From Phycisphaerae bacterium RAS2 (lineage in GTDB: Bacteria > Planctomycetota > Phycisphaerae > UBA1845 > UTPLA1): DNA of 64,000 bases. Below, piece by piece: positions 1 to 64,000 of the stretch. Below the pieces are notes generated by a model that saw nothing but the letters and a program-made list of their open reading frames with translations, was not told the DNA's origin and searched no databases. The number at the start of each line of letters is the position of its first letter. The stretch's first letter is position 1. A program made the translations under genes and the position numbers. The DNA lies in the NCBI GenBank assembly GCA_007753915.1, contig CP036352.1:496001-560000 (forward strand), given 5' to 3'.

Positions 1-1077
1 GTCGCTGGTGGTCTTTTCGATCTGGGCGCGAATCTGATCGGCCCGCGCGGTGATGTCGCTCTTCTTGCCGGCGCCCTCGATGATCGTCGTGTTGTCCTTG
101 GCGATGACGACCTTCTTGGCGCGGCCCAGTTGGGTCGTGTCGATGCTCTCGAGCTTCAGGCCGCGGTCCTCGCTGATGAACTCGCCGCCGGTGACGACCG
201 CGAGATCGCCGAGCATCGCCTTGCGGCGATCGCCAAAGCCCGGGGCCTTCACCGCGCAGATCTTGAGGATGCCGCGCAGGCGGTTGACGACCAGCGTCGC
301 CAGGGCTTCGCCCTCGACGTCTTCGGCGATGATGAGAAGCGGCTTGCCGCCGGTGAGAATCTTCTCCAGCAGCGGCACGAAATCGCGCAGCGAGCTGATC
401 TTCTTCTCGTAAATGAGAATGTACGGGTCCTCCAGCACGCACTCCATGTCAGCCGCGTTGGTGATGAAGTACGGTGAAATGTAGCCCTTGTCGAACTGCA
501 TGCCCTCGACGACGTTCTTCTCCGTCTCGAAGCTCTTGCCCTCTTCGATGGTGATGACGCCCTCGGGGCCGACTTCCTCCATCGCCTCGGCCAGCAGCTT
601 GCCGATGCGCTCATCGCCGTTGGCCGACACGGTGCCGACCTTCGCGATGTCTTCGGAGCCTTTCACCTTCACCGACAGCTTGCGAATCTGCTCGACCGCG
701 GCGGTCACCGCGCGATCCATGCCGCGCTTGAGCAGCAGCGGGTTCGCGCCGGCCGTCACGTTGCGCAGGCCTTCCTTGAAAATGGCCTCGGCCAGCACCA
801 CGGCGGTCGTCGTGCCGTCGCCGGCGACGTCGCCCGTCTTGCTGGCGACTTCGTTCACCATTTTCGCGCCCATGTTCTCGAACGGCTCGGGCAGTTCAAT
901 CTCCTTCGAGACCGTCACGCCGTCCTTCGTCACGCGCGGCGCGCCCCAGCTCTTCTGGAGCAGCACGTTGCGGCCGGTCGGACCGAGCGTCACCTTCACG
1001 GTTGACGCCAATTTCGTCAGGCCCTCGCGAACAGCCTCGGCGGCCCGCGCACTGAACATCATCTGCTTCGCTGCCAT
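1..1077 (-). CDS. groEL: 60 kDa chaperonin GroEL, first copy (3' end outside window)
   Basis: This is a cytosolic ATP-dependent chaperonin subunit that forms the double-ring folding chamber with GroES. The visible 359 codons run from ATG at 1077 and leave the window without a stop, so the last third is missing. Motifs seen are TKDGVTV (Asp of the ATP site), GDGTTTA (P-loop Asp) and the apical-domain segment [25 protein letters not shown] lies about 8 nt upstream of the ATG. It is the last gene of a groEL-groES-groEL run, 134 nt downstream of groES, with a 30-bp palindrome between them. It is clearly diverged from the second groEL at 1630-3327, which suggests specialised paralogues. The family call is certain; any division of labour is inference. 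Confidence 0.97.
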
Positions 1078-1139
1078 GTATCGTTCCTCTCGCATCGCGC
1101 CGCGTGGCGCCAAGGATCATTCAATTTCGACATTCACTC

Positions 1140-1169
1140 GACGCCGAAGGATTGCAATCCGTCGGCGTC
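1140..1169. repeat. 30-bp near-perfect palindrome between groES and groEL
   Basis: The arms GACGCCGAAGGATTG and CAATCCGTCGGCGTC pair with one mismatch. The inner 24 bp recur with two changes at 52275-52302. It lies in the groES-groEL intercistronic gap, where it could act as an mRNA processing or attenuation hairpin. No T-run follows, so it is not a standard terminator. Confidence 0.7.
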
Positions 1170-1211
1170 AGGCGCTTGCGCGTGTTTCGGCGCGGCAAAC
1201 GCCTCGTCCGA

Positions 1212-1511
1212 TTACTTCTCTAGAATCGCCAGCACGTCGCTCTCGCGAATGACGGTGTACTTCCTGCCGCTCACGGTTACTTCCGTGCCGGAGTACTTAC
1301 CGTAGTACACGTCGTCGCCGACGCGGACCGACAACGGACCGCGGTTTCCGCTGTCCAGCAGCTTGCCCGGACCGACCGCCAGCACCTTGCCGCGCGTCGG
1401 CTTTTCCTTGGCGTTGTCGGGCAGAACGATGCCGCCTGCCGTGCGCTCCTCGGCCTCATGTTGTTCAACCACGATGCGATCATCCAACGGCTTGATGTTG
1501 ATGCGTCCCAT
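1212..1511 (-). CDS. groES: 10 kDa co-chaperonin GroES
   Basis: This is the lid of the GroEL chamber, 99 aa, the usual family length. It shows the typical N-terminus [14 protein letters not shown], the mobile-loop region [18 protein letters not shown] and the C-terminal [16 protein letters not shown] at 1511 was chosen over an in-frame GTG at 1520 because TTAGGAG sits 8 nt upstream of the ATG and overlaps the GTG. It lies between two groEL genes on the same strand, 118 nt after the end of the upstream copy. No CIRCE element was found near it. Confidence 0.97.
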
Positions 1512-1587
1512 GTCTGTCACTCCTAAGAGGTTGTTCGTTCGTCAGGCGCTTGGCGCCGGTTCGTTCCTGTTTGATTGCGTCGTCGGG

Positions 1588-1614
1588 TTCGATCGCTTGC
1601 GCGATCGGCTCTTT
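1588..1614. repeat. Dispersed hairpin, copy 1 (GATCGC-TTGC-GCGATC)
   Basis: A 27-nt element with a 6-bp stem and a TTGC loop, followed by GGCTCTTT. It lies just past the stop codon of the groEL at 1630-3327. A copy at 16381-16407 differs at only two positions, which pair with each other (C-G replaced by T-A). A more diverged copy is at 6722-6749. Confidence 0.6.
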
Positions 1615-1629
1615 GGTTCGGCGTGCGGA

Positions 1630-3327
<1,698 letters not shown>

Positions 3328-3712
3328 CTGTGCAGGTCTCCTTTTGGACGTAGCCGAATGCGTGTGATCGGGTGGCGTATGCCTGTGATTTGTTTGCGGG
3401 AGGGGCGTCCGCCGCCCCGGTTCAGACCGTCTCCTCGTTCATGCGTCGAGCATCATGAGCAAGCCATGTGCCGAGGTGGGGCAGCCAATGCCTTGTTAGC
3501 GTAAGTGGCTGTTAGTGCTTGTTTTACCGCCAAACCAGGGCAATGTCGTCTGCCGGAGAATCAAGGAGAGAGTCTGCCACAAAGGCAGCCGCCGACGGGT
3601 AGACTGCCGAACTGTCACGAAGCCTCCAATGAGGTTTGGGGCCGGGGGAGCAGGCTCGCAAGGGTCAATGCGGAGTAAACTGGCCCGGGAATTCACACGA
3701 CCGGAGCCGTCC
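3328..3712. other. Divergent intergenic region between groEL and the Rieske oxygenase gene
   Basis: No supported gene lies in these 385 bases. A hairpin with arms GGGGCG and CGCCCC (3402-3418) falls in the presumed groEL leader. No CIRCE palindrome (TTAGCACTC-N9-GAGTGCTAA) is present; TTAGCGTAAGTGG near 3496 is only a weak partial resemblance. Promoters for both genes must lie here, but none is convincing by eye. Confidence 0.5.
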
Positions 3713-4837
3713 ATGAGCGAACATGTTCAGTCCATTCTCCGCCAGTATGACCCGACCGCGCCGCTGGAGAAGGCGTGGACCATTCCCGCGCCGTGGTACA
3801 CCGACCCGGCGGTAGCGGCGCTCGAGCAGCAGGCGGTGTTCGGGGCGGGTTGGCAGTACGTCGCGCCGTTGGATCGGCTCGAAGCGCCGGGTTCGTTCGC
3901 GACGGCGGTTGTCGCCGGGGAGCCGATCGTGGTCGTGCGCGGTCGGGATGGCACGCTGCGGGCGTTTTTCAACGTGTGTCGTCATCATGCGGCGGCCGTG
4001 GCGACGGAGGAGTGCGGGTCGTGCTCGGTGCTGCGCTGCCCGTATCACGGGTGGACGTATGATCTCGACGGGCGTCTGAAAGGCGCGCCGGAGTTCGAGG
4101 GGGTGGAGGGCTTTGACCGCGACGCGTCGGGGCTGATGCCCGTGGCCGTGGAGACGTGGGAGCGGTTTGTGTTTGTGCGGCTCTCGGACAAAGGCATGTC
4201 GCTGAAGGAGCATCTCGGTGACATGGCGGCGGGGGTGGCGAAGCTGGATTTGGCGCGGTTGAAATTCTTCGAGCGGCGGCGGTGGACCCTCAACTGCAAT
4301 TGGAAGGTGTACGTCGATAACTACCTCGACGGCGGGTATCACGTCCCGCACTTGCACAAGAGTCTAAGCACCGTGCTGGAATACAGCGATTACCAGATCG
4401 AAAACGGCGCGCGATTCTGCCTGCAACACAGCCCGCTCAAGAGCGGCAAGGACGCCGAGACGGCCGCCGTGCGCAAGGGCGATCGGGCGTATTATTACTG
4501 GCTGCATCCGAACTTCATGCTGAACTGGTATGAGGGGGTGATGGATGTGAATCTCGTGCTGCCGCTGGGGCCGGACCGGTGCGAGGTGATCTTTGATTTC
4601 TTCTTCGACGACGTAGGCGAGTCTGCGGCGGCGCGGAATCGCGCGAGCCTGGCCGTCGGTGAACGTGTGCAGCAGGAGGATATCGACATTTGCGAGGCGG
4701 TGCAGCGCGGGCTGCACAGCCGGGCGTACGTGGCGGGGCGGCTAAGCGTGCGGCGCGAGGCAGGCGAGTATTTGTTTCATCGGTTGCTGCATGCGGATTT
4801 GGCGGCGGGGACTTCGTCGCCTTCGCCTCGATTGTGA
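3713..4837 (+). CDS. Rieske-type ring-hydroxylating oxygenase, catalytic subunit
   Basis: A 374-aa protein of the aromatic-ring-hydroxylating/choline-monooxygenase-like family, which uses a Rieske [2Fe-2S] centre and a mononuclear iron for O2-dependent hydroxylation or demethylation. Rieske ligands are Cys89 and His91 (CRHH) and Cys109 and His112 (CPYHGW). The mononuclear iron site is DNYLDGGYHVPHLH with His210 and His215. ATG 3713 was preferred because upstream in-frame sequence is not domain-like and GGAG lies about 8 nt before it. No reductase or ferredoxin gene is adjacent, so the electron donor and substrate are unknown. Confidence 0.9.
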   Translation: MSEHVQSILRQYDPTAPLEKAWTIPAPWYTDPAVAALEQQAVFGAGWQYVAPLDRLEAPGSFATAVVAGEPIVVVRGRDGTLRAFFNVCRHHAAAVATEECGSCSVLRCPYHGWTYDLDGRLKGAPEFEGVEGFDRDASGLMPVAVETWERFVFVRLSDKGMSLKEHLGDMAAGVAKLDLARLKFFERRRWTLNCNWKVYVDNYLDGGYHVPHLHKSLSTVLEYSDYQIENGARFCLQHSPLKSGKDAETAAVRKGDRAYYYWLHPNFMLNWYEGVMDVNLVLPLGPDRCEVIFDFFFDDVGESAAARNRASLAVGERVQQEDIDICEAVQRGLHSRAYVAGRLSVRREAGEYLFHRLLHADLAAGTSSPSPRL

Positions 4838-4896
4838 TCGCTGAAGTGATTTCGCCCAGTTGGGGTGCGCGGGCGTTGCCAGGGGCGCGGCGAGCC

Positions 4897-5232
4897 TTAG
4901 CGCCGCTTACCTGATTCCATCAGCGCCTGTTCCAGAATTTCGGCCGCGACCTGCATCGGGCTGATCTTCCGCTCGCGATTGCTAAGCTTCTCGGCCAGAT
5001 CGCCAAGCTTTCTTTTTGTTGATGCCGACATGGGAATCTTGCCGCGATGCTTCCAGCGGCGATCGGTCGGGCGGCCCGGCCGTTTGCCCCTGCCCGGCTT
5101 CAGCCGGTGCTTAAGCGAGCGAACGATGGAAGCCAGTCTGGCAGCGCCGAATGCACCGCCGCCCACCTCCGGCAATTCCGCGATGATCTCCGCGCCGAGC
5201 GATTCAGCAACTTTGTCGATTTTCCGGGCCAT
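4897..5232 (-). CDS. Small basic protein, second gene of a two-gene unit
   Basis: A 111-aa protein of unknown function, rich in Lys/Arg in the middle (RLKPGRGKRPGRPTDRRW). The C-terminal third (KISPMQVAAEILEQAL) looks like a short helical dimerisation or ribbon-helix-helix-like segment. ATG 5232 was preferred over GTG 5241, with AGCAGGG 8 nt upstream. It starts 24 nt after the stop of the gene at 5257-5646 and shares its promoter. The basic character and the operator-like palindrome upstream would suit a DNA-binding antitoxin-like partner, but that is inference and no named family was recognised. Confidence 0.7.
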   Translation of the reverse strand: MARKIDKVAESLGAEIIAELPEVGGGAFGAARLASIVRSLKHRLKPGRGKRPGRPTDRRWKHRGKIPMSASTKRKLGDLAEKLSNRERKISPMQVAAEILEQALMESGKRR

Positions 5233-5256
5233 GATCGTCACCCTGCTTCCGCCAAC

Positions 5257-5646
5257 TTACTCAACTGGAAACCGTATCTCAATGTAGTGCCGGTCAACGA
5301 CGAATCCTACGGCTCCCTGATGAGTCGCACGGCCCATTCCCTCCAGGAAGTCCCGCAAGGCCGACGCCTGTCTCGTAATGGACGACATCGTGGTGTAACA
5401 CTGAATCACCACCGGTTCGTCAAACAGCAATTTGCCGCCCTGGTCATCGTCTCGCCAGACGCCCTTGCCGCGCGGGAAGGCCGTCGCACCCCCAAAGAGC
5501 CGCCCGAGGGTTGCCAGTGCCTTCCGGACCCATTGATCCTGATCGACCGGCCGGCTTTTTCGGTCGTGGCTCGGAATGAACAAGACCAGCAGCGTCGATG
5601 CGGTCTTGGAGGCATGCAGGGCATGCCCGATGGATTTATCTTTCAT
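5257..5646 (-). CDS. Conserved-looking hypothetical protein, first gene of a two-gene unit
   Basis: A 129-aa soluble protein of no recognised family, with the motif GVWRDDDQGGKLLFDEPVV and a C-terminus ending in HYIEIRFPVE. A TTGACT/TATACT promoter with a 17-nt spacer ends only 11 nt before ATG 5646. Transcription should therefore start about 3-5 nt before the start codon, giving an almost leaderless mRNA with no room for a Shine-Dalgarno motif. The second gene at 4897-5232 follows. Size, pairing and an operator-like palindrome in the promoter resemble toxin-antitoxin units, but no toxin fold is identifiable. Confidence 0.75.
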   Translation of the reverse strand: MKDKSIGHALHASKTASTLLVLFIPSHDRKSRPVDQDQWVRKALATLGRLFGGATAFPRGKGVWRDDDQGGKLLFDEPVVIQCYTTMSSITRQASALRDFLEGMGRATHQGAVGFVVDRHYIEIRFPVE

Positions 5647-5657
5647 TCACTGAATCC

Positions 5658-5686
5658 AGTATAGTACTTTTTGCCCAAAAAGTCAA
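5658..5686 (-). promoter_or_regulatory. Sigma-70 promoter of the 5646/5232 gene pair
   Basis: On the minus strand the -35 is TTGACT (5681-5686) and the -10 is TATACT (5658-5663), with a 17-nt spacer. Each hexamer is one base from consensus, and this is the best promoter in the window. The -10 to ATG distance of 11 nt implies a near-leaderless transcript. Confidence 0.85.
5666..5683. promoter_or_regulatory. Operator-like palindrome inside the promoter spacer
   Basis: ACTTTTTG and CAAAAAGT form perfect 8-bp arms around a 2-bp centre and occupy the spacer between -35 and -10. A repressor bound here would block RNA polymerase. Autoregulation by one of the two downstream products is a reasonable guess. 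Confidence 0.65.
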
Positions 5687-5723
5687 AGAAGGGTTCGTGG
5701 CCTGCCCGTTCCTAATCTAGCCC

Positions 5724-6587
5724 TTAGATATTGAACGCATACAACAGCGCCGTCACAGCCACGTCGGCGGTGATGAGCGCGACGATGCATTTGACGACCG
5801 TGTTGGTGGTCGCGCGGCCCACGCCTTCGGCGCCGCCGGTGACGTTGAGGCCCTCGTAGCAGGCGATGATGGCGATGAGCAGGCCGAAGATGGGGCCTTT
5901 GCCCAGGCCGCTAAGAAAATCCTTTACGGTGACGGCAGCCTGCGTGGCGGAGAGGTAGCGATCGGGCGTGATATTCAAGACACCTGTCGCGGTGATGAAT
6001 CCACCGAGCACGCCGACGACATCGGCGATGACGATCAGCATGGTGAGCATGATGACCGTGGCGAGAAAGCGCGGCATGACGAGGAATCGCACGGGGTTCA
6101 GGGCGATGGCGCGAAGGGCTTTGATTTCCTCGCCCTCGACCATCGTGCCCAGCTCGGCGGCGATGCTGGCGCCGGCGAAGCCCGAGAGCACAATGCCCGA
6201 CAGCAGCGGCCCCAGCTCGCGGAACATGGCGATGACGACAATGTCGGCGATGCGTTCGATCTGGCCGTAGTTGCGCAGCGTCGGGGCCATTTGCAGGCTC
6301 AAGATGATGCCGATGAAGGTCTGCACGAGGGCGATGATGGGGATGCTGCGGATGCCGACGCGAACCATTTGCGACAGCAGGTTTTCGTAGCCGATGGGGG
6401 CCTCGCGGCGAATGGCGGTGCGGTGGAGCCAGGAGAAGGTGTCGGCGACGAGGTAGATCATGCCGCCGAGCATGGCAACGACGCGACGGCCGTTCTCCGC
6501 ACCGGAGAGGACGCCCTCGCCGAGCGCGGTGACGCCGCGCTGCCAGGCGGAGGGGAGCGGGTCGGATTGGGCGGGGGTGTCGCTCAT
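5724..6587 (-). CDS. MlaE-type ABC transporter permease
   Basis: A 287-aa integral inner-membrane permease of the MlaE/YrbE family, which moves phospholipids or other hydrophobic compounds between envelope membranes together with an MlaF ATPase and an MCE substrate-binding protein. Signature stretches are FRELGPLLSGIVLSGFAG, AAELGTMVEGEEIKAL and the C-terminal GGAEGVGRATTNTVV, with five or so hydrophobic segments. No MlaF or MCE gene is in the window, so they may lie elsewhere. It is downstream of a STAS gene on the same strand, 170 nt away. Because MlaB is also a STAS protein, this order may be functional rather than accidental. Confidence 0.92.
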   Translation of the reverse strand: MSDTPAQSDPLPSAWQRGVTALGEGVLSGAENGRRVVAMLGGMIYLVADTFSWLHRTAIRREAPIGYENLLSQMVRVGIRSIPIIALVQTFIGIILSLQMAPTLRNYGQIERIADIVVIAMFRELGPLLSGIVLSGFAGASIAAELGTMVEGEEIKALRAIALNPVRFLVMPRFLATVIMLTMLIVIADVVGVLGGFITATGVLNITPDRYLSATQAAVTVKDFLSGLGKGPIFGLLIAIIACYEGLNVTGGAEGVGRATTNTVVKCIVALITADVAVTALLYAFNI

Positions 6588-6605
6588 GAGTCACACACAA
6601 AGTGA

Positions 6606-6691
6606 GCCGCGGGTTTCAACCCGCGCGGCGCTGAATGCGCGATCGACCGTTCACACTTGTTCATAAGGCCGCGCGAGCTGAAGCTCGCGGC
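6606..6691. repeat. Two REP-like GC-rich inverted repeats
   Basis: The hairpin at 6606-6629 has arms GCCGCGGGTT and AACCCGCGCGGC. The hairpin at 6668-6691 has arms GCCGCGCGAGCT and AGCTCGCGGC. They share their outer ends (GCCGCG...CGCGGC-like) and sit between the STAS gene and mlaE. They could stabilise or separate the two parts of the transcript. Confidence 0.6.
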
Positions 6692-6721
6692 TCGTTAAAT
6701 TTCGCTCGCGGCTCGGAAGAA

Positions 6722-6749
6722 CTCGATCGCTTGCGCGATATCGGCTCAT
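6722..6749. repeat. Dispersed hairpin, copy 2
   Basis: CGATCGCTTGCGCGATATCG followed by GCTCATT. It is a copy of the 1588 and 16381 element with a 2-nt insertion in the 3' arm, located just past the stop codon of the STAS gene at 6758. Confidence 0.5.
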
Positions 6750-6757
6750 TTGCATCG

Positions 6758-7105
6758 TTATGCCGTCAGGGCGGTGGCCTGATCGTCACAAATCGTGAAG
6801 AACTTATCCAGCTTGGTGATCTCAAACACGCTGCGCACGCGCGGGTTCATTCCGAAGAGTACCATCTTGCCCTTGTAGTCGCGCACGCGGCGGAACACCT
6901 CGACCAGCGTGCCGACGCCCGACGAATCCATGTACGGCACTTCGCGCAGGTCCAGTACCAACCGCTTGGGCCGCTCACCGGCCACGTCGGCCAGCGCCGC
7001 ATGCAGGGCCGGCGAATGGTGCAGGTCGATGTCGCCGCCGAGGACGACGACCGTCCCGTCGGTGTGCTTGTCGATGCTCTTCACAAGGCCCGAGTTTTCC
7101 GCCAT
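6758..7105 (-). CDS. STAS-domain anti-sigma factor antagonist
   Basis: A 115-aa STAS protein of the SpoIIAA/RsbV type. In the known partner-switching cycle the unphosphorylated antagonist binds the anti-sigma kinase and frees the sigma factor, and phosphorylation on a conserved Ser reverses this. The Ser lies in MDSSGVGTL, preceded by VLDLREVPY. ATG 7105 (MAENSGL) was preferred over the longer frame from 7144 because it gives a normal STAS N-terminus and has GAGAAG upstream. The partner kinase gene at 7233-7688 is immediately upstream. As mlaE follows, an MlaB-like role is an alternative, though MlaB does not need the phosphorylatable Ser. Confidence 0.9.
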   Translation of the reverse strand: MAENSGLVKSIDKHTDGTVVVLGGDIDLHHSPALHAALADVAGERPKRLVLDLREVPYMDSSGVGTLVEVFRRVRDYKGKMVLFGMNPRVRSVFEITKLDKFFTICDDQATALTA

Positions 7106-7232
7106 GACTGACTTCTCTTTCCCGACGGCGCCGCCACCATCCATCCGACGCCGCTGTCTATCGAAAAAAGCCGGCTCATCCCTGTCTTGCCGGCCGACTT
7201 ATTGCCGCATCCGCCGCGCCGCCCTGATTGCA

Positions 7233-7688
7233 TCAGGCCGAAGCACCGCCCGCCGGTTGCGGCGACACGTACTTTACCATGTCGAGCTGCATTCCGCCGT
7301 CGGGCGGGCAACTGTATTCAAACGAGTCCATCACGGTCTGGATGATGTGCACACCCAGTCCGCCGGGCCGCACGTCCTCCAGATTGCGACTGCGAATCGT
7401 CGCCGGATCGACCTGTCGCCCCTGATCGCGCACGGTCACGGCGATGCCCGGTCGGCCGTCGTTCGACTTCACGGGGGCGAGCGTGATCTGAATCGGCTGG
7501 TCGGGCTTGCCCTCGTAGCCGTGCTTGATGACGTTGGAAAGCGCTTCGTCGATGGCCCAGGTGAGCGCGTGGGCGTCGGTCTCGCCGAAGCCTTCGAGGC
7601 CCGCCATGCGTTCGACGGCCCCGCGCACGATCGGCAGGCTCTTGGTGCTGCTGTTGATCGACAGTTCCACGCGATTGGAATCTGACAT
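7233..7688 (-). CDS. RsbW/SpoIIAB-like anti-sigma factor serine kinase
   Basis: A 151-aa GHKL-type ATPase. The N box is DEALSNVIKHGYEG, the G1 box VRDQGRQVDP and the G2 box RPGGLGVHII. In this family the protein binds a sigma factor and phosphorylates its STAS antagonist, here most likely the product at 6758-7105. The start codon overlaps the stop of the lipoprotein gene upstream (TGATG), so translation is probably coupled. No sigma factor gene lies nearby, so the target is unknown. Confidence 0.92.
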   Translation of the reverse strand: MSDSNRVELSINSSTKSLPIVRGAVERMAGLEGFGETDAHALTWAIDEALSNVIKHGYEGKPDQPIQITLAPVKSNDGRPGIAVTVRDQGRQVDPATIRSRNLEDVRPGGLGVHIIQTVMDSFEYSCPPDGGMQLDMVKYVSPQPAGGASA

Positions 7689-8134
7689 CAGTCTCTGACC
7701 TCTTCGGGGGCGACGCTTCCCGATCCAAAACGCTCGACGGCCGGCGTTGTTTCCTGCCGGGGATTGCCCTGGTTCATCGACACCTTGTGCGCGCCCTGGT
7801 CAATGTAGGCGCGCCAGCGCTGAATGGCGGCGAGGCGTTCGGCGCTGCTCTGGCCCGACTCCAGCCCGAATCGCTCGCCCGTAAGTCGCTCCAGCGCCAG
7901 CATGGCGAAGAACTGCACGCCGTTGTCTTCGTCTTCGAGGCGGTCCACGATGAGCGGGACGGCTGACCGGTCACCGGCCTTGGCAGCAGCCTGGACGGCC
8001 ATGATGCGCTCGGTGGGGTCGTCGGAATTGAAATTGGCGCGATACGGCGGGATGTTGCAGCCGACCAGGGCGAGGCAGAGCATGGCCCAGCCATGGGAGA
8101 GGGATCGTCGGGATGGGCGGCGCTGAACGGTCAA
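7688..8134 (-). CDS. HEAT-like repeat lipoprotein
   Basis: A 148-aa secreted lipoprotein. The N-terminus is basic, followed by AMLCLALVGC with a lipobox Cys. The body has one or two HEAT/PBS-like units (ERIMAVQAAAKAGDRSAVPLIVDRLEDED). The only start giving a complete signal peptide is TTG at 8134, supported by GCAGGAG about 8 nt upstream. It overlaps the anti-sigma kinase gene and is first in the lipoprotein-kinase-STAS-mlaE run. A sensory role for the switch is possible but unproven. Confidence 0.82.
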   Translation of the reverse strand: MTVQRRPSRRSLSHGWAMLCLALVGCNIPPYRANFNSDDPTERIMAVQAAAKAGDRSAVPLIVDRLEDEDNGVQFFAMLALERLTGERFGLESGQSSAERLAAIQRWRAYIDQGAHKVSMNQGNPRQETTPAVERFGSGSVAPEEVRD

Positions 8135-8357
8135 GTGGCGGCTCCTGCAAGGGTTAGTCTACGAGGATACGGGCGGGGGTACAAATTTCGGGTGCGGCAG
8201 GGGGCTGTGAGTTGCCGGAATGTGAATCAAGGTAGGACGCGACGGCGCGTGAGATGGGTGCGGTGAGATCGTTTCAATGATCGTTGAAATATCGATGCGG
8301 CGTGGTATGTGCGGTTGGGAAGCGCGGTTGGAAGCGCCAAGCGAAAGGACATGCGTC

Positions 8358-9704
8358 ATGGATCGGAAGAAACACGTGATTGGGTTGGCGCTGGGACTGG
8401 TGCTGGGTGTGGGCAGCGTGAGCGAAGCAGGCGGCGTGGACGCGAAGAACATCACGATTGCTCGGGAGGCGGCGCGGGCGATCTTCGATGGGCAATACGA
8501 CGAGGCGGTGAAGCACTTTGATAAGACGATGGCGTCGGCGCTGGGGCCGGACAAGCTGCGCGAAACGATGGAGGGCCTGGTCGCGCAGGCGGGGAAGATG
8601 GTGTCGCTGGGCGAGCCGACGGGGGAGCGGTCCGGCGCGCACGACGTGGTGCTGATTCCCGCACGGTTTGAGAAGGGGGCGATGCGGTTTCGGATCGTGC
8701 TGACGGCGAAGCACCAGATCACGGGATTGTTCATTCAACCCGATGTGCAAGCGGTGGCGTATGAAAAGGCGCCGTACGACGAGCCGAGCTCCTATCAGGA
8801 GACGGATGTCGAGTTCGGGCTGCCGGGCTGGCGATTGAAGGGCAGGCTGACGGTTCCCATCTCGCGCTCGCTGCATCCGGTGGTGATCCTCGTGCACGGG
8901 TCGGGCCCGCATGACGCGGACGAGACGATCGGGCCGAACAAACCGCTACGCGACCTGGCGGGAGGCCTCGCGTCGCGCGGGGTGGCGGTGCTGCGGTATG
9001 AGAAGCGGACGTTCGCGCACGGAGCGAAGATCAAGTCGCTCGAGAACTTCGGGATCAAGGAAGAAGTGATTGAAGACGCGGTGGAGGCGGCGCGGTTTGT
9101 GCGCAAGCAGGGCGGCAACATCGACCCGAACCGCGTCTTCGTGCTAGGGCACAGTCTGGGCGCGAGCGTGGCGCCGCTCATCGCGGAAGCGGACAGGAAG
9201 TTGAGCGGAATCATCATGGCGGCCGGCACGGGGCGCGATATGTACGATGTCGTTCTGGAGCAATTGGACTACATCGCGTCGCTGAAGGGCGCGCAAAAGG
9301 AGGCCCATCGCAAGGTGGCGCGCGAGACGCGAGCGGCCGTTCAGCGGATTCGCGGCGGCAAGGCGAAAAAGGGCGAGGCTGTGCTGGGCGTGCCGGCGGC
9401 GTATTGGAACGACGTGAACGAGGCGATCGCCCGATCGGTGAAGCTATTGTCGACGATGACGCCGCGGGTGCTGGTGATCGGCGGCGGTCGGGATTACCAG
9501 GTGACGAAGGCGGATTTCGAGATTTATTCGGCGGCGCTGAAGGGTCGGCCGAATGCGACGTTGAAGTGGTATGAGAATCTCAATCACCTGTTCATGGCGG
9601 GCAAGAAGAAGGCGACGCCGGCGGAGTACGAAAAGGCCGGGCATGTGGACAAGCGCGTGGTCGAGTTGATCGCGGAGTGGGTGCAGTCGCCGGGCGGGGG
9701 GTGA
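8358..9704 (+). CDS. Secreted alpha/beta hydrolase with N-terminal DUF3887-like domain
   Basis: A 448-aa exported serine hydrolase. A signal peptide (residues 1-25, DRKKHVIGLALGLVLG) is followed by a DUF3887-like domain and then an alpha/beta-hydrolase domain. The oxyanion-hole region is HGSGPHDADET, the nucleophile elbow GHSLGAS, and the likely catalytic His is in LNHLF near the C-terminus. ATG 8358 has AAAGGA about 8 nt upstream. Enzymes of this layout are esterases or acylaminoacyl-peptidase-like; the substrate is unknown. Confidence 0.88.
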   Translation: MDRKKHVIGLALGLVLGVGSVSEAGGVDAKNITIAREAARAIFDGQYDEAVKHFDKTMASALGPDKLRETMEGLVAQAGKMVSLGEPTGERSGAHDVVLIPARFEKGAMRFRIVLTAKHQITGLFIQPDVQAVAYEKAPYDEPSSYQETDVEFGLPGWRLKGRLTVPISRSLHPVVILVHGSGPHDADETIGPNKPLRDLAGGLASRGVAVLRYEKRTFAHGAKIKSLENFGIKEEVIEDAVEAARFVRKQGGNIDPNRVFVLGHSLGASVAPLIAEADRKLSGIIMAAGTGRDMYDVVLEQLDYIASLKGAQKEAHRKVARETRAAVQRIRGGKAKKGEAVLGVPAAYWNDVNEAIARSVKLLSTMTPRVLVIGGGRDYQVTKADFEIYSAALKGRPNATLKWYENLNHLFMAGKKKATPAEYEKAGHVDKRVVELIAEWVQSPGGG

Positions 9705-9788
9705 AACGCTTTCAATTTGGGCCGCATGCAAGGCCGTCTTCGACTGACATTTTGCCGGTCATGCCGCGATGTGTGTTTCTTGCCGTCG

Positions 9789-10628
9789 CTAATGCCCCAA
9801 GATCAATTTGGCGGGCTTGTGTTGAAGAGTCGTGCACAAGGGGCAGCGCACCATTTGATTTATGTCCAGTTCACAGTCCCAAGTCTTGCCGCAGGACGCA
9901 CAAGTTACTCTATTATCATTAACCCATGCAGCAACATGCTCGACGTGCGCAAGCCTAAACTCCAGGGTGCAGAGATCACAATACTTCTTGAAGACGGCTT
10001 CGGCGCCCGGGTCACCATCAAACAAAGCTGCGCGATGGTCATTATCATTGACAAAGTCCGAATACCCCCAGAAAGACACAGATTCGGCTCGCCTCATTTT
10101 GTATTTAACGTCACATCCAAATCGCCAATGACGAGAAATCTGTCCGTCTATCACCGAGAACAACTCAACGGGCACATGCAACAGTCGAGTTGAATCGAGC
10201 ACGTAGGTTGGGCTTTGAGGCGGATAGCAAAACATCGCGCAAACGACGTGAAATTCTCCCGCGAGCATTCCGTAGTCACGAAGAGCCCTTGCAGAGTGGT
10301 TTTGAATTGTCTGCACCAGCATTGTCGTTCGCTCCGTCCGGTCGATTACAGCTAACAATAGAAAGAAGTCGCGAAACCATCGAAATGGCTTGCGATGCAG
10401 AGGATTCTCCCCGATTCTGCTGACGGAGTAAACTGTCGTGTTTGGGCATCGCCACGGGTATGTGAATTGAGCGGGCCTGAAGCAGTTCAAGCATGGCAGA
10501 ACAGTCCAAACCAATTCCTTGGGTGCGCAGCCCAAAGTAACAATCAAGAATGCGGCTCCAGTCGCGTAGCGAAGGATGAAGGGCAACTTCTTAGTTCGCT
10601 TCATAACAGCCTTCTGTAGCGGACTCAT
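9789..10628 (-). CDS. Hypothetical lipoprotein with C-terminal zinc ribbon
   Basis: A 279-aa protein of no known family. A basic N-terminus leads to FLIVTLGC, a lipobox. Near the C-terminus CASCGKTWDCE...RCPLC supplies two CxxC pairs, a likely zinc ribbon. ATG 10628 overlaps the upstream stop as ATGA with GGAG 5 nt before it; ATG 10604 (MKRTKKLPF, AGAAGG upstream) is an equally good alternative. It is third in a run with 11220-11606 and 10625-11218. A decayed partial copy lies at 11643-11810. Base composition is visibly AT-richer than the flanks, hinting at acquisition. A zinc ribbon on an exported lipoprotein is odd, and the protein may instead be membrane-anchored with a cytosolic ribbon. 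Confidence 0.72.
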   Translation of the reverse strand: MSPLQKAVMKRTKKLPFILRYATGAAFLIVTLGCAPKELVWTVLPCLNCFRPAQFTYPWRCPNTTVYSVSRIGENPLHRKPFRWFRDFFLLLAVIDRTERTTMLVQTIQNHSARALRDYGMLAGEFHVVCAMFCYPPQSPTYVLDSTRLLHVPVELFSVIDGQISRHWRFGCDVKYKMRRAESVSFWGYSDFVNDNDHRAALFDGDPGAEAVFKKYCDLCTLEFRLAHVEHVAAWVNDNRVTCASCGKTWDCELDINQMVRCPLCTTLQHKPAKLILGH

Positions 10629-11218
10629 TCTGACTCCGGTGCAACACTGTGCAGGCCAATGACTCGGAGCGACTCTGGCGGCATATCAAAAAGTTCAGCG
10701 TCAAACTTCATGAGCGTTGCAGCACAATTGAGGCAGTAGTCAGCCGTTTCCTTATCCGGCAGGAGAACATGCTCATTCAGGCGGTTTGAGAAATACTCTT
10801 TAAACAATCGAACCAGCGGTGCGATTGAGCGAAACGCATCGCTTGCTTCCATTGCCCTCTGATGCCTTTCCAAATTGAATTGCAGGCCGGCCTCCAATAT
10901 TGAGTGACAATACAACTCCGTCACATCGAAGCCCAGAAACTCACCTGCCAATTCGGGCTTGTGATCGTCATAGATCATCTCGACTAGCTCGAATTTCTGA
11001 GGCGGCGTCAGCCTTCCATATTCTCTTATCAGCGCGCGGGCTTGGCCGAGGTCTTGCACGATTCCTCCACCGTCATTGGCGGGATTATTTACATACCAGA
11101 GGAATGCCTGATTAACAGGATGAACTTCAGGAAGTGCCTCCTGATATTGCGGCGTACCTCTGTCGGTGCCTCTGTAACAAGAATGGCCGAAACTCTCACC
11201 CAGTATTAGGAGGTCCAT
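10625..11218 (-). CDS. Hypothetical protein, middle gene of a three-gene unit
   Basis: A 197-aa soluble, acidic, mostly helical protein of unknown family. Its C-terminal half has the motif DYCLNCAATL. ATG 11218 follows the TAG of the upstream gene after 1 nt, so translation is probably coupled. Its own stop overlaps the next start as ATGA. Tight packing on both sides implies a complex or shared function with 11220-11606 and 9789-10628. Composition is AT-richer than the chromosome around it. Confidence 0.75.
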   Translation of the reverse strand: MDLLILGESFGHSCYRGTDRGTPQYQEALPEVHPVNQAFLWYVNNPANDGGGIVQDLGQARALIREYGRLTPPQKFELVEMIYDDHKPELAGEFLGFDVTELYCHSILEAGLQFNLERHQRAMEASDAFRSIAPLVRLFKEYFSNRLNEHVLLPDKETADYCLNCAATLMKFDAELFDMPPESLRVIGLHSVAPESE

Positions 11219-11219
11219 A

Positions 11220-11606
11220 CTAATCATCCAAGCAGGACAAATCTCTCTTTTTATCACGGGTTTGATACATCAGTCGGAAGTCCTTTATCTCTGCGGGCCA
11301 TGGCTCCTCATACGAATAACCTTCCAGAAAGTCTATCGTGCCGTTCTTCACATGGAGCACAAATCCTGCTCCATGCCTAAGGCCTTTCAGCTCGGCGATC
11401 ACATCGCCAATATGCAGATGTCCGCCGTGATCCAGTCGCGGTGCGGTTGGAGGTACATTGTATGTCGCAAAAAAACCCGCACCTGTCAGCTCAAAGTTTT
11501 CCAGCGTCGCAAGCGCAAATTGTTGCGCCAGGATTTGTAACTTGAGGTGTTCCCCTTGGAGCAACAACTTCATTACATCGCGTTCCAGCTTCCGATTGTG
11601 GTCCAT
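11220..11606 (-). CDS. Hypothetical protein with GAGFVLHV/LEGYSYEEPWP motif, first gene of a three-gene unit
   Basis: A 128-aa cytosolic protein. The C-terminal half carries GFFATYNVP, HIGDVIAELKGLRHGAGF and DFLEGYSYEEPWP. This pattern resembles small uncharacterised, immunity-protein-like families, but I cannot name one. ATG 11606 was chosen over an in-frame TTG at 11621; no clear Shine-Dalgarno is visible for either. It is directly coupled to the gene at 10625-11218. Confidence 0.75.
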   Translation of the reverse strand: MDHNRKLERDVMKLLLQGEHLKLQILAQQFALATLENFELTGAGFFATYNVPPTAPRLDHGGHLHIGDVIAELKGLRHGAGFVLHVKNGTIDFLEGYSYEEPWPAEIKDFRLMYQTRDKKRDLSCLDD

Positions 11607-11642
11607 GGCCAAAGCGTCCAAATGTCGAACAGGCGAAGCCGT

Positions 11643-11810
11643 CTAGCCTGCGGTGAAGAAGTTGTAACGGCACATAGGATTCTCCCCCACGCGATTGACG
11701 GAGTAAACTGTCGGGTTTGGACAGCAGCAAGGGCAATGAAATAGACCGGGTTTGAAGTAAGTCAATTGAGGCTATAGCGTTGTGTCGGCGCGGCATTTCT
11801 TGGTTCGCAT
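11643..11810 (-). pseudogene. Decayed partial paralogue of the lipoprotein gene at 9789-10628
   Basis: One frame reads MRTKK, then a stop, then PNPTVYSVNRVGENP. This matches PNTTVYSVSRIGENP and the MKRTKK start of the lipoprotein at 9789-10628. Nucleotide similarity is plain as well: GACGGAGTAAACTGTCG occurs at both 10422-10440 and 11697-11715. The copy has an internal stop, lacks most of the signal-peptide region and ends at TAG 11643, just before the start of the three-gene unit. It looks like a relic of a tandem duplication. Confidence 0.7.
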
Positions 11811-11895
11811 GACCGCCAATGGCCGCGGCCATGCCACCCGAGGGGATGATTCCTAAGTATTCACTTCGTTGTGCGGTCGGCGGCTCATTGCGCGC

Positions 11896-13629
11896 TTAGC
11901 GGCGGTTCAGATCATCGTCGCTGCCGGGGCGGGTCAGCAGGTACTGGTGCTTGAATTGCTCGCTGGTATGGGAGCGCTTGGCGCGGATGGCGGCATCGCG
12001 CCGGGCGATGGTCCCCGTGGGCAGCATGACCACCTGCACGGGCCCCAATCGCAAGCTGGCGCGTTTTGATTCGTACTCGATGTTCAGTTTGCACAGGGCA
12101 GCGTCGAATCGCGCGGCCAAGTCGGTCTCATACTCGGGCGACGCCTCGCGCGGTCCGGTTGCATTTTCCTCAACATACAGGCGATAGTGCGGCGGCTCGC
12201 CCCAGACCGGCGCGACGATGAAATCGGCGCCTGGTTGTTCGTGAGCGGCCGCGCGGTTCGCCACGGCGACTCGCCCTTGGAGAGCTGAAACCCGCGGATC
12301 GATGGCAACCGATTGCACCGCGGCGACGACCTGATGCTCGGTGAGTTTCTCACCTGTTAGCGAGCAGGTGTGCGCATCGCGGCTCAAGAACTCGATCATC
12401 GGCGCTTCGCCGAGAAAGCCCGTCACGCGCACGCGATCGCCCAGATCGTAGCGATACAGCCCGCCCGCGTTTGTCAGCACGACAAAGTATTCGGCTCCGA
12501 CTTGCAGCTCGTGACCGAGGAGCGTGTCGGGCCGGGCGCGGCCGTATTGATCGGCGGGGATGAACTCGAAGAACTGACCGGTGACGGCTAGGACGCCGGT
12601 CGCGGTTTCGTCGTCGATAGGGATGGACATGCGGCCTTCGCTGGCAATGAGACCGATGTCGCGCACTGGCGTTTCGCCGAACCACTGGCGGATTTGCGGG
12701 CGATAGAGGCCCATCGTGCCGCCGGTCCAGTGGGCGAGGAAACTCAATCGCCAATAGTGCTGGGGTAGCAGTGCATCGTGTCGGGCGGCGAGGGACTCGA
12801 GCTGTTTCGCGCGAGATTTGTCGGGCTTGAGGCGATCCCAGAGCACGGCGCGCACGTCGTTTGGAATGGGCAGCGATTCGTCGAGCTTGCCGTCATGCAC
12901 ATCGCGGATCAGCTGCGCGCGGCGGTCGTTTGCCGTGCGAGCGAGGGTGATCAGGGTGGCGGGGTTGGCGGTGACCATCCACGAGACGTCGCGCACGATC
13001 GCGAGCCGCATGATGGTGTAGTACTTCGCGGCGGCGTCGGGGATGTGGGCGACGGCGGGGTGCGTTGTGTAGTACCGCCGCACGAGTTTCTTCTGCGTGG
13101 CGGCGAGCAGGCCGGTGATCGCGCCGCAGGGCGCGCCGCCCGGAGCGACGTGATCGTTCATCGGGCTGACGACCTGCACGATGTGGCGCAGCATCGAGCC
13201 GGGGTGATCGAGCAGAGCCTTGAGGCCCCAGATGTTCCATCCGCGGCGGCAGTCGGCGAGGACCTCGCTCGTGACAGGGATGTATTTGGGTTGCGCGGTG
13301 GTGCCGCTGGTCATGGCGAACATGAGGACGCGGCTGCCGGGCGGAAGCAGCGCGGTGGTGTCGCCGCGGCGGACGCGCTCGATGTCGTCGGCGATGTCGG
13401 CATAGGTGCGGATGGGCACCTCGCGGCGAAAGTCGGCGTCGTTGCGAATTTTATCGAAACCGTGGCGCTTGCCGAAGTCGCTGGCGGCGGCGCGGCGAAG
13501 GATGTCGGCGAGCAAGTGCTGCTGGGTTCGGCGGGCGTCTGCAACGGCGCGGAAGAATCGGCGCGTTGAGAGTCGCGCGTGATTCGCGGCGAACTTCGCG
13601 AGAAGGGTGTCGAGCAGCTTCGCGGCCAC
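11896..13629 (-). CDS. GH3-family acyl-adenylating protein
   Basis: A 577-aa member of the GH3 auxin-responsive promoter family, part of the ANL adenylating superfamily. Plant members join amino acids to auxin or jasmonate; bacterial roles are mostly unknown. Motifs are FAMTSGTTAQPKYIPVT (ATP-binding P-loop-like), a second motif around GLIASEGRMSIP, and GGLYRYDLGDRVRVTGF, which holds the ribose-binding Asp. The frame also allows TTG 13635; GTG 13629 was chosen, and no strong Shine-Dalgarno separates them. It is followed on the same strand by nothing coupled, so no pathway context is given. Confidence 0.9.
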   Translation of the reverse strand: MAAKLLDTLLAKFAANHARLSTRRFFRAVADARRTQQHLLADILRRAAASDFGKRHGFDKIRNDADFRREVPIRTYADIADDIERVRRGDTTALLPPGSRVLMFAMTSGTTAQPKYIPVTSEVLADCRRGWNIWGLKALLDHPGSMLRHIVQVVSPMNDHVAPGGAPCGAITGLLAATQKKLVRRYYTTHPAVAHIPDAAAKYYTIMRLAIVRDVSWMVTANPATLITLARTANDRRAQLIRDVHDGKLDESLPIPNDVRAVLWDRLKPDKSRAKQLESLAARHDALLPQHYWRLSFLAHWTGGTMGLYRPQIRQWFGETPVRDIGLIASEGRMSIPIDDETATGVLAVTGQFFEFIPADQYGRARPDTLLGHELQVGAEYFVVLTNAGGLYRYDLGDRVRVTGFLGEAPMIEFLSRDAHTCSLTGEKLTEHQVVAAVQSVAIDPRVSALQGRVAVANRAAAHEQPGADFIVAPVWGEPPHYRLYVEENATGPREASPEYETDLAARFDAALCKLNIEYESKRASLRLGPVQVVMLPTGTIARRDAAIRAKRSHTSEQFKHQYLLTRPGSDDDLNRR

Positions 13630-13677
13630 GGTCAATCCAGTGTATGCCGCGCGGCCGATCCGACAAGCCGCGGCGAT

Positions 13678-14997
13678 TCAGGCGGGCGGAGGATGAGCGG
13701 GCGCGGCCGGCTCGGTCGTGTCGACGCACTTGGCGATGGCGATGTCGCCGGCGACGTTGACGACGGTCCGGCACATGTCGAGCACGCGGTCGATGCCGAG
13801 GATGATGCCGATGCCCTCGCCGGGGACGCCGACGGAGTTGAGCACAACGACGATCATGGGCAGGCTGCCGCCGGGGATGCCGGCGGTGCCGATGCCGGCG
13901 AGGATGGCCATGAGGATGACGACGATTTGTTGCTGAAACTCGAGGTGGACTCCGAAGACCTGGGCGATGAAGAGGATCGTAACGCCTTCGTAGAGCGCCG
14001 TGCCGTTCTGGTTGGCGGTGGAGCCGACGGTGAGGACGAAGCTGGTGATGTCGCGGCGGACGCCGAGGTTTTTCTCGGTGACGCGCAGGGCCGTTGGGAG
14101 CGTGGCGCTGCTGCTGCTCGTGGCGAAGGCGGTGAGCATGACCTCGCTGATTCGCGCGAAGAACTTGAACGGGCTGGTTCGCGTCACGACGAGAATGAGG
14201 AGCGAATAGACGACAAGCATCTGAAAGCCCAGCCCGCTCATGACGGCGACGACGAACCAGCCGAGCGTGTGAAGGATCTCCAACCCCAGCATGGCGGTGA
14301 GGGCGAAGACCAGCCCGGCGACGCCGAAGGGCGCGAGCCGCATGGCCATGTTGATGATCTGCATGACGGCTTCGTAGGTGGCTTCCAACAGCGAGACGAG
14401 CGGTGCGGTTTTCTCCGGGGCGAGCGTGATGGCGACGCCGACGATGAGCGAGAAGAACATGACGGCGAGCATGCCGCCGCCGGGGCTGGAGCCGTCCATC
14501 GCGCCGACCATTTCCTGGATCGGGTTCTTGGGGATGATGTCGAGCAGGGCGTCGCGCGGGGTCTTGGCGGCCTGGGCGTTGGCGAGTGTCTTCGTTGTGT
14601 CACTCGTGTAACGCTCCAGCAGGGCGGCGCGCTTCTCCGGCGAAAGGCCCGCGCCGGGTTTGAGCGACGTGACCAGTCCCAGTCCGACGGCGACCGAAAT
14701 GCCCGACAACACGATGGTGAACAGGAACGACTTGAACCCCACGCGGCCGAGCTTGCGCAAATCGCCCATGCCGGCCACGCCCAGCACCAAGGCGCAGAAG
14801 ACCAGCGGCACAGCGATCATGTAAATAAGTCGCAGGAAGATCTGCCCTGCGGGCTCGGCGACCCAGTGGACGAACCACGCGACGCGGGCGTTCGGCCCGC
14901 CGTCGGCGGCGCGCGGCGCCCATTCGTTCACGGCCAGCCCGGCCGCGCCGGCGAGCACCATCGATATGAGAATCCAATGGTGCAGTTTCAGGCGCAT
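13678..14997 (-). CDS. Dicarboxylate/amino acid:cation symporter (DAACS family)
   Basis: A 439-aa inner-membrane symporter of the GltP/DctA type, importing C4-dicarboxylates or acidic amino acids with H+ or Na+. Signatures are the serine-rich hairpin TSSSSATLPTA and the NQNGTALYEGV segment of TM7, followed by GIPGGSLPM. About eight membrane spans are visible. A run of Glu, Ala and Pro closes the C-terminus. ATG 14997 is preceded by GAGG. Its neighbour upstream is citrate synthase on the same strand, compatible with a role in organic-acid use, although the 49-nt gap contains no further evidence. Confidence 0.93.
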   Translation of the reverse strand: MRLKLHHWILISMVLAGAAGLAVNEWAPRAADGGPNARVAWFVHWVAEPAGQIFLRLIYMIAVPLVFCALVLGVAGMGDLRKLGRVGFKSFLFTIVLSGISVAVGLGLVTSLKPGAGLSPEKRAALLERYTSDTTKTLANAQAAKTPRDALLDIIPKNPIQEMVGAMDGSSPGGGMLAVMFFSLIVGVAITLAPEKTAPLVSLLEATYEAVMQIINMAMRLAPFGVAGLVFALTAMLGLEILHTLGWFVVAVMSGLGFQMLVVYSLLILVVTRTSPFKFFARISEVMLTAFATSSSSATLPTALRVTEKNLGVRRDITSFVLTVGSTANQNGTALYEGVTILFIAQVFGVHLEFQQQIVVILMAILAGIGTAGIPGGSLPMIVVVLNSVGVPGEGIGIILGIDRVLDMCRTVVNVAGDIAIAKCVDTTEPAAPAHPPPA

Positions 14998-15046
14998 GGG
15001 CGTGCCTCAAATATGACACTTTCAGGAGCGGGCCACGAACAGCCGG

Positions 15047-16189
15047 TCATCGTTTGTCCATCGGCGGGACGGGGCGCAGCGCCGGGCCGGTGTATTCGCT
15101 CAACGGGCGGATGATGCGATTGTTCGCGTACTGCTCCATGATGTGGGCGCACCAGCCGGTGATGCGGCTGCACACGAAGATCGGCGTGTACAGCGGGATC
15201 GGCACGCCCATCTGGTAATAGGCATGCGCCGCGGGGTAATCGAGATTCGGGTGGATGTTCTTTTCCTTGAGCATCAGGGCCTGCAGCGCGTCGGCGATGT
15301 CGATCCAGTGGCTCTGACCGGTTTCTTTGGTGAGCTGCATCGACCAGCCGCGAAGGATGCCGGCGCGGTGGTCGCCGTTCTTATAGACGCGATGACCGAA
15401 TCCCATGATGAGGCGTTTGTTGTTGGGCTGTGCCTTGTTGTGTGCGTTCAGGTCGTCGAACCACTTCTGAACGTTTTCTTTCTTGCCGATGTCGAGGAAC
15501 TGGTTCATGGCGGCTTCGTTCGCGCCGCCGTGCAGTGGGCCCTTCAGCGCGCCGATCGCGCCGCTGACGGCCGAGTGCATGTCGGACAGCGTCGAGGCGA
15601 TGACCCGTGCGGTGAACGTCGAGGCGTTGAACTCGTGCTCGGCGTAGAGGATGAGCGTGCCGTCGAAAACGCGGCCGGCGAGGTCGCTGGGGCGCTTGCC
15701 GAGGATCATGGCGAGGATGTTCGCGCCGTGCGAGGCGTTGGGGTCGGGCTTGATGGCGGCGACGCCCTGGGTCTTCTGCGACCAGGCGCCGAGTGCGGCG
15801 GCGGTCTGGCCGAGCAGGCGTTCACTCTTGCGCAGACAGGCGTCGCGCGAATGATCTTGTGCGTCGGCGTCGAAGTGGCCGATGATGGAGGTCACGGTGC
15901 GAAGCATGTCCATCGGCGGAATGGATTTGGGCATGTCGGCGAGGGCGCGGGCGGCCGGCTCGGGCAGCGTCATGGCGGCCTGCACGCGCTGTCGAAACGC
16001 GGCGAGTTGAGACTTGTTCGGCAGTTCGCCATGAATCAGCAGGTGCGCGACTTCGTCGAAGCAGGAGTGTTCGGCGAGATCGGAGATGTCGTAGCCGCGG
16101 TAGCGCAGGCTGGTTTGGGTGATTTCGCAGACGGAAGTCGCGCCCGCGTGGACGCCCTCCAGCCCGCCCTTGCTCGTGCTGTCCGCCAT
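15047..16189 (-). CDS. Citrate synthase (citrate/2-methylcitrate synthase family)
   Basis: A 380-aa type I citrate synthase that condenses acetyl-CoA (or propionyl-CoA) with oxaloacetate. Catalytic regions are ALKGPLHGGANEA (His), IMGFGHRVYKNGDHR (His) and the substrate-binding stretch around NLDYPAAHAYYQMG. ATG 16189 with GAGGG just upstream gives a standard N-terminus; the longer frame to 16288 is not family-like. Citrate and methylcitrate synthases cannot be told apart here by eye. No prpB/prpD-type gene is near, which mildly favours the TCA-cycle role. Confidence 0.94.
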   Translation of the reverse strand: MADSTSKGGLEGVHAGATSVCEITQTSLRYRGYDISDLAEHSCFDEVAHLLIHGELPNKSQLAAFRQRVQAAMTLPEPAARALADMPKSIPPMDMLRTVTSIIGHFDADAQDHSRDACLRKSERLLGQTAAALGAWSQKTQGVAAIKPDPNASHGANILAMILGKRPSDLAGRVFDGTLILYAEHEFNASTFTARVIASTLSDMHSAVSGAIGALKGPLHGGANEAAMNQFLDIGKKENVQKWFDDLNAHNKAQPNNKRLIMGFGHRVYKNGDHRAGILRGWSMQLTKETGQSHWIDIADALQALMLKEKNIHPNLDYPAAHAYYQMGVPIPLYTPIFVCSRITGWCAHIMEQYANNRIIRPLSEYTGPALRPVPPMDKR

Positions 16190-16380
16190 GATGCCCTCGC
16201 TTGATGGAGAATGGTTGGATGCGACGGGGCCATGATAAGGCCGCCGGCCGGGTGTGCCAATGCGGAACTTCGCCCATCTCACGATCAAACAATGCAGGCG
16301 GATGCGGCATGAATTGGGTATGATTGTCGCAGTCGATCGAATCCGCAGTAGCGCGCGGTGCTGCGATGAGATGCGTCGGC

Positions 16381-16407
16381 TTCGATTGCTTGCGCAATCG
16401 GCTCTTT
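16381..16407. repeat. Dispersed hairpin, copy 3 (GATTGC-TTGC-GCAATC)
   Basis: This is 25/27 identical to 1588-1614. Both differences fall in the stem and restore pairing, which points to selection on an RNA or cruciform structure. Here it lies in the leader of the permease gene, 29 nt before ATG 16436. Confidence 0.65.
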
Positions 16408-16435
16408 GATTTGACGTTTGGCTTTGGCGTCTCGC

Positions 16436-18289
16436 ATGAAATCCATCCGCTACCCGCTGTTCTGCAAGGGCGATCTCGACGGCTTTTTCGGCCTCGCGGT
16501 CGACAACCTCGTGCAGGTGCTGGTTATCGCGTCGCTGTGTAAGGAACTTTGCGGCTTTTCAGACACCCTTCTTTTTACGACCGTCTTCCCCGGCATCGCC
16601 GTCAGCCTGCTCGTGGGCAATTTGTTTTATGCGATCCAGGCGCAATGGGTCGCCCGGCGCGACGGCAACGCGACCTGCACCGCGCTGCCCTACGGCATCA
16701 ACACGCCGAGCGTCTTCGCGTACATCCTGTTCATCATGGCCCCGGTTTTTTCGCGCTACAGCGGCAACCCCGAGTTCGGCCCGCAGCGGGCCGCCGACAT
16801 CGCATGGAAGGTCGGCCTCATCGCCTGCATCGGCAGCGGGGTGATTGAGTTCCTCGGCGCGTTTCTCGGCGGCTGGATTCGCCGCGTCACGCCGCGGGCC
16901 GCGCTGCTCTCGGCGCTCGCCGCCATCGGCATCATCTTCATCGCCAGCCCGTTCGCGTTTCAAATCTTCGAGCGGCCTCTCGTCGCCATGGTGCCGCTGT
17001 TCATCGTGCTGATCGGCTACTTCGGGCATGTGCGATTTCCGTTTGGCTTGCCCGCCGGACTCGTTGCCGTCCTGGTCGGGACAGCGCTGGCATGGACCGT
17101 GCCGCTGGCCGTCGGCACCCCGATCATGGATGCGGACAGGGTGCGCGAGGCCGCGAAGCTCGTCGCGGTTCATAAGCCAACGCTGTGCTGGGGCGACATC
17201 GTCAGCCTGATGACGACCGACCGGAATCTGCTCTGGTCGTTTCTCGGCGTCATCGTGCCGATGGGGCTCGTCAACGCGATCGGCTCGCTGCAGAACATCG
17301 AGTCGGCCGAGGCCGCGGGCGACCGATACCACACCGGCGTCAGCATGGCCGTCAACGGCGTCGGCACGATCGCCGCCGGACTGTTCGGCAGTTGCTTCCC
17401 GACAACCATCTACATCGGCCATCCCGGCTGGAAGGCCCTGGGCGCGCGCAGCGGCTACTCCATTCTCAACGGCCTGTTCTTCACCATCGCGTTCACGCTC
17501 GGGCTGGGCGCGCTCATTGTCAGCGTCATCCCCATGGAAAGCGGCATGGCGATCGTCATGTACATCGGCATCATCATTGCCGCGCAGAGTTACTCGGCCG
17601 TACCGACGCGGCATTATCCGGCCGTGGCGATCGGTTTCTTTCCCGCGGTGGCGATGATCGCGGTGTTGCTGGTGCCGGCGATTCTCACCGGCAGCGGCGC
17701 GACGGGCGGCATCCTGCCGATGCTGGTCGCGCACGGGGAGAAGCTCAAGACCGCGTTGACGGACAGCTGGTGGCCCATTGGTGTTTACTCGCTGGCCGGG
17801 GCGAACAGCGGGTTTGTCATCACGGGGATCATCTTCTCGGCGGCGTGCGCCTGTTTGATCGACCGGCGATTTCGACCCGCGGCGATCTGGTGCTTCATCG
17901 GAGCGGCCATGACGCTGCTCGGTTTTCAGCACGCGTTTCGCGTGGAGCCGGGGCCGTTCGCGTTGAGTCCGCAGGAATTGTTGTTCTATCAGCGGACGGA
18001 GGAATACTTCGCGGGCACGCGGTTCTTCGTGAACTTCCCCGAGCATACGTACCTGCATCGTGCGTATCAGATCGCGGGCGGCTACGCGCTCGCCGGTGTG
18101 ATGATGTGGGTGATGCACGCGCTGCGCGCCCGCGGGCGAGCCTTTGGCGACCTCGCCGTGGACGTGCACGACATGCCGCTGCAAGGCGGCGTTGTTCCGA
18201 GTCGGGCCGGTCACGGCCCGGAATCAGAATCGCAATCGGCGGAGCTACCAGACAAATCGGCCGAGCAGGAATCCGAGCTGCGACCGTGA
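16436..18289 (+). CDS. NCS2/xanthine-uracil-like membrane permease
   Basis: A 617-aa polytopic protein with roughly 12-14 membrane segments, resembling the xanthine/uracil/vitamin C permease superfamily. Typical features are an N-terminal DNLVQVLVIASLCKE span, TALPYGINTPSVFAY in TM3 and the SLQNIESAEAAGDRY segment of TM8. The in-frame TTG at 16418 was rejected in favour of ATG 16436. The last residues (ESELRP) are encoded inside a short dispersed repeat also found at 46071-46092. The substrate is not predictable from sequence alone. Confidence 0.88.
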   Translation: MKSIRYPLFCKGDLDGFFGLAVDNLVQVLVIASLCKELCGFSDTLLFTTVFPGIAVSLLVGNLFYAIQAQWVARRDGNATCTALPYGINTPSVFAYILFIMAPVFSRYSGNPEFGPQRAADIAWKVGLIACIGSGVIEFLGAFLGGWIRRVTPRAALLSALAAIGIIFIASPFAFQIFERPLVAMVPLFIVLIGYFGHVRFPFGLPAGLVAVLVGTALAWTVPLAVGTPIMDADRVREAAKLVAVHKPTLCWGDIVSLMTTDRNLLWSFLGVIVPMGLVNAIGSLQNIESAEAAGDRYHTGVSMAVNGVGTIAAGLFGSCFPTTIYIGHPGWKALGARSGYSILNGLFFTIAFTLGLGALIVSVIPMESGMAIVMYIGIIIAAQSYSAVPTRHYPAVAIGFFPAVAMIAVLLVPAILTGSGATGGILPMLVAHGEKLKTALTDSWWPIGVYSLAGANSGFVITGIIFSAACACLIDRRFRPAAIWCFIGAAMTLLGFQHAFRVEPGPFALSPQELLFYQRTEEYFAGTRFFVNFPEHTYLHRAYQIAGGYALAGVMMWVMHALRARGRAFGDLAVDVHDMPLQGGVVPSRAGHGPESESQSAELPDKSAEQESELRP

Positions 18290-18291
18290 GG
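18270..18291. repeat. 22-bp dispersed repeat overlapping the permease stop codon
   Basis: AATCCGAGCTGCGACCGTGA followed by GG matches 46071-46092 at 21 of 22 positions. It encodes the final residues and stop of the permease at 16436-18289, so the gene end seems to have been captured from a repeat. Confidence 0.55.
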
Positions 18292-18401
18292 CCTGGGACT
18301 TGCCGTGACGCAAAGCGCCGAGCAACGCAGCGATGAGCGCGTGGCCCGAAGGAACCGGAATCTTGGCCGTCGACATTCGCGGCCTGAATGGAGCAGTTTC
18401 C

Positions 18402-18770
18402 ATGGCATCCAATCGCATCGTTCACTTCGAAATCCCCGCGGACCAGCCGGGGCAGTTGACAAAATTCTACGGCGAGCTGTTCGGCTGGAAGTTCACCAAG
18501 GCCCCGTTTGACGGACCGGAGTACTGGCTGGCCGACACCGGCTCGGATCAGCCCGGCATCAACGGCGCGGTCATGCAGCGCATGCATCCGCAGCATCCGT
18601 GGATGAATTACGTCGAGGTGGAGAGCATCGACGCCGCCATCGCGAAGGCGACGAAGCTCGGGGCCGAGGTCGCCCTGCCTCGCACGCCCGTGCCCGGCGT
18701 CGGCGCGTACGCGGCGATCAAAGACCCGCAGGGCAATATCTGCGGTCTGTGGGAACAGGGCGGGCAGTAG
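18402..18770 (+). CDS. VOC-family (glyoxalase-like) protein
   Basis: A 122-aa vicinal-oxygen-chelate fold protein of the glyoxalase/bleomycin-resistance type. It has two beta-alpha-beta modules: HFEIPADQPGQLTKFYGELFGWKF at the N-terminus and KDPQGNICGLWEQ at the C-terminus. ATG 18402 has GGAG 9 nt upstream; the longer frame from 18333 is not family-like. Metal-ligand His/Glu positions are only partly visible, so catalytic activity is uncertain. A second VOC gene follows at 18966. Confidence 0.88.
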   Translation: MASNRIVHFEIPADQPGQLTKFYGELFGWKFTKAPFDGPEYWLADTGSDQPGINGAVMQRMHPQHPWMNYVEVESIDAAIAKATKLGAEVALPRTPVPGVGAYAAIKDPQGNICGLWEQGGQ

Positions 18771-18812
18771 GCTGAATTGATTGCGATTCCAACATGCTGG
18801 AACGACTGCCTT

Positions 18813-18837
18813 GTCATTCCCGCGAAAGCGGGAGTCC
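18813..18837. repeat. REP-like hairpin GTCATTCCCGCG...GCGGGAGTCC, copy 1
   Basis: This 25-nt inverted repeat recurs in the opposite orientation at 32650-32674 with only two loop differences. It lies between the two VOC genes. Such CATTCCCGC-GCGGGA elements are widespread in bacterial intergenic DNA. Confidence 0.7.
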
Positions 18838-18965
18838 TGTGACACTCCATGCACGATGAACTCTCGCCTTCGCGGGCGTGTCGAACAAAGCGCGCTACGA
18901 ATTGTAAGACTAACGCCCCCATCGCCGGCGCGTGAGCATTGGGCGCAAGACTCGTTGAATCGACC

Positions 18966-19436
18966 ATGACCACGACCCCCGCCGACACCGTCTACGAAGT
19001 CATCCCCATGGTTCACGTCGCCGACGTGGAGGCGTCGATCGCGTTCTACGCGCTGCTTGGCTTCAGCGTGCGCGACAAAGTGCAACACGCGGGAAAGACT
19101 CAGTGGGCCTGGATTACCAGCGGCCGCGGGCATCTGATGCTCACCGCCGCAAGCGGGCCGGTCGATCCGCGTCAGCAGGCGGTGTTGTTCTATCTCTACT
19201 GCGAGAACATCGCCATGATGCGGGCGCACCTGCTCGCCAACGGGCTGGCCGATGGCGGCGCGTTTGGGCATTGCGAAGAAGGTCGTGAGCCAAGCACCGA
19301 TGAGGCCGCGCGGCGGTCCGGCTGCCGCACCGTGTTTGAGATTTCCCACCCGTTCTACATGCCCGAGGGCGAGCTGCGCGTCCACGACCCCGACGGCTAC
19401 TGCCTGTTGATCGGCCAGTGCGCGATTCAGACGTAG
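18966..19436 (+). CDS. VOC-family (glyoxalase/bleomycin-resistance-like) protein
   Basis: A 156-aa VOC-fold protein. The first module starts at VIPMVHVADVEASIAFYALLGF and the second ends with GELRVHDPDGYCLLIGQ. The His of MVHV and the Glu of EGELRV are in the usual metal-ligand positions. ATG 18966 fits the family start, although its ribosome binding site is weak. The substrate is unknown. It is 103 nt upstream of tRNA-Pro and on the same strand. Confidence 0.87.
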   Translation: MTTTPADTVYEVIPMVHVADVEASIAFYALLGFSVRDKVQHAGKTQWAWITSGRGHLMLTAASGPVDPRQQAVLFYLYCENIAMMRAHLLANGLADGGAFGHCEEGREPSTDEAARRSGCRTVFEISHPFYMPEGELRVHDPDGYCLLIGQCAIQT

Positions 19437-19522
19437 CAGTCGCGGACCGTGCCGAAATCCGCGAAGCAGCCCGATGAGTTCACGGGCGGAATGCCCGGAT
19501 GGTCGGGCCGGAGAATCAATCG

Positions 19523-19528
19523 TATAAT
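19523..19528 (+). promoter_or_regulatory. -10 box of the tRNA-Pro gene
   Basis: A perfect TATAAT stands 10 nt before the mature tRNA 5' end, the spacing expected for a short tRNA leader. No TTGACA-like -35 is evident in the GC-rich sequence upstream. Confidence 0.6.
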
Positions 19529-19538
19529 TGCGACCGCC

Positions 19539-19613
19539 CGGGGCGTAGCTCAGTCTGGTTAGAGCGCCTGGTTTGGGACCAGGAGGTCGCTAGTTCGAAT
19601 CTAGTCGCCCCGA
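19539..19613 (+). tRNA. tRNA-Pro (anticodon TGG)
   Basis: A cloverleaf with acceptor CGGGGCG/CGCCCCG, anticodon stem CCTGG/CCAGG with loop TTTGGGA (anticodon TGG at the centre), and T-loop TTCGAAT in stem CTAG/CTAG. The discriminator is A and CCA is not encoded. A TIR-domain gene begins about 90 nt downstream, and short sequences resembling this tRNA 3' end recur at 20866, 22366 and 22956. Confidence 0.95.
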
Positions 19614-19704
19614 TTTCTTTCGCGGATTTCACGGTACACCGACTTACGCTCAAGCGGGCAGGCGAAATCACTAAATCAGGGCCTTGTTCACTGTGTCACC
19701 GGAT

Positions 19705-20793
19705 ATGCCCAAGTTCCAGCTTCCCGGCCGCTTGGACTTGTATCTCGCGACACTGAGCCGCCTGTATGAGCGAGACAGTGAGCCGATCCTACGTGAAATC
19801 GTCGTAAACGGAATTGTGTCAATTCACGAAGGCTGGGACTACGACAACTGGAATGGTGGCACGTACGGCCACGCCGTCATACTAGCCGTCCAAGAAGACA
19901 TCTTCCTGCAAGTTCTCGACAAGAAAGACGAGGTGCAATCCCGGATCGCAGCGGACTTGAACAAGCTCAACAACTGCCAGAACGAGCATGTCAGCCAAGT
20001 ATTCATCGAGATGAGTATCGCGGAGCAGGATCGCTGGCGCGAGGAATCAGGCGTCTATCGGCCGCTAATAGCCGCGCACTCCGTACCAGCAGATGCATTG
20101 AAGCGAATATGGGGGGCGTATCACGTCCGCGTGTTTCTTAGCCACAAGGCAACGGTCAAGGTCGAGACTTCGCGACTGAAGCAGTCGTTCGCACATTGCC
20201 GTATCGGTGCCTTCGTGGCGCACGAGGACATCGAACCGACGCAAGAATGGCAGCGAGAAATTGAGCGTGCGCTATTCAGTATGGATGCCTTGGTCGCCCT
20301 GCTCACGCCCGATTTTCACGAGAGCAATTGGACCGACCAAGAGGTTGGGGTCGCAATCGGGCGTGGCGTGCCACTCATTGCCGTAAGACTTGGCCGTGAT
20401 CCTTATGGGCTCATGGGGAAAGGGCAGGGCCTCGGCGGATGCAATTGGTCGGACACGGATAGCATTGCGCTCAGGACTTTTGACCTATTGACCAAGCGAC
20501 TCACCGACAAGTCTCGGCTCTTCGAGTGCGCGCTCGCGGCATATGCGGAATCTCGCAGCTTCGCCGAATCTGGCTCCAACGTTGAATACCTCTTGGCGAA
20601 GTTTGACGAACTTACCAGCGCGCAGGTTGACCGCGTGCTAACCGCTTATCGAGCAAACCTTCAGAACAAACATTCCTTCAGGGGCAGGGGCCTCCTCCTT
20701 CCACTGCTGAAACAGTGGACCCGGAACGAATGGTCAGTCAAGGACAACGAATTGGTCCTCAAGCAATCGGAAAACTCGGAGAATCCATTTTGA
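19705..20793 (+). CDS. TIR-domain protein, probable defence NADase
   Basis: A 362-aa cytosolic protein. Residues 1-135 form a domain with the conserved-looking motif YDNWNGGTYGHA; residues 139-265 form a TIR domain (VRVFLSHKA, then DALVALLTPDFHESNWTDQEVG). Glu213 in SNWTDQE is at the position of the catalytic glutamate of TIR NADases. In bacteria such proteins commonly deplete NAD+ on phage infection and abort growth. I cannot name the N-terminal domain; similar stretches precede effector domains in defence proteins, so a sensor role is inferred. ATG 19705 was preferred over TTG 19684. It sits right after tRNA-Pro, a typical landing site for acquired defence genes. Confidence 0.85.
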   Translation: MPKFQLPGRLDLYLATLSRLYERDSEPILREIVVNGIVSIHEGWDYDNWNGGTYGHAVILAVQEDIFLQVLDKKDEVQSRIAADLNKLNNCQNEHVSQVFIEMSIAEQDRWREESGVYRPLIAAHSVPADALKRIWGAYHVRVFLSHKATVKVETSRLKQSFAHCRIGAFVAHEDIEPTQEWQREIERALFSMDALVALLTPDFHESNWTDQEVGVAIGRGVPLIAVRLGRDPYGLMGKGQGLGGCNWSDTDSIALRTFDLLTKRLTDKSRLFECALAAYAESRSFAESGSNVEYLLAKFDELTSAQVDRVLTAYRANLQNKHSFRGRGLLLPLLKQWTRNEWSVKDNELVLKQSENSENPF

Positions 20794-20865
20794 GAGCGAT
20801 CTCTTACGGGCTGGATTTCAGGGTTCACTGGCCAGCAGATCCTCGATTCCAGTGTTGGAACGCAG

Positions 20866-20898
20866 AAAAAGTTCAACTAGTGTCCAGTCGCTTCGATT
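20866..20898. repeat. tRNA-3'-like repeat, copy A
   Basis: AAAAAGTTCAACTAGTGTCC followed by AGTCGCTTCGATT. It shares GTTCAAC and the CCR-GYCGC-YYCGA-TT pattern with copies at 22366 and 22956. The right half matches 11 of 13 bases of the tRNA-Pro 3' end (AGTCGCCCCGATT). It lies between the TIR gene and the membrane-protein gene. Confidence 0.5.
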
Positions 20899-20925
20899 GC
20901 CGCATCGCGACAAAAGAGCAAGAGA

Positions 20926-22191
20926 ATGGGCCAGAGAAGCGAGCTACGTCCCGTTAGAATTTCCCGACAAGCAAAACTCCTCCTTGCCACCCTTGTGGCG
21001 ATCAAGATCCTGATCGCGGTTGGTGGGGTCTTTTTCGCCCGGCATGGCCAACTCAGCCGGCGCGACTATGAACATAACTACCATCATCACCGTCTGATCG
21101 ACAGGTACGCCAACCCTGCGAATATCAACTTCGTCGAACTTTGGGTGACATCCGACGCCCAGTGGTACCTCGCCATCGCTGAAGACGGCTACCCGACACG
21201 CGAACAACTCAATAACCGCGGACAAAGTCGCGGGCCAAAACTGATTGCGAACACCGATACGAGGCTGAAGTACGCGTTCTTCCCCTTATGGCCCATCACC
21301 ATACGCGCCGCCCAGTCGGTGATCCGCGACTGGAACGCGGCCGCGTACTTCGCCGCCAACCTGATCAGTGTGGCGGCGCTCATGCTCCTCTACCGATTGC
21401 TTGCACAGAAAATGTCCCAGCAGGCGGCAATCTGGAGCGTTGTGCTTTTGGCCACCTGGCCGTTCGCGATGTTTCTTCACGTGCCATTCACCGAAAGCCT
21501 GTTCCTGTTCCTGAGCGTTCTCACTTTCCATGCCTGCGCGAAGCGACGCTGGTGGCTGGCCGCGATTTGGGTCGGACTTGGGTTGGTTACGCGGCCCAAT
21601 GGGCTGGCGCTGGCGATTGTCCCGCCGCTGGCCCTGGCGGTGGACCTTTGCCGCGACCGGGCGCAACCTTGGCGCCGCGTCGGGAGCTTACTGTTTGGCG
21701 CGATGCTGGCAGCGATTCCGCTGGGCTTATTCCTATGGCATAACGCGGTGCGGACCGGCGACGCCTTTTACTTTTCTCGCGTGATCGAGTGGTGGGGCTA
21801 CAATGGGGGCGGGCACTTGCAAAACCTGTACAAGAACACCTACGGGAAGTTGCTGGAGTTTCCGACGCTTCCGGGTCATGGGTTTCACCGTTCGAAGATA
21901 GACTTTCTCGTGCTGGTCTTGGCCGGGCTTCTGCTTGCCTTGGGTGTCCGGCGGTTGTCACCCACGGAATGGGCTTACTCCGCCGCCATCATCGTCATTC
22001 CACTACTCACGAAGAACGATCTGATGTCCTTCTCGCGTTACGCCCTCATGGCTTGGCCGCTGGTCACCGTGCCTGTTGGGCTGATTCGTCCGGCGCTGCG
22101 GTCCTGGACCTTCGCCGTGATGGCCGTGGTGTTCTTCGCGTTGCAGCTCTGGTGCGTGCATGAATTCGTGAATTGGCATTGGGTCGCATAG
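20926..22191 (+). CDS. PIG-V-like mannosyltransferase family membrane protein
   Basis: A 421-aa integral membrane protein with about nine to ten hydrophobic segments. It resembles the GT-C fold mannosyltransferases of the PIG-V type: an Asp-containing first loop (WVTSDAQWYLAIAEDGY), FFPLWPITIRAA, FTESLFLFLS and a late SRYALMAWP motif. Such enzymes transfer sugars from polyprenyl phosphates on the outer face of the membrane. AGAGCAAGAG precedes ATG 20926. The acceptor is unknown. The gene is bounded on both sides by copies of a short repeat. Confidence 0.82.
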   Translation: MGQRSELRPVRISRQAKLLLATLVAIKILIAVGGVFFARHGQLSRRDYEHNYHHHRLIDRYANPANINFVELWVTSDAQWYLAIAEDGYPTREQLNNRGQSRGPKLIANTDTRLKYAFFPLWPITIRAAQSVIRDWNAAAYFAANLISVAALMLLYRLLAQKMSQQAAIWSVVLLATWPFAMFLHVPFTESLFLFLSVLTFHACAKRRWWLAAIWVGLGLVTRPNGLALAIVPPLALAVDLCRDRAQPWRRVGSLLFGAMLAAIPLGLFLWHNAVRTGDAFYFSRVIEWWGYNGGGHLQNLYKNTYGKLLEFPTLPGHGFHRSKIDFLVLVLAGLLLALGVRRLSPTEWAYSAAIIVIPLLTKNDLMSFSRYALMAWPLVTVPVGLIRPALRSWTFAVMAVVFFALQLWCVHEFVNWHWVA

Positions 22192-22536
22192 GCCGGCGGG
22201 AATATAAGGGAACGCGCCGAAGGCCATGAGTTGAGGCGCGCTAGCGGGTCGTATCCGTCAAGTTGCGCCCGTACCAGGAGCCCGACCGCCGGCGAGGGGG
22301 GGCTTTCGCGTCGGCCCGATTGGAGGCGAGGCGCCGCCGGCTCTGACTTCTGAAACACAGCCAGGAAAAGTTCAACGGGTGGCCGGCCGCCCCGATTCGG
22401 TTCGATCGTCAATCCAAGGGGGATTACACTGCTGCTGCCGCCTTGTTCGTGGTGTGCGTATACAATCGTCGTCTCCGGCGGCGCAGGAGAATCTTAGGTA
22501 AGTCTCGTACGACCCCACCCACTCGCGGAGCTCATC
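22192..22536. other. Intergenic region with repeat copy B
   Basis: No supported gene in 345 bases. It holds repeat copy B at 22366-22400 and a GC-rich stretch rich in CCG/GGC. GTATACAAT near 22459 could be part of a promoter for the following gene, but no matching -35 is convincing. Confidence 0.5.
22366..22400. repeat. tRNA-3'-like repeat, copy B
   Basis: AAAAGTTCAACGGGTGGCC then GGCCGCCCCGATTCGG. It can fold as a GGGTGGCC/GGCCGCCC hairpin. CGCCCCGATT is identical to the end of tRNA-Pro plus its flank. Copy C at 22956 is nearly identical. Confidence 0.6.
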
Positions 22537-22833
22537 GTGAAACTACTCGCACTTGAGGTCGAAGAACCCGGTATCTCATCAGAAGCGTTTCGCCCTCACC
22601 TCCGTGAAGAGGCCAAGGCATTGTGGGATCTCTACCTCTCCGGCATCGTGCGCGAGGCGCACTTCCGCACGGACCGCCACACCGCGGTGCTTGTCCTGGA
22701 GTGCCCCGACGCGGAGCGCGCGAGGGAGGTTCTCGCGACCTTGCCCCTGGTTCGCCACAACCTCATCCACTTCGAACTCATCCCGCTCACACCCTATTCT
22801 GGGTTCGAAAGGCTTTTCACGTCCGGCGCATGA
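22537..22833 (+). CDS. Small dimeric alpha-beta-barrel protein (YciI/muconolactone-isomerase-like)
   Basis: A 98-aa protein starting at GTG 22537, with CGGAG 6 nt upstream. The pattern of a first strand (MKLLALEVE), helix (EAKALWDLYLSG), strand (IVREAHFRTDRHTAVLVLEC), helix and last strand (IHFELIPLTPY) fits the ferredoxin-like fold of muconolactone isomerase and YciI relatives. Many such proteins are orphan enzymes or act in stress responses, and no pathway context is present here. The two flanking repeats make it a single-gene segment. Confidence 0.78.
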   Translation: MKLLALEVEEPGISSEAFRPHLREEAKALWDLYLSGIVREAHFRTDRHTAVLVLECPDAERAREVLATLPLVRHNLIHFELIPLTPYSGFERLFTSGA

Positions 22834-22955
22834 GGTTGTCAGTTCGTCCGTCGCGCAGCCTGTCCATGGTCGTTGATGCCCTTCGGCAACGATTTTCGCG
22901 TCGAGCGTCTTCGGCAAACTTGAGCTTCGCGTCTCCATTCTCAACGCAGGAGCGC

Positions 22956-22988
22956 AAAAGAGTTCAACGGGTGGCCGGTCGCCCCGAG
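22956..22988. repeat. tRNA-3'-like repeat, copy C
   Basis: AAAAGAGTTCAACGGGTGGCC then GGTCGCCCCGAGTGG in the gap after the gene at 22537-22833. It differs from copy B by a 2-nt insertion and two or three substitutions. GTCGCCCCGA is identical to the tRNA-Pro 3' end. Confidence 0.6.
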
Positions 22989-23011
22989 TGGAAGTTCGTG
23001 CATCCGCCTCG

Positions 23012-23896
23012 CTAGCCGGCGTCGGACGTTCGCACGGCTTTGAGAAGCGGGATCGGGTCGTGGACGGTGAGCGTCTCGGCGCGGCCGTCTTTCATTTCAA
23101 ATCGCAAGCGAACGTTTGGCGCGCCGCGGGGGGCAAAAGCGTGCGCTTCCACTCGGTTGATGATGTGCGGGAATTCCTTGCCACGACCGATGGTGAGGTG
23201 CGCGGTTCGGTGTATTCCGATGGTCAGCACGCCGTCCTCGCCGTCGCCGAATCGGTAGCGGCCCACGTATGCCTGCATCTGGCTGTCGGAAACGGGCTCA
23301 TCGGGCGCGGTGAGATCCGCGCCGGGCAGCGACTCCAGATAGGCGACGGTCTTCTTGGCGCGCTCGCGTTCCGCATTGGACAGGTCATCGTGCGACAGCC
23401 GGTTGCGTGCGTGTTGTAGCAGGGTGATATCGTGCGGGCCGTGGATGCGTTCGATTCCGGGATTGGCGGTGATGACGGCGCGCAGGACATCCACCTGGCC
23501 CATCATGGCGAACGTGAAAAGGTTGGGTCTCGCGCCGTGCTGAATCAGCAATTCGGCAATCTTGCGTTGACCGGTGTGGGACGCGGCACCGAGGGCTGTT
23601 TCCCAGTCGCCGAAACCCCAGTCCCACGCGGCCTTGGCGAGCGCCGGGCGGGCGGTGACAAGCTCCTTGACGCGGTCGAAGCGGGCGTGTGACGCGCCGA
23701 CGACCTCACGGACGGTGTCCAGTTCCTGGCGGGGGAACTCCGGCGCCACGGAAGCAGCGGTTGACTCCGGCGGTCGCTCGCTGCCGTGCGGTGTGTCTGC
23801 GCGGGCATGGGTCGCGCTCAAACCGATCATCGTCGACGCGCCGCATGCGGTCGCCATGGCGCCAAGAAAGTCCCGACGGGAGTGGTACTCCGGCAT
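23012..23896 (-). CDS. Tat-exported ankyrin-repeat protein
   Basis: A 294-aa secreted protein. The N-terminus has a twin-arginine motif (SRRDFLGAM) and a hydrophobic stretch ending at ADTPHG. Residues around 90-165 contain ankyrin-like units (GFGDWETALGAASHTGQRKIAELLIQHGARPNLFTFAMMG). The C-terminal 85 residues form a beta-rich domain (YVGRYRFGDGEDGVLTI) like the accessory domains of DUF3471-type serine hydrolases. Tat export suggests folding or cofactor binding before transport. The role is unknown; protein-protein interaction outside the cell membrane is likely. Confidence 0.85.
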   Translation of the reverse strand: MPEYHSRRDFLGAMATACGASTMIGLSATHARADTPHGSERPPESTAASVAPEFPRQELDTVREVVGASHARFDRVKELVTARPALAKAAWDWGFGDWETALGAASHTGQRKIAELLIQHGARPNLFTFAMMGQVDVLRAVITANPGIERIHGPHDITLLQHARNRLSHDDLSNAERERAKKTVAYLESLPGADLTAPDEPVSDSQMQAYVGRYRFGDGEDGVLTIGIHRTAHLTIGRGKEFPHIINRVEAHAFAPRGAPNVRLRFEMKDGRAETLTVHDPIPLLKAVRTSDAG

Positions 23897-24191
23897 GATG
23901 GCTATCCCCTGGTTTGGGCTCGCTCGGAACCCAAGTTAGAACGTGCATCGCTTTCGGATTTCACGCCCGATGAGTGCCGGCTCAATGGACGGCTGTCCCG
24001 GCGGGGCCGAACGTGCGGATCGGGCAAATCGGCCGAATGAATCTCGACCGCGGCCACGCTCGACGCCTGTGACACGCCCGTTACTTCGCGGGTTTTGAAT
24101 CGGATTATCATGACAGAGCCGTCCGACACGGCACGCAACGAAGACGCGGCGAGCGTAAGGTCAAATGTCCTCACTACGGGAGCCGCTTCAC

Positions 24192-25319
24192 ATGAAAAAA
24201 TCGCGGTCGGTCTTCACATCTTGCTCGCATCGGCTCGGCGTGCCCTGCCTCTTGCTGGCGGGCTTTCTTGCTTCGGCGCTCGCGGGTTGCGCCGCCGCGG
24301 GCGAACAAACGATCGCACCAGCCCGGGGGGAGATCGTTTCAGACATCGGCGATAGCTGCTGGTATGTCTTCCAGGACAAGGACGACAACTACTGGTTCGG
24401 CAGCGATGGCAACGGTGTGTGCCGTTACGACGGCAAGACACTGACTCGTTATACAACAAAGGACGGACTCGCCCACGATCATGTGCGCGGCATTCAACAG
24501 CACGGACCGACGGGTGACATCCTCATCACCACGAACGCAGGTGTCAGCAGGTTCGATGGCCGGCGGTTGTTGACGCTGCCGATCAAGGAGATGAAGCGGG
24601 CTGCGCCGCCGAGCGAAGGTTGGGAGCTCAATCGGGATGACGTATGGATGACAGGCGCGGGCGGGCCTCGTCGCTACGACGGCAAGACGCTGTACCAGTT
24701 GAAGTTTCCACAAAGCCCGCTCGAAGAATCGCTCACCGCGCGGATTCCGCATAAAGACAATTGGAGTCCTTATGACGTTTGGACCGTCTATGCCGATCGC
24801 AAAGGTCACAAATGGTTCGGCACGGGGATGTTCGGCATCAGTCGTTTCGATGGCAAACACATCGACTGGATGTTTGAACCGCATCTGACGGAAGTCCCCG
24901 GCGCCGGCTGGTTCGGCTTTCGCTCGATCATTGAGGATCGAGATGGGGCATTCTGGTTCTGCAATACGCAGTTTCGGTTTCACGTTCAACCGCACGGTGT
25001 TGCCGGGCAGGAGGCCGGTCTACTCAAGTATGTGCGTACACCGGGAGTGGACTCTGCGGTGATTCCACCGGGCGAAAGCCCAATCTATTACCAGGGCGTT
25101 GTTTCCGATCAAGCCGGCGACTTGTGGATGGCGACCTACGGGTTTGGTGTGTGGCGATGCGACGGCAAGAAGATGACACACTATCCGATCATGGATGGCA
25201 ACAACGTTGTCAAGCTGATCTCCATCTTCAAGGACAATCAGGGCGGCTTGTGGCTCGGCACGCACGAACACGGCGCGTACCGATTCAACGGCAAGACGTT
25301 TGAGCGGTTCAGGATTTGA
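24192..25319 (+). CDS. Lipoprotein with Reg_prop (two-component regulator propeller) repeats
   Basis: A 375-aa exported lipoprotein (lipobox in ALAGC). The mature part contains at least six propeller-like units of the form DxxGxxWFGtxxxGxxRYDGKxxxxY, for example DKDDNYWFGSDGNGVCRYDG and DNQGGLWLGTHEHGAYRF. In known proteins this is the periplasmic sensor of hybrid two-component systems. Here it stands alone with no kinase domain and ends with the last blade. It may sense or bind a ligand for a partner encoded elsewhere. GGGAG lies about 9 nt before ATG 24192. Confidence 0.85.
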   Translation: MKKSRSVFTSCSHRLGVPCLLLAGFLASALAGCAAAGEQTIAPARGEIVSDIGDSCWYVFQDKDDNYWFGSDGNGVCRYDGKTLTRYTTKDGLAHDHVRGIQQHGPTGDILITTNAGVSRFDGRRLLTLPIKEMKRAAPPSEGWELNRDDVWMTGAGGPRRYDGKTLYQLKFPQSPLEESLTARIPHKDNWSPYDVWTVYADRKGHKWFGTGMFGISRFDGKHIDWMFEPHLTEVPGAGWFGFRSIIEDRDGAFWFCNTQFRFHVQPHGVAGQEAGLLKYVRTPGVDSAVIPPGESPIYYQGVVSDQAGDLWMATYGFGVWRCDGKKMTHYPIMDGNNVVKLISIFKDNQGGLWLGTHEHGAYRFNGKTFERFRI

Positions 25320-25506
25320 TGGCCGACCGGGCGGTCGGCGGCACGGGCCATGATTGCCACCGTCGCCAGGTTCTCTGCGACCGTTCAATCTGCTGCGGCC
25401 GTTGTTTGAACGGCCCATCGTATGGGGTACGATCTCCCGCCTTGTTGCCGTAGCGATCATGAGAGGCCCCAGCGCTCAAGTGTTGTCCGGCATCCCGGGA
25501 GGTTTC

Positions 25507-26601
25507 ATGGCGAGCATGTTCGATCCGTTCACTCTGAAAGACGCGGCGATGCGCAACCGAATCGCGGTGTCGCCGATGTGTCAGTACATGTCGCAGGATG
25601 GCGCGGCGACCGACTGGCACCGCGTTCACTACGAATCGCTCGCTCGCGGCGGGGCCGGGATGGTCACGGTCGAGGCGACGGCCGTGTCGCCCGAGGGGCG
25701 GATCACCTGGGCCGATGCCGGACTGTGGAACGACGAGCAGGCGGCGGCGCTGGAGCCGATCGTCCGTGCGATGAAGCATTGGGGAACCGTACCCGCCATT
25801 CAAATCGCGCACGCCGGTCGCAAGGCGTCGGCGAATCGGCCGTGGGAGGGCGACGATCACATCGCCGAGGGCCAGCCCAACTCGTGGACACCGATCGCGC
25901 CATCGCCGCTGGCGTTCGGGGCGAACCTTCCGCGCGTGCCGAGTGAGATGACGCCTGCGGACATTGCCCGCGTGCAGGCGGACACGGTGCGCGCGGCCGA
26001 GCGGGCGCGCGACCTCGGCTTCGAGTGGCTCATGCTGCATTTCGCGCATGGCTATCTCGCGCAGAACTTCTGGTCTCCCTATTCCAACGCACGGAAGGAT
26101 CAGTACGGCGGCAGCGCCGAGAATCGCGGACGGTTTTTGCTTGAAACGCTGGCGGCCGTGCGGCGCGTGTGGCCCGAGCGTTGGCCGTTGTCGGCGCGCC
26201 TGGGTGTCGTCGAGTTCGACGGCAACGATGAGCAGATGCTGGCCGAGTCCATCGCGTTGCTGAAGCGGATGAAGCAGGAGGGGCTGGACGCGGTGGACGT
26301 TTCCATCGGGTTCAACACGCCGCAGGTGAAGATTCCGTGGGGGGCGAATCTCCTTGGCGATGTTGCGGCGCGGGTGTTGCGCGAGACGGGGTTGCCCGGC
26401 ACGACGAGCTGGTACATCGATGGGCCGGCCGGGGCGGACAAACTCATTCGCGAGGGCAAGCTCGATTACGTGTCCATGGCGCGACCGTTCCTCGCCGATC
26501 CGCACTGGCCCTATCGCGCAGCGAAGGAGCTTGGCGTGCCGGATGCGGCGAAGAGGACGCTGCCCGATCCGTATGCGCATTGGCTCGCGCGGTATCGTTG
26601 A
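25507..26601 (+). CDS. NADH:flavin oxidoreductase, old yellow enzyme (YqjM-like)
   Basis: A 364-aa FMN enzyme that reduces activated C=C bonds with NAD(P)H. The YqjM-type flavin-contacting Cys lies in VSPMCQYMS, active-site His in QIAHAGRKAS, and the FMN phosphate/loop region in FAHGYLAQNFWSPYSNARKDQYGGSAENRGRF. ATG 25507 is chosen for GGGAGG 5 nt upstream. The physiological substrate is unknown. Cys24-type residues and the Arg near the C-terminus suggest the thermophilic-like OYE subgroup. Confidence 0.93.
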   Translation: MASMFDPFTLKDAAMRNRIAVSPMCQYMSQDGAATDWHRVHYESLARGGAGMVTVEATAVSPEGRITWADAGLWNDEQAAALEPIVRAMKHWGTVPAIQIAHAGRKASANRPWEGDDHIAEGQPNSWTPIAPSPLAFGANLPRVPSEMTPADIARVQADTVRAAERARDLGFEWLMLHFAHGYLAQNFWSPYSNARKDQYGGSAENRGRFLLETLAAVRRVWPERWPLSARLGVVEFDGNDEQMLAESIALLKRMKQEGLDAVDVSIGFNTPQVKIPWGANLLGDVAARVLRETGLPGTTSWYIDGPAGADKLIREGKLDYVSMARPFLADPHWPYRAAKELGVPDAAKRTLPDPYAHWLARYR

Positions 26602-26684
26602 CGCGGGCGAACCGGCGAAATGGAGCGTCGGATTGCCCATATCGACTCGTACACATTTTGCTTTGCGTGAGGTATGATGCAGCC

Positions 26685-27185
26685 ATGCTTTGCGTCATGT
26701 GTCGAATGTTCGTGTTCGGATTGCTGTGCGCCGTCGCCGGCTGTGCCTCAAACTCGGCGGGAAAGACGGCAGCGAGCCGTGAAACAGGAGAACCTCCCAT
26801 GCAGCTTGGCAATTTCTCGGTCAGTCTGGCGGTGAAGGATCTCGCCGTGTCGCGCGCGTTTTATGAGAAGCTCGGCTTCAAGGTCGTCGCCGGCGATGCG
26901 AAGCACAACTACCTCATCCTTCAGAACGAGACCGCCACGATCGGCATCTTTCAAGGAATGTTCGACAAGAACATCCTCACGTTCAATCCCGGTTGGGATC
27001 GCACCTGCGCCACGTTGCCGAAGTTCGACGACGTTCGTGACATCCAGAAGACACTCAAGGTCCGCGGGCTGACGCCCAGCCCCGCCGCCGACGAGGCCTC
27101 GACCGGCCCGGCGAGCTTCATGGTGCAGGACCCGGACGGGAATACGATCCTGCTGGATCAGCACGTGCCGAAGTCGGGGAATTAG
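26685..27185 (+). CDS. VOC-family lipoprotein
   Basis: A 166-aa protein with a lipoprotein signal (LLCAVAGC) followed by a single VOC module: FSVSLAVKDLAVSRAFYEKLGFKVV, FMVQDPDGNTILLDQHV. A VOC fold on a lipoprotein is uncommon; it may have been recruited for extracytoplasmic ligand binding. ATG 26685 is the first start that gives a signal peptide; ATG 26697 is an alternative. GAGG lies 11 nt upstream of ATG 26685. Confidence 0.82.
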   Translation: MLCVMCRMFVFGLLCAVAGCASNSAGKTAASRETGEPPMQLGNFSVSLAVKDLAVSRAFYEKLGFKVVAGDAKHNYLILQNETATIGIFQGMFDKNILTFNPGWDRTCATLPKFDDVRDIQKTLKVRGLTPSPAADEASTGPASFMVQDPDGNTILLDQHVPKSGN

Positions 27186-27191
27186 GCGGCC

Positions 27192-27881
27192 ATGCGTACG
27201 GTTGGACTGGACTGCTCTCGATCAATTCATGAAGACGGAGTGCAGGCCTTGAGCAGCGCGCAGCCCAGAACCCGCAAGTCCGCGAAGGCCACAACCGCCG
27301 CCGCCATCCGTTGCAGCGCGATGTTGCTGAAGCCACGCAACGATGGGAAGACGTCGGCGACCGCGAAGGCCGCGACCTGGTACTTCCTGATCCTGCCGAA
27401 AGAAGCCAGCGCGAAGCTCCCTTCGCGTGGGCAGGTGTCCGTGGAAGGCACGTTGAATGGCGCGCCGCTTCGAGCGACGCTCGAGCCGGACGGCCGCGGC
27501 GGGCATTGGTTGAAGGTGGACCGGAAGCTGTGCAAAGCGGCGGGACGGGGCGGCGAGCCGCTGGAGGCGGGGGATGTCGTTGATCTGGCACTCACGCCCA
27601 TGATGCAGGAGCCCGAGCCGAAGCTGCCGGCCGACCTGCGGAAGGCGCTCGCGGCAGCGCCCCCGGCGCGGGCGGCATGGAAGGACATCACGCCCGCCGC
27701 GCGGCGGGATTTCATTCACTGGGTCGTCTCGCCGAAGCAGGCCGAAACGCGTGCGCGGCGGATTCGGACGGCCTGCGATATGCTCGCCAAGGGCAAGCGC
27801 CGGCCCTGCTGCTTCGATCGATCCGGGATGTACAGCAGGAGCCTTACGTGCCCGGTGGCGGATGACGGACCGGGAATGTGA
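27192..27881 (+). CDS. DUF1905/YdeI-OmpD-associated protein
   Basis: A 229-aa protein. Residues about 75-120 (SRGQVSVEGTLNGAPLRATLEPDGRGGHWLKVDRKLCKAAG) resemble DUF1905, and about 145-215 (DLRKALAAAPPARAAWKDITPAARRDFIHWVVSPKQAETRARRI) the YdeI/OmpD-associated helical domain. YdeI-type proteins affect envelope stress and peptide sensitivity in enterics. The N-terminal 40 residues are not family-like, so the true start may be at ATG 27321 or another internal codon. The gene starts 6 nt after the VOC lipoprotein and may be co-transcribed. Confidence 0.78.
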   Translation: MRTVGLDCSRSIHEDGVQALSSAQPRTRKSAKATTAAAIRCSAMLLKPRNDGKTSATAKAATWYFLILPKEASAKLPSRGQVSVEGTLNGAPLRATLEPDGRGGHWLKVDRKLCKAAGRGGEPLEAGDVVDLALTPMMQEPEPKLPADLRKALAAAPPARAAWKDITPAARRDFIHWVVSPKQAETRARRIRTACDMLAKGKRRPCCFDRSGMYSRSLTCPVADDGPGM

Positions 27882-27984
27882 GGACGGTAGCGGAGCGTGA
27901 ACTGCATCCACTTCGATTCATTGAAATAACTCGCATTGGTTTGGCATCGAAGTAAGTGCGTATCCTGATTGAGTGAGAGTGTCC

Positions 27985-29667
27985 ATGCGAAAGGGCCACT
28001 TACCCGCGTTGTCACCCGATGTAGTCGAACTGCTCGACCGGTTTCGTAAGGCCATGACTGCCGTATGGCAGTCACAGCATATCAAGCCCGCATGGCTTGG
28101 TCGAGGAAGGCTTCGCGGGTCGATCGCTCGTGCGCAGGAAGCGCTAACGTCAATACGCGACCTCGGCGAGTGGATCGCGATCCCTTCGCTTCTTTATGTG
28201 CTTGCCAGCGACATCGAGACATTGCGCAACCATGCCGCATATGTCGTTGATCACCTCGTATCTCGAATCCCAGCCAGCCAGCTTCCCGCGTTTGAGCGCC
28301 GCTTACGAGAATCTACATACAAGACATACTTGTGGCACGAACAAGGAATGAGCGCCGTGACCGGGCGAATCTGGCCGCCTCATGTGTGGGCGTTGTTGAC
28401 CATGCATGCGAGTGGTTTCGTGCGAGAAGCGGCGATGAAGAAGCTGCTTCTGCTCGGTGACTATGAGTTAGCTCTGCCGTTTCTGTTGCTGCGCCTGAAC
28501 GACTGGGTCATTCAGGTTCGATCCATCGCGGAGGACATCGTGCGCGGATTGGTCAACAGCAGGTCCATGCATCTTTGGGTTCCGGTGCTCGGTCTGTTGC
28601 CGCGACTTCAAGATCGCTCACGTGCGGATCACGCATGGCTGCAGGATCGGCTCTTCAGGTTATTCGCCATCAGGAAGAATCGAAGATTCCTTTTGCTTGC
28701 CGCCGGCTCTTCCGAAACCGCAACGGTGAGATGGGCGGCGCGCGCGATGCTGACGTTGCCTCGGAGTGAGCGAAACATGCTCGTGTGGTCGCTCGTGGAC
28801 CATCCCGATGCCGTTGTGCGGCTCAATGTCGCAAGGGCATTGCGCGACGGAAAGCCGAGCGAGGCGCGCGATCAGCTTTTCGAACACTTGGCGTCCGATC
28901 CCAGCATGCTTGTCCGGCGCGAGGTACTGCTGGCGCGACTGGAAGACTCCGGCGCAGATCGCGATGAGATACTTCGCGCCGCGTTGCTGGATCGCCATTC
29001 GTCCATTCGCGAGGCGGCGAGATACTATCTTAGAAAGGATGCCGAAGGCTGCGGCGCGGCTTTCGACTCCAGAAACTTCTACCTGGAGAAGCGAGAGAGT
29101 GTGGAACTTCGTACCCTCCCACAAGTCATCCTGGGCTTGGGGGAATGCGGTGAATGCGAAGACGCGAACATTGCAGCCCCATATGTTGAAATGGCCGATG
29201 TTCGCGTCGCGAAGGCAGCCGTACGAGCCTGTGGCGCGCTGGATCGCAAGAGTCGTTTGTTGTGGTTTGCCAGACTTCTTACGGATGCCCGTCCAGGAGT
29301 GGCGCGTGCTGCTGCGCGAGAACTCATCACCGCAGGCGACGCGGCGCCGATTGGACAGCTTCGCGAAATCCTGCGCTCGGCTCCGCACTCCCATTCACGC
29401 CGTTACGCATTGCGCATACTTCTGCGTATGCATCTCTTTGACGCCATGATTGACGCGATTCGCGCGCTGGATGGTCCCGACGTGGACATCATTCAAATGG
29501 GTAGTGAGTTCATTAATAACGCGCATTCATGGCGTGTGCCGTATGGCCCGAGCGATCCGCAGAAGGCCGCTGTGGTCGATGCGTTGCGCAGTCTATCGCA
29601 GCCGCCGTCGGATTCGATTCGCAGGAGACTGCATGCCTTAATGGGCATTGAAACGAATCGTGCTTAA
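27985..29667 (+). CDS. HEAT-repeat protein
   Basis: A 560-aa soluble helical-repeat protein built of at least eight HEAT-like units, for example LRNHAAYVVDHLV, VRWAARAMLTL, DAVVRLNVARALRDG and PGVARAAARELITAGDAAPIGQLREIL. No catalytic domain, signal peptide or transmembrane segment was seen. ATG 27985 was preferred over GTG 27973. HEAT arrays usually serve as scaffolds; the partner is unknown. It is upstream of, but 196 nt from, the ABC importer genes. Confidence 0.78.
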   Translation: MRKGHLPALSPDVVELLDRFRKAMTAVWQSQHIKPAWLGRGRLRGSIARAQEALTSIRDLGEWIAIPSLLYVLASDIETLRNHAAYVVDHLVSRIPASQLPAFERRLRESTYKTYLWHEQGMSAVTGRIWPPHVWALLTMHASGFVREAAMKKLLLLGDYELALPFLLLRLNDWVIQVRSIAEDIVRGLVNSRSMHLWVPVLGLLPRLQDRSRADHAWLQDRLFRLFAIRKNRRFLLLAAGSSETATVRWAARAMLTLPRSERNMLVWSLVDHPDAVVRLNVARALRDGKPSEARDQLFEHLASDPSMLVRREVLLARLEDSGADRDEILRAALLDRHSSIREAARYYLRKDAEGCGAAFDSRNFYLEKRESVELRTLPQVILGLGECGECEDANIAAPYVEMADVRVAKAAVRACGALDRKSRLLWFARLLTDARPGVARAAARELITAGDAAPIGQLREILRSAPHSHSRRYALRILLRMHLFDAMIDAIRALDGPDVDIIQMGSEFINNAHSWRVPYGPSDPQKAAVVDALRSLSQPPSDSIRRRLHALMGIETNRA

Positions 29668-29863
29668 TCAGCATGAGAATACGTGTCGCGCGGTCGGTTT
29701 CTCCGCGACGGCAATTTCGCCGCTTCTTGCGTTGATTGGCCGCATCGCACCCGAACCTCGTCTACCATTGAGAATGCGGCTCTTCAATAGAAGGCTTGCG
29801 TCGGCCTGCGCACGCGCACGATTGGCCACCGATACTGTCGCAAGTTAGAATCGTCACCGTCTC

Positions 29864-30937
29864 ATGAAATCCCTCCGTGCATCAGTTCTGAAGTCCGCGA
29901 TCCTGTGGATTGTGCTCATCGCCATCCTTCACGGTTGGCTGAATCTGCACATCAATCCGTTTGCCGCGGGCAAGGCTGATGGGGAAAAGGAGAAGTTCCG
30001 CGTCGGGTTTCTGCCGGTGACGTGCCATCTGACCTGCCCGGTGACCGATTTCATCAACCGCCAGATCGCCGGCGACGGCATCTTTGAACCGATCCGCTTC
30101 AACGGCTGGCCCGAATTGAAAGAGGCGTTCTTGGCGCGCTACACGAAGGCGACGTTTATCCTTGCGCCGCTGGCCATGAAACTTCGCGAGGACGGCATCC
30201 CCATCAAGATCGTTTACCTTGGCCACCGTGACGGCACTTCATTGATGGTGCATAAGGACTCGCTCATCTACCGGTTTGAGGATCTGCGAGGCAAGACGGT
30301 CGCCATTCCCAATCGCTACTCCAACCAGCGTTTGCTGATCCTCAAGGCGATGAAAGACCGCGGTATGGCGTTTGACGAAATCAACATGGTCGAAATGCCC
30401 CCGCCCGACATGCCGGTTGCGCTGGCCACCAAATCCGTCGATGCCATCACGGCCGCCGAACCGTTCATGGCGCAGACCGAACTGGACGGCTACGGCCGCA
30501 CGCTTTACGCGACCAAGGACATCTGGCCGAACTTCATTTCGTGTGTGCTCGCGGTGCACGAAGACTCGATTCGCAATGAGCGCGAGGTAATCCAGCAGCT
30601 TGTCGATGGGATCGCGCGCAGCGGCAAGTGGCTGGACCAGACGATGGATCACCGCATGCAGGCCGCGCAGTTTGTTTCCAAGCACTATTACAACCAGAAC
30701 CCGGAGCTGCTGGGTTTTGTTCTTAGCAAGCCGCCGGATCGCGTGAAGTATACGAATCTGGCGGTGCGCCGACCTGACTTCGAGGAGATTGAAGAACTGG
30801 CGGTTGCGTCAGGCGTCTTGAAGGGGCAAGTTCACTTCGACGACTATTGCGACGGGAGTTTTATCGCCGACGATGCGACCGTGCCGCCGTATGCGTTCGA
30901 AATGGCTGCGCCCGTGAAGCCGGGGGGCGCGCCGTGA
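29864..30937 (+). CDS. ABC transporter substrate-binding protein (NMT1/NrtA/SsuA-like)
   Basis: A 357-aa periplasmic binding protein, anchored by an N-terminal hydrophobic segment (SAILWIVLIAILHGWL) rather than a lipobox. The family core reads FRVGFLPVTCHLTCPVTDFINRQ, GTSLMVHKDS, FEDLRGKTVAIPNRYS and VDAITAAEPFMAQTELDG. Family members bind nitrate, bicarbonate, sulfonates or thiamine precursors. The permease gene overlaps its stop (GTGA) and the ATPase follows, so this is one importer. Confidence 0.92.
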   Translation: MKSLRASVLKSAILWIVLIAILHGWLNLHINPFAAGKADGEKEKFRVGFLPVTCHLTCPVTDFINRQIAGDGIFEPIRFNGWPELKEAFLARYTKATFILAPLAMKLREDGIPIKIVYLGHRDGTSLMVHKDSLIYRFEDLRGKTVAIPNRYSNQRLLILKAMKDRGMAFDEINMVEMPPPDMPVALATKSVDAITAAEPFMAQTELDGYGRTLYATKDIWPNFISCVLAVHEDSIRNEREVIQQLVDGIARSGKWLDQTMDHRMQAAQFVSKHYYNQNPELLGFVLSKPPDRVKYTNLAVRRPDFEEIEELAVASGVLKGQVHFDDYCDGSFIADDATVPPYAFEMAAPVKPGGAP

Positions 30938-31767
30938 CGCGAGAATCCGGGCGAGCGGGCGCGGTGATCTTGCCTCTGTGTGTGGCCGGTGTGATGCTGC
31001 TCGCGTGGCACGGGGCCGTGCGGTGGACCGGAAGCGATCTGTTTCCCACGCCAATGGAGGTGCTTCGCGGCATGGTCGAACTGGCACGACCGACGCCGGC
31101 GGTTCCTTCAGAGACACCCTGGTATCGTGTGCCGTTTGCGTACCTGGAGAATTCGCGGCTGGTGCGCTACACCGTCGCGTCGTTGTTTCGCGTGACGGTC
31201 GGCTTCGGGCTGGCCGTCGTGCTGGGTATACCGTTCGGGCTGCTGCTAGGCTGGTCGGCGCGGTTGTTTCGCGCGTTCAATCCGATCATTCAGGTGCTGC
31301 GGCCCATCTCGCCGATCGCGTGGATTCCCGTGGCGATTCTGTGGTTCGGTGTGGACGACAAGTCGCCGGTCTTTTTGATCTTTCTCGCGAGCGTGTTTCC
31401 GATCACCGTGGCGGCGATGGCGGCCGTGCAAAACATGCAGCTTGTTTACGTTCGCGCGGCGCGGAACTTCGGCTTGAGCAGGCGGCAGTTGTTCACGCGC
31501 GTGATTTTTCCTGCGTGCCTGCCGCAGATTCTCACCGGCGTGCGCATCGCACTGGGCGTCGCGTGGCTGGTCGTCGTCGCGGCCGAGATGATCGCCGTCA
31601 ACAGCGGCCTGGGCTTTCTCATCATCGACGCGCGCAACGCCGGTAAGCGCTACGACCTCGTCGTCGCCGGAATGGTCATGATCGGCCTGATCGGTCTTGT
31701 GCTGGACCTGTTGATGCGCCGGCTGGAGCGATTTGACGAAGTTCGCTGGGGGTACGCGGTGCAATGA
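30934..31767 (+). CDS. ABC transporter permease (NrtB/SsuC/TauC-like)
   Basis: A 277-aa inner-membrane permease with about six spans. The BPD-type EAA region is NFGLSRRQLFTRVIFPACLPQILTG, and VAWLVVVAAEMIAVNSGLGFLI is a family hallmark of nitrate/sulfonate/taurine importers. GTG 30934 overlaps the binding-protein stop, and the stop overlaps the ATPase start (ATGA), so the three genes are translationally coupled. Confidence 0.93.
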   Translation: MTRESGRAGAVILPLCVAGVMLLAWHGAVRWTGSDLFPTPMEVLRGMVELARPTPAVPSETPWYRVPFAYLENSRLVRYTVASLFRVTVGFGLAVVLGIPFGLLLGWSARLFRAFNPIIQVLRPISPIAWIPVAILWFGVDDKSPVFLIFLASVFPITVAAMAAVQNMQLVYVRAARNFGLSRRQLFTRVIFPACLPQILTGVRIALGVAWLVVVAAEMIAVNSGLGFLIIDARNAGKRYDLVVAGMVMIGLIGLVLDLLMRRLERFDEVRWGYAVQ

Positions 31768-32531
31768 ATGCCGCAGTGGACGTGCACGAGTTAAGCATGG
31801 CGTATCGCGGTCGCGCACCCGGCGAGCAGGTCGATGCGCTGCGCGAGGTGTCGCTTTCCGTGCGCGAGGGGGAGTTCGTCTGCATCGTCGGGCCGTCGGG
31901 CTGCGGCAAGTCGACGCTGCTGAACATCATCGCCGGGTTTCTCGGCGCGACGGCCGGTCGAGTGATGGTTGAAGGTCGCCCGGTGACGGGGCCGGACCCG
32001 CGGCGGATTTTTCTGTTTCAGGAGAACGGCGTCTTCCCGTGGTTGAGCGTGCGCGACAACGTCGGGTTCGGCTTATTGCGAGCCGCGGCGCGCGAGCGCG
32101 AGGCGACCGCGCAGCATTACATCGACATGGTCGGATTGACCGGGTTCGAGTCGGCCTATCCGCACGAGTTGTCGGGCGGCATGCGACAGCGCGTGGAGAT
32201 CGCGCGGGCCTTGGCGGCCGGGCCGGACATCCTCTACATGGACGAGCCGTTTGGCGCGCTGGATTTCCTGACGCGCATGAAAATGCGATCCGATCTCATT
32301 CGCATCTGGCAGGCCGAGCGCAAGACGATCCTTTTCGTGACGCACGACATCGAGGAATCGGTGCAACTGGCTGACCGCGTGCTCGTGATGAGTCCGCGAC
32401 CGGGGACGATCTGCGCCGAAGTGCGGATCGACCTTCCTCGGCCGCGCGACCTGGACGCGCCACGGTATCTTGCACTGCGCGACGAGGTGTTCCACGCCAT
32501 GGGCATGACGTTGAAGGTCGGCGGGGAGTAA
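31764..32531 (+). CDS. ABC transporter ATP-binding protein (NrtD/SsuB/TauB-like)
   Basis: A 255-aa ATPase. It has Walker A GPSGCGKST, Q-loop LFQENGVFPWLSV, signature LSGGMRQR, Walker B ILYMDEPFGALD and switch His in VTHDIEES. It energises the importer formed with the two preceding genes. Relation to the tauABC/ssuABC/nrtABC cluster is clear, but no nitrate or sulfonate metabolism gene is adjacent, so the substrate remains open. Confidence 0.95.
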   Translation: MNAAVDVHELSMAYRGRAPGEQVDALREVSLSVREGEFVCIVGPSGCGKSTLLNIIAGFLGATAGRVMVEGRPVTGPDPRRIFLFQENGVFPWLSVRDNVGFGLLRAAAREREATAQHYIDMVGLTGFESAYPHELSGGMRQRVEIARALAAGPDILYMDEPFGALDFLTRMKMRSDLIRIWQAERKTILFVTHDIEESVQLADRVLVMSPRPGTICAEVRIDLPRPRDLDAPRYLALRDEVFHAMGMTLKVGGE

Positions 32532-32649
32532 GGCGGGAGCCGAACGACGTGCGTGACCGCGGATACGCCGTCGGCCTGGTTGATCGCAATACGATCCCTG
32601 AACAATCGCGCCCGCGTAAGCGGAGGGCCGATTTACGAAGAAAGTCGTT

Positions 32650-32674
32650 GGACTCCCGCCTGCGCGGGAATGAC
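32650..32674. repeat. REP-like hairpin, copy 2 (inverted relative to 18813)
   Basis: GGACTCCCGCC and GCGCGGGAATGAC arms around a short loop. It is the reverse complement of 18813-18837 with two loop differences. It lies in the gap after the ABC transporter genes. Confidence 0.7.
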
Positions 32675-32774
32675 AAAACTTCGTCGCGTGAGTATTGGGA
32701 ACGGCTCTGGTCTCGCCGATATGGGTTAATATGGCATGCAGACCTAGCGGCCGGTGGCCGGAAGGAGCCGACAC

Positions 32775-32927
32775 ATGGACAGTTTTCTTTGCACGCTTCT
32801 TGACTCGCCGACGAGTTTCCTCCAGTTGTTCATCAACCTGGGCTGGAGCATCTTGAGCTTGTTTGGGATTCCGGTGTTCGATCTGCGCGGAGCGGTCGGC
32901 GATCTGCTCGGCTGCGCGAGTTATTGA
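32775..32927 (+). CDS. 50-aa hydrophobic small protein
   Basis: A short frame starting at ATG 32775 with AAGGAG 8 nt upstream and ending at TGA 32927. It encodes a hydrophobic segment (FLQLFINLGWSILSLFGIPV) and ends in GDLLGCASY. The good ribosome site, one membrane-like helix and absence of any other gene in the gap support reality. No family is recognised. A heptamer repeat array starts 7 nt after the stop. Confidence 0.55.
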   Translation: MDSFLCTLLDSPTSFLQLFINLGWSILSLFGIPVFDLRGAVGDLLGCASY

Positions 32928-32933
32928 TTAGGG

Positions 32934-33003
32934 GGCAGTGATCAGTGATCAGTGGGCAGTGATCAGTGGGCAGTGATCAGTGGGCAGTGGGCAGTGGGCA
33001 GTG
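32934..33003. repeat. Heptanucleotide tandem array, 10 units
   Basis: Ten consecutive 7-bp units, either ATCAGTG or GGCAGTG, cover exactly 70 bp. It begins just after the small gene at 32775-32927 and lies 97 bp from the dnaB stop. Related units in reverse orientation occur at 61966-62000. Confidence 0.92.
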
Positions 33004-33099
33004 AATAGCCTGTAGAGTGCGTCCTCGACGCACCATTCGCCTGGATGGTGGGCCATCCCCACCCTACCATTGGTTGTTTACAAAAAAGCGACGACTGTC

Positions 33100-34665
33100 T
33101 CAAAACGGTGTTTCATCGCCGTCGGCGGCGCCGGGCGGTGGAAGGTCGCCATCCAGCGCGACGTCTTCGTCGAAACCTCGCGCATCGGCGGCCAGCGCCT
33201 CCGCATCGGCCGCGGCATCGCCCGACAGGTGCGGCGCGGCGGCGTTGTCGAACCGCGCGTATTGCGGCGTGAAGTGAATCTCCACGGTTCCCGTCGGGCC
33301 GTTGCGCTGCTTGGCGACAATTAATTCGGTGCGGCCGGTGTCGGTCGGCGGCGGCCCCATGTCCTCGTCGGCCTTTCCGCCGACGCGCTTGCGGTCGCGA
33401 TAATAATCTTCACGGTGCAGGAGCACGATCACGTCGGCGTCCTGCTCGATCGCGCCGCTCTCGCGCAGATCGCTCATGCGCGGGCGATTGCCGTCGCGCC
33501 CCTCGACCTGCCGGTTGAGCTGCGCCAGGGCGACAATGGGGATGCCCAGTTCGCGCCCCAGGGCCTTCAGCCCACGGCTGATCGCGGCGATCTCCTGTTG
33601 GCGGCTCTCGCGCGTGGCCGGGTCGAACATGAGCTGGAGGTAGTCGACGAACACGACCTGGATGTCGTGTAGCTGCTTCAGCCGCCGCGCCTTGGCGCGC
33701 AGCTCCATGATGCTCATGCCGGGTTTGTCGTCGATGAAGACGGGCTTGTTCTCCATCTGGCGGCGGGCGCGCTCCAGTTGACGCTTGTCGCGATCTGTAA
33801 GCCGGCCGCGGCGCAGGTTGTTCATGTCCACGTAGCCGAGCGAGCAGAGCATGCGCTGGGTGATCTGCAGCTTGCTCATTTCCATGGAGAAGAAGACGCA
33901 CGGCAGGGCCTCGGCGATGCCGATGTACTCGAGCATCGACAGTCCCAGGGCCGTCTTTCCCATGCTGGGCCGCGCCGCGACGATGACAAGGTCGCCGTAC
34001 TGCATGCCGCCGAGCAGTTCGTCGAGATCTCGAAACCCCGTGGGAACACCGGTGACATCGTGTTCGCCGGCGGTGCTGATTTTCTCAAACGTCTCGTCAA
34101 GGAACTGCTTGAGCGTCACCGGCTGGTTGGTGACGCGCTTCTCGGTGACGTCGAACAGCTTGTGCTCGGCCTCGTCGAGGATCTGCGCGGCGGGTTCGGC
34201 CTGGTTGTAGGCGGCGTGTTGAATCTCGCCGCTGCACTTGATCAGATCGCGCAGCAGCGACTTGTCGCGGACGATGTTGGCGTAGTACTCGGCGTTGGCA
34301 GAGGACGGGACGGACTCGTGCAGTTCGAGCAGGTACTCGCGCCCGCCGATCTCGGTGAGCGTGCCGCGCCGGCGCAGATCGTCCTCCAGCAGAATGAGGT
34401 CGATCGGCTTGCCGACATCATACAGGTCGACCAGCGCCTCGTAGAGAAGCTGGTGATCGTGCCGATAGAAGCGCGTCGCCTCGCTCGGTGGAATGATCTG
34501 CAAGACCTGGCCGATGCTGTCCGAGTCGACGAGCATCGACCCGAGCAGACTCTGCTCGGCTTCTCGATCCCACGGCGGGACGCGACTGGCCAGGCCGGCG
34601 TCAGTCGGCCGAGTTCCCGGCGTCGCTCGATTGACCGGCTGCGTCGCTGGCGCCTGCGGCGGCAT
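33100..34665 (-). CDS. dnaB: Replicative DNA helicase DnaB
   Basis: A 521-aa hexameric helicase that unwinds DNA at the replication fork and recruits primase. Residues about 30-130 are the N-terminal collar domain (PPWDREAEQSLLGSML). The RecA-like core has Walker A ARPSMGKTALG, Walker B VVFVDYLQLM and ALAQLNRQVEGR. ATG 34665 has GGAGG 7 nt upstream and overlaps the 3' end of rplI by 65 nt. A longer frame up to 34893 is the reading-frame shadow of rplI and was rejected. The Asp/Ala/Pro-rich tail ends in DETPF. It is last in the rpsF-ssb-rpsR-rplI-dnaB run. Confidence 0.97.
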   Translation of the reverse strand: MPPQAPATQPVNRATPGTRPTDAGLASRVPPWDREAEQSLLGSMLVDSDSIGQVLQIIPPSEATRFYRHDHQLLYEALVDLYDVGKPIDLILLEDDLRRRGTLTEIGGREYLLELHESVPSSANAEYYANIVRDKSLLRDLIKCSGEIQHAAYNQAEPAAQILDEAEHKLFDVTEKRVTNQPVTLKQFLDETFEKISTAGEHDVTGVPTGFRDLDELLGGMQYGDLVIVAARPSMGKTALGLSMLEYIGIAEALPCVFFSMEMSKLQITQRMLCSLGYVDMNNLRRGRLTDRDKRQLERARRQMENKPVFIDDKPGMSIMELRAKARRLKQLHDIQVVFVDYLQLMFDPATRESRQQEIAAISRGLKALGRELGIPIVALAQLNRQVEGRDGNRPRMSDLRESGAIEQDADVIVLLHREDYYRDRKRVGGKADEDMGPPPTDTGRTELIVAKQRNGPTGTVEIHFTPQYARFDNAAAPHLSGDAAADAEALAADARGFDEDVALDGDLPPPGAADGDETPF

Positions 34666-35152
34666 GGCTGACCTCCGTTTCAGCGGCTTCTTCGTCCATC
34701 GCGGCCTTCTCGGCCACGACCCAGACCTTGACGGTCGCGCGGATGTCGTCGGCGAGGACGACCGGCACTTCCAGCGTGCCGACTTCCTTGATGTTGTGCG
34801 ACATCTTGACCTGATCGGCCTTGACGCTGTGCCCCTCGTCGAGCAGAGCGGCGGCGATTTCGCGCGGGCCGACCGACCCGTAGAGGTGGCCATCCGGCGT
34901 GCAGGCAGCGGAGATCGTGACTTCGACGCCGGTCAGGCGCGTGGCCGTCTCCTGCAGCATGGCGCGGACGCGCTCGCGCTCCATCGCGGCGATCTTCTTG
35001 TCGGCTTCGACCGCCTTAAGGTTGTGCGGCGTCGGCTCGTAGGCGAGGTGATACGGCAGCAGATAATTCCGCGCGTAACCGGCCGAAACTTCGACCACGT
35101 CGCCGCAGAGGCCGAGGTTGGGAATGTCTTTTCGTAAGAGTAGCTTGACCAT
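34601..35152 (-). CDS. rplI: 50S ribosomal protein L9
   Basis: A 183-aa large-subunit protein with the L9 N-terminal motif KLLLRKDIPNLGLCGDVVEVSAGYARNYLLP, a central helix and the C-terminal rRNA-binding domain GHLYGSVGPREIAAALL. A 25-30 residue Ala/Glu/Asp extension follows the usual end of L9 (about 150 aa). Its coding region overlaps the start of dnaB, which helps explain the tail. AGGAG lies 11 nt before ATG 35152. Confidence 0.96.
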   Translation of the reverse strand: MVKLLLRKDIPNLGLCGDVVEVSAGYARNYLLPYHLAYEPTPHNLKAVEADKKIAAMERERVRAMLQETATRLTGVEVTISAACTPDGHLYGSVGPREIAAALLDEGHSVKADQVKMSHNIKEVGTLEVPVVLADDIRATVKVWVVAEKAAMDEEAAETEVSHAAAGASDAAGQSSDAGNSAD

Positions 35153-35181
35153 CGGAGTCGTCTCCTGGTGAATGTCCGGGG

Positions 35182-35415
35182 CTAGCCGCAGAACGGCATG
35201 AGCGCGATAAAGCGAGCGTGTTTGAGCGCCTGGCGGCTGGCGCGCTGATGTTTGGCGCAATTGCCGCTTCGCTTGCGCGACAGGTGCTTGCCCTGCGTCG
35301 TGACCAGCCGCTGAAGCGCGGGCAGGTCCTTGTAGTCGATCTCTTCCGCCTTCTCGCGGCAGAAGCGGCACTTCGCCGGCTCGCGCACGCGGAGTTTCTT
35401 CTTCTTGTTGTTCAT
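35182..35415 (-). CDS. rpsR: 30S ribosomal protein S18 with zinc-binding-type cysteines
   Basis: A 77-aa small-subunit protein that binds S6 and 16S rRNA. The core [34 protein letters not shown] is typical S18. CRFC near the N-terminus plus Cys-x2-His in GNCAKHQ form a probable zinc site; zinc-free S18 usually has TSAKHQ here. ATG 35415 ([10 protein letters not shown]) was chosen, with a weak ribosome site; ATG 35445 is an alternative. Confidence 0.95.
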
Positions 35416-35537
35416 CGGTTTGCCCCGTCGGGGGCCTGCGGTCATCGTTCTCACGGCTGATTCCTCACTTCTGCGTCCGGCCGCCCCTGCGACCGGCCTG
35501 GTTCATCTCAATGACTCGTTGCGATTTTTCGTTTCGC

Positions 35538-36017
35538 TCAAAACGGGATGTCTTCTCCCGCCGGCGGTTGCACGTCGTCAAAAGGCGGCGGTTCGTCGGC
35601 CATGGCGCCGGCCGGCGCGGCTGCGGGCTGCGGACGCTGCGCGCGACCGCCTCCGCCCTCCTGATTGCCGCGATTGCCGCCGCCACCACCCGATCCCAGA
35701 AACTGAAAGTTGTCCACGACCACGTACAACTTGCTTCGCTTCTGGCCGTCCTTGCCTTCCCACTGGTCGTACTTCAGCCGGCCTTCGACGAGAAGCGGCT
35801 TGCCCTTGCTCATGTACTGGTTCAGCGTTTCGGCGGGGCGGCCGTAGGCGCGAAGATCGACAAAGCAGGTCTCATCGCGCATGTCACCGTTTTGCGATTT
35901 CCATTTGCGGTTGATCGCCATGCCGAACTCGCAGACAGCCGTATTGCTCGGCAGGTAGGTCAACTGCGGATCGCGCGTCAGGTTGCCCGCCAGGATCACT
36001 TTGTTGAAATTCGCCAT
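35538..36017 (-). CDS. ssb: Single-stranded DNA-binding protein
   Basis: A 159-aa SSB. The OB-fold domain (FNKVILAGNLTRDPQLTYLPSNTAVCEFGMAINR) is followed by a Gly/Gln/Pro-rich linker and the acidic tip EDIPF, which docks replication and repair proteins. It lies between rpsF and rpsR as in most bacteria. GGGAGGG precedes ATG 36017. Confidence 0.97.
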   Translation of the reverse strand: MANFNKVILAGNLTRDPQLTYLPSNTAVCEFGMAINRKWKSQNGDMRDETCFVDLRAYGRPAETLNQYMSKGKPLLVEGRLKYDQWEGKDGQKRSKLYVVVDNFQFLGSGGGGGNRGNQEGGGGRAQRPQPAAAPAGAMADEPPPFDDVQPPAGEDIPF

Positions 36018-36072
36018 CGCCTGTTCCCTCCCTGTTTGGCTGCCGCGTCCGGCGGCGCTTCACGCTGCTGAA

Positions 36073-36600
36073 CTACTCCGTCGCCTCGTCCGCTGAATCG
36101 GCTCCGTCGTCATCCGTCGCAACCGATGCGTCGGTTCCTGCCGGTGCCGCCGATCGCGGGCCATCGCCTCGACCGCGACCACCGCCGAATCCGCCTCCGC
36201 CAAATCCACCACCACCAAATCCGCCGCCCGGACCGCTTCCCCATTCATCCGCGGGGCGAACCGGCGTCTTGGGAGGCAGCGGCGCGGTCATGGCTTTTTC
36301 GATCTGCTCGGCCGTCATGCGCTCGCGGCGCAGCACAAGCACGCGCAGGGTCTTCTCGCTAAGCTGCACGTCGCGCTCAATGCCGACGATCTTGTCCGGC
36401 GAGGCCTCGAAGTACGTCAGCACGTACAATCCGCGCTTGTTCTGACCGATCGAATAGGCCAGCTTGCGCTCCTCCCAGTTGCGGATGGCGAGCACCTTGG
36501 CCCCGGCGCGGTCCAGAATGCGACGAATCTCGGCTTCCGCCGCCGCGAAATCACCCGACAGGGACGGCTCCAACAAGAACATGGCTTCGTAGGTCTTCAC
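36073..36600 (-). CDS. rpsF: 30S ribosomal protein S6 with Gly-rich/acidic tail
   Basis: A 175-aa S6 protein, longer than the common 95-135 aa. The domain (YEAMFLLEPSLS...WEERKLAYSIGQNKRGLYVLTYF) ends near residue 112, then comes GFGGGGFGGGGFGGG and an acidic Ala/Asp tail. GTG 36600 is chosen because AAGGAG lies 10 nt upstream and the family N-terminus starts there. It is first in the rpsF-ssb-rpsR-rplI-dnaB run, just downstream of pth. Confidence 0.96.
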   Translation of the reverse strand: MKTYEAMFLLEPSLSGDFAAAEAEIRRILDRAGAKVLAIRNWEERKLAYSIGQNKRGLYVLTYFEASPDKIVGIERDVQLSEKTLRVLVLRRERMTAEQIEKAMTAPLPPKTPVRPADEWGSGPGGGFGGGGFGGGGFGGGRGRGDGPRSAAPAGTDASVATDDDGADSADEATE

Positions 36601-36663
36601 GTCAATTCGACTCCTTGCTTTCGGCCGGGCGCATCTCACGCCGTCGGCGTCGGGTCGGGCCGC

Positions 36664-37236
36664 TCATTCCGTTGCGTCCGACCGGTTCGTTTCGTTCATC
36701 GCCGCTTCAATCCCGCGGCGAATCCAATTCTCCACCGCATCGGCCGCTCGCGGCACCATGCGGTCTGCCTCGTCTTTCTCGCTCGCGGCGAACGGCGACG
36801 TCACGTAACTCGCCATGTCGCCGCGGCTGGGTCGACCGATGCCCACGCGCAGGCGCGGCACGTCGTTCGTTCCCAGGCACCGGAGCACGTCGTCCAGACC
36901 GCGCTGACCGCCCGCCGAACCGTTCGAACGCATCCGCAACCGGCCAAGCGGCAGGTCCACGTCGTCCGAAACGATCATCAGATCGCCCGGCAGCAACTGA
37001 TAAAACTGCGCCGCCGCCAGGACGCTCTTGCCGCTCAAATTCATGTACGTCATCGGCTGCAGACACGCGGCTTTTTCGTCCGCAACCGTTCCGTCATACA
37101 ACAAGCCGCTGAACTTTTCGCGGCCGCTTCCCAGTGACCACCGCCGTACCAGCTCATCGACCACTCGAAACCCGATGTTGTGCCGCGTCCCTGCGTACTG
37201 TCGACCGGGATTGCCCAGCCCAACGATGAGTTTCAT
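36664..37236 (-). CDS. pth: Peptidyl-tRNA hydrolase
   Basis: A 190-aa cytosolic enzyme that releases peptides from prematurely dissociated peptidyl-tRNA. The motif [22 protein letters not shown] carries the catalytic His, YMNLSG the substrate Asn, and [22 protein letters not shown] the Asp and C-terminal gate. No Shine-Dalgarno motif is visible because a heptamer repeat array occupies the region 8 nt upstream of ATG 37236. Confidence 0.96.
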
Positions 37237-37243
37237 GAGAAGC

Positions 37244-37271
37244 CGTGAGCCATGAGCCGTCAGCCGTCAGC
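37244..37271. repeat. Heptanucleotide tandem array, 4 units
   Basis: Four 7-bp units on the plus strand (CGTGAGC, CATGAGC and CGTCAGC twice). They lie in the rplY-pth gap, immediately before the pth start codon on the minus strand. Confidence 0.75.
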
Positions 37272-37313
37272 CAATCCCTTTTCCGTCGTGCCTTTGAGCC
37301 TCCGTGCCTCAAG

Positions 37314-37967
37314 CTATTCCTTCGCACCCTCCTCGGCGCCCTCTTCCACCTTGCCCTTGGCGATGACTTCCGGCTCGGCCGAGGCGCCTTCAGCGGGCGC
37401 GGCGGTCGGCTCGTCGGTCTTCACGGCGGGCACGCGGCAGGTGGCGACGACCGCGTCAAGATCGCCGGCGGCGGTCAGGCCGGCGCCCAGCTTCAAATCC
37501 TTCACGTAAAGCACGGCATCAAGTGCCATGTCGCTGACGTCGATGCGGACTTTCTCGGGGATGCTTGTGGCGAGGCACTCGACTTCGAGGTCGCCCAGGT
37601 CCTGCCGAAGGACACCGCCGTCGGCCACGCCCTTGGGCGTGCCGCGCAGCTCCAGTTGCACGCGCACCTTCACCTTCTCGTTCAGGTCCACGCGCGTCAG
37701 GTCGATGTGCAGCAGGGCCAAACCGAGGTGGTCGTATTGCGCGTCCTTGATGAGCACCGGCTGGTTCTTGCCGCTGATATCAAGTTGCAGCACGTGCGCG
37801 CCGTGCGACAGGTGCTTTTCCATTTCGTGGTTGTCCAGCGTGACCGCGAGGGGCGCTTCCTGGTGGCCGTAGATGACCGCCGGGAGCTTGCCGGCGCGCC
37901 GCAATCGAGCCGCGGCGCGCGAGCCGGCCGCTTTTCGTGTTTCCGCTTTGATCGTTGGGATGTCCAT
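37314..37967 (-). CDS. rplY: 50S ribosomal protein L25/general stress protein Ctc
   Basis: A 217-aa L25 of the long Ctc/TL5 type that binds 5S rRNA. Features are the N-terminus IKAETRKAAGSRAAARLRRAGKLPAVIYG, central DHLGLALLHIDLTRVDLNEKV and the C-terminal beta domain, ended by an acidic Glu/Ala/Lys tail. AGAGGA lies about 8 nt before ATG 37967. The order prs-rplY-pth on the minus strand is the conserved bacterial arrangement. Confidence 0.95.
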   Translation of the reverse strand: MDIPTIKAETRKAAGSRAAARLRRAGKLPAVIYGHQEAPLAVTLDNHEMEKHLSHGAHVLQLDISGKNQPVLIKDAQYDHLGLALLHIDLTRVDLNEKVKVRVQLELRGTPKGVADGGVLRQDLGDLEVECLATSIPEKVRIDVSDMALDAVLYVKDLKLGAGLTAAGDLDAVVATCRVPAVKTDEPTAAPAEGASAEPEVIAKGKVEEGAEEGAKE

Positions 37968-37979
37968 GGTGTGTTCCTC

Positions 37980-38939
37980 TTACGCCATTTGAAAAAGACT
38001 GCTGATGGATTGGTGCTTGTGAATTCGTGCGATCGCTTCGCCGATGATGTCGGCCACGCTCAACACGACCAGGTTCTTGAGCCGCTTACGCGTTGCTTCG
38101 GGCAGGGGGATGGTGTCGGTTACGGCGATTTCGGTGAAGGGCGCCTTTTCCAGGCGCTCGACGGCCTGCCCGGCGAAAACCGCATGCGTCGCCGCGCCGC
38201 GGACGCTCCGCGCCCCGCGCTCGCGGACGATCTTCGCTGCCTCGCAAACCGTGCCGGCCGTCGCGATCATGTCGTCGATCATGACGACGTCCTTGCCCTC
38301 GACGTCGCCGATGATGTTGTGCACGACGGCGGTGGAGCCGCTTGTGCGACGTTTGTCAATGATGGCCAGGTCGCAGCCGACTTTTTCAGCGTAGCCGCGG
38401 GCCCGCTTCACGTTGCCCACGTCCGGGCTGACGAAGACGACGTTCTTGTAGTCCAGGTCCTTGAAATGCTTCAGGAACGCCGGCGCGGCCTGCAGGTGAT
38501 CCACTGGAATATCGAAAAAGCCCTGAATCTGCGCCGCATGCAGGTCCATCGTCACGACGCGATCGGCCCCGGCTTCGCGAATGAGGTTGCTCACCAGTTT
38601 CGCCGAGATCGGCACGCGCCCTTCGTCCTTGCGATCCTGCCGGGCATAGCCGAAGTACGGCAGCACGGCCGTGATTCGCCGGGCGCTGGCGCGCCGCAGG
38701 CAGTCCATGAACACCAGCAACTCCATCAGGCTGTCGTTCACCGGATTGCAGGTCGGCTGCACGACGAACACGTCGCGCCCGCGCACGTCGTCGTTGAGCT
38801 TGACGAACAGCTCGCCGTCGGGAAACGTCTCTGCGTGGGTGCGGCCCAGGCGCAGATTCAGATACTCGCCGATCGACTCGGCCAGCTTCGGATTCGCCCG
38901 ACCCGTGAAAATCTTCAGTTCGTCATCCATTGCGGTCAT
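37980..38939 (-). CDS. prs: Ribose-phosphate pyrophosphokinase (PRPP synthase)
   Basis: A 319-aa enzyme that makes PRPP from ribose 5-phosphate and ATP for nucleotide, His and Trp synthesis. Motifs are FPDGELFVKLNDDVRGRDVF, AVLPYFGYARQDRK (ATP loop), VTMDLHAAQIQGFF and the PRPP loop VVMIDDMIATAGTV. ATG 38939 (MTAMDDELK) has GAGGG about 8 nt upstream. It starts 11 nt after the GlmU-like gene, so the two are probably co-transcribed. Confidence 0.96.
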   Translation of the reverse strand: MTAMDDELKIFTGRANPKLAESIGEYLNLRLGRTHAETFPDGELFVKLNDDVRGRDVFVVQPTCNPVNDSLMELLVFMDCLRRASARRITAVLPYFGYARQDRKDEGRVPISAKLVSNLIREAGADRVVTMDLHAAQIQGFFDIPVDHLQAAPAFLKHFKDLDYKNVVFVSPDVGNVKRARGYAEKVGCDLAIIDKRRTSGSTAVVHNIIGDVEGKDVVMIDDMIATAGTVCEAAKIVRERGARSVRGAATHAVFAGQAVERLEKAPFTEIAVTDTIPLPEATRKRLKNLVVLSVADIIGEAIARIHKHQSISSLFQMA

Positions 38940-38950
38940 CGCATGATCCC

Positions 38951-40042
38951 TCACGCTATCCCACTTTGTGCCGGTGGCCGACGGACGACCACCTGCTTGC
39001 GACCCGAACCCCCTGACGACGCAGTCGATGCCGTGCCCTTGCCCGCCGCGTCGATCGCCGTCAGGACACCGGGGCCGATCACCGCGCCATCCGCAACCAC
39101 CGCGCCGTCTCGCACACAGGCATACGGCCCGACCTCGCAGCCGGCGCCGATTCGTGCGACGCCCTCGATGGTCGTGAACGGTCGAATGATCGTCTCGGGG
39201 CCGATCGTCGCGCGGCTGTCGATCCACGTGTTCGCGGGTGACACAATCGTGACGCCCGATTCCATCCACCGGGCGGCGATCCGCTGCTGCATCATCGCCG
39301 AAACGGCCGCGAGGTCGACGCGCGAGTTGATGCCCGTCGCGTCGGCCGCGGGGACATTCACCGCCGCGCGCACGGGCTTGCCGGCGGAGCGGATCAGTTC
39401 GAGCGTGTCGGTGATGTAGTATTCGCCCTTGGCGTTGTTCGGTTTGATCTTCGGCAGCACGTCGAGCAGGGTCGCCGCATCGAAGCAGTAGTAGCTGGGA
39501 TTCACTTCGCGAATCGTCAGTTGCTCCGGCGAGCAGTCGCGATGTTCGACGATTTTCTCAAAATCGCCGCGCGCGTTGCGAACGATCCGGCCGTAGCCCG
39601 TCGGGTCGTCCAGCGTCGTGGTCGCCAGCGAGGCCGCCGCGCCGGTTGCGCGATGGCCGCCGATCAGCGTGGACAGCGTGTCAGCCTGGATCAGCGGCAT
39701 GTCGCCGGCGATGACCACGCAGTCGCCCGTGAAGCCCTTCAGTGCGTCGGAGCAGACCATGACGGCGTGCCCGCTGCCCTTTTGCTCGGCCTGGTGAACA
39801 AAGGTCACGTCCGGCTCGTTGCCGAACGCTCGCTCAACCGCCTCGCGCCCGAAGCCCACGACGATAATCAAGCGAGAGATGCCCGCCTGCCGACAGGCAT
39901 CAATCACGTACGCCAGCATCGGGCGACCGCACACTTCGTGCAGCACCTTGGGCAGCTCGGTCTTCATGCGCGTCGAGCGGCCCGCAGCCAGAATGACGGC
40001 GGCCGTCGGACGACCGGATGAACTGGAATTCGCCTGCGTCAT
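38951..40042 (-). CDS. GlmU-like nucleotidyltransferase lacking the acetyltransferase domain
   Basis: A 363-aa protein. The N-terminal 235 residues are a GlmU-type uridylyltransferase: AVILAAGRSTRMKTELPKVLH (nucleotide loop), QKGSGHAV, AGDMPLI (metal Asp) and YYITDTLE. After this only about four left-handed beta-helix turns follow (IDSRATIGPETIIRP, IGAGCEVGPYACV), then a Ser/Gly/Lys tail. Complete GlmU is about 450 aa with a long helix and catalytic His in its acetyltransferase part; those are absent. It should make UDP-GlcNAc from GlcNAc-1-P, with acetylation supplied by another enzyme. GGAG precedes ATG 40042. Confidence 0.9.
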   Translation of the reverse strand: MTQANSSSSGRPTAAVILAAGRSTRMKTELPKVLHEVCGRPMLAYVIDACRQAGISRLIIVVGFGREAVERAFGNEPDVTFVHQAEQKGSGHAVMVCSDALKGFTGDCVVIAGDMPLIQADTLSTLIGGHRATGAAASLATTTLDDPTGYGRIVRNARGDFEKIVEHRDCSPEQLTIREVNPSYYCFDAATLLDVLPKIKPNNAKGEYYITDTLELIRSAGKPVRAAVNVPAADATGINSRVDLAAVSAMMQQRIAARWMESGVTIVSPANTWIDSRATIGPETIIRPFTTIEGVARIGAGCEVGPYACVRDGAVVADGAVIGPGVLTAIDAAGKGTASTASSGGSGRKQVVVRRPPAQSGIA

Positions 40043-40115
40043 GCAAGTTCTCCGCACTCCGTTGCGGTTGTGATTCAAACACCGTCGCGCATCGCGCGCG
40101 ACAAAAAACGAAAAG

Positions 40116-40186
40116 CTACCCGGCGAGGACTCGAACCTCGACAAGCAGAACCAAAATCTGCTGTGCTACCATTACACTACCGGGTA
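40116..40186 (-). tRNA. tRNA-Gln (anticodon TTG)
   Basis: On the minus strand the acceptor is TACCCGG/CCGGGTA, anticodon stem GCAGA/TCTGC with loop TTTTGGT (anticodon TTG) and T-stem CGAGG/CCTCG around TTCGAGT. The discriminator is G and CCA is not encoded. It is 73 nt upstream of the GlmU-like gene on the same strand. Confidence 0.95.
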
Positions 40187-40735
40187 GTGATGGCGCCTTT
40201 CATTTCCGTTTGCAGCGTGACACGACGCCGGCGCGCCTCGCGGGGCGCTGCGCCATGGTCCAAACCCGCCCACATGCGGGAAAGATAGGACGCGGCTGCG
40301 TGGGTCGTTCCCAAGGCTAGTTCACCCGGCCGCGTAGCTGGATGCCCTTCGACCGCCACCCCGCCTCGCGGCGAGCCATCGGTCGGCCTCTTGTGGATAC
40401 GACTGCCCGCCGGACATGGCCCAGCGTGCGATGCGGAGAATAAGGGCATCGGCTTTGCCTGTCAATCCAAATGGCAAGAGCGAGCCTTTGGCTGTCAGTA
40501 GCGACGCCGACTCGTAAGGTTATTATTGAAAACAGTTTATGGTTAATTGTGGTTCGAGGCTTTAATCCGAATCGGTTGAGGCTGCGCTACGACGCTGAAG
40601 TGGTATACGAGGGGACATACAGGGAGGGAGTGAGTTGCGTCTTCGGGATTTGAGCCCTGATCGGCAGATCGCAGTTCGGGGCGATGTTCCAGAAATTCGG
40701 CGCACTTTGCCGTAATACCAGTATTGATAAGAGTT
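40187..40735. other. Intergenic region upstream of the TolC-family gene
   Basis: No supported gene in about 550 bases. Arms GATGCCCTT (40341-40349) and AAGGGCATC (40442-40450) could close a structured stretch of about 110 nt, but no known RNA family is recognisable. The right half is AT-richer than the surroundings. Minus-strand sequence near the tRNA should hold its promoter; no clear one is seen. Confidence 0.45.
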
Positions 40736-40763
40736 TTGACACCCCGTGCCTGATCCGTAGAAT
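40736..40763 (+). promoter_or_regulatory. Sigma-70-like promoter of the TolC-family gene
   Basis: TTGACA (40736-40741), a 16-nt spacer and TAGAAT (40758-40763). It is about 87 nt before ATG 40850. The -35 is perfect and the -10 differs from consensus at one position. Confidence 0.75.
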
Positions 40764-40849
40764 GGCCGACCCGACCCAACGGCGTGCCGGATCAACCACG
40801 CAAGGACTTTCCAACTGGCGTCCATGACGCCAAGTAGAGCGGATATCGA

Positions 40850-42655
40850 ATGATGCGATTGTTCTCAAAGCCGTTCGCCGGGCCAGCGGTGATCGCGCTC
40901 GCCGTCTATTTCACAGCCGGGTGCCAGCAGGAAACCACTCAGGTCGAAGACGCCCAGGTTCAGCATTACGAGCAGCGCATGGCGCGCGAAGCGGAGTATG
41001 ACGCTGCGCAGCCGTTGACCCGCCTTGATTCGCCGCCGCCTGTGGAACTGGTCGGGACCGGCGTCGCCACGACCCAGCCCTCGATTGAGTCGGTTGTCTG
41101 GTTGCAGGTTCCCGATCCGTCGCAGGCCGACGAGGTGTTCAAGAAACGGCTGGAGACGACGCGCTTCAGCCCGAGCATCCGTCGTGAATACGAGCGCATT
41201 TACGAAGACTCCATGCGGTACATCGGCGAGATCATGCGCCCGAATCAGTACCGCCTGTCGCTCGCCGAAGCCCTGCGCCGCGTTCTCGCCAACAACTACG
41301 CGATCAAGGTAGACGGCTACGCCCCGGCCATCAGCACGGCGCAGGTTGTGCAGGCCGAGGCCGCGTTCGATTTGGCGTTTTTCGCGAATGCCAATCGCAA
41401 CAACACAGACCAGCCGACACCGTCGGCCCTGATCGCGAGCCAGACCGATTCGACGGTTGTGAACGGCGGCATCCGCAAGCTGCTGGCCACGGGTGCGACG
41501 GTGACTTTCACCGAGCAGATGACGCGCGTGGACAACCCGGGATTCCAGTTTCAGTTGCTGAACCCATCCTGGCAGCACAATTTCGTGACGGAACTGCGCC
41601 AGCCGTTGCTGCGAAACTTCGGCATCGACTTCAATCGGGCACAGATCAACATCCGCAAGAACGAGCAGAAGATCAATCAGGAAGCCTTTCGCGCGAGGGT
41701 GATTGAAAATCTCAACGGCGCCGAGCAGGCCTACTGGACGCTCGTGCAGGCTCGACGCGACGTGGTCATCGTGGCCGAAGTGCTCGCCGAGGCGCAGCTC
41801 ACCCTTCGCCAGATCGAGGCACGCACCGACTTCGACGCGTACCAGACGCTGCTGTTCCGCAGCCGGGTCGCGGTGAAGGCACGCGAGGCCGAGTACATCG
41901 ACGTGAAGAACCGGGTGCGCAACGCTGAGGATCAGTTGCTTAACATTCTGAACGATCCGGAGATTCCGCTCTCGGCCGACTATGAGCTTGTGCCGACGGA
42001 CAATCCAACGACGATCGAAGTCCTGCGCGACGCGTTCTTCGCCGTTCAGACGGCCCTGGAGCGCCGGCCGGAAATCATTCAGGCGCGGCATTCGGTGGAC
42101 ATCGCACGGCTGCAACTGGGCGTCGCGAAGAATCAGGCATTGCCTCGGCTGGACGCCATCTATCGCTTCACGCTGAATGGTCTCGCGGGCAATTCCGCCA
42201 ACGCGTGGGACCAGATGACCTCCGGTGACTTTATCGATCAGTACGTCGGCGTTGAGTTTCAGTGGAACTTCGGCGAGCGGGCCGAGCGCGCCGGCATTCG
42301 CGTCGCCGCGCTGCAGCAGAGTCAGGCCGTTGTTCGCTACAAGCAGGCGCTGGATAACATTATCACCGACTGCCGTGTGGCGCTGCGCACGCTTGATACC
42401 AGTTTCCGCCAGTTGTTGCCCAGCCACGAAGGGGTGACGGCGGCCTCGGAAAACCTTCGGTCGCTCCAGGAGCGGCAGGAGCGCAAGAGCCCGGCCGAGT
42501 TGGACGCCGTGCTGAACGCCCAGATCAACCTTGCGACATCCCGTCGCGGCCTGTTGCAGGCATTGGTCACGTACAACCAGGGCATCGTTGACGTCGAGCG
42601 CGCCAAGGGTACGCTGTTGGATTACAACAACGTCGTGCTGTCCGAGCAGCCCTGA
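40850..42655 (+). CDS. TolC-family outer-membrane efflux-type lipoprotein
   Basis: A 601-aa protein with a lipoprotein signal (VIALAVYFTAGC) and the TolC fold: two repeats of long coiled helices, with LAEALRRVLANNYAIKVDGY, ELRQPLLRNFGIDFN and, in the second half, ERRPEIIQARHSVDIARLQLGVAKNQALPRLD. TolC proteins form trimeric channels for efflux or secretion together with a membrane-fusion protein. None is adjacent, so partners must lie elsewhere. The N-terminal 90 residues before the first helix are longer than usual. Confidence 0.88.
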   Translation: MMRLFSKPFAGPAVIALAVYFTAGCQQETTQVEDAQVQHYEQRMAREAEYDAAQPLTRLDSPPPVELVGTGVATTQPSIESVVWLQVPDPSQADEVFKKRLETTRFSPSIRREYERIYEDSMRYIGEIMRPNQYRLSLAEALRRVLANNYAIKVDGYAPAISTAQVVQAEAAFDLAFFANANRNNTDQPTPSALIASQTDSTVVNGGIRKLLATGATVTFTEQMTRVDNPGFQFQLLNPSWQHNFVTELRQPLLRNFGIDFNRAQINIRKNEQKINQEAFRARVIENLNGAEQAYWTLVQARRDVVIVAEVLAEAQLTLRQIEARTDFDAYQTLLFRSRVAVKAREAEYIDVKNRVRNAEDQLLNILNDPEIPLSADYELVPTDNPTTIEVLRDAFFAVQTALERRPEIIQARHSVDIARLQLGVAKNQALPRLDAIYRFTLNGLAGNSANAWDQMTSGDFIDQYVGVEFQWNFGERAERAGIRVAALQQSQAVVRYKQALDNIITDCRVALRTLDTSFRQLLPSHEGVTAASENLRSLQERQERKSPAELDAVLNAQINLATSRRGLLQALVTYNQGIVDVERAKGTLLDYNNVVLSEQP

Positions 42656-42694
42656 CCGCGCCGCCGGCGCCGCTTCCACTCGGCACCGTAACCG

Positions 42695-44503
42695 ATGTCC
42701 CTCAATCAAGTATTCTCCATCTCGCAGCGCGGGCCCTTACTGGCCGCGGGCCTGACCGACCTTAGCCAACGCGACCTGCTGGCGCTCGCGTGCGTTGTGC
42801 TCGGCGTGATCGCGCAGATGCTTCAACGGCGCTTGCCGGCCGGGCTGGGACCGTCTCTCTTTGTCGCCGGCGCGACCTTTGGCGGCGGGATCATTGTTCA
42901 CGATCGTTTCACGGGCACGCAGCCGGCCATCTATCTCACACTGGTGTTCGCTTCGGTCATCTGCATGGTCTGCTCGGGCACCGGCGCGGCGACCGCGCTG
43001 GGAGAACGCTCGCGCCGCAACGACGGCCGTCATCCGCCTTCTGACATCTTCTTCACCTGGAGCCTTATCGCGGGGTTCACGGCAGCGGGGTTGATCGCCT
43101 ACTTCCTCGCCGTGCATACAGGGCAGCGGTTGTTCAGCCTGTCTCGCGAACGCGGGCAGGCGGTTCCGCTCGGCGGGTTTCTCGCGCTGGCGGCGCTGCT
43201 GGTCGCCGTTCTGGTCTGGCGGTTGTCCCATTGTCGGCCTCACCAACCCACGATGTTGCTGGTGATCGGCGCGCTCGCGGCGTGGTGGGGCGCGATGGTG
43301 TTTCCGCTGGCTCGCGGGGGGCAGGCCGAGGTCGGGCTGATCGCATGGCTGCCGCCCTGGTGGTCGTGGGTGTTTCAACTGATGGCGGGACTGGCGGCGC
43401 TGATCGTCGCGGCGGCCGTGATTCAGGATAATCGCTATCGTCGGCGGATCATGGCTGCATGGCCCGATCGGCTGGACGAATTGGTCGAGCCGTATTTGCG
43501 ATGGCCGGGGTACATCCAGACCGAGGCGATGATCGCGGCGGCGCTGCTGGTGCTCTGCGTGTACCAACTCGTGCGGCGCGAGGCGCCGAGCGCGGCACTG
43601 TTCAGCGCGGCGGCTGTGGCGAGTCTTTCCGCGGGGTCTGCCTGCCTGTTTCTCGCGTATCGCCGATGGAGCGCGAACACGGCGGGCCTGGGCATGGCCC
43701 TGGTGACGGCGACGATCGTGCACGCGTCGGCGGCGATCGCGACCCTGATGCTGCCGGACAGCCTCTCGGCGCAATACGCCCATCGCATGCCGGTGTTGTA
43801 TAATGCCATTCTTCTGTCACTCGCCGTGATGGCGGCGCTGTGGCGCTGGCTGGCTCGCGTGTGGGACCAGCAGCTGCTGGACGGCATCGCCTGGACGACG
43901 ACCGGGCGCATGATTCCCTATGCCCGGCGGACGGCGTTCTTCATCATCGCCATTGCGGCCCTGGTCGCGTTTCAAATGGCGATCTGGCCGCAGCGCATCC
44001 CCGAGGTGGACGACAACACCGCGGGGCGGATCGTCTGCGGCACGGGCGCGATGCTGCTGTTCGCGCTGATCGCGGCCATCGCGGCGCGGCAGGGCGGTTC
44101 GCCGGCGCTGGCCGCCATGTCGCTCGTGTTTGTCGCGGCGGCGGCGCTCTTTGTCTTCGTGCGGCTGCCGGCCTCCGCGCTGCGCGGCTGGCTCGTGCAA
44201 TACGACGCGGTGGTCTACAGCGTCGCCGCGCTGCCGATCCTGGGACTGGCCGAGCTGGTCCCGGCGACGCGGTGGCGGGCATTCGCCGTGCCGCTCTGGA
44301 TGGTGGCGCTGCTGCTGCTGCCGGCCGGAGCCTTGACCCAGCTTCTGGGCGCCCCCTTGCCCGAAGGATGGGTCAAACCGCTGACACTGGCCATCCTCGG
44401 TGCGGTGTACGGCATCGCCGGCCTCCGCGAGCACCGCCGGGCCTTCCTTGTGCTGGCCGGTGTCCTGATCGTGGCGTCAGTCACCACGCTGCTGCGAGCC
44501 TGA
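42695..44503 (+). CDS. Large polytopic membrane protein of unknown function
   Basis: A 602-aa integral membrane protein with about 14-16 hydrophobic segments separated by short loops, starting LSQRDLLALACVVLGVIAQ and ending HRRAFLVLAGVLIVASVTTLL. No recognised transporter or enzyme signature. It starts 39 nt after the TolC-family gene on the same strand and is probably co-transcribed. A role in transport or envelope assembly with TolC is only a guess. Confidence 0.85.
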   Translation: MSLNQVFSISQRGPLLAAGLTDLSQRDLLALACVVLGVIAQMLQRRLPAGLGPSLFVAGATFGGGIIVHDRFTGTQPAIYLTLVFASVICMVCSGTGAATALGERSRRNDGRHPPSDIFFTWSLIAGFTAAGLIAYFLAVHTGQRLFSLSRERGQAVPLGGFLALAALLVAVLVWRLSHCRPHQPTMLLVIGALAAWWGAMVFPLARGGQAEVGLIAWLPPWWSWVFQLMAGLAALIVAAAVIQDNRYRRRIMAAWPDRLDELVEPYLRWPGYIQTEAMIAAALLVLCVYQLVRREAPSAALFSAAAVASLSAGSACLFLAYRRWSANTAGLGMALVTATIVHASAAIATLMLPDSLSAQYAHRMPVLYNAILLSLAVMAALWRWLARVWDQQLLDGIAWTTTGRMIPYARRTAFFIIAIAALVAFQMAIWPQRIPEVDDNTAGRIVCGTGAMLLFALIAAIAARQGGSPALAAMSLVFVAAAALFVFVRLPASALRGWLVQYDAVVYSVAALPILGLAELVPATRWRAFAVPLWMVALLLLPAGALTQLLGAPLPEGWVKPLTLAILGAVYGIAGLREHRRAFLVLAGVLIVASVTTLLRA

Positions 44504-44584
44504 CGGCGATTGTTCCTGACGGGTCGTTTTGGTTACGATGGACGCGGTGCGACGGCAAAGGCCTGATCCCGCGGACCTGATGCC

Positions 44585-45598
44585 ATGAAAACCCATCGCG
44601 TTCATCGCCTGCTCAAGCTCATCACCCTGTTGCGCAGCGGCCGCGCGTTCGACGCCGACGGCCTCGCGCGCGAGGCGAAGATCGGCCGTCGCACGCTCTT
44701 TCGCGATTTGAGCCTGCTCAAGTCCGCCGGCATCGAGTACGAGTTCGACTCGCGCAAGAACACCTATTCGCTCGGCGACGCGCCGCTGTTGCCGCCGGTT
44801 CATCTCGACTCCAACGAGGCCCTCGCGCTGCTGCTGATCACGCGGCGATTCCTCGCACGGCAGGTGCATCCGCTCTTTCGCAAGGCCCTCGACGCCGCCA
44901 TCAAGATCGAGAGCCAGTTACCGCAATCCCTGCTGCACCACTGCGGCCAACTGATCGACGGCATCTCGGTGCGCTGGCAGCCGGTCTGCGACGGCGAGGC
45001 TGCGTCGGATGTGTTCCTGTCGCTTCAACGGGCACTGGCCCAGCGCGTGCGCGTCCGCGTGCGCTACGACAGCGTGCAGGATAAAGCCGAGCTGGACCTG
45101 CTGCTCGATCCGCTGCGGCTGATCTTCGTCTCGCGCGCGTGGTATCTCATCGCCTACAGCCACATGCACCAGTCCGCGCGCACCTTCAAGATCGAGCGCA
45201 TGCTCGCCGTGAACGTGACAGCCGAGCCGTTCACGCCGCCGCGCGACTTCGACGAGAGCAATTACTTCGGCCTTGCCTGGCGGATGATCCCCGAGGGGCA
45301 GGTGTACGACGTGCGGCTGCGCTTCTGCCCGCTCGTGGCGACGAGCGTGGAAGAGGTGCATTGGCACGATACGCAGGAGACTCGTCGCGAGCCGGACGGG
45401 GCGCTGATCTTCGCGGCGCGGGTCGACGGCTTGAGCGAGATCGCGTCTTGGATCATGAGCTACGGCGAGCACGTGACCGTGCTGGAGCCGCCCGCGCTGC
45501 GCGATGCGGTCCTGGACAAGGCGCGCAAGCTGCTGGCGGCGCACAACGGGCATGATGGCGCCGGGTCGCCCGCGGACGCGCCGAAAGGGGACGCCTGA
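44585..45598 (+). CDS. WYL-domain transcriptional regulator (YafY-like)
   Basis: A 337-aa regulator. Residues 1-60 form an HTH_11-type winged helix (HRVHRLLKLITLLRSGRAFDADGLAREAKIGRRTLFRDLSLLKSAGIEYEFD). Residues about 150-230 form a WYL domain (VRYDSVQDKAELDLLLDPLRLIFVSRAWYLIAYSHMHQSARTFKIERM), then a WCX-like C-terminal extension. WYL regulators sense small ligands or nucleic acids and often control defence or DNA-damage genes. Its stop overlaps the dtd start (TGATG), an unusual pairing. Confidence 0.93.
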   Translation: MKTHRVHRLLKLITLLRSGRAFDADGLAREAKIGRRTLFRDLSLLKSAGIEYEFDSRKNTYSLGDAPLLPPVHLDSNEALALLLITRRFLARQVHPLFRKALDAAIKIESQLPQSLLHHCGQLIDGISVRWQPVCDGEAASDVFLSLQRALAQRVRVRVRYDSVQDKAELDLLLDPLRLIFVSRAWYLIAYSHMHQSARTFKIERMLAVNVTAEPFTPPRDFDESNYFGLAWRMIPEGQVYDVRLRFCPLVATSVEEVHWHDTQETRREPDGALIFAARVDGLSEIASWIMSYGEHVTVLEPPALRDAVLDKARKLLAAHNGHDGAGSPADAPKGDA

Positions 45599-46050
45599 TG
45601 CGCGCCGTCGTGCAGCGCGTGGCGCAGGCCGAGGTCACGGTGGACGGCGCGACCGTCGGCCGCTGCGAGGCGGGCCTGCTTGTGTACGTCGGCGTGGCGC
45701 TGGGCGACGGCCCGGCCGACGCGACGGCGCTGGCGTCGAAGGTGCGCTACCTGCGGATCTTTCCCGACGCGGCCGGCAAGATGAATCTCGACGTGTGTCA
45801 GTCCGGCGGCAGCGTGCTGGCTGTGAGCAATTTCACGCTGCTGGCCGACACGAGCCAGGGCCGGCGGCCGGCGTTCACGGGCGCGGCCCCGCCGGAGGAG
45901 GCCGAGCGGCTGTTCGAGCAATTCTGCGCGGCGCTGCGCGAGTTGGGCGTGCATGCCGAGCAGGGGCGATTCGGCGCGTCGATGCGCGTGGCGTCGGTCA
46001 ACGCCGGGCCGATCAACATGTTGCTGGATACGCGACCGGGCGGTGCGTAA
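45598..46050 (+). CDS. dtd: D-aminoacyl-tRNA deacylase
   Basis: A 150-aa homodimeric enzyme that hydrolyses D-aminoacyl- and glycyl-tRNAs, protecting translation. Hallmarks are MRAVVQRVAQAEVTVDG, KMNLDVCQSGGSVLAVSNFTLLADTS (family SQ/SNFTL motif) and the C-terminal NAGPINMLLDT (NxGP cross-subunit loop). ATG 45598 overlaps the WYL gene stop, so translation is coupled. Confidence 0.95.
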   Translation: MRAVVQRVAQAEVTVDGATVGRCEAGLLVYVGVALGDGPADATALASKVRYLRIFPDAAGKMNLDVCQSGGSVLAVSNFTLLADTSQGRRPAFTGAAPPEEAERLFEQFCAALRELGVHAEQGRFGASMRVASVNAGPINMLLDTRPGGA

Positions 46051-46070
46051 GGGTATCGCGCCGCGACCCC

Positions 46071-46092
46071 AATCCGAGCCGCGACCGTGAGG
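46071..46092. repeat. 22-bp dispersed repeat, second copy
   Basis: AATCCGAGCCGCGACCGTGA followed by GG, matching the permease 3' end at 18270-18291 in 21 of 22 positions. It lies 21 nt after the dtd stop and precedes another GC-rich stretch (GGAGCGGGTTCCTGGG). Confidence 0.55.
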
Positions 46093-46326
46093 GAGCGGGT
46101 TCCTGGGTTCGTCGAGCCCGCCCGCCACGGCGGATCTGCGACTCGCTGACGCGCGCGGCTCGGTTCGAATGCGATCATTGCCTGCTTCCGACGCCCGCAT
46201 CGCGTCCGTTGCCCTGCCGCGGATTCGACAGTATCCTAATGTCTGTATCTCGGGTCGCCGCGGTCTGCGGTGTGGCCGTTCGGCTCGCCGGCGGCGGCGA
46301 TGGGGTCACTTCTCGGGAGGCATCGC

Positions 46327-46815
46327 ATGAAAGGTGTCGTCATTCTGGCCCTCGTTCTGGGGGCGTTGGGCGCGGGCGTGTGGTTCACGGTGCTCAAGTC
46401 GTCGATGAGCGATCAGGGCGAGCTGTTTGTCGTCGTGCTGGGTCCGCCGGACGAGAACAACCTGATGGAGTTCGATGTGTGCGTCGAGCTTGGCACCGCC
46501 ACGCGGGCCAAGCCGCCGGTGAATGAGCGTTTCGAGCCGCAGTGGGACGAGTGGATCGACCAGCGCTTCGCGATGCGCGACAGCGCCGGCAAGAAGCTGC
46601 CGTTCACGCGAATCGCGCACACGATGCTGATCGACGAGAGGAAGTTCAAACACCTGCCGGAGTTCTACGTGCAGTACCGCCTCGAGCCGGGGAAGGAATA
46701 CACGCTTGACTTCATCCCCAAGAACAATCCCGTCCGCTATCGATACAAGTTCACGACGTCGAGCGCGTTCGGCCCGGCGCGGGAGAACTTCGTGCCGATC
46801 GAGGGGGAGAAGTAG
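46327..46815 (+). CDS. Membrane-anchored hypothetical protein
   Basis: A 162-aa protein with one N-terminal transmembrane helix (GVVILALVLGALGAGVWFTVL) and an outside domain with no known match (PPDENNLMEFDVCVELGTA, LPEFYVQYRLEPGKEYTLDF). GGGAGG 6-7 nt before ATG 46327 decides the start over the longer frame from 46270. It is followed by a strong bidirectional terminator. Confidence 0.8.
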   Translation: MKGVVILALVLGALGAGVWFTVLKSSMSDQGELFVVVLGPPDENNLMEFDVCVELGTATRAKPPVNERFEPQWDEWIDQRFAMRDSAGKKLPFTRIAHTMLIDERKFKHLPEFYVQYRLEPGKEYTLDFIPKNNPVRYRYKFTTSSAFGPARENFVPIEGEK

Positions 46816-46883
46816 GCTGAAGCAAGACGGAAGAAACGATTGGCGAATCGTGGAGCGTCGCGGTGTGTCCTGCATCGACTCCT

Positions 46884-46913
46884 AAAGCGGCCGGCAAGCT
46901 TGCCGGCCGCTTT
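46884..46913. terminator. Bidirectional intrinsic terminator
   Basis: A perfect 30-bp palindrome, AAAGCGGCCGGCAAG and its complement, with the outer A/T runs giving T-tails on both strands. It separates the plus-strand gene ending at 46815 from the minus-strand gene ending at 46912, and overlaps the latter's stop by 2 nt. Confidence 0.9.
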
Positions 46914-47514
46914 ATTGCGCGGGGGGCTTGAACTCTATTCGTTGCAATGCTGCCCGCATCGCATCCGGAATGGCAGTGCCGCATTCGGGGCAGATGCCCG
47001 TTGTGTTGCCGACCAGGTTGTATCCACAGAATGAGCACGCTTCGTTCGTTGTGTTGAGCGCAGGTTTCAGGCGACGTGCAATGCGACGAGTTAACCACGC
47101 CGAGCCTCCTGCTAATGGTATGGAGAAATGCAACCAAACCCACCTGTTCCAGGGAATCAACGAATGAAATTGAATCATCGAGGGGCCCATAAGGAAAGGC
47201 GCGACCTCCACAGCAAGCGCAATGACCAGAGCATTGCGCACCGAGCCTCGTTGATGCCGCCACCCAAGCCACGCGCCGACAGCCGTCATTAAGACCCATC
47301 TTGGGACCAGGGTCCAAAGCATCGTCGCGAATACTGGTCGGACCAGCCCCACCCAGCAGAACCATCCATGGATGGTTGTGACCTCAAAGCAATGTCCCCA
47401 CCACAATCTAAGAATCATATCAATAGGCACCAATGCCAGTGTCGCAATAAGAAGTCGACGCAAGGGCCACGATTGGGAAACGGGCTTGTTGACGCTCGGA
47501 GCATCCTTGGCCAT
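46912..47514 (-). CDS. Membrane protein with C-terminal CxxC zinc ribbon
   Basis: A 200-aa protein with about four membrane segments and a C-terminal zinc ribbon, CSFCGYNLVGNTTGICPECG. This combination is frequent in planctomycetes and is a main clue to the host. The membrane region (VPRWVLMTAVGAWLG...WLTRRIARRL) resembles that of the gene at 47858-48352 (VPTFVLMSSLGAVLG...WIARRVTQR), so the two are paralogues. Function is unknown. Its stop overlaps the terminator. Confidence 0.85.
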   Translation of the reverse strand: MAKDAPSVNKPVSQSWPLRRLLIATLALVPIDMILRLWWGHCFEVTTIHGWFCWVGLVRPVFATMLWTLVPRWVLMTAVGAWLGWRHQRGSVRNALVIALAVEVAPFLMGPSMIQFHSLIPWNRWVWLHFSIPLAGGSAWLTRRIARRLKPALNTTNEACSFCGYNLVGNTTGICPECGTAIPDAMRAALQRIEFKPPAQ

Positions 47515-47527
47515 GTGCGATGTCAGT

Positions 47528-47812
47528 CTAATCGGAATGACGCTTAAGGCCTAACTGGGTGTTGCGAAGGGACTGCGTGCCCGGCGCGTGCAGCAATTTC
47601 TGCTGCAGTGCGTGAAATCGCGTCGGGTCAGCCTCACACCGCCACTCGCTAACGTATATGAATCCACAACACACGCCAATTTGAAAGATGCCTTCATCCG
47701 GATAAGTGGCATGGCAATAGTGGAGTATTGTGGTAAGGCCCCAGACAACGATACACATTCCAAGCAGCCAAACCGGAATGCTCGATCTCTTTCGTGCCCC
47801 CGACTTTTGCAT
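47528..47812 (-). CDS. Small Cys-containing membrane protein
   Basis: A 94-aa protein with one clear membrane helix (PVWLLGMCIVVWGLTTILHYC) and a Cys-rich short loop (IGVCCGFIYVSEWRCEADPTR). ATG 47812 was chosen over GTG 47818; no ribosome site is obvious. It lies 13 nt upstream of the zinc-ribbon gene and 45 nt after the membrane-protein gene at 47858. Function is unknown. It is supported by its position and hydrophobic profile only. Confidence 0.55.
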   Translation of the reverse strand: MQKSGARKRSSIPVWLLGMCIVVWGLTTILHYCHATYPDEGIFQIGVCCGFIYVSEWRCEADPTRFHALQQKLLHAPGTQSLRNTQLGLKRHSD

Positions 47813-47857
47813 TGCCACGCGTGATCGGCTCCGATGGAGAGGCGCGAAATCGCACTG

Positions 47858-48352
47858 TTATGACGTGCATGCGACCCTGGGCGCGGGAGGCGTCTGGCGA
47901 CATCGCTGCGTGACTCGTCGGGCGATCCATGCGGATAGGGTCGCCAGCGGCACGCCGTGGAAATTAAACGCAAACAGGAGCATCGAAAATCGATGCGACG
48001 GATCTCTCGGAATCGACATCGCAAACACAAATTTTGTCAGCCACACAGCCAGCGCGATCAGGAATGCCACGAGAATTCCGTCGTGCTTCCGTTTCGCCCC
48101 CAGCACCGCGCCGAGCGAACTCATCAAGACGAACGTTGGAACATACGACCACACGATCGGAGCGTAGAGTGCGAATCGGCCCAGGTCGATGGTTTGAGCC
48201 ATCGCTCTAACTCTTGCAGAACTCCAACTGCCGGCCCAGAAGCTGCTAAGGATGACGTCCAGCACGACAGCAACAAGGAACACGGCGCAGAATTGACTCC
48301 ACGGCCGAAGACCGAGGAACGATCGTTCCTGTTGTGCGGGGCGAGTCGTCAT
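47858..48352 (-). CDS. Membrane protein paralogous to the zinc-ribbon gene at 46912
   Basis: A 164-aa protein with about four membrane segments. The middle (YVPTFVLMSSLGAVLGAKRKHDGILVAFLIALAVWLTKFV) and C-terminus (LATLSAWIARRVTQR) match the gene at 46912-47514, but the zinc ribbon is missing here. Function is unknown. It heads a three-gene minus-strand run that is AT-richer than its neighbours. Confidence 0.75.
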   Translation of the reverse strand: MTTRPAQQERSFLGLRPWSQFCAVFLVAVVLDVILSSFWAGSWSSARVRAMAQTIDLGRFALYAPIVWSYVPTFVLMSSLGAVLGAKRKHDGILVAFLIALAVWLTKFVFAMSIPRDPSHRFSMLLFAFNFHGVPLATLSAWIARRVTQRCRQTPPAPRVACTS

Positions 48353-48467
48353 TCGTATGAATAGTCTAGGCGAGGCAAACGGCGGATTTCAAGCAGCGAA
48401 AGCGGCGGCGTGAACGCCTCTGTTCGCGTCAATCGACGCCTCCGGCAGCATCGTTTACCCTTATCGA

Positions 48468-48902
48468 ATGGATCGGCGGCGGCGAAATCGTATCTGCACC
48501 TGGCTCATCGTCCTGGGCATCAGCAACTTCATCGTCTACGCCATCATCTACGCCATCATCGGCGGCGACGCCCCCAACGGCTACATCAAGAAAATCGACG
48601 GGCAATCCGTCTATTACGTTCGCGGCCATTTTGTCCACCGGGCCATCGGCTACGAACAGGACGTGCCGCGCTGGGTCTGGCTCTACAGCTACGTCCACTC
48701 GATCAGCATCTGGCCTTCCATCGCCGCGACGCTGCTGGCGATGCTGGTCATGGCGCGGCCGCACATCATGGCGACGTATCAGCGCGGCATCATCACCGGG
48801 ACGACGCTGGTGACGGTGCTGGCGACGGTGATCGTGATGGTGACGTCGCTCATCATGGTGTTCTTCATCAAGGATTTCATCCAGCATCTGATGCAGGCGT
48901 GA
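48468..48902 (+). CDS. Three-helix membrane protein of unknown function
   Basis: A 144-aa protein. Helices lie at about residues 12-31 (LIVLGISNFIVYAIIYAII), 75-95 (SISIWPSIAATLLAMLVMA) and 108-138 (GIITGTTLVTVLATVIVMV). The loop after helix 1 carries IKKIDGQSVYYVRGHFVHRAIGYEQDVPRW. No family match is recognised. It ends 7 nt before the DinG-like helicase gene, with which it may be co-transcribed. Confidence 0.75.
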   Translation: MDRRRRNRICTWLIVLGISNFIVYAIIYAIIGGDAPNGYIKKIDGQSVYYVRGHFVHRAIGYEQDVPRWVWLYSYVHSISIWPSIAATLLAMLVMARPHIMATYQRGIITGTTLVTVLATVIVMVTSLIMVFFIKDFIQHLMQA

Positions 48903-48909
48903 GGGGGAC

Positions 48910-50928
48910 ATGAACGAAACGACTGCCGCCGCTGTTGCATCGCATTGCGCTGCTGAATCTGCGCCGGGCGTGTCGGCCGCCGAAGCGCGTCACGCCGCCG
49001 CGCACCCGGATCGCGCGGCGCTGTTTGCCCGCGCGCTGGAGCGGTACGAATCGCGCCCGCAGCAAATGGCGATGGCGCAGGCCGTGGGCGAGGCGCTGGC
49101 GGGGCCGCACCATTTGATGGTTGAGGCGGGGACGGGCGTCGGGAAGAGCTTCGCGTACCTGCTGCCCGTGATCGAGCACGTGGTGTCGCAGCGCAAGCGC
49201 GTGGTGATCTCGACGCATACGATCGCGCTGCAGGAACAGTTGATGGAGAAGGACATCCCCGCGCTGGGCCGCGTGGTGGAGGGGCGGTTCAAGGCCGTGC
49301 TGGTGAAGGGGCGGCACAATTACCTCGGCCTGCGCCGTCTGATGCAGACGAGCCGGCGGCAGGGAGCGATGCTCGTCGAGTCGCGCGAGGGGGAGCAGTT
49401 GCGGCGGATCGAGGACTGGGCCTACGAGACGCGCGAGGGCAGCCTGTCGGACCTGCCGTTCACGCCGCTGCCGCAATTATGGCAGCACGTGCGCAGCGAA
49501 AGCAACAACTGCATGGGGCCTAAGTGCGAGACGTACGACAAGTGTTTTTATCAGCGGGCGCGGCGGAATGCGGCCGACGCCGACGTGCTGGTGGTCAACC
49601 ACGCGCTGTTCTTTAGCGATCTGGCGCTGCGGTCGCGCGAGAACGTGTCGTTCCTGCCGGACTACGACGCGGTCATCTTCGATGAGGCGCACACGCTGGA
49701 GGCCGTGGCGAGCGATTATTTCGGCGTGAGCGTGAGCAGCCGCACGGTGGACGCGGTGCTGAACGGGCTGTTCAACGAGCGGACGGGCCGCGGGCTGCTG
49801 GCAATGCTGGAGTGCGATCCGCTGCGGCGCGAGGTGACGGCGGTACGGTCGAAAGCCGACGCGCTGTTCGCGCAGATCGGCCGCATGGCGACCGGCAATG
49901 GAGCGTCGCGCCTGCGAAGGCCGCCGACGGTGGAGAATTTGCTCTCGCCGGCGCTGCACGCGCTGGCGGTGAAGCTGCGCGAGGTGAAGGGGCAGTGTCC
50001 GCGCGAGGATGAGCAGTTCGAATTGAGCAGCGCGGCCGATCGCTGCGTCGAATCGGCCGAGGCGCTGGAGGCGCTGCTGAAGCAGCAACTGGCCGATTGT
50101 GTGTACTGGCTCGAGGCGTCGAACGGGCGCGACGGCGGCGTGTCGCTGCGGGCGGCGCCGACGACGGTGGGGCCGATCCTGCGCGAGGCGCTGTTTGAGC
50201 GCGTGAAGAGCATCGTGTTGACCAGCGCGACGCTTTCGACCGGCGGCGAGGAGGGGTTTGAGTACCTGCGCGGGCGGCTTGGCGCGGTGGAGGCGCGATC
50301 GCTGCGGCTGGATTCGCCGTTCAACTATCGCGAACAGGTGACGCTGCACGTGGAGGCGGGGTTGCCCGAGCCGAACGACAAGGCGTTCCTGTCGGCGGCG
50401 TGCGAGAAAATCAAGACGTATTTAGAGATGACAGGCGGGCGCGCGTTTGTGTTGTTCACGAGTTACGCGGCGCTGAACCAGGCCGAGGCCCTGTTGAAGG
50501 ATTTTTGTGCGGCGAATTCGATGCGACTGCTCGTGCAGGGACGGGAGATGGCGCGGTCGGCAATGCTGGCGGCGTTCAAGGCTGACGGCCGCGCGGTGCT
50601 GCTGGGCACCGAGTCGTTCTGGCAGGGGGTGGACGTGCCGGGCGACGCGCTGGGGAACGTGATCATCACGAAGCTGCCGTTCAGCCCGCCGGATCAACCG
50701 CTGACGGCCGCGCGCGTGGAGGCGATCGACGCGGCCGGCGGAAACGCGTTCATGGAGTATCAGGTGCCCGAAGCGGTGCTCAAGCTCAAGCAGGGTTTCG
50801 GGCGGCTGATCCGCACGGCGAGCGATCGGGGCATCGTGGTGATTCTCGACAAGCGCGTGCGGACGAAGGCCTATGGGCGGATGTTTCTGTCGGCGCTGCC
50901 GGCGTGCAAGGTGGAAGTGCATCAATAG
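48910..50928 (+). CDS. DinG/XPD-like ATP-dependent DNA helicase
   Basis: A 672-aa superfamily 2 helicase. Motif I is EAGTGVGKSFAYLLP, motif II DEAHTLE, and the C-terminal motifs include LGTESFWQGVDVPG and QGFGRLIRTASDRG. The Fe-S cluster cysteines sit in NNCMGPKCETYDKCFYQRA. DinG-type enzymes unwind R-loops and forked DNA and relieve replication-transcription conflicts. The TAG stop (50926) lies inside the first unit of a heptamer array. GAGGGGG precedes ATG 48910. Confidence 0.93.
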   Translation: MNETTAAAVASHCAAESAPGVSAAEARHAAAHPDRAALFARALERYESRPQQMAMAQAVGEALAGPHHLMVEAGTGVGKSFAYLLPVIEHVVSQRKRVVISTHTIALQEQLMEKDIPALGRVVEGRFKAVLVKGRHNYLGLRRLMQTSRRQGAMLVESREGEQLRRIEDWAYETREGSLSDLPFTPLPQLWQHVRSESNNCMGPKCETYDKCFYQRARRNAADADVLVVNHALFFSDLALRSRENVSFLPDYDAVIFDEAHTLEAVASDYFGVSVSSRTVDAVLNGLFNERTGRGLLAMLECDPLRREVTAVRSKADALFAQIGRMATGNGASRLRRPPTVENLLSPALHALAVKLREVKGQCPREDEQFELSSAADRCVESAEALEALLKQQLADCVYWLEASNGRDGGVSLRAAPTTVGPILREALFERVKSIVLTSATLSTGGEEGFEYLRGRLGAVEARSLRLDSPFNYREQVTLHVEAGLPEPNDKAFLSAACEKIKTYLEMTGGRAFVLFTSYAALNQAEALLKDFCAANSMRLLVQGREMARSAMLAAFKADGRAVLLGTESFWQGVDVPGDALGNVIITKLPFSPPDQPLTAARVEAIDAAGGNAFMEYQVPEAVLKLKQGFGRLIRTASDRGIVVILDKRVRTKAYGRMFLSALPACKVEVHQ

Positions 50929-50986
50929 CGAATAGCGAATGGCAAATAGCCAATAGCGAAAAGGGAATTGCGAATAGCGAAGAGAA
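50924..50986. repeat. Heptanucleotide tandem array AATAGCG, 9 units
   Basis: Nine 7-bp units (AATAGCG with variants such as AATGGCA and AATAGCC) that start inside the DinG stop region. Its first 20 bp recur inverted at 51288-51307. Confidence 0.9.
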
Positions 50987-51258
50987 TGGTGCCGCATTGA
51001 TCCCAGCCCCGAGCGCAAGCGAGTGGGCACCAGGTGTCATCGATTTAGAATGATCGCTCTGAATGATCTGTGGGTATCCGAGATGGGCGCTTCCGGTGCC
51101 CGCTCGTCCGCCGCGGCGAATCCGTGACTCGCGCTCGGGGCTAGGTTGGGGATGACAGCGGTTCAGTATGAAGAATAGAATCGCAGCAAGCTCCGCATTT
51201 CCGAACGAACCATTCGACGCTTTCAAAGCGAACCATTCAACGGCGCCGGTCACTCTAC
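50987..51258. other. Intergenic DNA between convergent heptamer arrays
   Basis: No gene is supported in these 272 bases, which lie between two heptamer arrays in opposite orientation. No terminator hairpin with a T-tail is visible, so the arrays themselves may provide the boundary between the convergent genes. Confidence 0.5.
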
Positions 51259-51307
51259 ATTTTCAATTCTCTGTTCTCCATTCCTTCGCCATTCGCTATT
51301 CGCTATT
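51259..51307. repeat. Inverted heptamer array, 7 units
   Basis: On the minus strand, units read AATAGCG (twice), AATGGCG, then degenerating units. GCCATTCGCTATTCGCTATT (51288-51307) is the exact reverse complement of 50924-50943. The array overlaps the TAG stop (51303-51305) of the dehydrogenase gene. Confidence 0.88.
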
Positions 51308-52184
51308 CATTCCCACTTCCCGCCAGGGCTTCCAGCGCGCGGATCAGCGATTGCGTCCCGTTGCGTCCACCGCCCATCTCGATCAGCTTGCCATAAAGCG
51401 TCTTCGCCAGCGCGAGGCCGGGCAGGATCAGCCCCATGCGGTCGGCCTCGTCGAGCGCGATCTGCATGTCTTTCACAAAATGCTCGACATAAAACCCCGG
51501 CGCGAAGTCGCCCTTGAGAATCCGCGGGCCGTAGTTGGCGAGGCTCCACGAGCCGGCCGCGCCGCCGCCGACGCTGGCCATGACCTTGTCCATGTCGAGG
51601 CCGCACCGGCGGGCATAAAGCAACCCTTCGCAGACGGCGACCATTCCGGCTGCGATGAGAATCTGATTGACCATCTTGGTGTGCTGGCCGCTGCCAGCGT
51701 CGCCGTGATGGACGATTGTCTTGCCAAGCGTTTCAAAGAGCGGGCGCATGCGTTCGAAGGCATCCGCATCGCCGCCGACCATGATGGACAGCGTTGCGTT
51801 TCGCGCGCCGATGTCGCCGCCGCTGACGGGCGCATCCAGCGCGAAGCAGCCCCGCGCGCGGGCCGTCTCGGCCAGTTCCGCCGCCAGCGCCGGGCTGCTG
51901 GTGGTGCAATCAATCAGAACGCCGCCCGCCGGCAGCGCGGCGATCACGCCGTCCGGTCCCAGCGCCACGGCGCGCACGTCATCGGGGAATCCCAGCATCA
52001 TAAAGACAACCGTCGCGTCGTGCGCCGTGTCGGCCGCGCGATCGTGCCAGACCGCGCCGCGCCCGATCAAGTCCGCCGCTTTCTCCTTGGTGCGGCTGTG
52101 GATGTGCACATCGTGCCCCGCGGCGAGCAGATGCCCCGCCATCGACCGCCCCATGACGCCTGTGCCGATCCAGCCGATTCGCAT
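51303..52184 (-). CDS. Beta-hydroxyacid dehydrogenase (3-hydroxyisobutyrate dehydrogenase family)
   Basis: A 293-aa NAD(P)-dependent enzyme of the 3-hydroxyisobutyrate/tartronate-semialdehyde/6PGDH-like family. Dinucleotide-binding loop IGWIGTGVMGRSMAGHL, substrate motif FALDAPVSGGDIGA and catalytic Lys in GQHTKMVNQIL. The reaction is oxidation of a beta-hydroxyacid; the substrate is not predictable. GGGAG precedes ATG 52184. Its stop lies in the heptamer array. Confidence 0.93.
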   Translation of the reverse strand: MRIGWIGTGVMGRSMAGHLLAAGHDVHIHSRTKEKAADLIGRGAVWHDRAADTAHDATVVFMMLGFPDDVRAVALGPDGVIAALPAGGVLIDCTTSSPALAAELAETARARGCFALDAPVSGGDIGARNATLSIMVGGDADAFERMRPLFETLGKTIVHHGDAGSGQHTKMVNQILIAAGMVAVCEGLLYARRCGLDMDKVMASVGGGAAGSWSLANYGPRILKGDFAPGFYVEHFVKDMQIALDEADRMGLILPGLALAKTLYGKLIEMGGGRNGTQSLIRALEALAGSGNE

Positions 52185-52274
52185 TGTGAGCTCCCGTCCT
52201 GATGCTGATCGAAATCATGCGAGCGACGCCCAGGGAATGCAATGCTGCGGTGGACCACCGACCCCGTGCGAGCG

Positions 52275-52302
52275 AAGCCGACGGATTGCAATCCATCGGC
52301 TT
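52275..52302. repeat. 28-bp palindrome, second copy of the 1140-1169 element
   Basis: Arms AAGCCGACGGATTG and CAATCCATCGGCTT, one mismatch. The inner 24 bp match 1143-1166 in 22 positions. It is in the divergent gap before the S46 peptidase gene. Confidence 0.65.
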
Positions 52303-52420
52303 ACGGCTCCAGCGGCGTCATTGGATCTCCGGCGATTCATCTGACACCTTGCGTTGGATCGCGAACGCGAAATCCGCTATCATCCACGCGGCGATGCACC
52401 CATTACGAAAGGATTGATTG

Positions 52421-54499
52421 ATGACTCTCCGGTTGTTCCGCGCCCTGGCAGTTTTCACCGCGATTCTCGTCACCCATGCAGCCTTCGCCGACGAAGGCAT
52501 GTGGCTGATCAACAAGCTTCCATCGAAGGAACTGAAGCAGCAATACAACTTCGAACCGACGGCGACCTGGACCGAGCACGTGCAGAAGTCGTGCGTTCGC
52601 ATCGGCGCCGGCGGCAGCGGCTCGTTTATCTCGCCCGATGGGCTGGTGATGACCAATCATCACGTCGCGTCGGATGCGATTCAGGACCTTTCCTCCGAGC
52701 AGCACGACTACATGGCCGACGGGTTTTACGCGGCGACGCACGAGGCCGAGCTGAAATGCCCGCACATGGAACTGACCGTGCTGCAGGAGATTCAGGAAAT
52801 CACCGACCGCGTCAACGCCGCCGTCAAGTCGGGAATGAGCGCGGCCGATGCCTTCGCCGCGCGGAAGAAGGCCATGTCGGAGATCGAGAAGGAGGCCCGC
52901 GAGCGATCGGGCCTGCAACCCGAAGTGGTCACGCTCTTCAACGGTGCGCGGTATGACTTGTACCTGTACAAGCGCTACACCGACGTGCGCCTGGTTTTCG
53001 CGCCCGAGGCGGGCATCGCCTTCTTCGGCGGCGACCTGGACAATTTCGAGTACCCGCGCTTCAACCTCGATGTCACGTTCCTGCGGGCCTACGAGAATGA
53101 CAAGCCGGCGAAGGTCGAGCACTACCTCAAATGGAGCAAGGCTGGCCCGAAGGACGGCGAACTGATCTTCGTCGCAGGCCACCCCGGTCGCACACAGCGC
53201 CTGTTCACGGTCGATCATCTGCGCTTTCTGCGCGACGTGCAGTTGCCGCTGACGCTGTCGTGTTACAACCAGCGCGAGATCGCGCTGAATCAGTTCATGG
53301 GGCGCAGCGAGGAGTATGGCCGCATCGGCAAGGAAGACCTGCTGGGGATTCAAAACTCGCGCAAGGCGTTCGGCGGCATCATCAACGGACTGCTGAATCC
53401 GCGGCTGATGAATCGCAAGATGGAGGCCGAGGCGGCGTTGCGTGAGTTCGTGCAGGCTGATCCGAAGCGGCGCGAGAAATACGCCGCGGGATGGGACAAA
53501 TTGAGCAAGGCGCTGGCCGAGGTTCAGTCGTTCTACACCGAGTACTTCATGCTCGAGAGCCGACGGGCGAGTCTCGGGCGGTATCACGATCTGGCGCGCA
53601 AGTTGATCCGCGCGGCGGACGAGAAGCGCAAGCCGGACGGTGAGCGGCTGACCGAATATCGCGATGCGAACCTGCCGACGCTGGAGCTGGATCTGTTCTC
53701 CGAGGCGCCGATCTACGACGCGTTGGAGCAGTTGCGGTTGGAGGACGGTCTGATCCGGCTCGGTCGGCACCTCGGCGGGGAGCACGAGGCCGTCGTGGCG
53801 GCGATGGGCGGCATGGACGCGGGCAGCCGGGCGGCGTCGCTGATCGGCGGGACGAAAATGAAAAATGTCTCGTTTCGACGGAAGCTGTACGAAGGCGGCA
53901 CGGCGGCGATTGCCGAGTGCAACGATCCGATGATTCAGTTCGCGCAGGCGCTGAACCCGGCGGCCCGGGCGCTGCGTGACAAGTACGAGAAGGTGTTCGA
54001 GAGCGTCGAGAAAGAAGCCTATGCAATGATCGCCAACGCGAAGTTCGAGAAAGACGGCGATCGCGTCTATCCCGACGCGACCTTCACGCTGCGGCTGGCG
54101 GTCGGCACAGTGGCGGGCTACCGCGACGGCAGCGAGACGATCCCGGCGATGACGGACATGGCCGGGCTGTACGCACGGGCGGCGCAGCACAAGGAGCGCG
54201 AGCCGTACAACCTGCCGAAGCGCTGGGCCGACGGCCGCAACAAGCTGGACCTCAAGACGCCGTTCAATTTTATCTCCACGAACGACATCATCGGCGGGAA
54301 TTCGGGCAGCCCGATGTTCAACCGCGATGGCGAGGTGACCGGCCTCGTGTTCGACGGGAACATCCACGGGCTGATCTGGGATTTCCAGTTTGACATGGAG
54401 AAGGCGCGGGCGGTAGGCGTGCATTCGCAGGCGATCATCGAGGCGCTCCGCAAGCTCTACGGCGCGGGCAAGCTGGCGGATGAAATCACAAAGGGGTGA
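52421..54499 (+). CDS. S46-family dipeptidyl-peptidase (DPP7/DPP11-like)
   Basis: A 692-aa exported serine peptidase that removes dipeptides from peptide N-termini in the periplasm. A signal peptide (LFRALAVFTAILVTHAAFA) precedes the chymotrypsin-like halves with His in SPDGLVMTNHHVASDA, Asp in FFGGDLDNFEYPRFN and Ser in GGNSGSPMFNRDG. The residue after FD in FDGNIH is Gly, the DPP7 state, whereas DPP11 has Arg; this hints at hydrophobic or broad P1 preference. AAAGGA lies 9 nt before ATG 52421. A terminator follows. Confidence 0.94.
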   Translation: MTLRLFRALAVFTAILVTHAAFADEGMWLINKLPSKELKQQYNFEPTATWTEHVQKSCVRIGAGGSGSFISPDGLVMTNHHVASDAIQDLSSEQHDYMADGFYAATHEAELKCPHMELTVLQEIQEITDRVNAAVKSGMSAADAFAARKKAMSEIEKEARERSGLQPEVVTLFNGARYDLYLYKRYTDVRLVFAPEAGIAFFGGDLDNFEYPRFNLDVTFLRAYENDKPAKVEHYLKWSKAGPKDGELIFVAGHPGRTQRLFTVDHLRFLRDVQLPLTLSCYNQREIALNQFMGRSEEYGRIGKEDLLGIQNSRKAFGGIINGLLNPRLMNRKMEAEAALREFVQADPKRREKYAAGWDKLSKALAEVQSFYTEYFMLESRRASLGRYHDLARKLIRAADEKRKPDGERLTEYRDANLPTLELDLFSEAPIYDALEQLRLEDGLIRLGRHLGGEHEAVVAAMGGMDAGSRAASLIGGTKMKNVSFRRKLYEGGTAAIAECNDPMIQFAQALNPAARALRDKYEKVFESVEKEAYAMIANAKFEKDGDRVYPDATFTLRLAVGTVAGYRDGSETIPAMTDMAGLYARAAQHKEREPYNLPKRWADGRNKLDLKTPFNFISTNDIIGGNSGSPMFNRDGEVTGLVFDGNIHGLIWDFQFDMEKARAVGVHSQAIIEALRKLYGAGKLADEITKG

Positions 54500-54527
54500 T
54501 TCCGCAGGAACCTTTTGGAGCAAGTCC

Positions 54528-54557
54528 AAAGCCCCAGGCAAATGCCTGGGGCTTTTT
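54528..54557. terminator. Intrinsic terminator between convergent genes
   Basis: Stem GCCCCAGGCA/TGCCTGGGGC with a 2-nt loop core, flanked by AAA on the left and TTTTT on the right. It ends both the S46 gene (to 54499) and, on the opposite strand, the M2 peptidase gene (to 54585). Confidence 0.92.
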
Positions 54558-54584
54558 CATGCGCGATCGCGATATGAATCCGGA

Positions 54585-56291
54585 CTACTTCACGAACTGC
54601 GCTGCGAAGTACTTCGCCGTGAGCGGCTCGCCCGTCGCCTGACGCGTCAGGTCGTTCCACGAATACAAATTGCCCGGGCCGAAGATGTTTTTCTTCAGAT
54701 AATCGCCCGCTTCCTTTCGCCCGGCGAAACAGGTCTTGGCCGGGTTGTCCAGCCCCAGCGCCTTCGTGGCGATGTGGTGATGCACCTGGCACCCGAACAG
54801 ATCACCCATCATGTAACTGTGGTAATAGACCGGCGCGGTGACGATGTGAATCTTCGCGGCGTAATCCGGGCGACCGATTTTCTCCGGCGGGCGCAGCATC
54901 TGGTACTTCGCCTTGAGCGACCACCACAGCTTGCCCAGGTCCTGATCGGGATCGTTGTACATGCCGTGTTCGAAGCGCATCATCACCTGCGCCCAGCGCG
55001 CGAAGATGAGCTTCTCCCGCCGCAGGCTGCGCTTGGCCGTCTCGGCGGCAGCCGCGGCTTCTTCGGGTGACATCTTCAGCACGCTGCGGAAGAAGTCTTC
55101 GTTCTTCACCATGGCGCCCATCATCATCGCGTAGCCTTCGGTGGTGATGCTGTGCGACGCCTCGTGCAGCAGGAACGGCACGTCTTTCGCCACATACTTG
55201 TCATAAACGGCATGACCCAATTCATGCACGAGCGTATCGGCCCAGTAGAGATTGGGTTTGAGATTGCAAAGCACACGCACGTTCTGATCGCGGTCGAGGC
55301 TCGTGCTGAAGGCGTGCGGGCTCTTGCCCGGCTTCTCGTACAAATCGCTGCGCTGGAGAATGTCGTCGGCCTCCAGCCCCATGCCCGCGTAGTAGCGGCG
55401 CGTCATGTCCAGCAGATCAACCTTCGCGTAGAGGTCGTCGAGGTTGACGCCGCCGGGCATCTCGGGCACCGCCTGAAAGAACAGATCGCCGAAATGCCAC
55501 GGCCGCAGTTCCTCCTGCGCGACCTTGAATCGCTTCGCCATGGCTTGATCGATGGCCATCTTCTCGATGGCAAAGGGCCGGCGCGTCAATTCGTCCAGCT
55601 CGTCGAACAACTTGAGCAACTGCGCCTCGTCGATCTCCTGAAGCGCTAGGCGCATCGCGTAGAAGTTGCGGAAACCCAGCTTGCGGGCCAGTTCGTTCCG
55701 CATTTTCACGAGTTCCTTCAGGGGGCCTGCGATCTTGTCACCGACGGCCATGTACCCTTTCCACGCCTCCTCGGCTTCGCTGCTCGTCTTCGAGTCCGAC
55801 AGGATCTGACGCACGTCGTTCTCGGTGACATCTTTGCCCGCGACCCGGCTGCGGTGCGTGTTGAACAGTTTCTCGACCTGCGTCTCGATCGCGACGATCT
55901 TCTTCTGCAATTCCGGGTCGGCTTGCCCCGGCAGGTGCGCGCGATACATCACGTCCAGCTGCCGCTGCAACACCGGATCGCCCATCGCGGGGCCTTCCTT
56001 CAATGCCTTGAGCTGCGCGAACACGGCCTTGTCGGCGTGCAGCTCCACCAGCGCGGTTTCGGCCGATTCCTTCCGCTTGAACGCCGCGTCGGACCCGCCC
56101 GTGTTCGCCTCCCACCAGGCCGTCGCCGACTCGATGTAGAGCGGCTTGTACTTTTTGACATACGCCTCCAGCAGCGGGCGAAACTCGTCGTCGGGCGACT
56201 GCTTCGGCTGCGCCGCAGCGGTGGACGCGCCGATTGCCGCGGCGGCAAGCATGATCAATGTCAAAATGTGAATCGAAAACATGCGGGACAT
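54585..56291 (-). CDS. M2-family peptidyl-dipeptidase (ACE-like)
   Basis: A 568-aa exported zinc metallopeptidase related to angiotensin-converting enzyme, removing C-terminal dipeptides. A signal peptide (FSIHILTLIMLAAAAIGAS) precedes the body. The HEXXH zinc motif is HELGHAVYDKY and the third ligand Glu is in LHEASHSITTEG. The middle LGFRNFYAMRLALQEID and the C-terminal region follow family length. AGGAGGA is 6-7 nt before ATG 56291. Together with the S46 peptidase next door it points to extracytoplasmic peptide degradation. Confidence 0.93.
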   Translation of the reverse strand: MSRMFSIHILTLIMLAAAAIGASTAAAQPKQSPDDEFRPLLEAYVKKYKPLYIESATAWWEANTGGSDAAFKRKESAETALVELHADKAVFAQLKALKEGPAMGDPVLQRQLDVMYRAHLPGQADPELQKKIVAIETQVEKLFNTHRSRVAGKDVTENDVRQILSDSKTSSEAEEAWKGYMAVGDKIAGPLKELVKMRNELARKLGFRNFYAMRLALQEIDEAQLLKLFDELDELTRRPFAIEKMAIDQAMAKRFKVAQEELRPWHFGDLFFQAVPEMPGGVNLDDLYAKVDLLDMTRRYYAGMGLEADDILQRSDLYEKPGKSPHAFSTSLDRDQNVRVLCNLKPNLYWADTLVHELGHAVYDKYVAKDVPFLLHEASHSITTEGYAMMMGAMVKNEDFFRSVLKMSPEEAAAAAETAKRSLRREKLIFARWAQVMMRFEHGMYNDPDQDLGKLWWSLKAKYQMLRPPEKIGRPDYAAKIHIVTAPVYYHSYMMGDLFGCQVHHHIATKALGLDNPAKTCFAGRKEAGDYLKKNIFGPGNLYSWNDLTRQATGEPLTAKYFAAQFVK

Positions 56292-56380
56292 GGGTTCCTC
56301 CTGGGGCCGTCGCGGCCCGGCGGGCGGATTATACCGGCGGTCGATGCGCCGGCAGCATGGCCAGCGGGCTTCGGGTGCTG

Positions 56381-57826
56381 CTAATCGCGCTCCAGCATCG
56401 CAAAAAATCCGCCATCCCAGTCCGGCCCGGGCAGCGTCAGATGCGACTGGGCCGCATGCCAGTCGGGGAAGGTCGCGCTGAACCACGCGATCTGGTCTTC
56501 GTTTTCTTCGCGCTCGATGGAGCAGGTGGAGTAGAGAATTCGCGTGGTCGGCCCGGCCAGCGCCGCCGCCTTCGTCAGCACGTCGCGCTGTATCGCGATG
56601 AGTTCGAGCAGATGCTTGTGGCTCGCCCGATGTCGCGCCTCGGGCCGACGCCCCAGCACACCCGTGTTGCTGCACGGCGCATCGACCAGAATCACATCGA
56701 CGGGGCGAACCGGCTCGCGCAGGGTTGCTTCGAGCGACGGCATCGTCGTCGTCCGTACACTGGTCAGCCCCAGCCGCGCGGCGCTGGCGGTCACGGCTTC
56801 CAGCTTGCGATCATCGACATCCGTCGCGATGACATCGCCCTGGTTGTTCATGCACTCGGCTGCCTGCGTCGCCTTGGTCCCCAGCCCTGCGCACAAGTCC
56901 AGCACCACCTGCCCCGGTTGGAGGCCTGCCGATTCCAGGACCATCTGCGCCGTGGCGTCCTGCGGTTGGCATAATCCCTCGGCAATCTCCGGGACATCGA
57001 CGGCATGGATCGGGCGGTGCGCAGCCATCGAACTCGCCTCTTCGGGATCATGCGGCGGCGGTTCGCCCGTTCGCCCGCGCACGATCACCGCTCGCGCCTC
57101 GGTGATGCACTCCGCCGTCAATCCGCGTTTGTGCAGGCGCTCGATCAGCGATTCCGGCGACACACGTGTCCGATTCGCGCGAAGCACCAGCGGCCGACGG
57201 AATTGTCCCGCTTCGCAGATTTGTCGCGCGAGCGCTGGCTTGAATCGCCGGTGCCACCGCTCGACGAGATACATCGGGTGACCCGTCGCCGCGACGAGCC
57301 ACTCGAGCGGCCGCCGCACCGGATCGGGAAACACGTCTTCATTGAAAAGCCTCCCGCGCTGCTCATCCAGCGGAAGGTATCGCCGCGGGTCGGGTGCGTC
57401 GGGCCGCGCGATCACGTCTCCGCGCGCCGCCGAAATCTTGCGCAGCACGGCGTTGACGGTGTCCGCGGTGCCTTTTCCATATCGCATTGCCAGTCGAACG
57501 GTTTGATCGACCGCCGCGTGATCGGGCACGCGATCCAACCAGCAGAGTTGATACACCCCCAGTGCGAACGCCGTGCGAATGCTCGGACGCACACCGCCCC
57601 AGCGGCCGCGAAAATAGTGTGCCGCCAGATGCTCGCAGGTGATTCGGTGCCGCGTCACCCCCAGCACGAGTTCCGCCGTCAGCGCCGCGTCGGCCTGCGC
57701 GAAGGCAGACTCTGACTCGAGCCCTGCCAGCAAGTCGCGCGACGCTGATTCACCGTCGTACAACTCGCGCAGAATGCGCGCCGCTTTCTCGCGCGCCTCC
57801 GATGCCGGTTGTCGCGCTTGCTTCAT
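56381..57826 (-). CDS. 16S rRNA (cytosine-5)-methyltransferase RsmB-like
   Basis: A 481-aa protein. The N-terminal 150 residues are a NusB-like RNA-binding domain; the C-terminal half is a Rossmann methyltransferase with SAM motif VLDLCAGLGTKATQAAE, catalytic VDAPCSNTGVLGRRPEARHR and second Cys in YSTCSIEREENE. This layout is RsmB, which modifies C967 of 16S rRNA. ATG 57826 overlaps the fmt stop (ATGA). The def-fmt-rsmB order is conserved in bacteria. Confidence 0.93.
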   Translation of the reverse strand: MKQARQPASEAREKAARILRELYDGESASRDLLAGLESESAFAQADAALTAELVLGVTRHRITCEHLAAHYFRGRWGGVRPSIRTAFALGVYQLCWLDRVPDHAAVDQTVRLAMRYGKGTADTVNAVLRKISAARGDVIARPDAPDPRRYLPLDEQRGRLFNEDVFPDPVRRPLEWLVAATGHPMYLVERWHRRFKPALARQICEAGQFRRPLVLRANRTRVSPESLIERLHKRGLTAECITEARAVIVRGRTGEPPPHDPEEASSMAAHRPIHAVDVPEIAEGLCQPQDATAQMVLESAGLQPGQVVLDLCAGLGTKATQAAECMNNQGDVIATDVDDRKLEAVTASAARLGLTSVRTTTMPSLEATLREPVRPVDVILVDAPCSNTGVLGRRPEARHRASHKHLLELIAIQRDVLTKAAALAGPTTRILYSTCSIEREENEDQIAWFSATFPDWHAAQSHLTLPGPDWDGGFFAMLERD

Positions 57827-58782
57827 TCCCCCGGCTCGATGGGCACGAAACGATCGCCCGGTTGAACCCGCCGGCCATTCACGAAATCCTGCCACGCCAT
57901 CAGCCGCCCACCGGCGGGCTTGATTTCCAGGATCATCAAGTCACCATCCGTCGCGGCGACGCTCATCACGTCGCTGATCGCGCCAGGCTCGCCGCCGCTG
58001 CCGCGCCCCTCATAGCAAATCGCCCGCGCAATCGTCACGCGCTCATCGCGCTTTCCATCGTGACTGACAAACCGACAATTCGCGCCGGGCCACGACCACA
58101 GTCCGCACATGCGATTCGCCAGCGCGGCTGCCGGCGCGTCGAACCGGATCATTCCATCCGCCTTGTTGAGTTTGCGCGCTCGGGTCGCCGCCGATTCGTC
58201 CTGCGGCGTGCCCGGCGTGCGCGGATCGCGCGACAGAAGCTCCAACGCCGCGCGCACGGCATCGCATCCGATGTGCGCCAGGCGATCGTGCAACTCATCG
58301 GCCGTTTCGTCCGCCCCGATCGCCGTGCGCCGCTGCGTCAGGATCGGCCCGGCGTCCATGCGATCTTCAAGTCGAAACACCGTCACGCCGGCCTCGTCGT
58401 CGCCGTTGATGACCGACCATTGCACCGGCGCCGCACCGCGCCACGCCGGCAACAGCGATCCGTGCAGGTTCACCGTGCCCGCCGGAAACGCCCCGCGAAC
58501 CTCCGGCCCGATCTTCTGGCCGTACGCGACGACGTAGCCGAGGTCGGCCTTGCATGCCGCGATGCGCGCCACGGCATCGGGGGCGTTGATGTCTTCGGGC
58601 GTGAAGATCGGCAGCCCGGCCTCCTCCGCCGCCTGCTTGATGATCGTGGGCGTCGTTTCGAGATTTCGTCCGCGCGGGCGGTCCGGCTGCGTGACGACCA
58701 GCGCAATGTCGTGGCGATCCCCTCGAATGGAGTCAAACGTCGGCAAACCGAATCGCCCCGTTCCGAAGAAAACGATTCGCAT
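57823..58782 (-). CDS. fmt: Methionyl-tRNA formyltransferase
   Basis: A 319-aa enzyme that formylates initiator Met-tRNA with 10-formyl-THF. N-terminus RIVFFGTGRFGLPTFDSI, folate-binding/catalytic NLHGSLLPAWRGAAPVQWSVINGDDEAGVT with active-site Asn, His and Asp (RMDAGPI), and a C-terminal OB-like domain. ATG 58782 gives the family N-terminus with AGGG 7 nt upstream; ATG 58800, which overlaps the def stop as ATGA, is an alternative. Confidence 0.95.
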   Translation of the reverse strand: MRIVFFGTGRFGLPTFDSIRGDRHDIALVVTQPDRPRGRNLETTPTIIKQAAEEAGLPIFTPEDINAPDAVARIAACKADLGYVVAYGQKIGPEVRGAFPAGTVNLHGSLLPAWRGAAPVQWSVINGDDEAGVTVFRLEDRMDAGPILTQRRTAIGADETADELHDRLAHIGCDAVRAALELLSRDPRTPGTPQDESAATRARKLNKADGMIRFDAPAAALANRMCGLWSWPGANCRFVSHDGKRDERVTIARAICYEGRGSGGEPGAISDVMSVAATDGDLMILEIKPAGGRLMAWQDFVNGRRVQPGDRFVPIEPGE

Positions 58783-58796
58783 GGTCCGTCCCTCGT

Positions 58797-59330
58797 TCAT
58801 CGAGCCGCGGATTTCTTCGGCTTGCCTTCGAGCTGCTTGAGGGCGCGACGATTGGCAATCTTGTCCGCTTCCGACATGTTGTCGATGATCAGCTTCCCGT
58901 TGAGATGGTCCATCTCGTGCTGCCAGCAGCGGGCCGCGAGCTCGGTGCCGGAGCGCTCGAAGGTCTTGCCCGTCAGGTCCTGTGCGTGCAGCAGGCAGGT
59001 CGCCGCGCGATGCATCTGAACGGTGACGTCCGGCAGCGACAGGCAGCCCTCCTCGCCCTCCACGTCGCCGGCCAGTTCCGACAGTTCCGGGTTGACGCAC
59101 ACGCAGTCGTCGCCCGGTTCGCCTGTTACGTTGAAGACAAATAGCCGCAGGCTCAACCCCACCTGTGGTGCGGCCAGCCCGATGCCCTTGTGTTGACGCA
59201 TCAGGTCCAGCATGCGGGCGGCGATCTTCACGAGCATGCCGTCAAATCGCTCGACCCGCGCTGCCGTGCGGCGCAAGACCGGGTCGGGATGCAGGACCAG
59301 TTCGAGTCGGGATGGATCGATTTCCTTCAA
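58797..59330 (-). CDS. def: Peptide deformylase
   Basis: A 177-aa metalloenzyme that removes the formyl group from nascent proteins. All three motifs are present: GIGLAAPQVG, EGCLSLP (metal Cys) and QHEMDHLNG (metal His and catalytic Glu). The C-terminus is extended by a short Lys/Ala tail. Its stop lies close to fmt, so the deformylase-formyltransferase pair is co-expressed. Confidence 0.96.
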   Translation of the reverse strand: MKEIDPSRLELVLHPDPVLRRTAARVERFDGMLVKIAARMLDLMRQHKGIGLAAPQVGLSLRLFVFNVTGEPGDDCVCVNPELSELAGDVEGEEGCLSLPDVTVQMHRAATCLLHAQDLTGKTFERSGTELAARCWQHEMDHLNGKLIIDNMSEADKIANRRALKQLEGKPKKSAAR

Positions 59331-59518
59331 TTCGGGATTCCTTCATCGGGCCAACGCCTGATAATCATCTTAGCCCGGCCCGCCAATCACTCGCAAATCG
59401 CGGCGAGCGGTCGATCATTGGCGTTGACCACCTAACGGCAGGCCGCAAGACTTGATAGAATGGAGCGTTTGACCCTTCGTTGTCGCCGAACTCGGTGTCG
59501 CCCCGGAGCGCGCTGCGA

Positions 59519-61018
59519 ATGACTGACCATGCCCAACCGCCGGCCGGACCAACAGCCGATGCGCCGGCGATTGCGCGCTGGGTCACTCCGCCGGAGAATC
59601 GGACGAAGGCCCGACGGTTCTTCGAACACGCCAAGAAGGCGGCCGAGACACGCAACTACGACTACGCGGTCAAGCTCTATACCGACGGGCTGGCGCTGTG
59701 GCCCGATGCGATGGACGATGGACTGAAGCCGCTGCGGGTCGTGGCGACGGCCCGGAAGCTGGACGGCGGAAAGCCGGCCGGGTTTCTCGAGTCGCGCCGG
59801 CGGGCCATCTCGGGCAAGGACTTTCTCAAGAATCTGAACAACGCCCTGTACCTGTTCGGCCTGGATCCGACCCACGTCGGTCACATGGAGCAGATTCTGT
59901 ACCTGGCGGCGGCGGCGAAGTGCGACCGCGTCGTCCAGTGGATCGCCCCCGTCCTGGCAGACGCCTATCACAACGCGAAGAAACAGGCCGAGAGTCACTA
60001 TTCCAAGACATGTGAGGCCATGAACGTCGCGGCCGATCTGGCGATGACCGTGCAGGAAGACGCGATTGCGATGGACATTCTGAACGCTGCCATCGCTGTG
60101 TCGCAGTCCTGGGTCGAGCACTATCCCAATTCGACCGACGCCCCGCGCGCCCGCAGCAACGCAACGGGCAAGCTGACCATTGTGAAGGGTCGTTTCGATC
60201 GCGGGGACAATTTCACCGAGTCCCTCAAGGACGCCGAGGGCCAAGCCGATATCCGCGATCGCGCCCGCACGGTTCACATCCCCGACCGCGCGCAGGAACT
60301 GATCGCCAAGGCACGCAAGGAGTACGAGGCCAATCCGCAGGTTGTCGGCAAGCTCACCGCGCTGGTCGAACGCATGCTGGCGGGCGAGGACGCGGCCATG
60401 GAGAACGAAGCCATCGCGCTGCTGGAAAAGGAGTACGCCGCCGCCGGAAACTACGCCTTCAAGGTCAAGGCCGACGAGATTCGCGTGCGCCAGTGGGACC
60501 GTCACCGCCGCGAACTGGCCAATCGCCTCAAGGCGGATCCGAACAACGCCGCGCTGAAGGAGGAATTCTCCCGCGCGACGGCCGATCAGCTTCAGCGCGA
60601 GATCGCCATCCTCGAAGAGCGCGCCGCAGAGTATCCGACGGAAATGCGTTTGCGTTTCCAGCTTGCCATGCGTCTGTACCAGGCCGGCCGGCTCGACGAG
60701 GCCATTCCGCTGTTTCAAATGGCCCAGGCCGATGGACGCAGCCGCACGGAAAGCCGGCTCTTCATTGGGCGGTGTTTTCTCGACAAAGGCTTTCACGAAC
60801 AAGCCGTCGGCACGCTTCAAAAGGCCCTGGAGGACGCCGATACAACGACCGGCCGATTGGCTCTGGAGCTTAATTACTGGCTGGGCAGGAGTTTGGAGGC
60901 GATGGGCGACCTGGCGCAGGCCCGCCAGCGCTATGGCCATTTAATCACACTCGATTATAATTTCCGCGATGCCCGCCAGCGGCTGGAGCAGCTGGTAAGC
61001 GGGAATCATCAGCAATAG
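59519..61018 (+). CDS. TPR-repeat protein
   Basis: A 499-aa soluble protein. Tetratricopeptide-like units appear near both ends (TKARRFFEHAKKAAETRNYDYAVKLYTDGLALWPD; MRLRFQLAMRLYQAGRLDEAIPLFQMAQAD and ALELNYWLGRSLEAMGDLAQARQRYGHLITLD). The central part is charged and helical, probably coiled coil (EIRVRQWDRHRRELANRL). No signal peptide. ATG 59519 is preferred over a frame from 59480. Function is unknown; likely a scaffold. It precedes rpsT by 57 nt. Confidence 0.82.
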   Translation: MTDHAQPPAGPTADAPAIARWVTPPENRTKARRFFEHAKKAAETRNYDYAVKLYTDGLALWPDAMDDGLKPLRVVATARKLDGGKPAGFLESRRRAISGKDFLKNLNNALYLFGLDPTHVGHMEQILYLAAAAKCDRVVQWIAPVLADAYHNAKKQAESHYSKTCEAMNVAADLAMTVQEDAIAMDILNAAIAVSQSWVEHYPNSTDAPRARSNATGKLTIVKGRFDRGDNFTESLKDAEGQADIRDRARTVHIPDRAQELIAKARKEYEANPQVVGKLTALVERMLAGEDAAMENEAIALLEKEYAAAGNYAFKVKADEIRVRQWDRHRRELANRLKADPNNAALKEEFSRATADQLQREIAILEERAAEYPTEMRLRFQLAMRLYQAGRLDEAIPLFQMAQADGRSRTESRLFIGRCFLDKGFHEQAVGTLQKALEDADTTTGRLALELNYWLGRSLEAMGDLAQARQRYGHLITLDYNFRDARQRLEQLVSGNHQQ

Positions 61019-61075
61019 GAACATCTTGGAACGAAAGTGCCCGGTCAGGACCGGGTTAGACCAACGGAGCAATCA

Positions 61076-61351
61076 GTGGCCAGATCACTCTCGTCGATGA
61101 AACGCCTGCGGCAGAACAAGCGCCGCGCCGCCCGGAACGCCGCTCGCAAGAGCGTCATCAAGAATCAGCTTCGCAAGGTAAAGGACGCGCTGGGCAAGAA
61201 GGACGCCCCGGCTGCCGATTCGCTCTTTCGGGAAACCGTCAAGGTTCTGGATCGCAGCGCCAACCGCGGCGCGATTCATCCCAACACCGCCGCCCGCCGC
61301 AAGAGCCGGCTGGCCAAGCGCCTCAACGCGCTCAAGGGTGGGAAGAAGTAG
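61076..61351 (+). CDS. rpsT: 30S ribosomal protein S20
   Basis: A 91-aa, Lys/Arg-rich small-subunit protein that binds 16S rRNA. The N-terminus ARSLSSMKRLRQNKRRAARNAARKS and C-terminus GAIHPNTAARRKSRLAKRLNALK are typical. GTG 61076 has CGGAG 6 nt upstream and decides the start. It is 21 nt upstream of the TlyA-like methyltransferase gene and probably co-transcribed. Confidence 0.95.
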   Translation: MARSLSSMKRLRQNKRRAARNAARKSVIKNQLRKVKDALGKKDAPAADSLFRETVKVLDRSANRGAIHPNTAARRKSRLAKRLNALKGGKK

Positions 61352-61372
61352 GGCGGCTGGGAGCCACCAGCC

Positions 61373-61945
61373 GTGACCGGTCCATTTGTCTCTCGCGGGG
61401 GGGAGAAACTCCATCACGCGCTCGAAGCATTCAGCTTGTCGCCGGCGGGATTGGTCTGCGCCGATCTGGGCTGTTCGACCGGCGGATTCACTGATTGTCT
61501 AATTCAGCACGGCGCGGCCAGGGTCTATGCCGTGGACCGCGGCTACGGCGTCCTCGCGGCGTCGCTTCGAAGTGATTCGCGCGTGGTCCTGTTCGAGCGG
61601 ACCGACGCCCTGCGGGTGCATCTTCCAGAGCTCGTGAATCTCGTGACCATCGACGCCGGCTGGACGCGCCAGGCGCTCATCCTTCCCGCGGCAGTGCGGC
61701 TGCTCGCGCCGGGCGGGCGAATCCTGACACTTGTCAAACCACAATACGAGGCTTCAGCAGACCGGTTGCGCGACGGCGTTCTGCCAGACGAACAGATTGA
61801 ATCCGTGATCGCGCCGATCCGCGCGAGCCTGGCCGCGATGAAGCTGTCGCTGCTTGGCGAGACCCCCAGTCCGATCCGCGGACAGGGCGGGAATCAGGAG
61901 CTGCTTTGGCTGATTGCGACAGCGCCCGGTACCGCCGGCTCCTGA
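61373..61945 (+). CDS. TlyA/FtsJ-like rRNA methyltransferase lacking the S4 domain
   Basis: A 190-aa SAM-dependent methyltransferase. The core matches the TlyA catalytic domain: FVSRGGEKLHHALEAF, SAM motif DLGCSTGGFTDCLIQHGA, VYAVDRGYG, VNLVTIDAGW and LVKPQYEA. Known TlyA 2'-O-methylates rRNA and has an N-terminal S4 RNA-binding domain; here the protein starts where that domain ends, so RNA recognition must differ. GTG 61373 is the likely start, following rpsT closely. Confidence 0.88.
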   Translation: MTGPFVSRGGEKLHHALEAFSLSPAGLVCADLGCSTGGFTDCLIQHGAARVYAVDRGYGVLAASLRSDSRVVLFERTDALRVHLPELVNLVTIDAGWTRQALILPAAVRLLAPGGRILTLVKPQYEASADRLRDGVLPDEQIESVIAPIRASLAAMKLSLLGETPSPIRGQGGNQELLWLIATAPGTAGS

Positions 61946-61965
61946 CGACTCGCCATGGCGTCTGG

Positions 61966-62000
61966 CCACTAGTCACTAACTACTGACCACTGACCACTGC
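61966..62000. repeat. Heptanucleotide tandem array, 5 units
   Basis: Five 7-bp units on the plus strand (CCACTAG, TCACTAA, CTACTGA, CCACTGA, CCACTGC), ending exactly at the base before the TAA stop of the gene at 62001. In reverse complement the unit resembles the CAGTG heptamers at 32934. Confidence 0.85.
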
Positions 62001-63758
62001 TTATGGCAGAATCGCCGCGAGGTAGGGACGCACATCCAGTCCGTTGGCGGCGCCGTCGAGGTTCATGTCGGCCCAGCACAGATGATGCGGCTGCTGGGGG
62101 AATCCGAGCAGGGCATCGACAAACTCGGGCACGGTCAGCGGGACGCAAACGTCGCCTTTGTTGATCTGGTCGTAGACGATTCGGAACTTGATCCAGTCGC
62201 CGCAGTCCACGTCGCCATCAAAATCCAGATCGTACGTCGCGCAAGGATCGGACACGACGCTGACCGCGCCGAGATTCAGGTGAACGCCGCAGTAATAGGG
62301 AAACGCCCAGTTCGGGTGCGTGTTGACATTCAGAAACGCGTCGCTAAACACGACGTTGAACATGTTCCCCACGGTTCCCGTCGCCGGTCCGGAGTTGAAC
62401 GCGCCGTCGGGCGATCCATCCAGCCCGCTGATCACGTTGTGCGTTCCACCCATCCAGGTCCAACGCACTGTGTCACCCACTTCAACGATCACATCGGGCG
62501 GTGAGAACACATCGCCCGGCCCGACCGCAACGTTGACCAGCGCGGGACCATCATCGTCATACGAAACGCCCGGCCCGCTGTAGCACGCCGAGAACTGGTA
62601 GCAGTCCAACCCGTCGAGCACGCCGTTCTGATCGTGGTCGCCCGGCAGCACCAGCCGAATGGCGCTCTGAAGCACCGTGGTGTCGACGTCATCCGTCAAC
62701 AACAGGTCGAGGCCGTCGATGTTGTCGAGGGGGCCGAGACCGAAGTCCGCCGCGAAGGCGTAGGGGACAAACAGGCCGCCGCCCGTGGACGTGAACAAAT
62801 CGGCCGGTCCGCGGCCGGGCATCGCGACGGTCGGCGAATCGCGCGTCAGCGAAAAGACAACCTGGTCGATGCCGGGGTTGAAGATGCCGTTGCCGTTGTC
62901 AAAGACGATGAAGTCGTCGATGTCGTCGCCGGTGATGCCGGGCATGAGGCCCAGTTGCGCGGCGCTGACATAGAGCTGTTCGCCGCCCGGTCCTTCGGGG
63001 TTGAAGTCGATGTAGATGTTCGCTCCGCTCGGCACGCCGCCGGGCAGCGTCAGGAGCGACGGACTGTTTCGCGTTGCGGAATAGAAAAGCATGTCCCCGG
63101 GAATGCCTGATTCCAGCGCCGCCACCGGCACGCCGGGGCTGCTCATACCCTGCAACTCGTCCTGCGGCTGCGGATCGACATCGACGATCGGTGGTTCTTC
63201 GGGCTTGAGGTCGAGGTCGACGCCGCCGGTGTCGCCGCCGTTGCGGCCCAGCGTGTTGTTGTCGGGCGTGACGAGCAGAAGGGGCGTTGGCCCGTTCCGC
63301 GTGAAACCCGAGGTGCTGATGTACACGTCGCCGGCTGCCTGATGGCGCAGCGCCTGGTGTTGCACGTTGAAGGGCTTTCCGGCCGTGACGAGCACAGGGT
63401 CGGCCGCCGCCGCGCCGACGCTGGCGCGATCGACGCTGAATGTTAATACGAACGTCGCCATAGGCGGGACGCTGCCGCGGTTGAAGCTGAACCCGTCGAG
63501 ATCGTCGGCCGGATGGTTCAATCCAAGGGCCTGCCCGGAAAATCGAACGGTTGGCCCGGGTTTCTGAAGAATCGCCGAGGCGGTGATGGGGCCGCCGATC
63601 GTCGGCGAAGCGGCATCAATGGAGAAAAGCGGCGCTCGAATCGGCACGTCGGCCGGCGGTTGCGCGACGACACGATCGGGCGAGTGCCAGGCGATCGCTG
63701 CCGCGCTCGCAAGGAACCCGGCGCGCAAAAGGCACTTGAGAATCCCGCACGAAAGCAT
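62001..63758 (-). CDS. Secreted cupredoxin-like protein with dockerin-like EF-hand motifs
   Basis: A 585-aa exported protein (signal near LLRAGFLASAAAIAW). The N-terminal 390 residues are of unknown, low-complexity beta type. A plastocyanin-like domain runs from about residue 410 to 505: VEVGDTVRWTWMGGTHNVISG and FPYYCGVHLNLGAVSVV, giving His, Cys and His ligands, but the usual axial Met position is Ala. Calcium-binding dockerin-like motifs occur before and after it (DHDQNGVLDGLD, DLDFDGDVDCGDW, DMNLDGAANGLD), as in many planctomycete extracellular proteins. A copper site without Met would be altered or the domain may be structural. Confidence 0.82.
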   Translation of the reverse strand: MLSCGILKCLLRAGFLASAAAIAWHSPDRVVAQPPADVPIRAPLFSIDAASPTIGGPITASAILQKPGPTVRFSGQALGLNHPADDLDGFSFNRGSVPPMATFVLTFSVDRASVGAAAADPVLVTAGKPFNVQHQALRHQAAGDVYISTSGFTRNGPTPLLLVTPDNNTLGRNGGDTGGVDLDLKPEEPPIVDVDPQPQDELQGMSSPGVPVAALESGIPGDMLFYSATRNSPSLLTLPGGVPSGANIYIDFNPEGPGGEQLYVSAAQLGLMPGITGDDIDDFIVFDNGNGIFNPGIDQVVFSLTRDSPTVAMPGRGPADLFTSTGGGLFVPYAFAADFGLGPLDNIDGLDLLLTDDVDTTVLQSAIRLVLPGDHDQNGVLDGLDCYQFSACYSGPGVSYDDDGPALVNVAVGPGDVFSPPDVIVEVGDTVRWTWMGGTHNVISGLDGSPDGAFNSGPATGTVGNMFNVVFSDAFLNVNTHPNWAFPYYCGVHLNLGAVSVVSDPCATYDLDFDGDVDCGDWIKFRIVYDQINKGDVCVPLTVPEFVDALLGFPQQPHHLCWADMNLDGAANGLDVRPYLAAILP

Positions 63759-64000
63759 GACTTCTCCTCCCAGTTCGGCGGCCTCTTCGCGGGATAGGTT
63801 GAATCAGCGGGCGGGGAGAACGCTCGTTTCACCCCGCTCGGCCGCCGGACACACCAGTATATCCGATCGACCCCATGAGAAGACGGATTTCGACCCCTCT
63901 TCGGCTGCAAATCACCGCCGAAATGGCCCCTTCCGGACTAGGGATCGCGGTTCAGGGCGTTTTGGGGCCACGTCGAATCGCGCTGCAATCGACCCAGAAC
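63759..64000. other. Upstream region of the cupredoxin gene and window end
   Basis: No supported gene. AGGAG on the minus strand, complementary to CTCCT near 63765-63769, provides the ribosome site of the gene starting at 63758. The remaining bases show no clear promoter or coding signal. Confidence 0.5.

Follow-up and report, generated by a model that had tools for sequence, protein, structure and literature searches.

A mobile gene pair with a SAM-lyase-like first product and a predicted autorepressor in several bacterial phyla

Results

A compact two-gene unit with an operator over its promoter

The window analysed here is the whole 64,000-nucleotide stretch of Phycisphaerae bacterium RAS2 (contig CP036352.1, positions 496,001 to 560,000), and all positions count from its first letter. 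On its minus strand lies a unit of two small genes, which we term P1 and P2, with the following features:

5681 to 5686, minus strand (read 5686 to 5681): -35 hexamer TTGACT
5666 to 5683, no strand assigned: operator palindrome ACTTTTTG-GG-CAAAAAGT, whole sequence ACTTTTTGGGCAAAAAGT, a perfect repeat; family consensus GACTTTTTGNNCAAAAAGTC
5658 to 5663, minus strand: -10 hexamer TATACT
5257 to 5646, minus strand: P1, 129 amino acids, resembling S-adenosylmethionine (SAM) lyases and assigned to the PII superfamily; signature T55, G62-x-W64, D76, Q110
4897 to 5232, minus strand: P2, 111 amino acids, predicted DNA-binding autorepressor
4808 to 5725, no strand assigned: stretch without counterpart in the same-genus genome G001

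The elements that the earlier note had named from the letters (TTGACT-N17-TATACT, a palindrome with 8-bp arms, an ATG 11 nt after the -10 hexamer, and products of 129 and 111 amino acids) are all present. The hexamers are 17 nt apart and the P1 ATG is at 5646. Its start had been called near-leaderless, which fits the sequence, and in 4 of the 12 loci of the window's class (class I, below) the gap from -10 hexamer to ATG is just 6-7 nt. The palindrome had also been said to fill the spacer; it does take up 15 of the 17 spacer nucleotides, and it also covers the final 3 nt of the -35 hexamer. P2 starts 24 nt after the P1 stop, and would be 114 amino acids long if the GTG at 5241 were taken as its start; judged by this spacing, the two genes are probably co-transcribed.

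The unit is flanked by a reading frame at 3515-4837 (plus strand), which we take from its sequence to be a Rieske-type oxygenase-like protein, and by one at 5724-6587 (minus strand), presumably an MlaE-like permease. Elsewhere in the window, two minus-strand reading frames at 249-614 and 1630-3327 are presumably GroEL-like, and the open reading frame between them (1212-1520) presumably GroES-like. A 93-nt element also occurs twice in the window (10398-10490 and 11673-11765), the copies being 73 percent identical and 1275 nt apart.

We evaluated whether promoter and palindrome exceed chance. A scan of 3500-8000 found one promoter site, compared with 0.7 +/- 0.9 in shuffled sequence, and perfect palindromes (arms of 8 nt or longer, gaps of 0-4) number 14 in the window, so that each element occurs at chance frequency. 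These counts favour two unrelated small reading frames beside an accidental promoter-like site. The consensus GACTTTTTGNNCAAAAAGT, however, is found with up to 3 mismatches only at this place in the window, against 0.05 expected, and it recurs upstream of homologous pairs elsewhere; promoter and palindrome, at chance level by themselves, are therefore conserved in other genomes far above chance. Given that both proteins, the gene order and the operator are conserved across phyla, a fortuitous arrangement is refuted by the comparative data and we give it almost no weight.

Neither window protein was matched by a Pfam, NCBIfam or PADLOC model at E values up to 10, and in this narrow sense the statement that the products belong to no known family holds. 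Among PHROGs, P1 matches only families with no assigned function (phrog_3543, E 2.5e-6) and P2 only weak ones.

The two genes recur together and vary together

P1 was present in 6 of 61 genomes by protein search (the genome searched from included), in 8 of the 392 genomes from its own phylum that a profile search covered (own genome counted), and in 3 of 198 genomes of the phylum to which the genome of locus L008 belongs (profile search, starting genome counted). A scan of GTDB species genomes yielded 21 P1 loci, whose record titles name Planctomycetota and subgroups, Nitrospirae, Thermoanaerobaculum, Myxococcales, Deltaproteobacteria, Coatesbacteria and Acidimicrobiales. At 25 of the 27 loci found first, the window copy counted, P2 lies directly downstream of P1 on the same strand, across several phyla. 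The two exceptions (L005 and L006) have a different partner of about 320 amino acids.

The earlier note had proposed checking whether the genes always co-occur. Adjacency is the rule among the loci found first; strict co-occurrence does not hold, and genes found apart were an outcome that the note had set against its own reading. The 392-genome search added 15 places, five of them with P2 by profile (L029, L030, L031, L036 and L040), one with a degenerate P2 recognised by eye (L042), eight with solo P1 and one a fragment (L035), and both new places from the 198-genome search carry P2. Searching 20 module-bearing genomes with P2 produced 12 further P2 loci, comprising four with intact P1, one with broken P1 and seven without P1. 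The genes thus stand apart at 2 of the 27 P1 loci found first, at 8 of the 15 places added by the 392-genome search and at 7 of the 12 P2 loci found with P2, and these separated genes are mostly members of distant subfamilies and orphan P2 genes.

Where both genes are present their histories agree. P1 and P2 tree distances correlate over 32 pairs (Mantel r 0.78; none of 5000 permutations as high) and within the 12 class-I pairs (r 0.70; again 0 of 5000), pairs with broken genes (L015, L025, L027, L040, L042, L077) having been left out. Two small genes kept together are a trait of type II toxin-antitoxin modules, and the pair shows it both in adjacency at 25 of 27 loci and in this co-variation. 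By sequence the pairs divide into four or more classes: I, which includes the window, II, III (L036, L042, L070, L072, L075, L082) and IV (L074, L083).

Two other arrangements were observed. At L005, L006, L045 and L046 a distant P1 relative, nearest to phrog_3543, lies directly upstream of the gene for about 320 amino acids, whose N-terminus resembles NQ[FY]AIS, and forms with it a second kind of pair. Neither the 320-residue partner of L005 nor the distant P1 and P2 members could be placed convincingly in a Pfam or NCBIfam family. Genome G097 carries five solo P1-like genes without P2 (L033, L037, L039, L041, L043; motif ...VPEGDR..GGATAYGRGVGVW..WDRVT) and one class-III copy (L042).

The operator is conserved and follows the class of P2

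At 36 pair loci we scanned as much as 260 nt of the sequence preceding P1 for the motifs GACTTTTTGNNCAAAAAGTC and CGATCTATATNNATCG. The control at each locus was a set of 200 stretches of the same length, drawn at random from its remaining sequence. The operator beat all 200 draws at 29 of 36 loci. In class I the first motif was found at 12 of 17 loci with 0-3 mismatches, the best control having at least 6 at each; class-I-type loci L013, L015, L026, L030 and L031 had no operator upstream of P1. Class II has CGATCTATATNNATCG instead, at 11 of 11 loci with 0-1 mismatches (controls 3 or more). Four of the six class-III and both class-IV loci carry a diverged first motif that beats their own controls at 4-5 mismatches, and in the remaining class-III loci, L070 and L075, the motif merely equals the controls.

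The promoter frame is retained along with the operator. TTGACT or a one-base variant occurs at the same operator offset in 11 of 12 class-I loci (the scan mis-anchored L011), the hexamer overlapping the motif and being followed 16-18 nt on by a -10-like hexamer. Throughout the 443,059 bases of DNA fetched, a total that counts overlapping loci, the exact core GACTTTN8AAAGT was found at 12 distinct places, every one upstream of a P1-P2 pair, and in the host genome the palindrome occurs once within 2 mismatches, at the pair. Locus L014 has two operator copies in tandem, upstream of position 3971, and a P2 fragment at 3712-3897, all of them upstream of the pair; it is a partial duplication of the module.

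The operator class switches together with the P2 class. The operator goes with P2 rather than with P1, because two orphan P2 loci have kept it after loss of P1 (L068 with 3 mismatches; L079 with 2 mismatches to the class-III form) and the exact core is found at none of the P1 loci lacking P2. Five other orphan P2 loci have no operator. Repression through a palindromic operator is a further trait of type II toxin-antitoxin modules, and here the operator is conserved across loci with P2 as its predicted regulator. Consistent with the earlier proposal of an autoregulated two-gene module, which these data bear out, the pair is conserved and patchily spread, with a conserved operator palindrome and agreeing trees. 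On sequence evidence, P2 probably acts at the operator as the repressor of its own operon, and it is highly likely that the unit is a conserved autoregulated operon.

P1 has the predicted fold of phage SAM lyases and keeps their ligand-contact positions

The AlphaFold2 monomer model of P1 has a mean pLDDT of 93. Searched against the PDB with Foldseek, it retrieved the two entries of the phage SAM lyase Svi3-3 first (5.1e-5 and 7.4e-5) and CutA1 next (6.1e-4). VIA gave the same order, with Svi3-3 at Z 10.9 (3.4 Å, 120 residues aligned) and 10.1 and CutA1 at 8.4. In a viral library the best matches were unnamed phage proteins, with annotated SAM hydrolases lower. A PII-like ferredoxin fold nearest to a SAM lyase, the mark of the SAM-lyase family, is thus predicted by the model. 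SAM lyases, which some phages use to destroy the methyl donor SAM, are trimeric PII-superfamily enzymes.

Sequence profiles gave a weaker connection. Profile A3, built from phage relatives, a Priestia DUF3574 protein, classes III and IV and L006, with no class-I or class-II row, reached Svi3-3 at E 0.056, third of the 9 PDB matches listed and under two kinases at 0.021-0.023. In this alignment the T-G-x-[WY]-[DE]-Q columns fall on Svi3-3 S50-G56-Y58-E69-Q104, in numbering that agrees with the residues named in PMC7877911, where these five are ligand contacts and where E69Q and E69A cost Svi3-3 4500- and 1500-fold. With profile A1, built from the window's own subfamilies, Svi3-3 was not among the PDB matches even at an E limit of 10, and A2, A4 and two single phage relatives returned no meaningful relative there by sequence.

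A multiple alignment of P1-like rows carries the A3 columns to T55, G62, W64, D76 and Q110 of window P1. Of its 49 rows 47 were counted, the solo genes L041 and L043 being out of frame; these two remain inside the P1 profile used for hhalign. The acidic residue (36 D, 11 E) and Q are found in 47 of 47 rows, T in 46, and G and the aromatic residue in the column in 46, with the G-S-Y of L006 shifted by one column. Window P1 shares G and Q with Svi3-3 and has W for Y58 and D for E69. Class IV has E and Y as in Svi3-3, and E at the catalytic position is kept in subfamilies III and IV and in the phage relatives. The D-for-E change matters, because E69Q and E69A nearly abolish Svi3-3 activity.

In hhalign the P1 profiles also align with phage relatives and with a DUF3574 protein of Priestia (probability 99.2 percent, 2.5e-19), the former from Lactobacillus phage Maenad, Bacillus phage vB_BcoS-136 and a phage-like Bacillus licheniformis record. 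Two family assignments were rejected. Membership of the T3 SAMase family failed the profile test (hhalign probability 0.2-0.4 percent); a T3 SAMase search of the PDB by sequence returns its own entries only, and the eLife paper PMC7877911 itself calls the similarity of T3 and Svi3-3 barely detectable. DUF3574 (PF12098) had no match in window P1, and the best class-III P1 scored 15.4 against a 25-bit cut-off.

The reading of P1 as unassignable to any family is not supported, since P1 shares its predicted fold and its conserved residues with phage SAM lyases. We are confident that it belongs to the SAM-lyase branch of the PII superfamily, and it probably binds SAM or a derivative. That it also cleaves such a compound is slightly less likely than not.

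The same comparisons bear on the strongest rival to a toxin-antitoxin role, namely that P1 is a non-catalytic PII-like sensor of SAM or another nucleotide that alters DNA binding by P2, with no toxin in the pair. The PII superfamily is mostly sensory according to PMC7877911 and PMC12255297, CutA1 and PII-like proteins follow directly after Svi3-3 in the fold ranking, and it is precisely at the E and Y of Svi3-3 that window P1 has D and W. An operator found once in the host genome, only beside the pair, would also suit such a sensor; yet a pair that controls just its own operon, without a downstream target gene, has no evident output. Retention of the catalytic E in subfamilies III, IV and the phage relatives also speaks against a sensor, as does the more frequent loss or breakage of P1 than of P2. 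We consider a purely sensory pair unlikely.

P2 is a putative repressor

P2 consists of a conserved N-terminal region (LGAE...GGGAFGAA), a basic GRP-containing linker, which to us is reminiscent of an AT-hook, and a C-terminal strand-helix-helix. Its model (pLDDT 71) has two C-terminal helices and is best matched by TTHA0139, at Z 4.6 and 4.5 over 51-52 residues among 22 chains compared.

Comparison of P2 with ribbon-helix-helix (RHH) proteins by hhalign gave a probability of 16 percent and a score of 18.8, against 14.4 for the best of 100 shuffles and 14.7 for the reversed sequence. Among 25 P2 members searched against Pfam RHH models, RHH_5 matched two (best 0.0074) and RHH_1 one (0.11), and on three members HTH_32 outscores every RHH model (4.3e-4). 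Window P2 had no Pfam RHH match at E up to 10, and the PDB profile search with P2 returned no RHH chain. A ribbon-helix-helix C-terminus is plausible and weakly supported.

The pair is patchily spread and shows signs of decay

In G001, a genome of the same genus, window positions 3000-4180, 4193-4807 and 5726-6666 are matched at 85-92 percent, and 4808-5725 is replaced by 345 unrelated nucleotides between the matching flanks. The replacement (L093:3916-4260) contains, by eye, a long G+C-rich inverted repeat. At L016 the module lies between two perfect 75-nt direct repeats (3680-3754 and 4647-4721), as after insertion or recombination; this locus was the only one of 12 regions tested for flanking direct repeats to be positive. 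Absence at the G001 place, together with presence in 6 of 61, 8 of 392 and 3 of 198 genomes, amounts to the patchy, horizontally moving spread that is another trait of type II toxin-antitoxin modules.

P1 is broken beside a readable P2 at five loci (L015, L025, L027, L040, L077) and P2 beside an intact P1 at one (L042); most of these are metagenome assemblies, in which sequencing errors may make such calls uncertain. This asymmetry is an indirect hint that P1 may be toxic and that P2 may neutralise it, as in type II toxin-antitoxin modules.

We looked for a link to defence islands or CRISPR and found no general association. Across 88 of the 120 listed neighbouring reading frames no Pfam family occurred in more than two, and the PADLOC matches included BrxA (1), BrxB (1) and type IIG enzymes (2), top models being found in 1-2 frames each. 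With matches accepted to an E value of 0.001, Cmr2 was detected in 4 of the 21 genomes that bear the module, two of them over the cut-off, and not in the host; a role in type III CRISPR signalling through SAM-AMP is not indicated, because Cmr2 is so rare among module-bearing genomes and absent from the host.

These searches also weigh on the next rival, a counter-defence or auxiliary-defence cassette in which P1 lowers SAM or degrades a SAM-derived messenger such as SAM-AMP, so that mobile DNA on entry escapes restriction, BREX or signalling by type III CRISPR, and P2 silences P1 until then. According to PMC12255297, phages use SAM lyases against restriction and BREX, and a SAM-AMP lyase of phage origin has been proposed to act as an anti-CRISPR. 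P1 does have clear phage relatives, at the hhalign probability given above. Viral contigs yielded no copy of the pair, neither A1 nor A2 being matched there, and the class-I operator pattern has no exact match in them. In phage and plasmid collections P0001 and the P1 of L026 had no match, the P1 of L006 gave short chance-like pieces only (E 6-7), and other P1 members retrieved weak DUF3574 and phage relatives. With the sparse Cmr2 and PADLOC matches added, we judge a counter-defence cassette improbable.

Discussion

Together these data give good support to a mobile autorepressed pair with a SAM-lyase-like first protein. As an overall explanation we favour a small mobile module of toxin-antitoxin type, which we hold with about even confidence; that P1 is toxic and P2 its antitoxin is a putative assignment that we regard as somewhat doubtful.

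These data allow us to propose a mechanism. P1 and P2 would be expressed from one promoter whose inverted-repeat operator lies in the -35/spacer region, and P2, by sitting on this operator, would shut down its own operon. P1 would bind SAM or a SAM-like adenosine compound and, once free of control, remove it; on the model of Svi3-3, SAM would be converted to methylthioadenosine and homoserine lactone. Such removal may slow the cell or starve methylation. P2 would restrain P1 by repression, and may also do so by contacting it directly with the conserved N-terminal region. In this scheme P1 would be a SAM-destroying effector and P2 would serve as its antitoxin.

In its widest form, our proposal is that a cellular branch of the phage SAM-lyase superfamily has become part of a mobile two-gene module that represses itself. 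The module would be a toxin-antitoxin or abortive-infection system of a new kind, acting by destruction of S-adenosylmethionine or a SAM-derived messenger, with at least four subfamilies and two unrelated operator types in several bacterial phyla. We advance it tentatively. For a widespread unnamed gene pair these results supply a predicted fold and a candidate active site, together with a putative regulator and its operator. If P1 cleaves SAM, the pair would connect the anti-restriction enzymes of phages with a switch for stress or defence in cells, and would be, within open-licence PubMed Central papers, the first toxin-antitoxin-like module with a SAM-destroying effector; searches of such papers, PMC12839542, PMC11065993 and PMC2701414 included, showed no description of a SAM-lyase-like toxin-antitoxin pair.

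DUF3574, like phrog_3543 a family with no assigned function, resembles P1 at E 0.017 on a class-III member, Priestia DUF3574 proteins appear in tblastn, and one of these has the same T-G-x-aromatic-acidic-Q signature; it differs in that the score is under the cut-off and the Priestia gene inspected has no P2-like neighbour. The family phrog_3543 is a weak match to window P1. Type II toxin-antitoxin modules in which the regulator comes second include BrnTA, HigBA and MqsRA. P1-P2 shares with them two short co-directional genes, a small predicted DNA-binding second product, an operator over the promoter and a patchy spread, and differs from them in that neither protein matches those families in Pfam or NCBIfam and in that P1 is a SAM-lyase relative, not RNase-type.

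The SAM-AMP lyase of CorA-associated type III CRISPR, compared with P1 by description, is a PII-superfamily trimer related to SAM lyase with a conserved acidic residue and Q (PMC12255297); it sits in type III CRISPR loci, whereas no general CRISPR link was found for P1. The closest structural match is Svi3-3 (PDB 6zm9, 6znb). At about 13 percent identity, window P1 departs from it in having D for E69, W for Y58 and G for E105, and the phage enzyme contrasts with a P1 that is chromosomal, tied to a partner gene and an operator, and putative in its lyase activity. The two share the fold over 120 of 129 residues, the pairs S50/T, G56/G and Q104/Q, an acidic residue at E69 and an aromatic residue at Y58.
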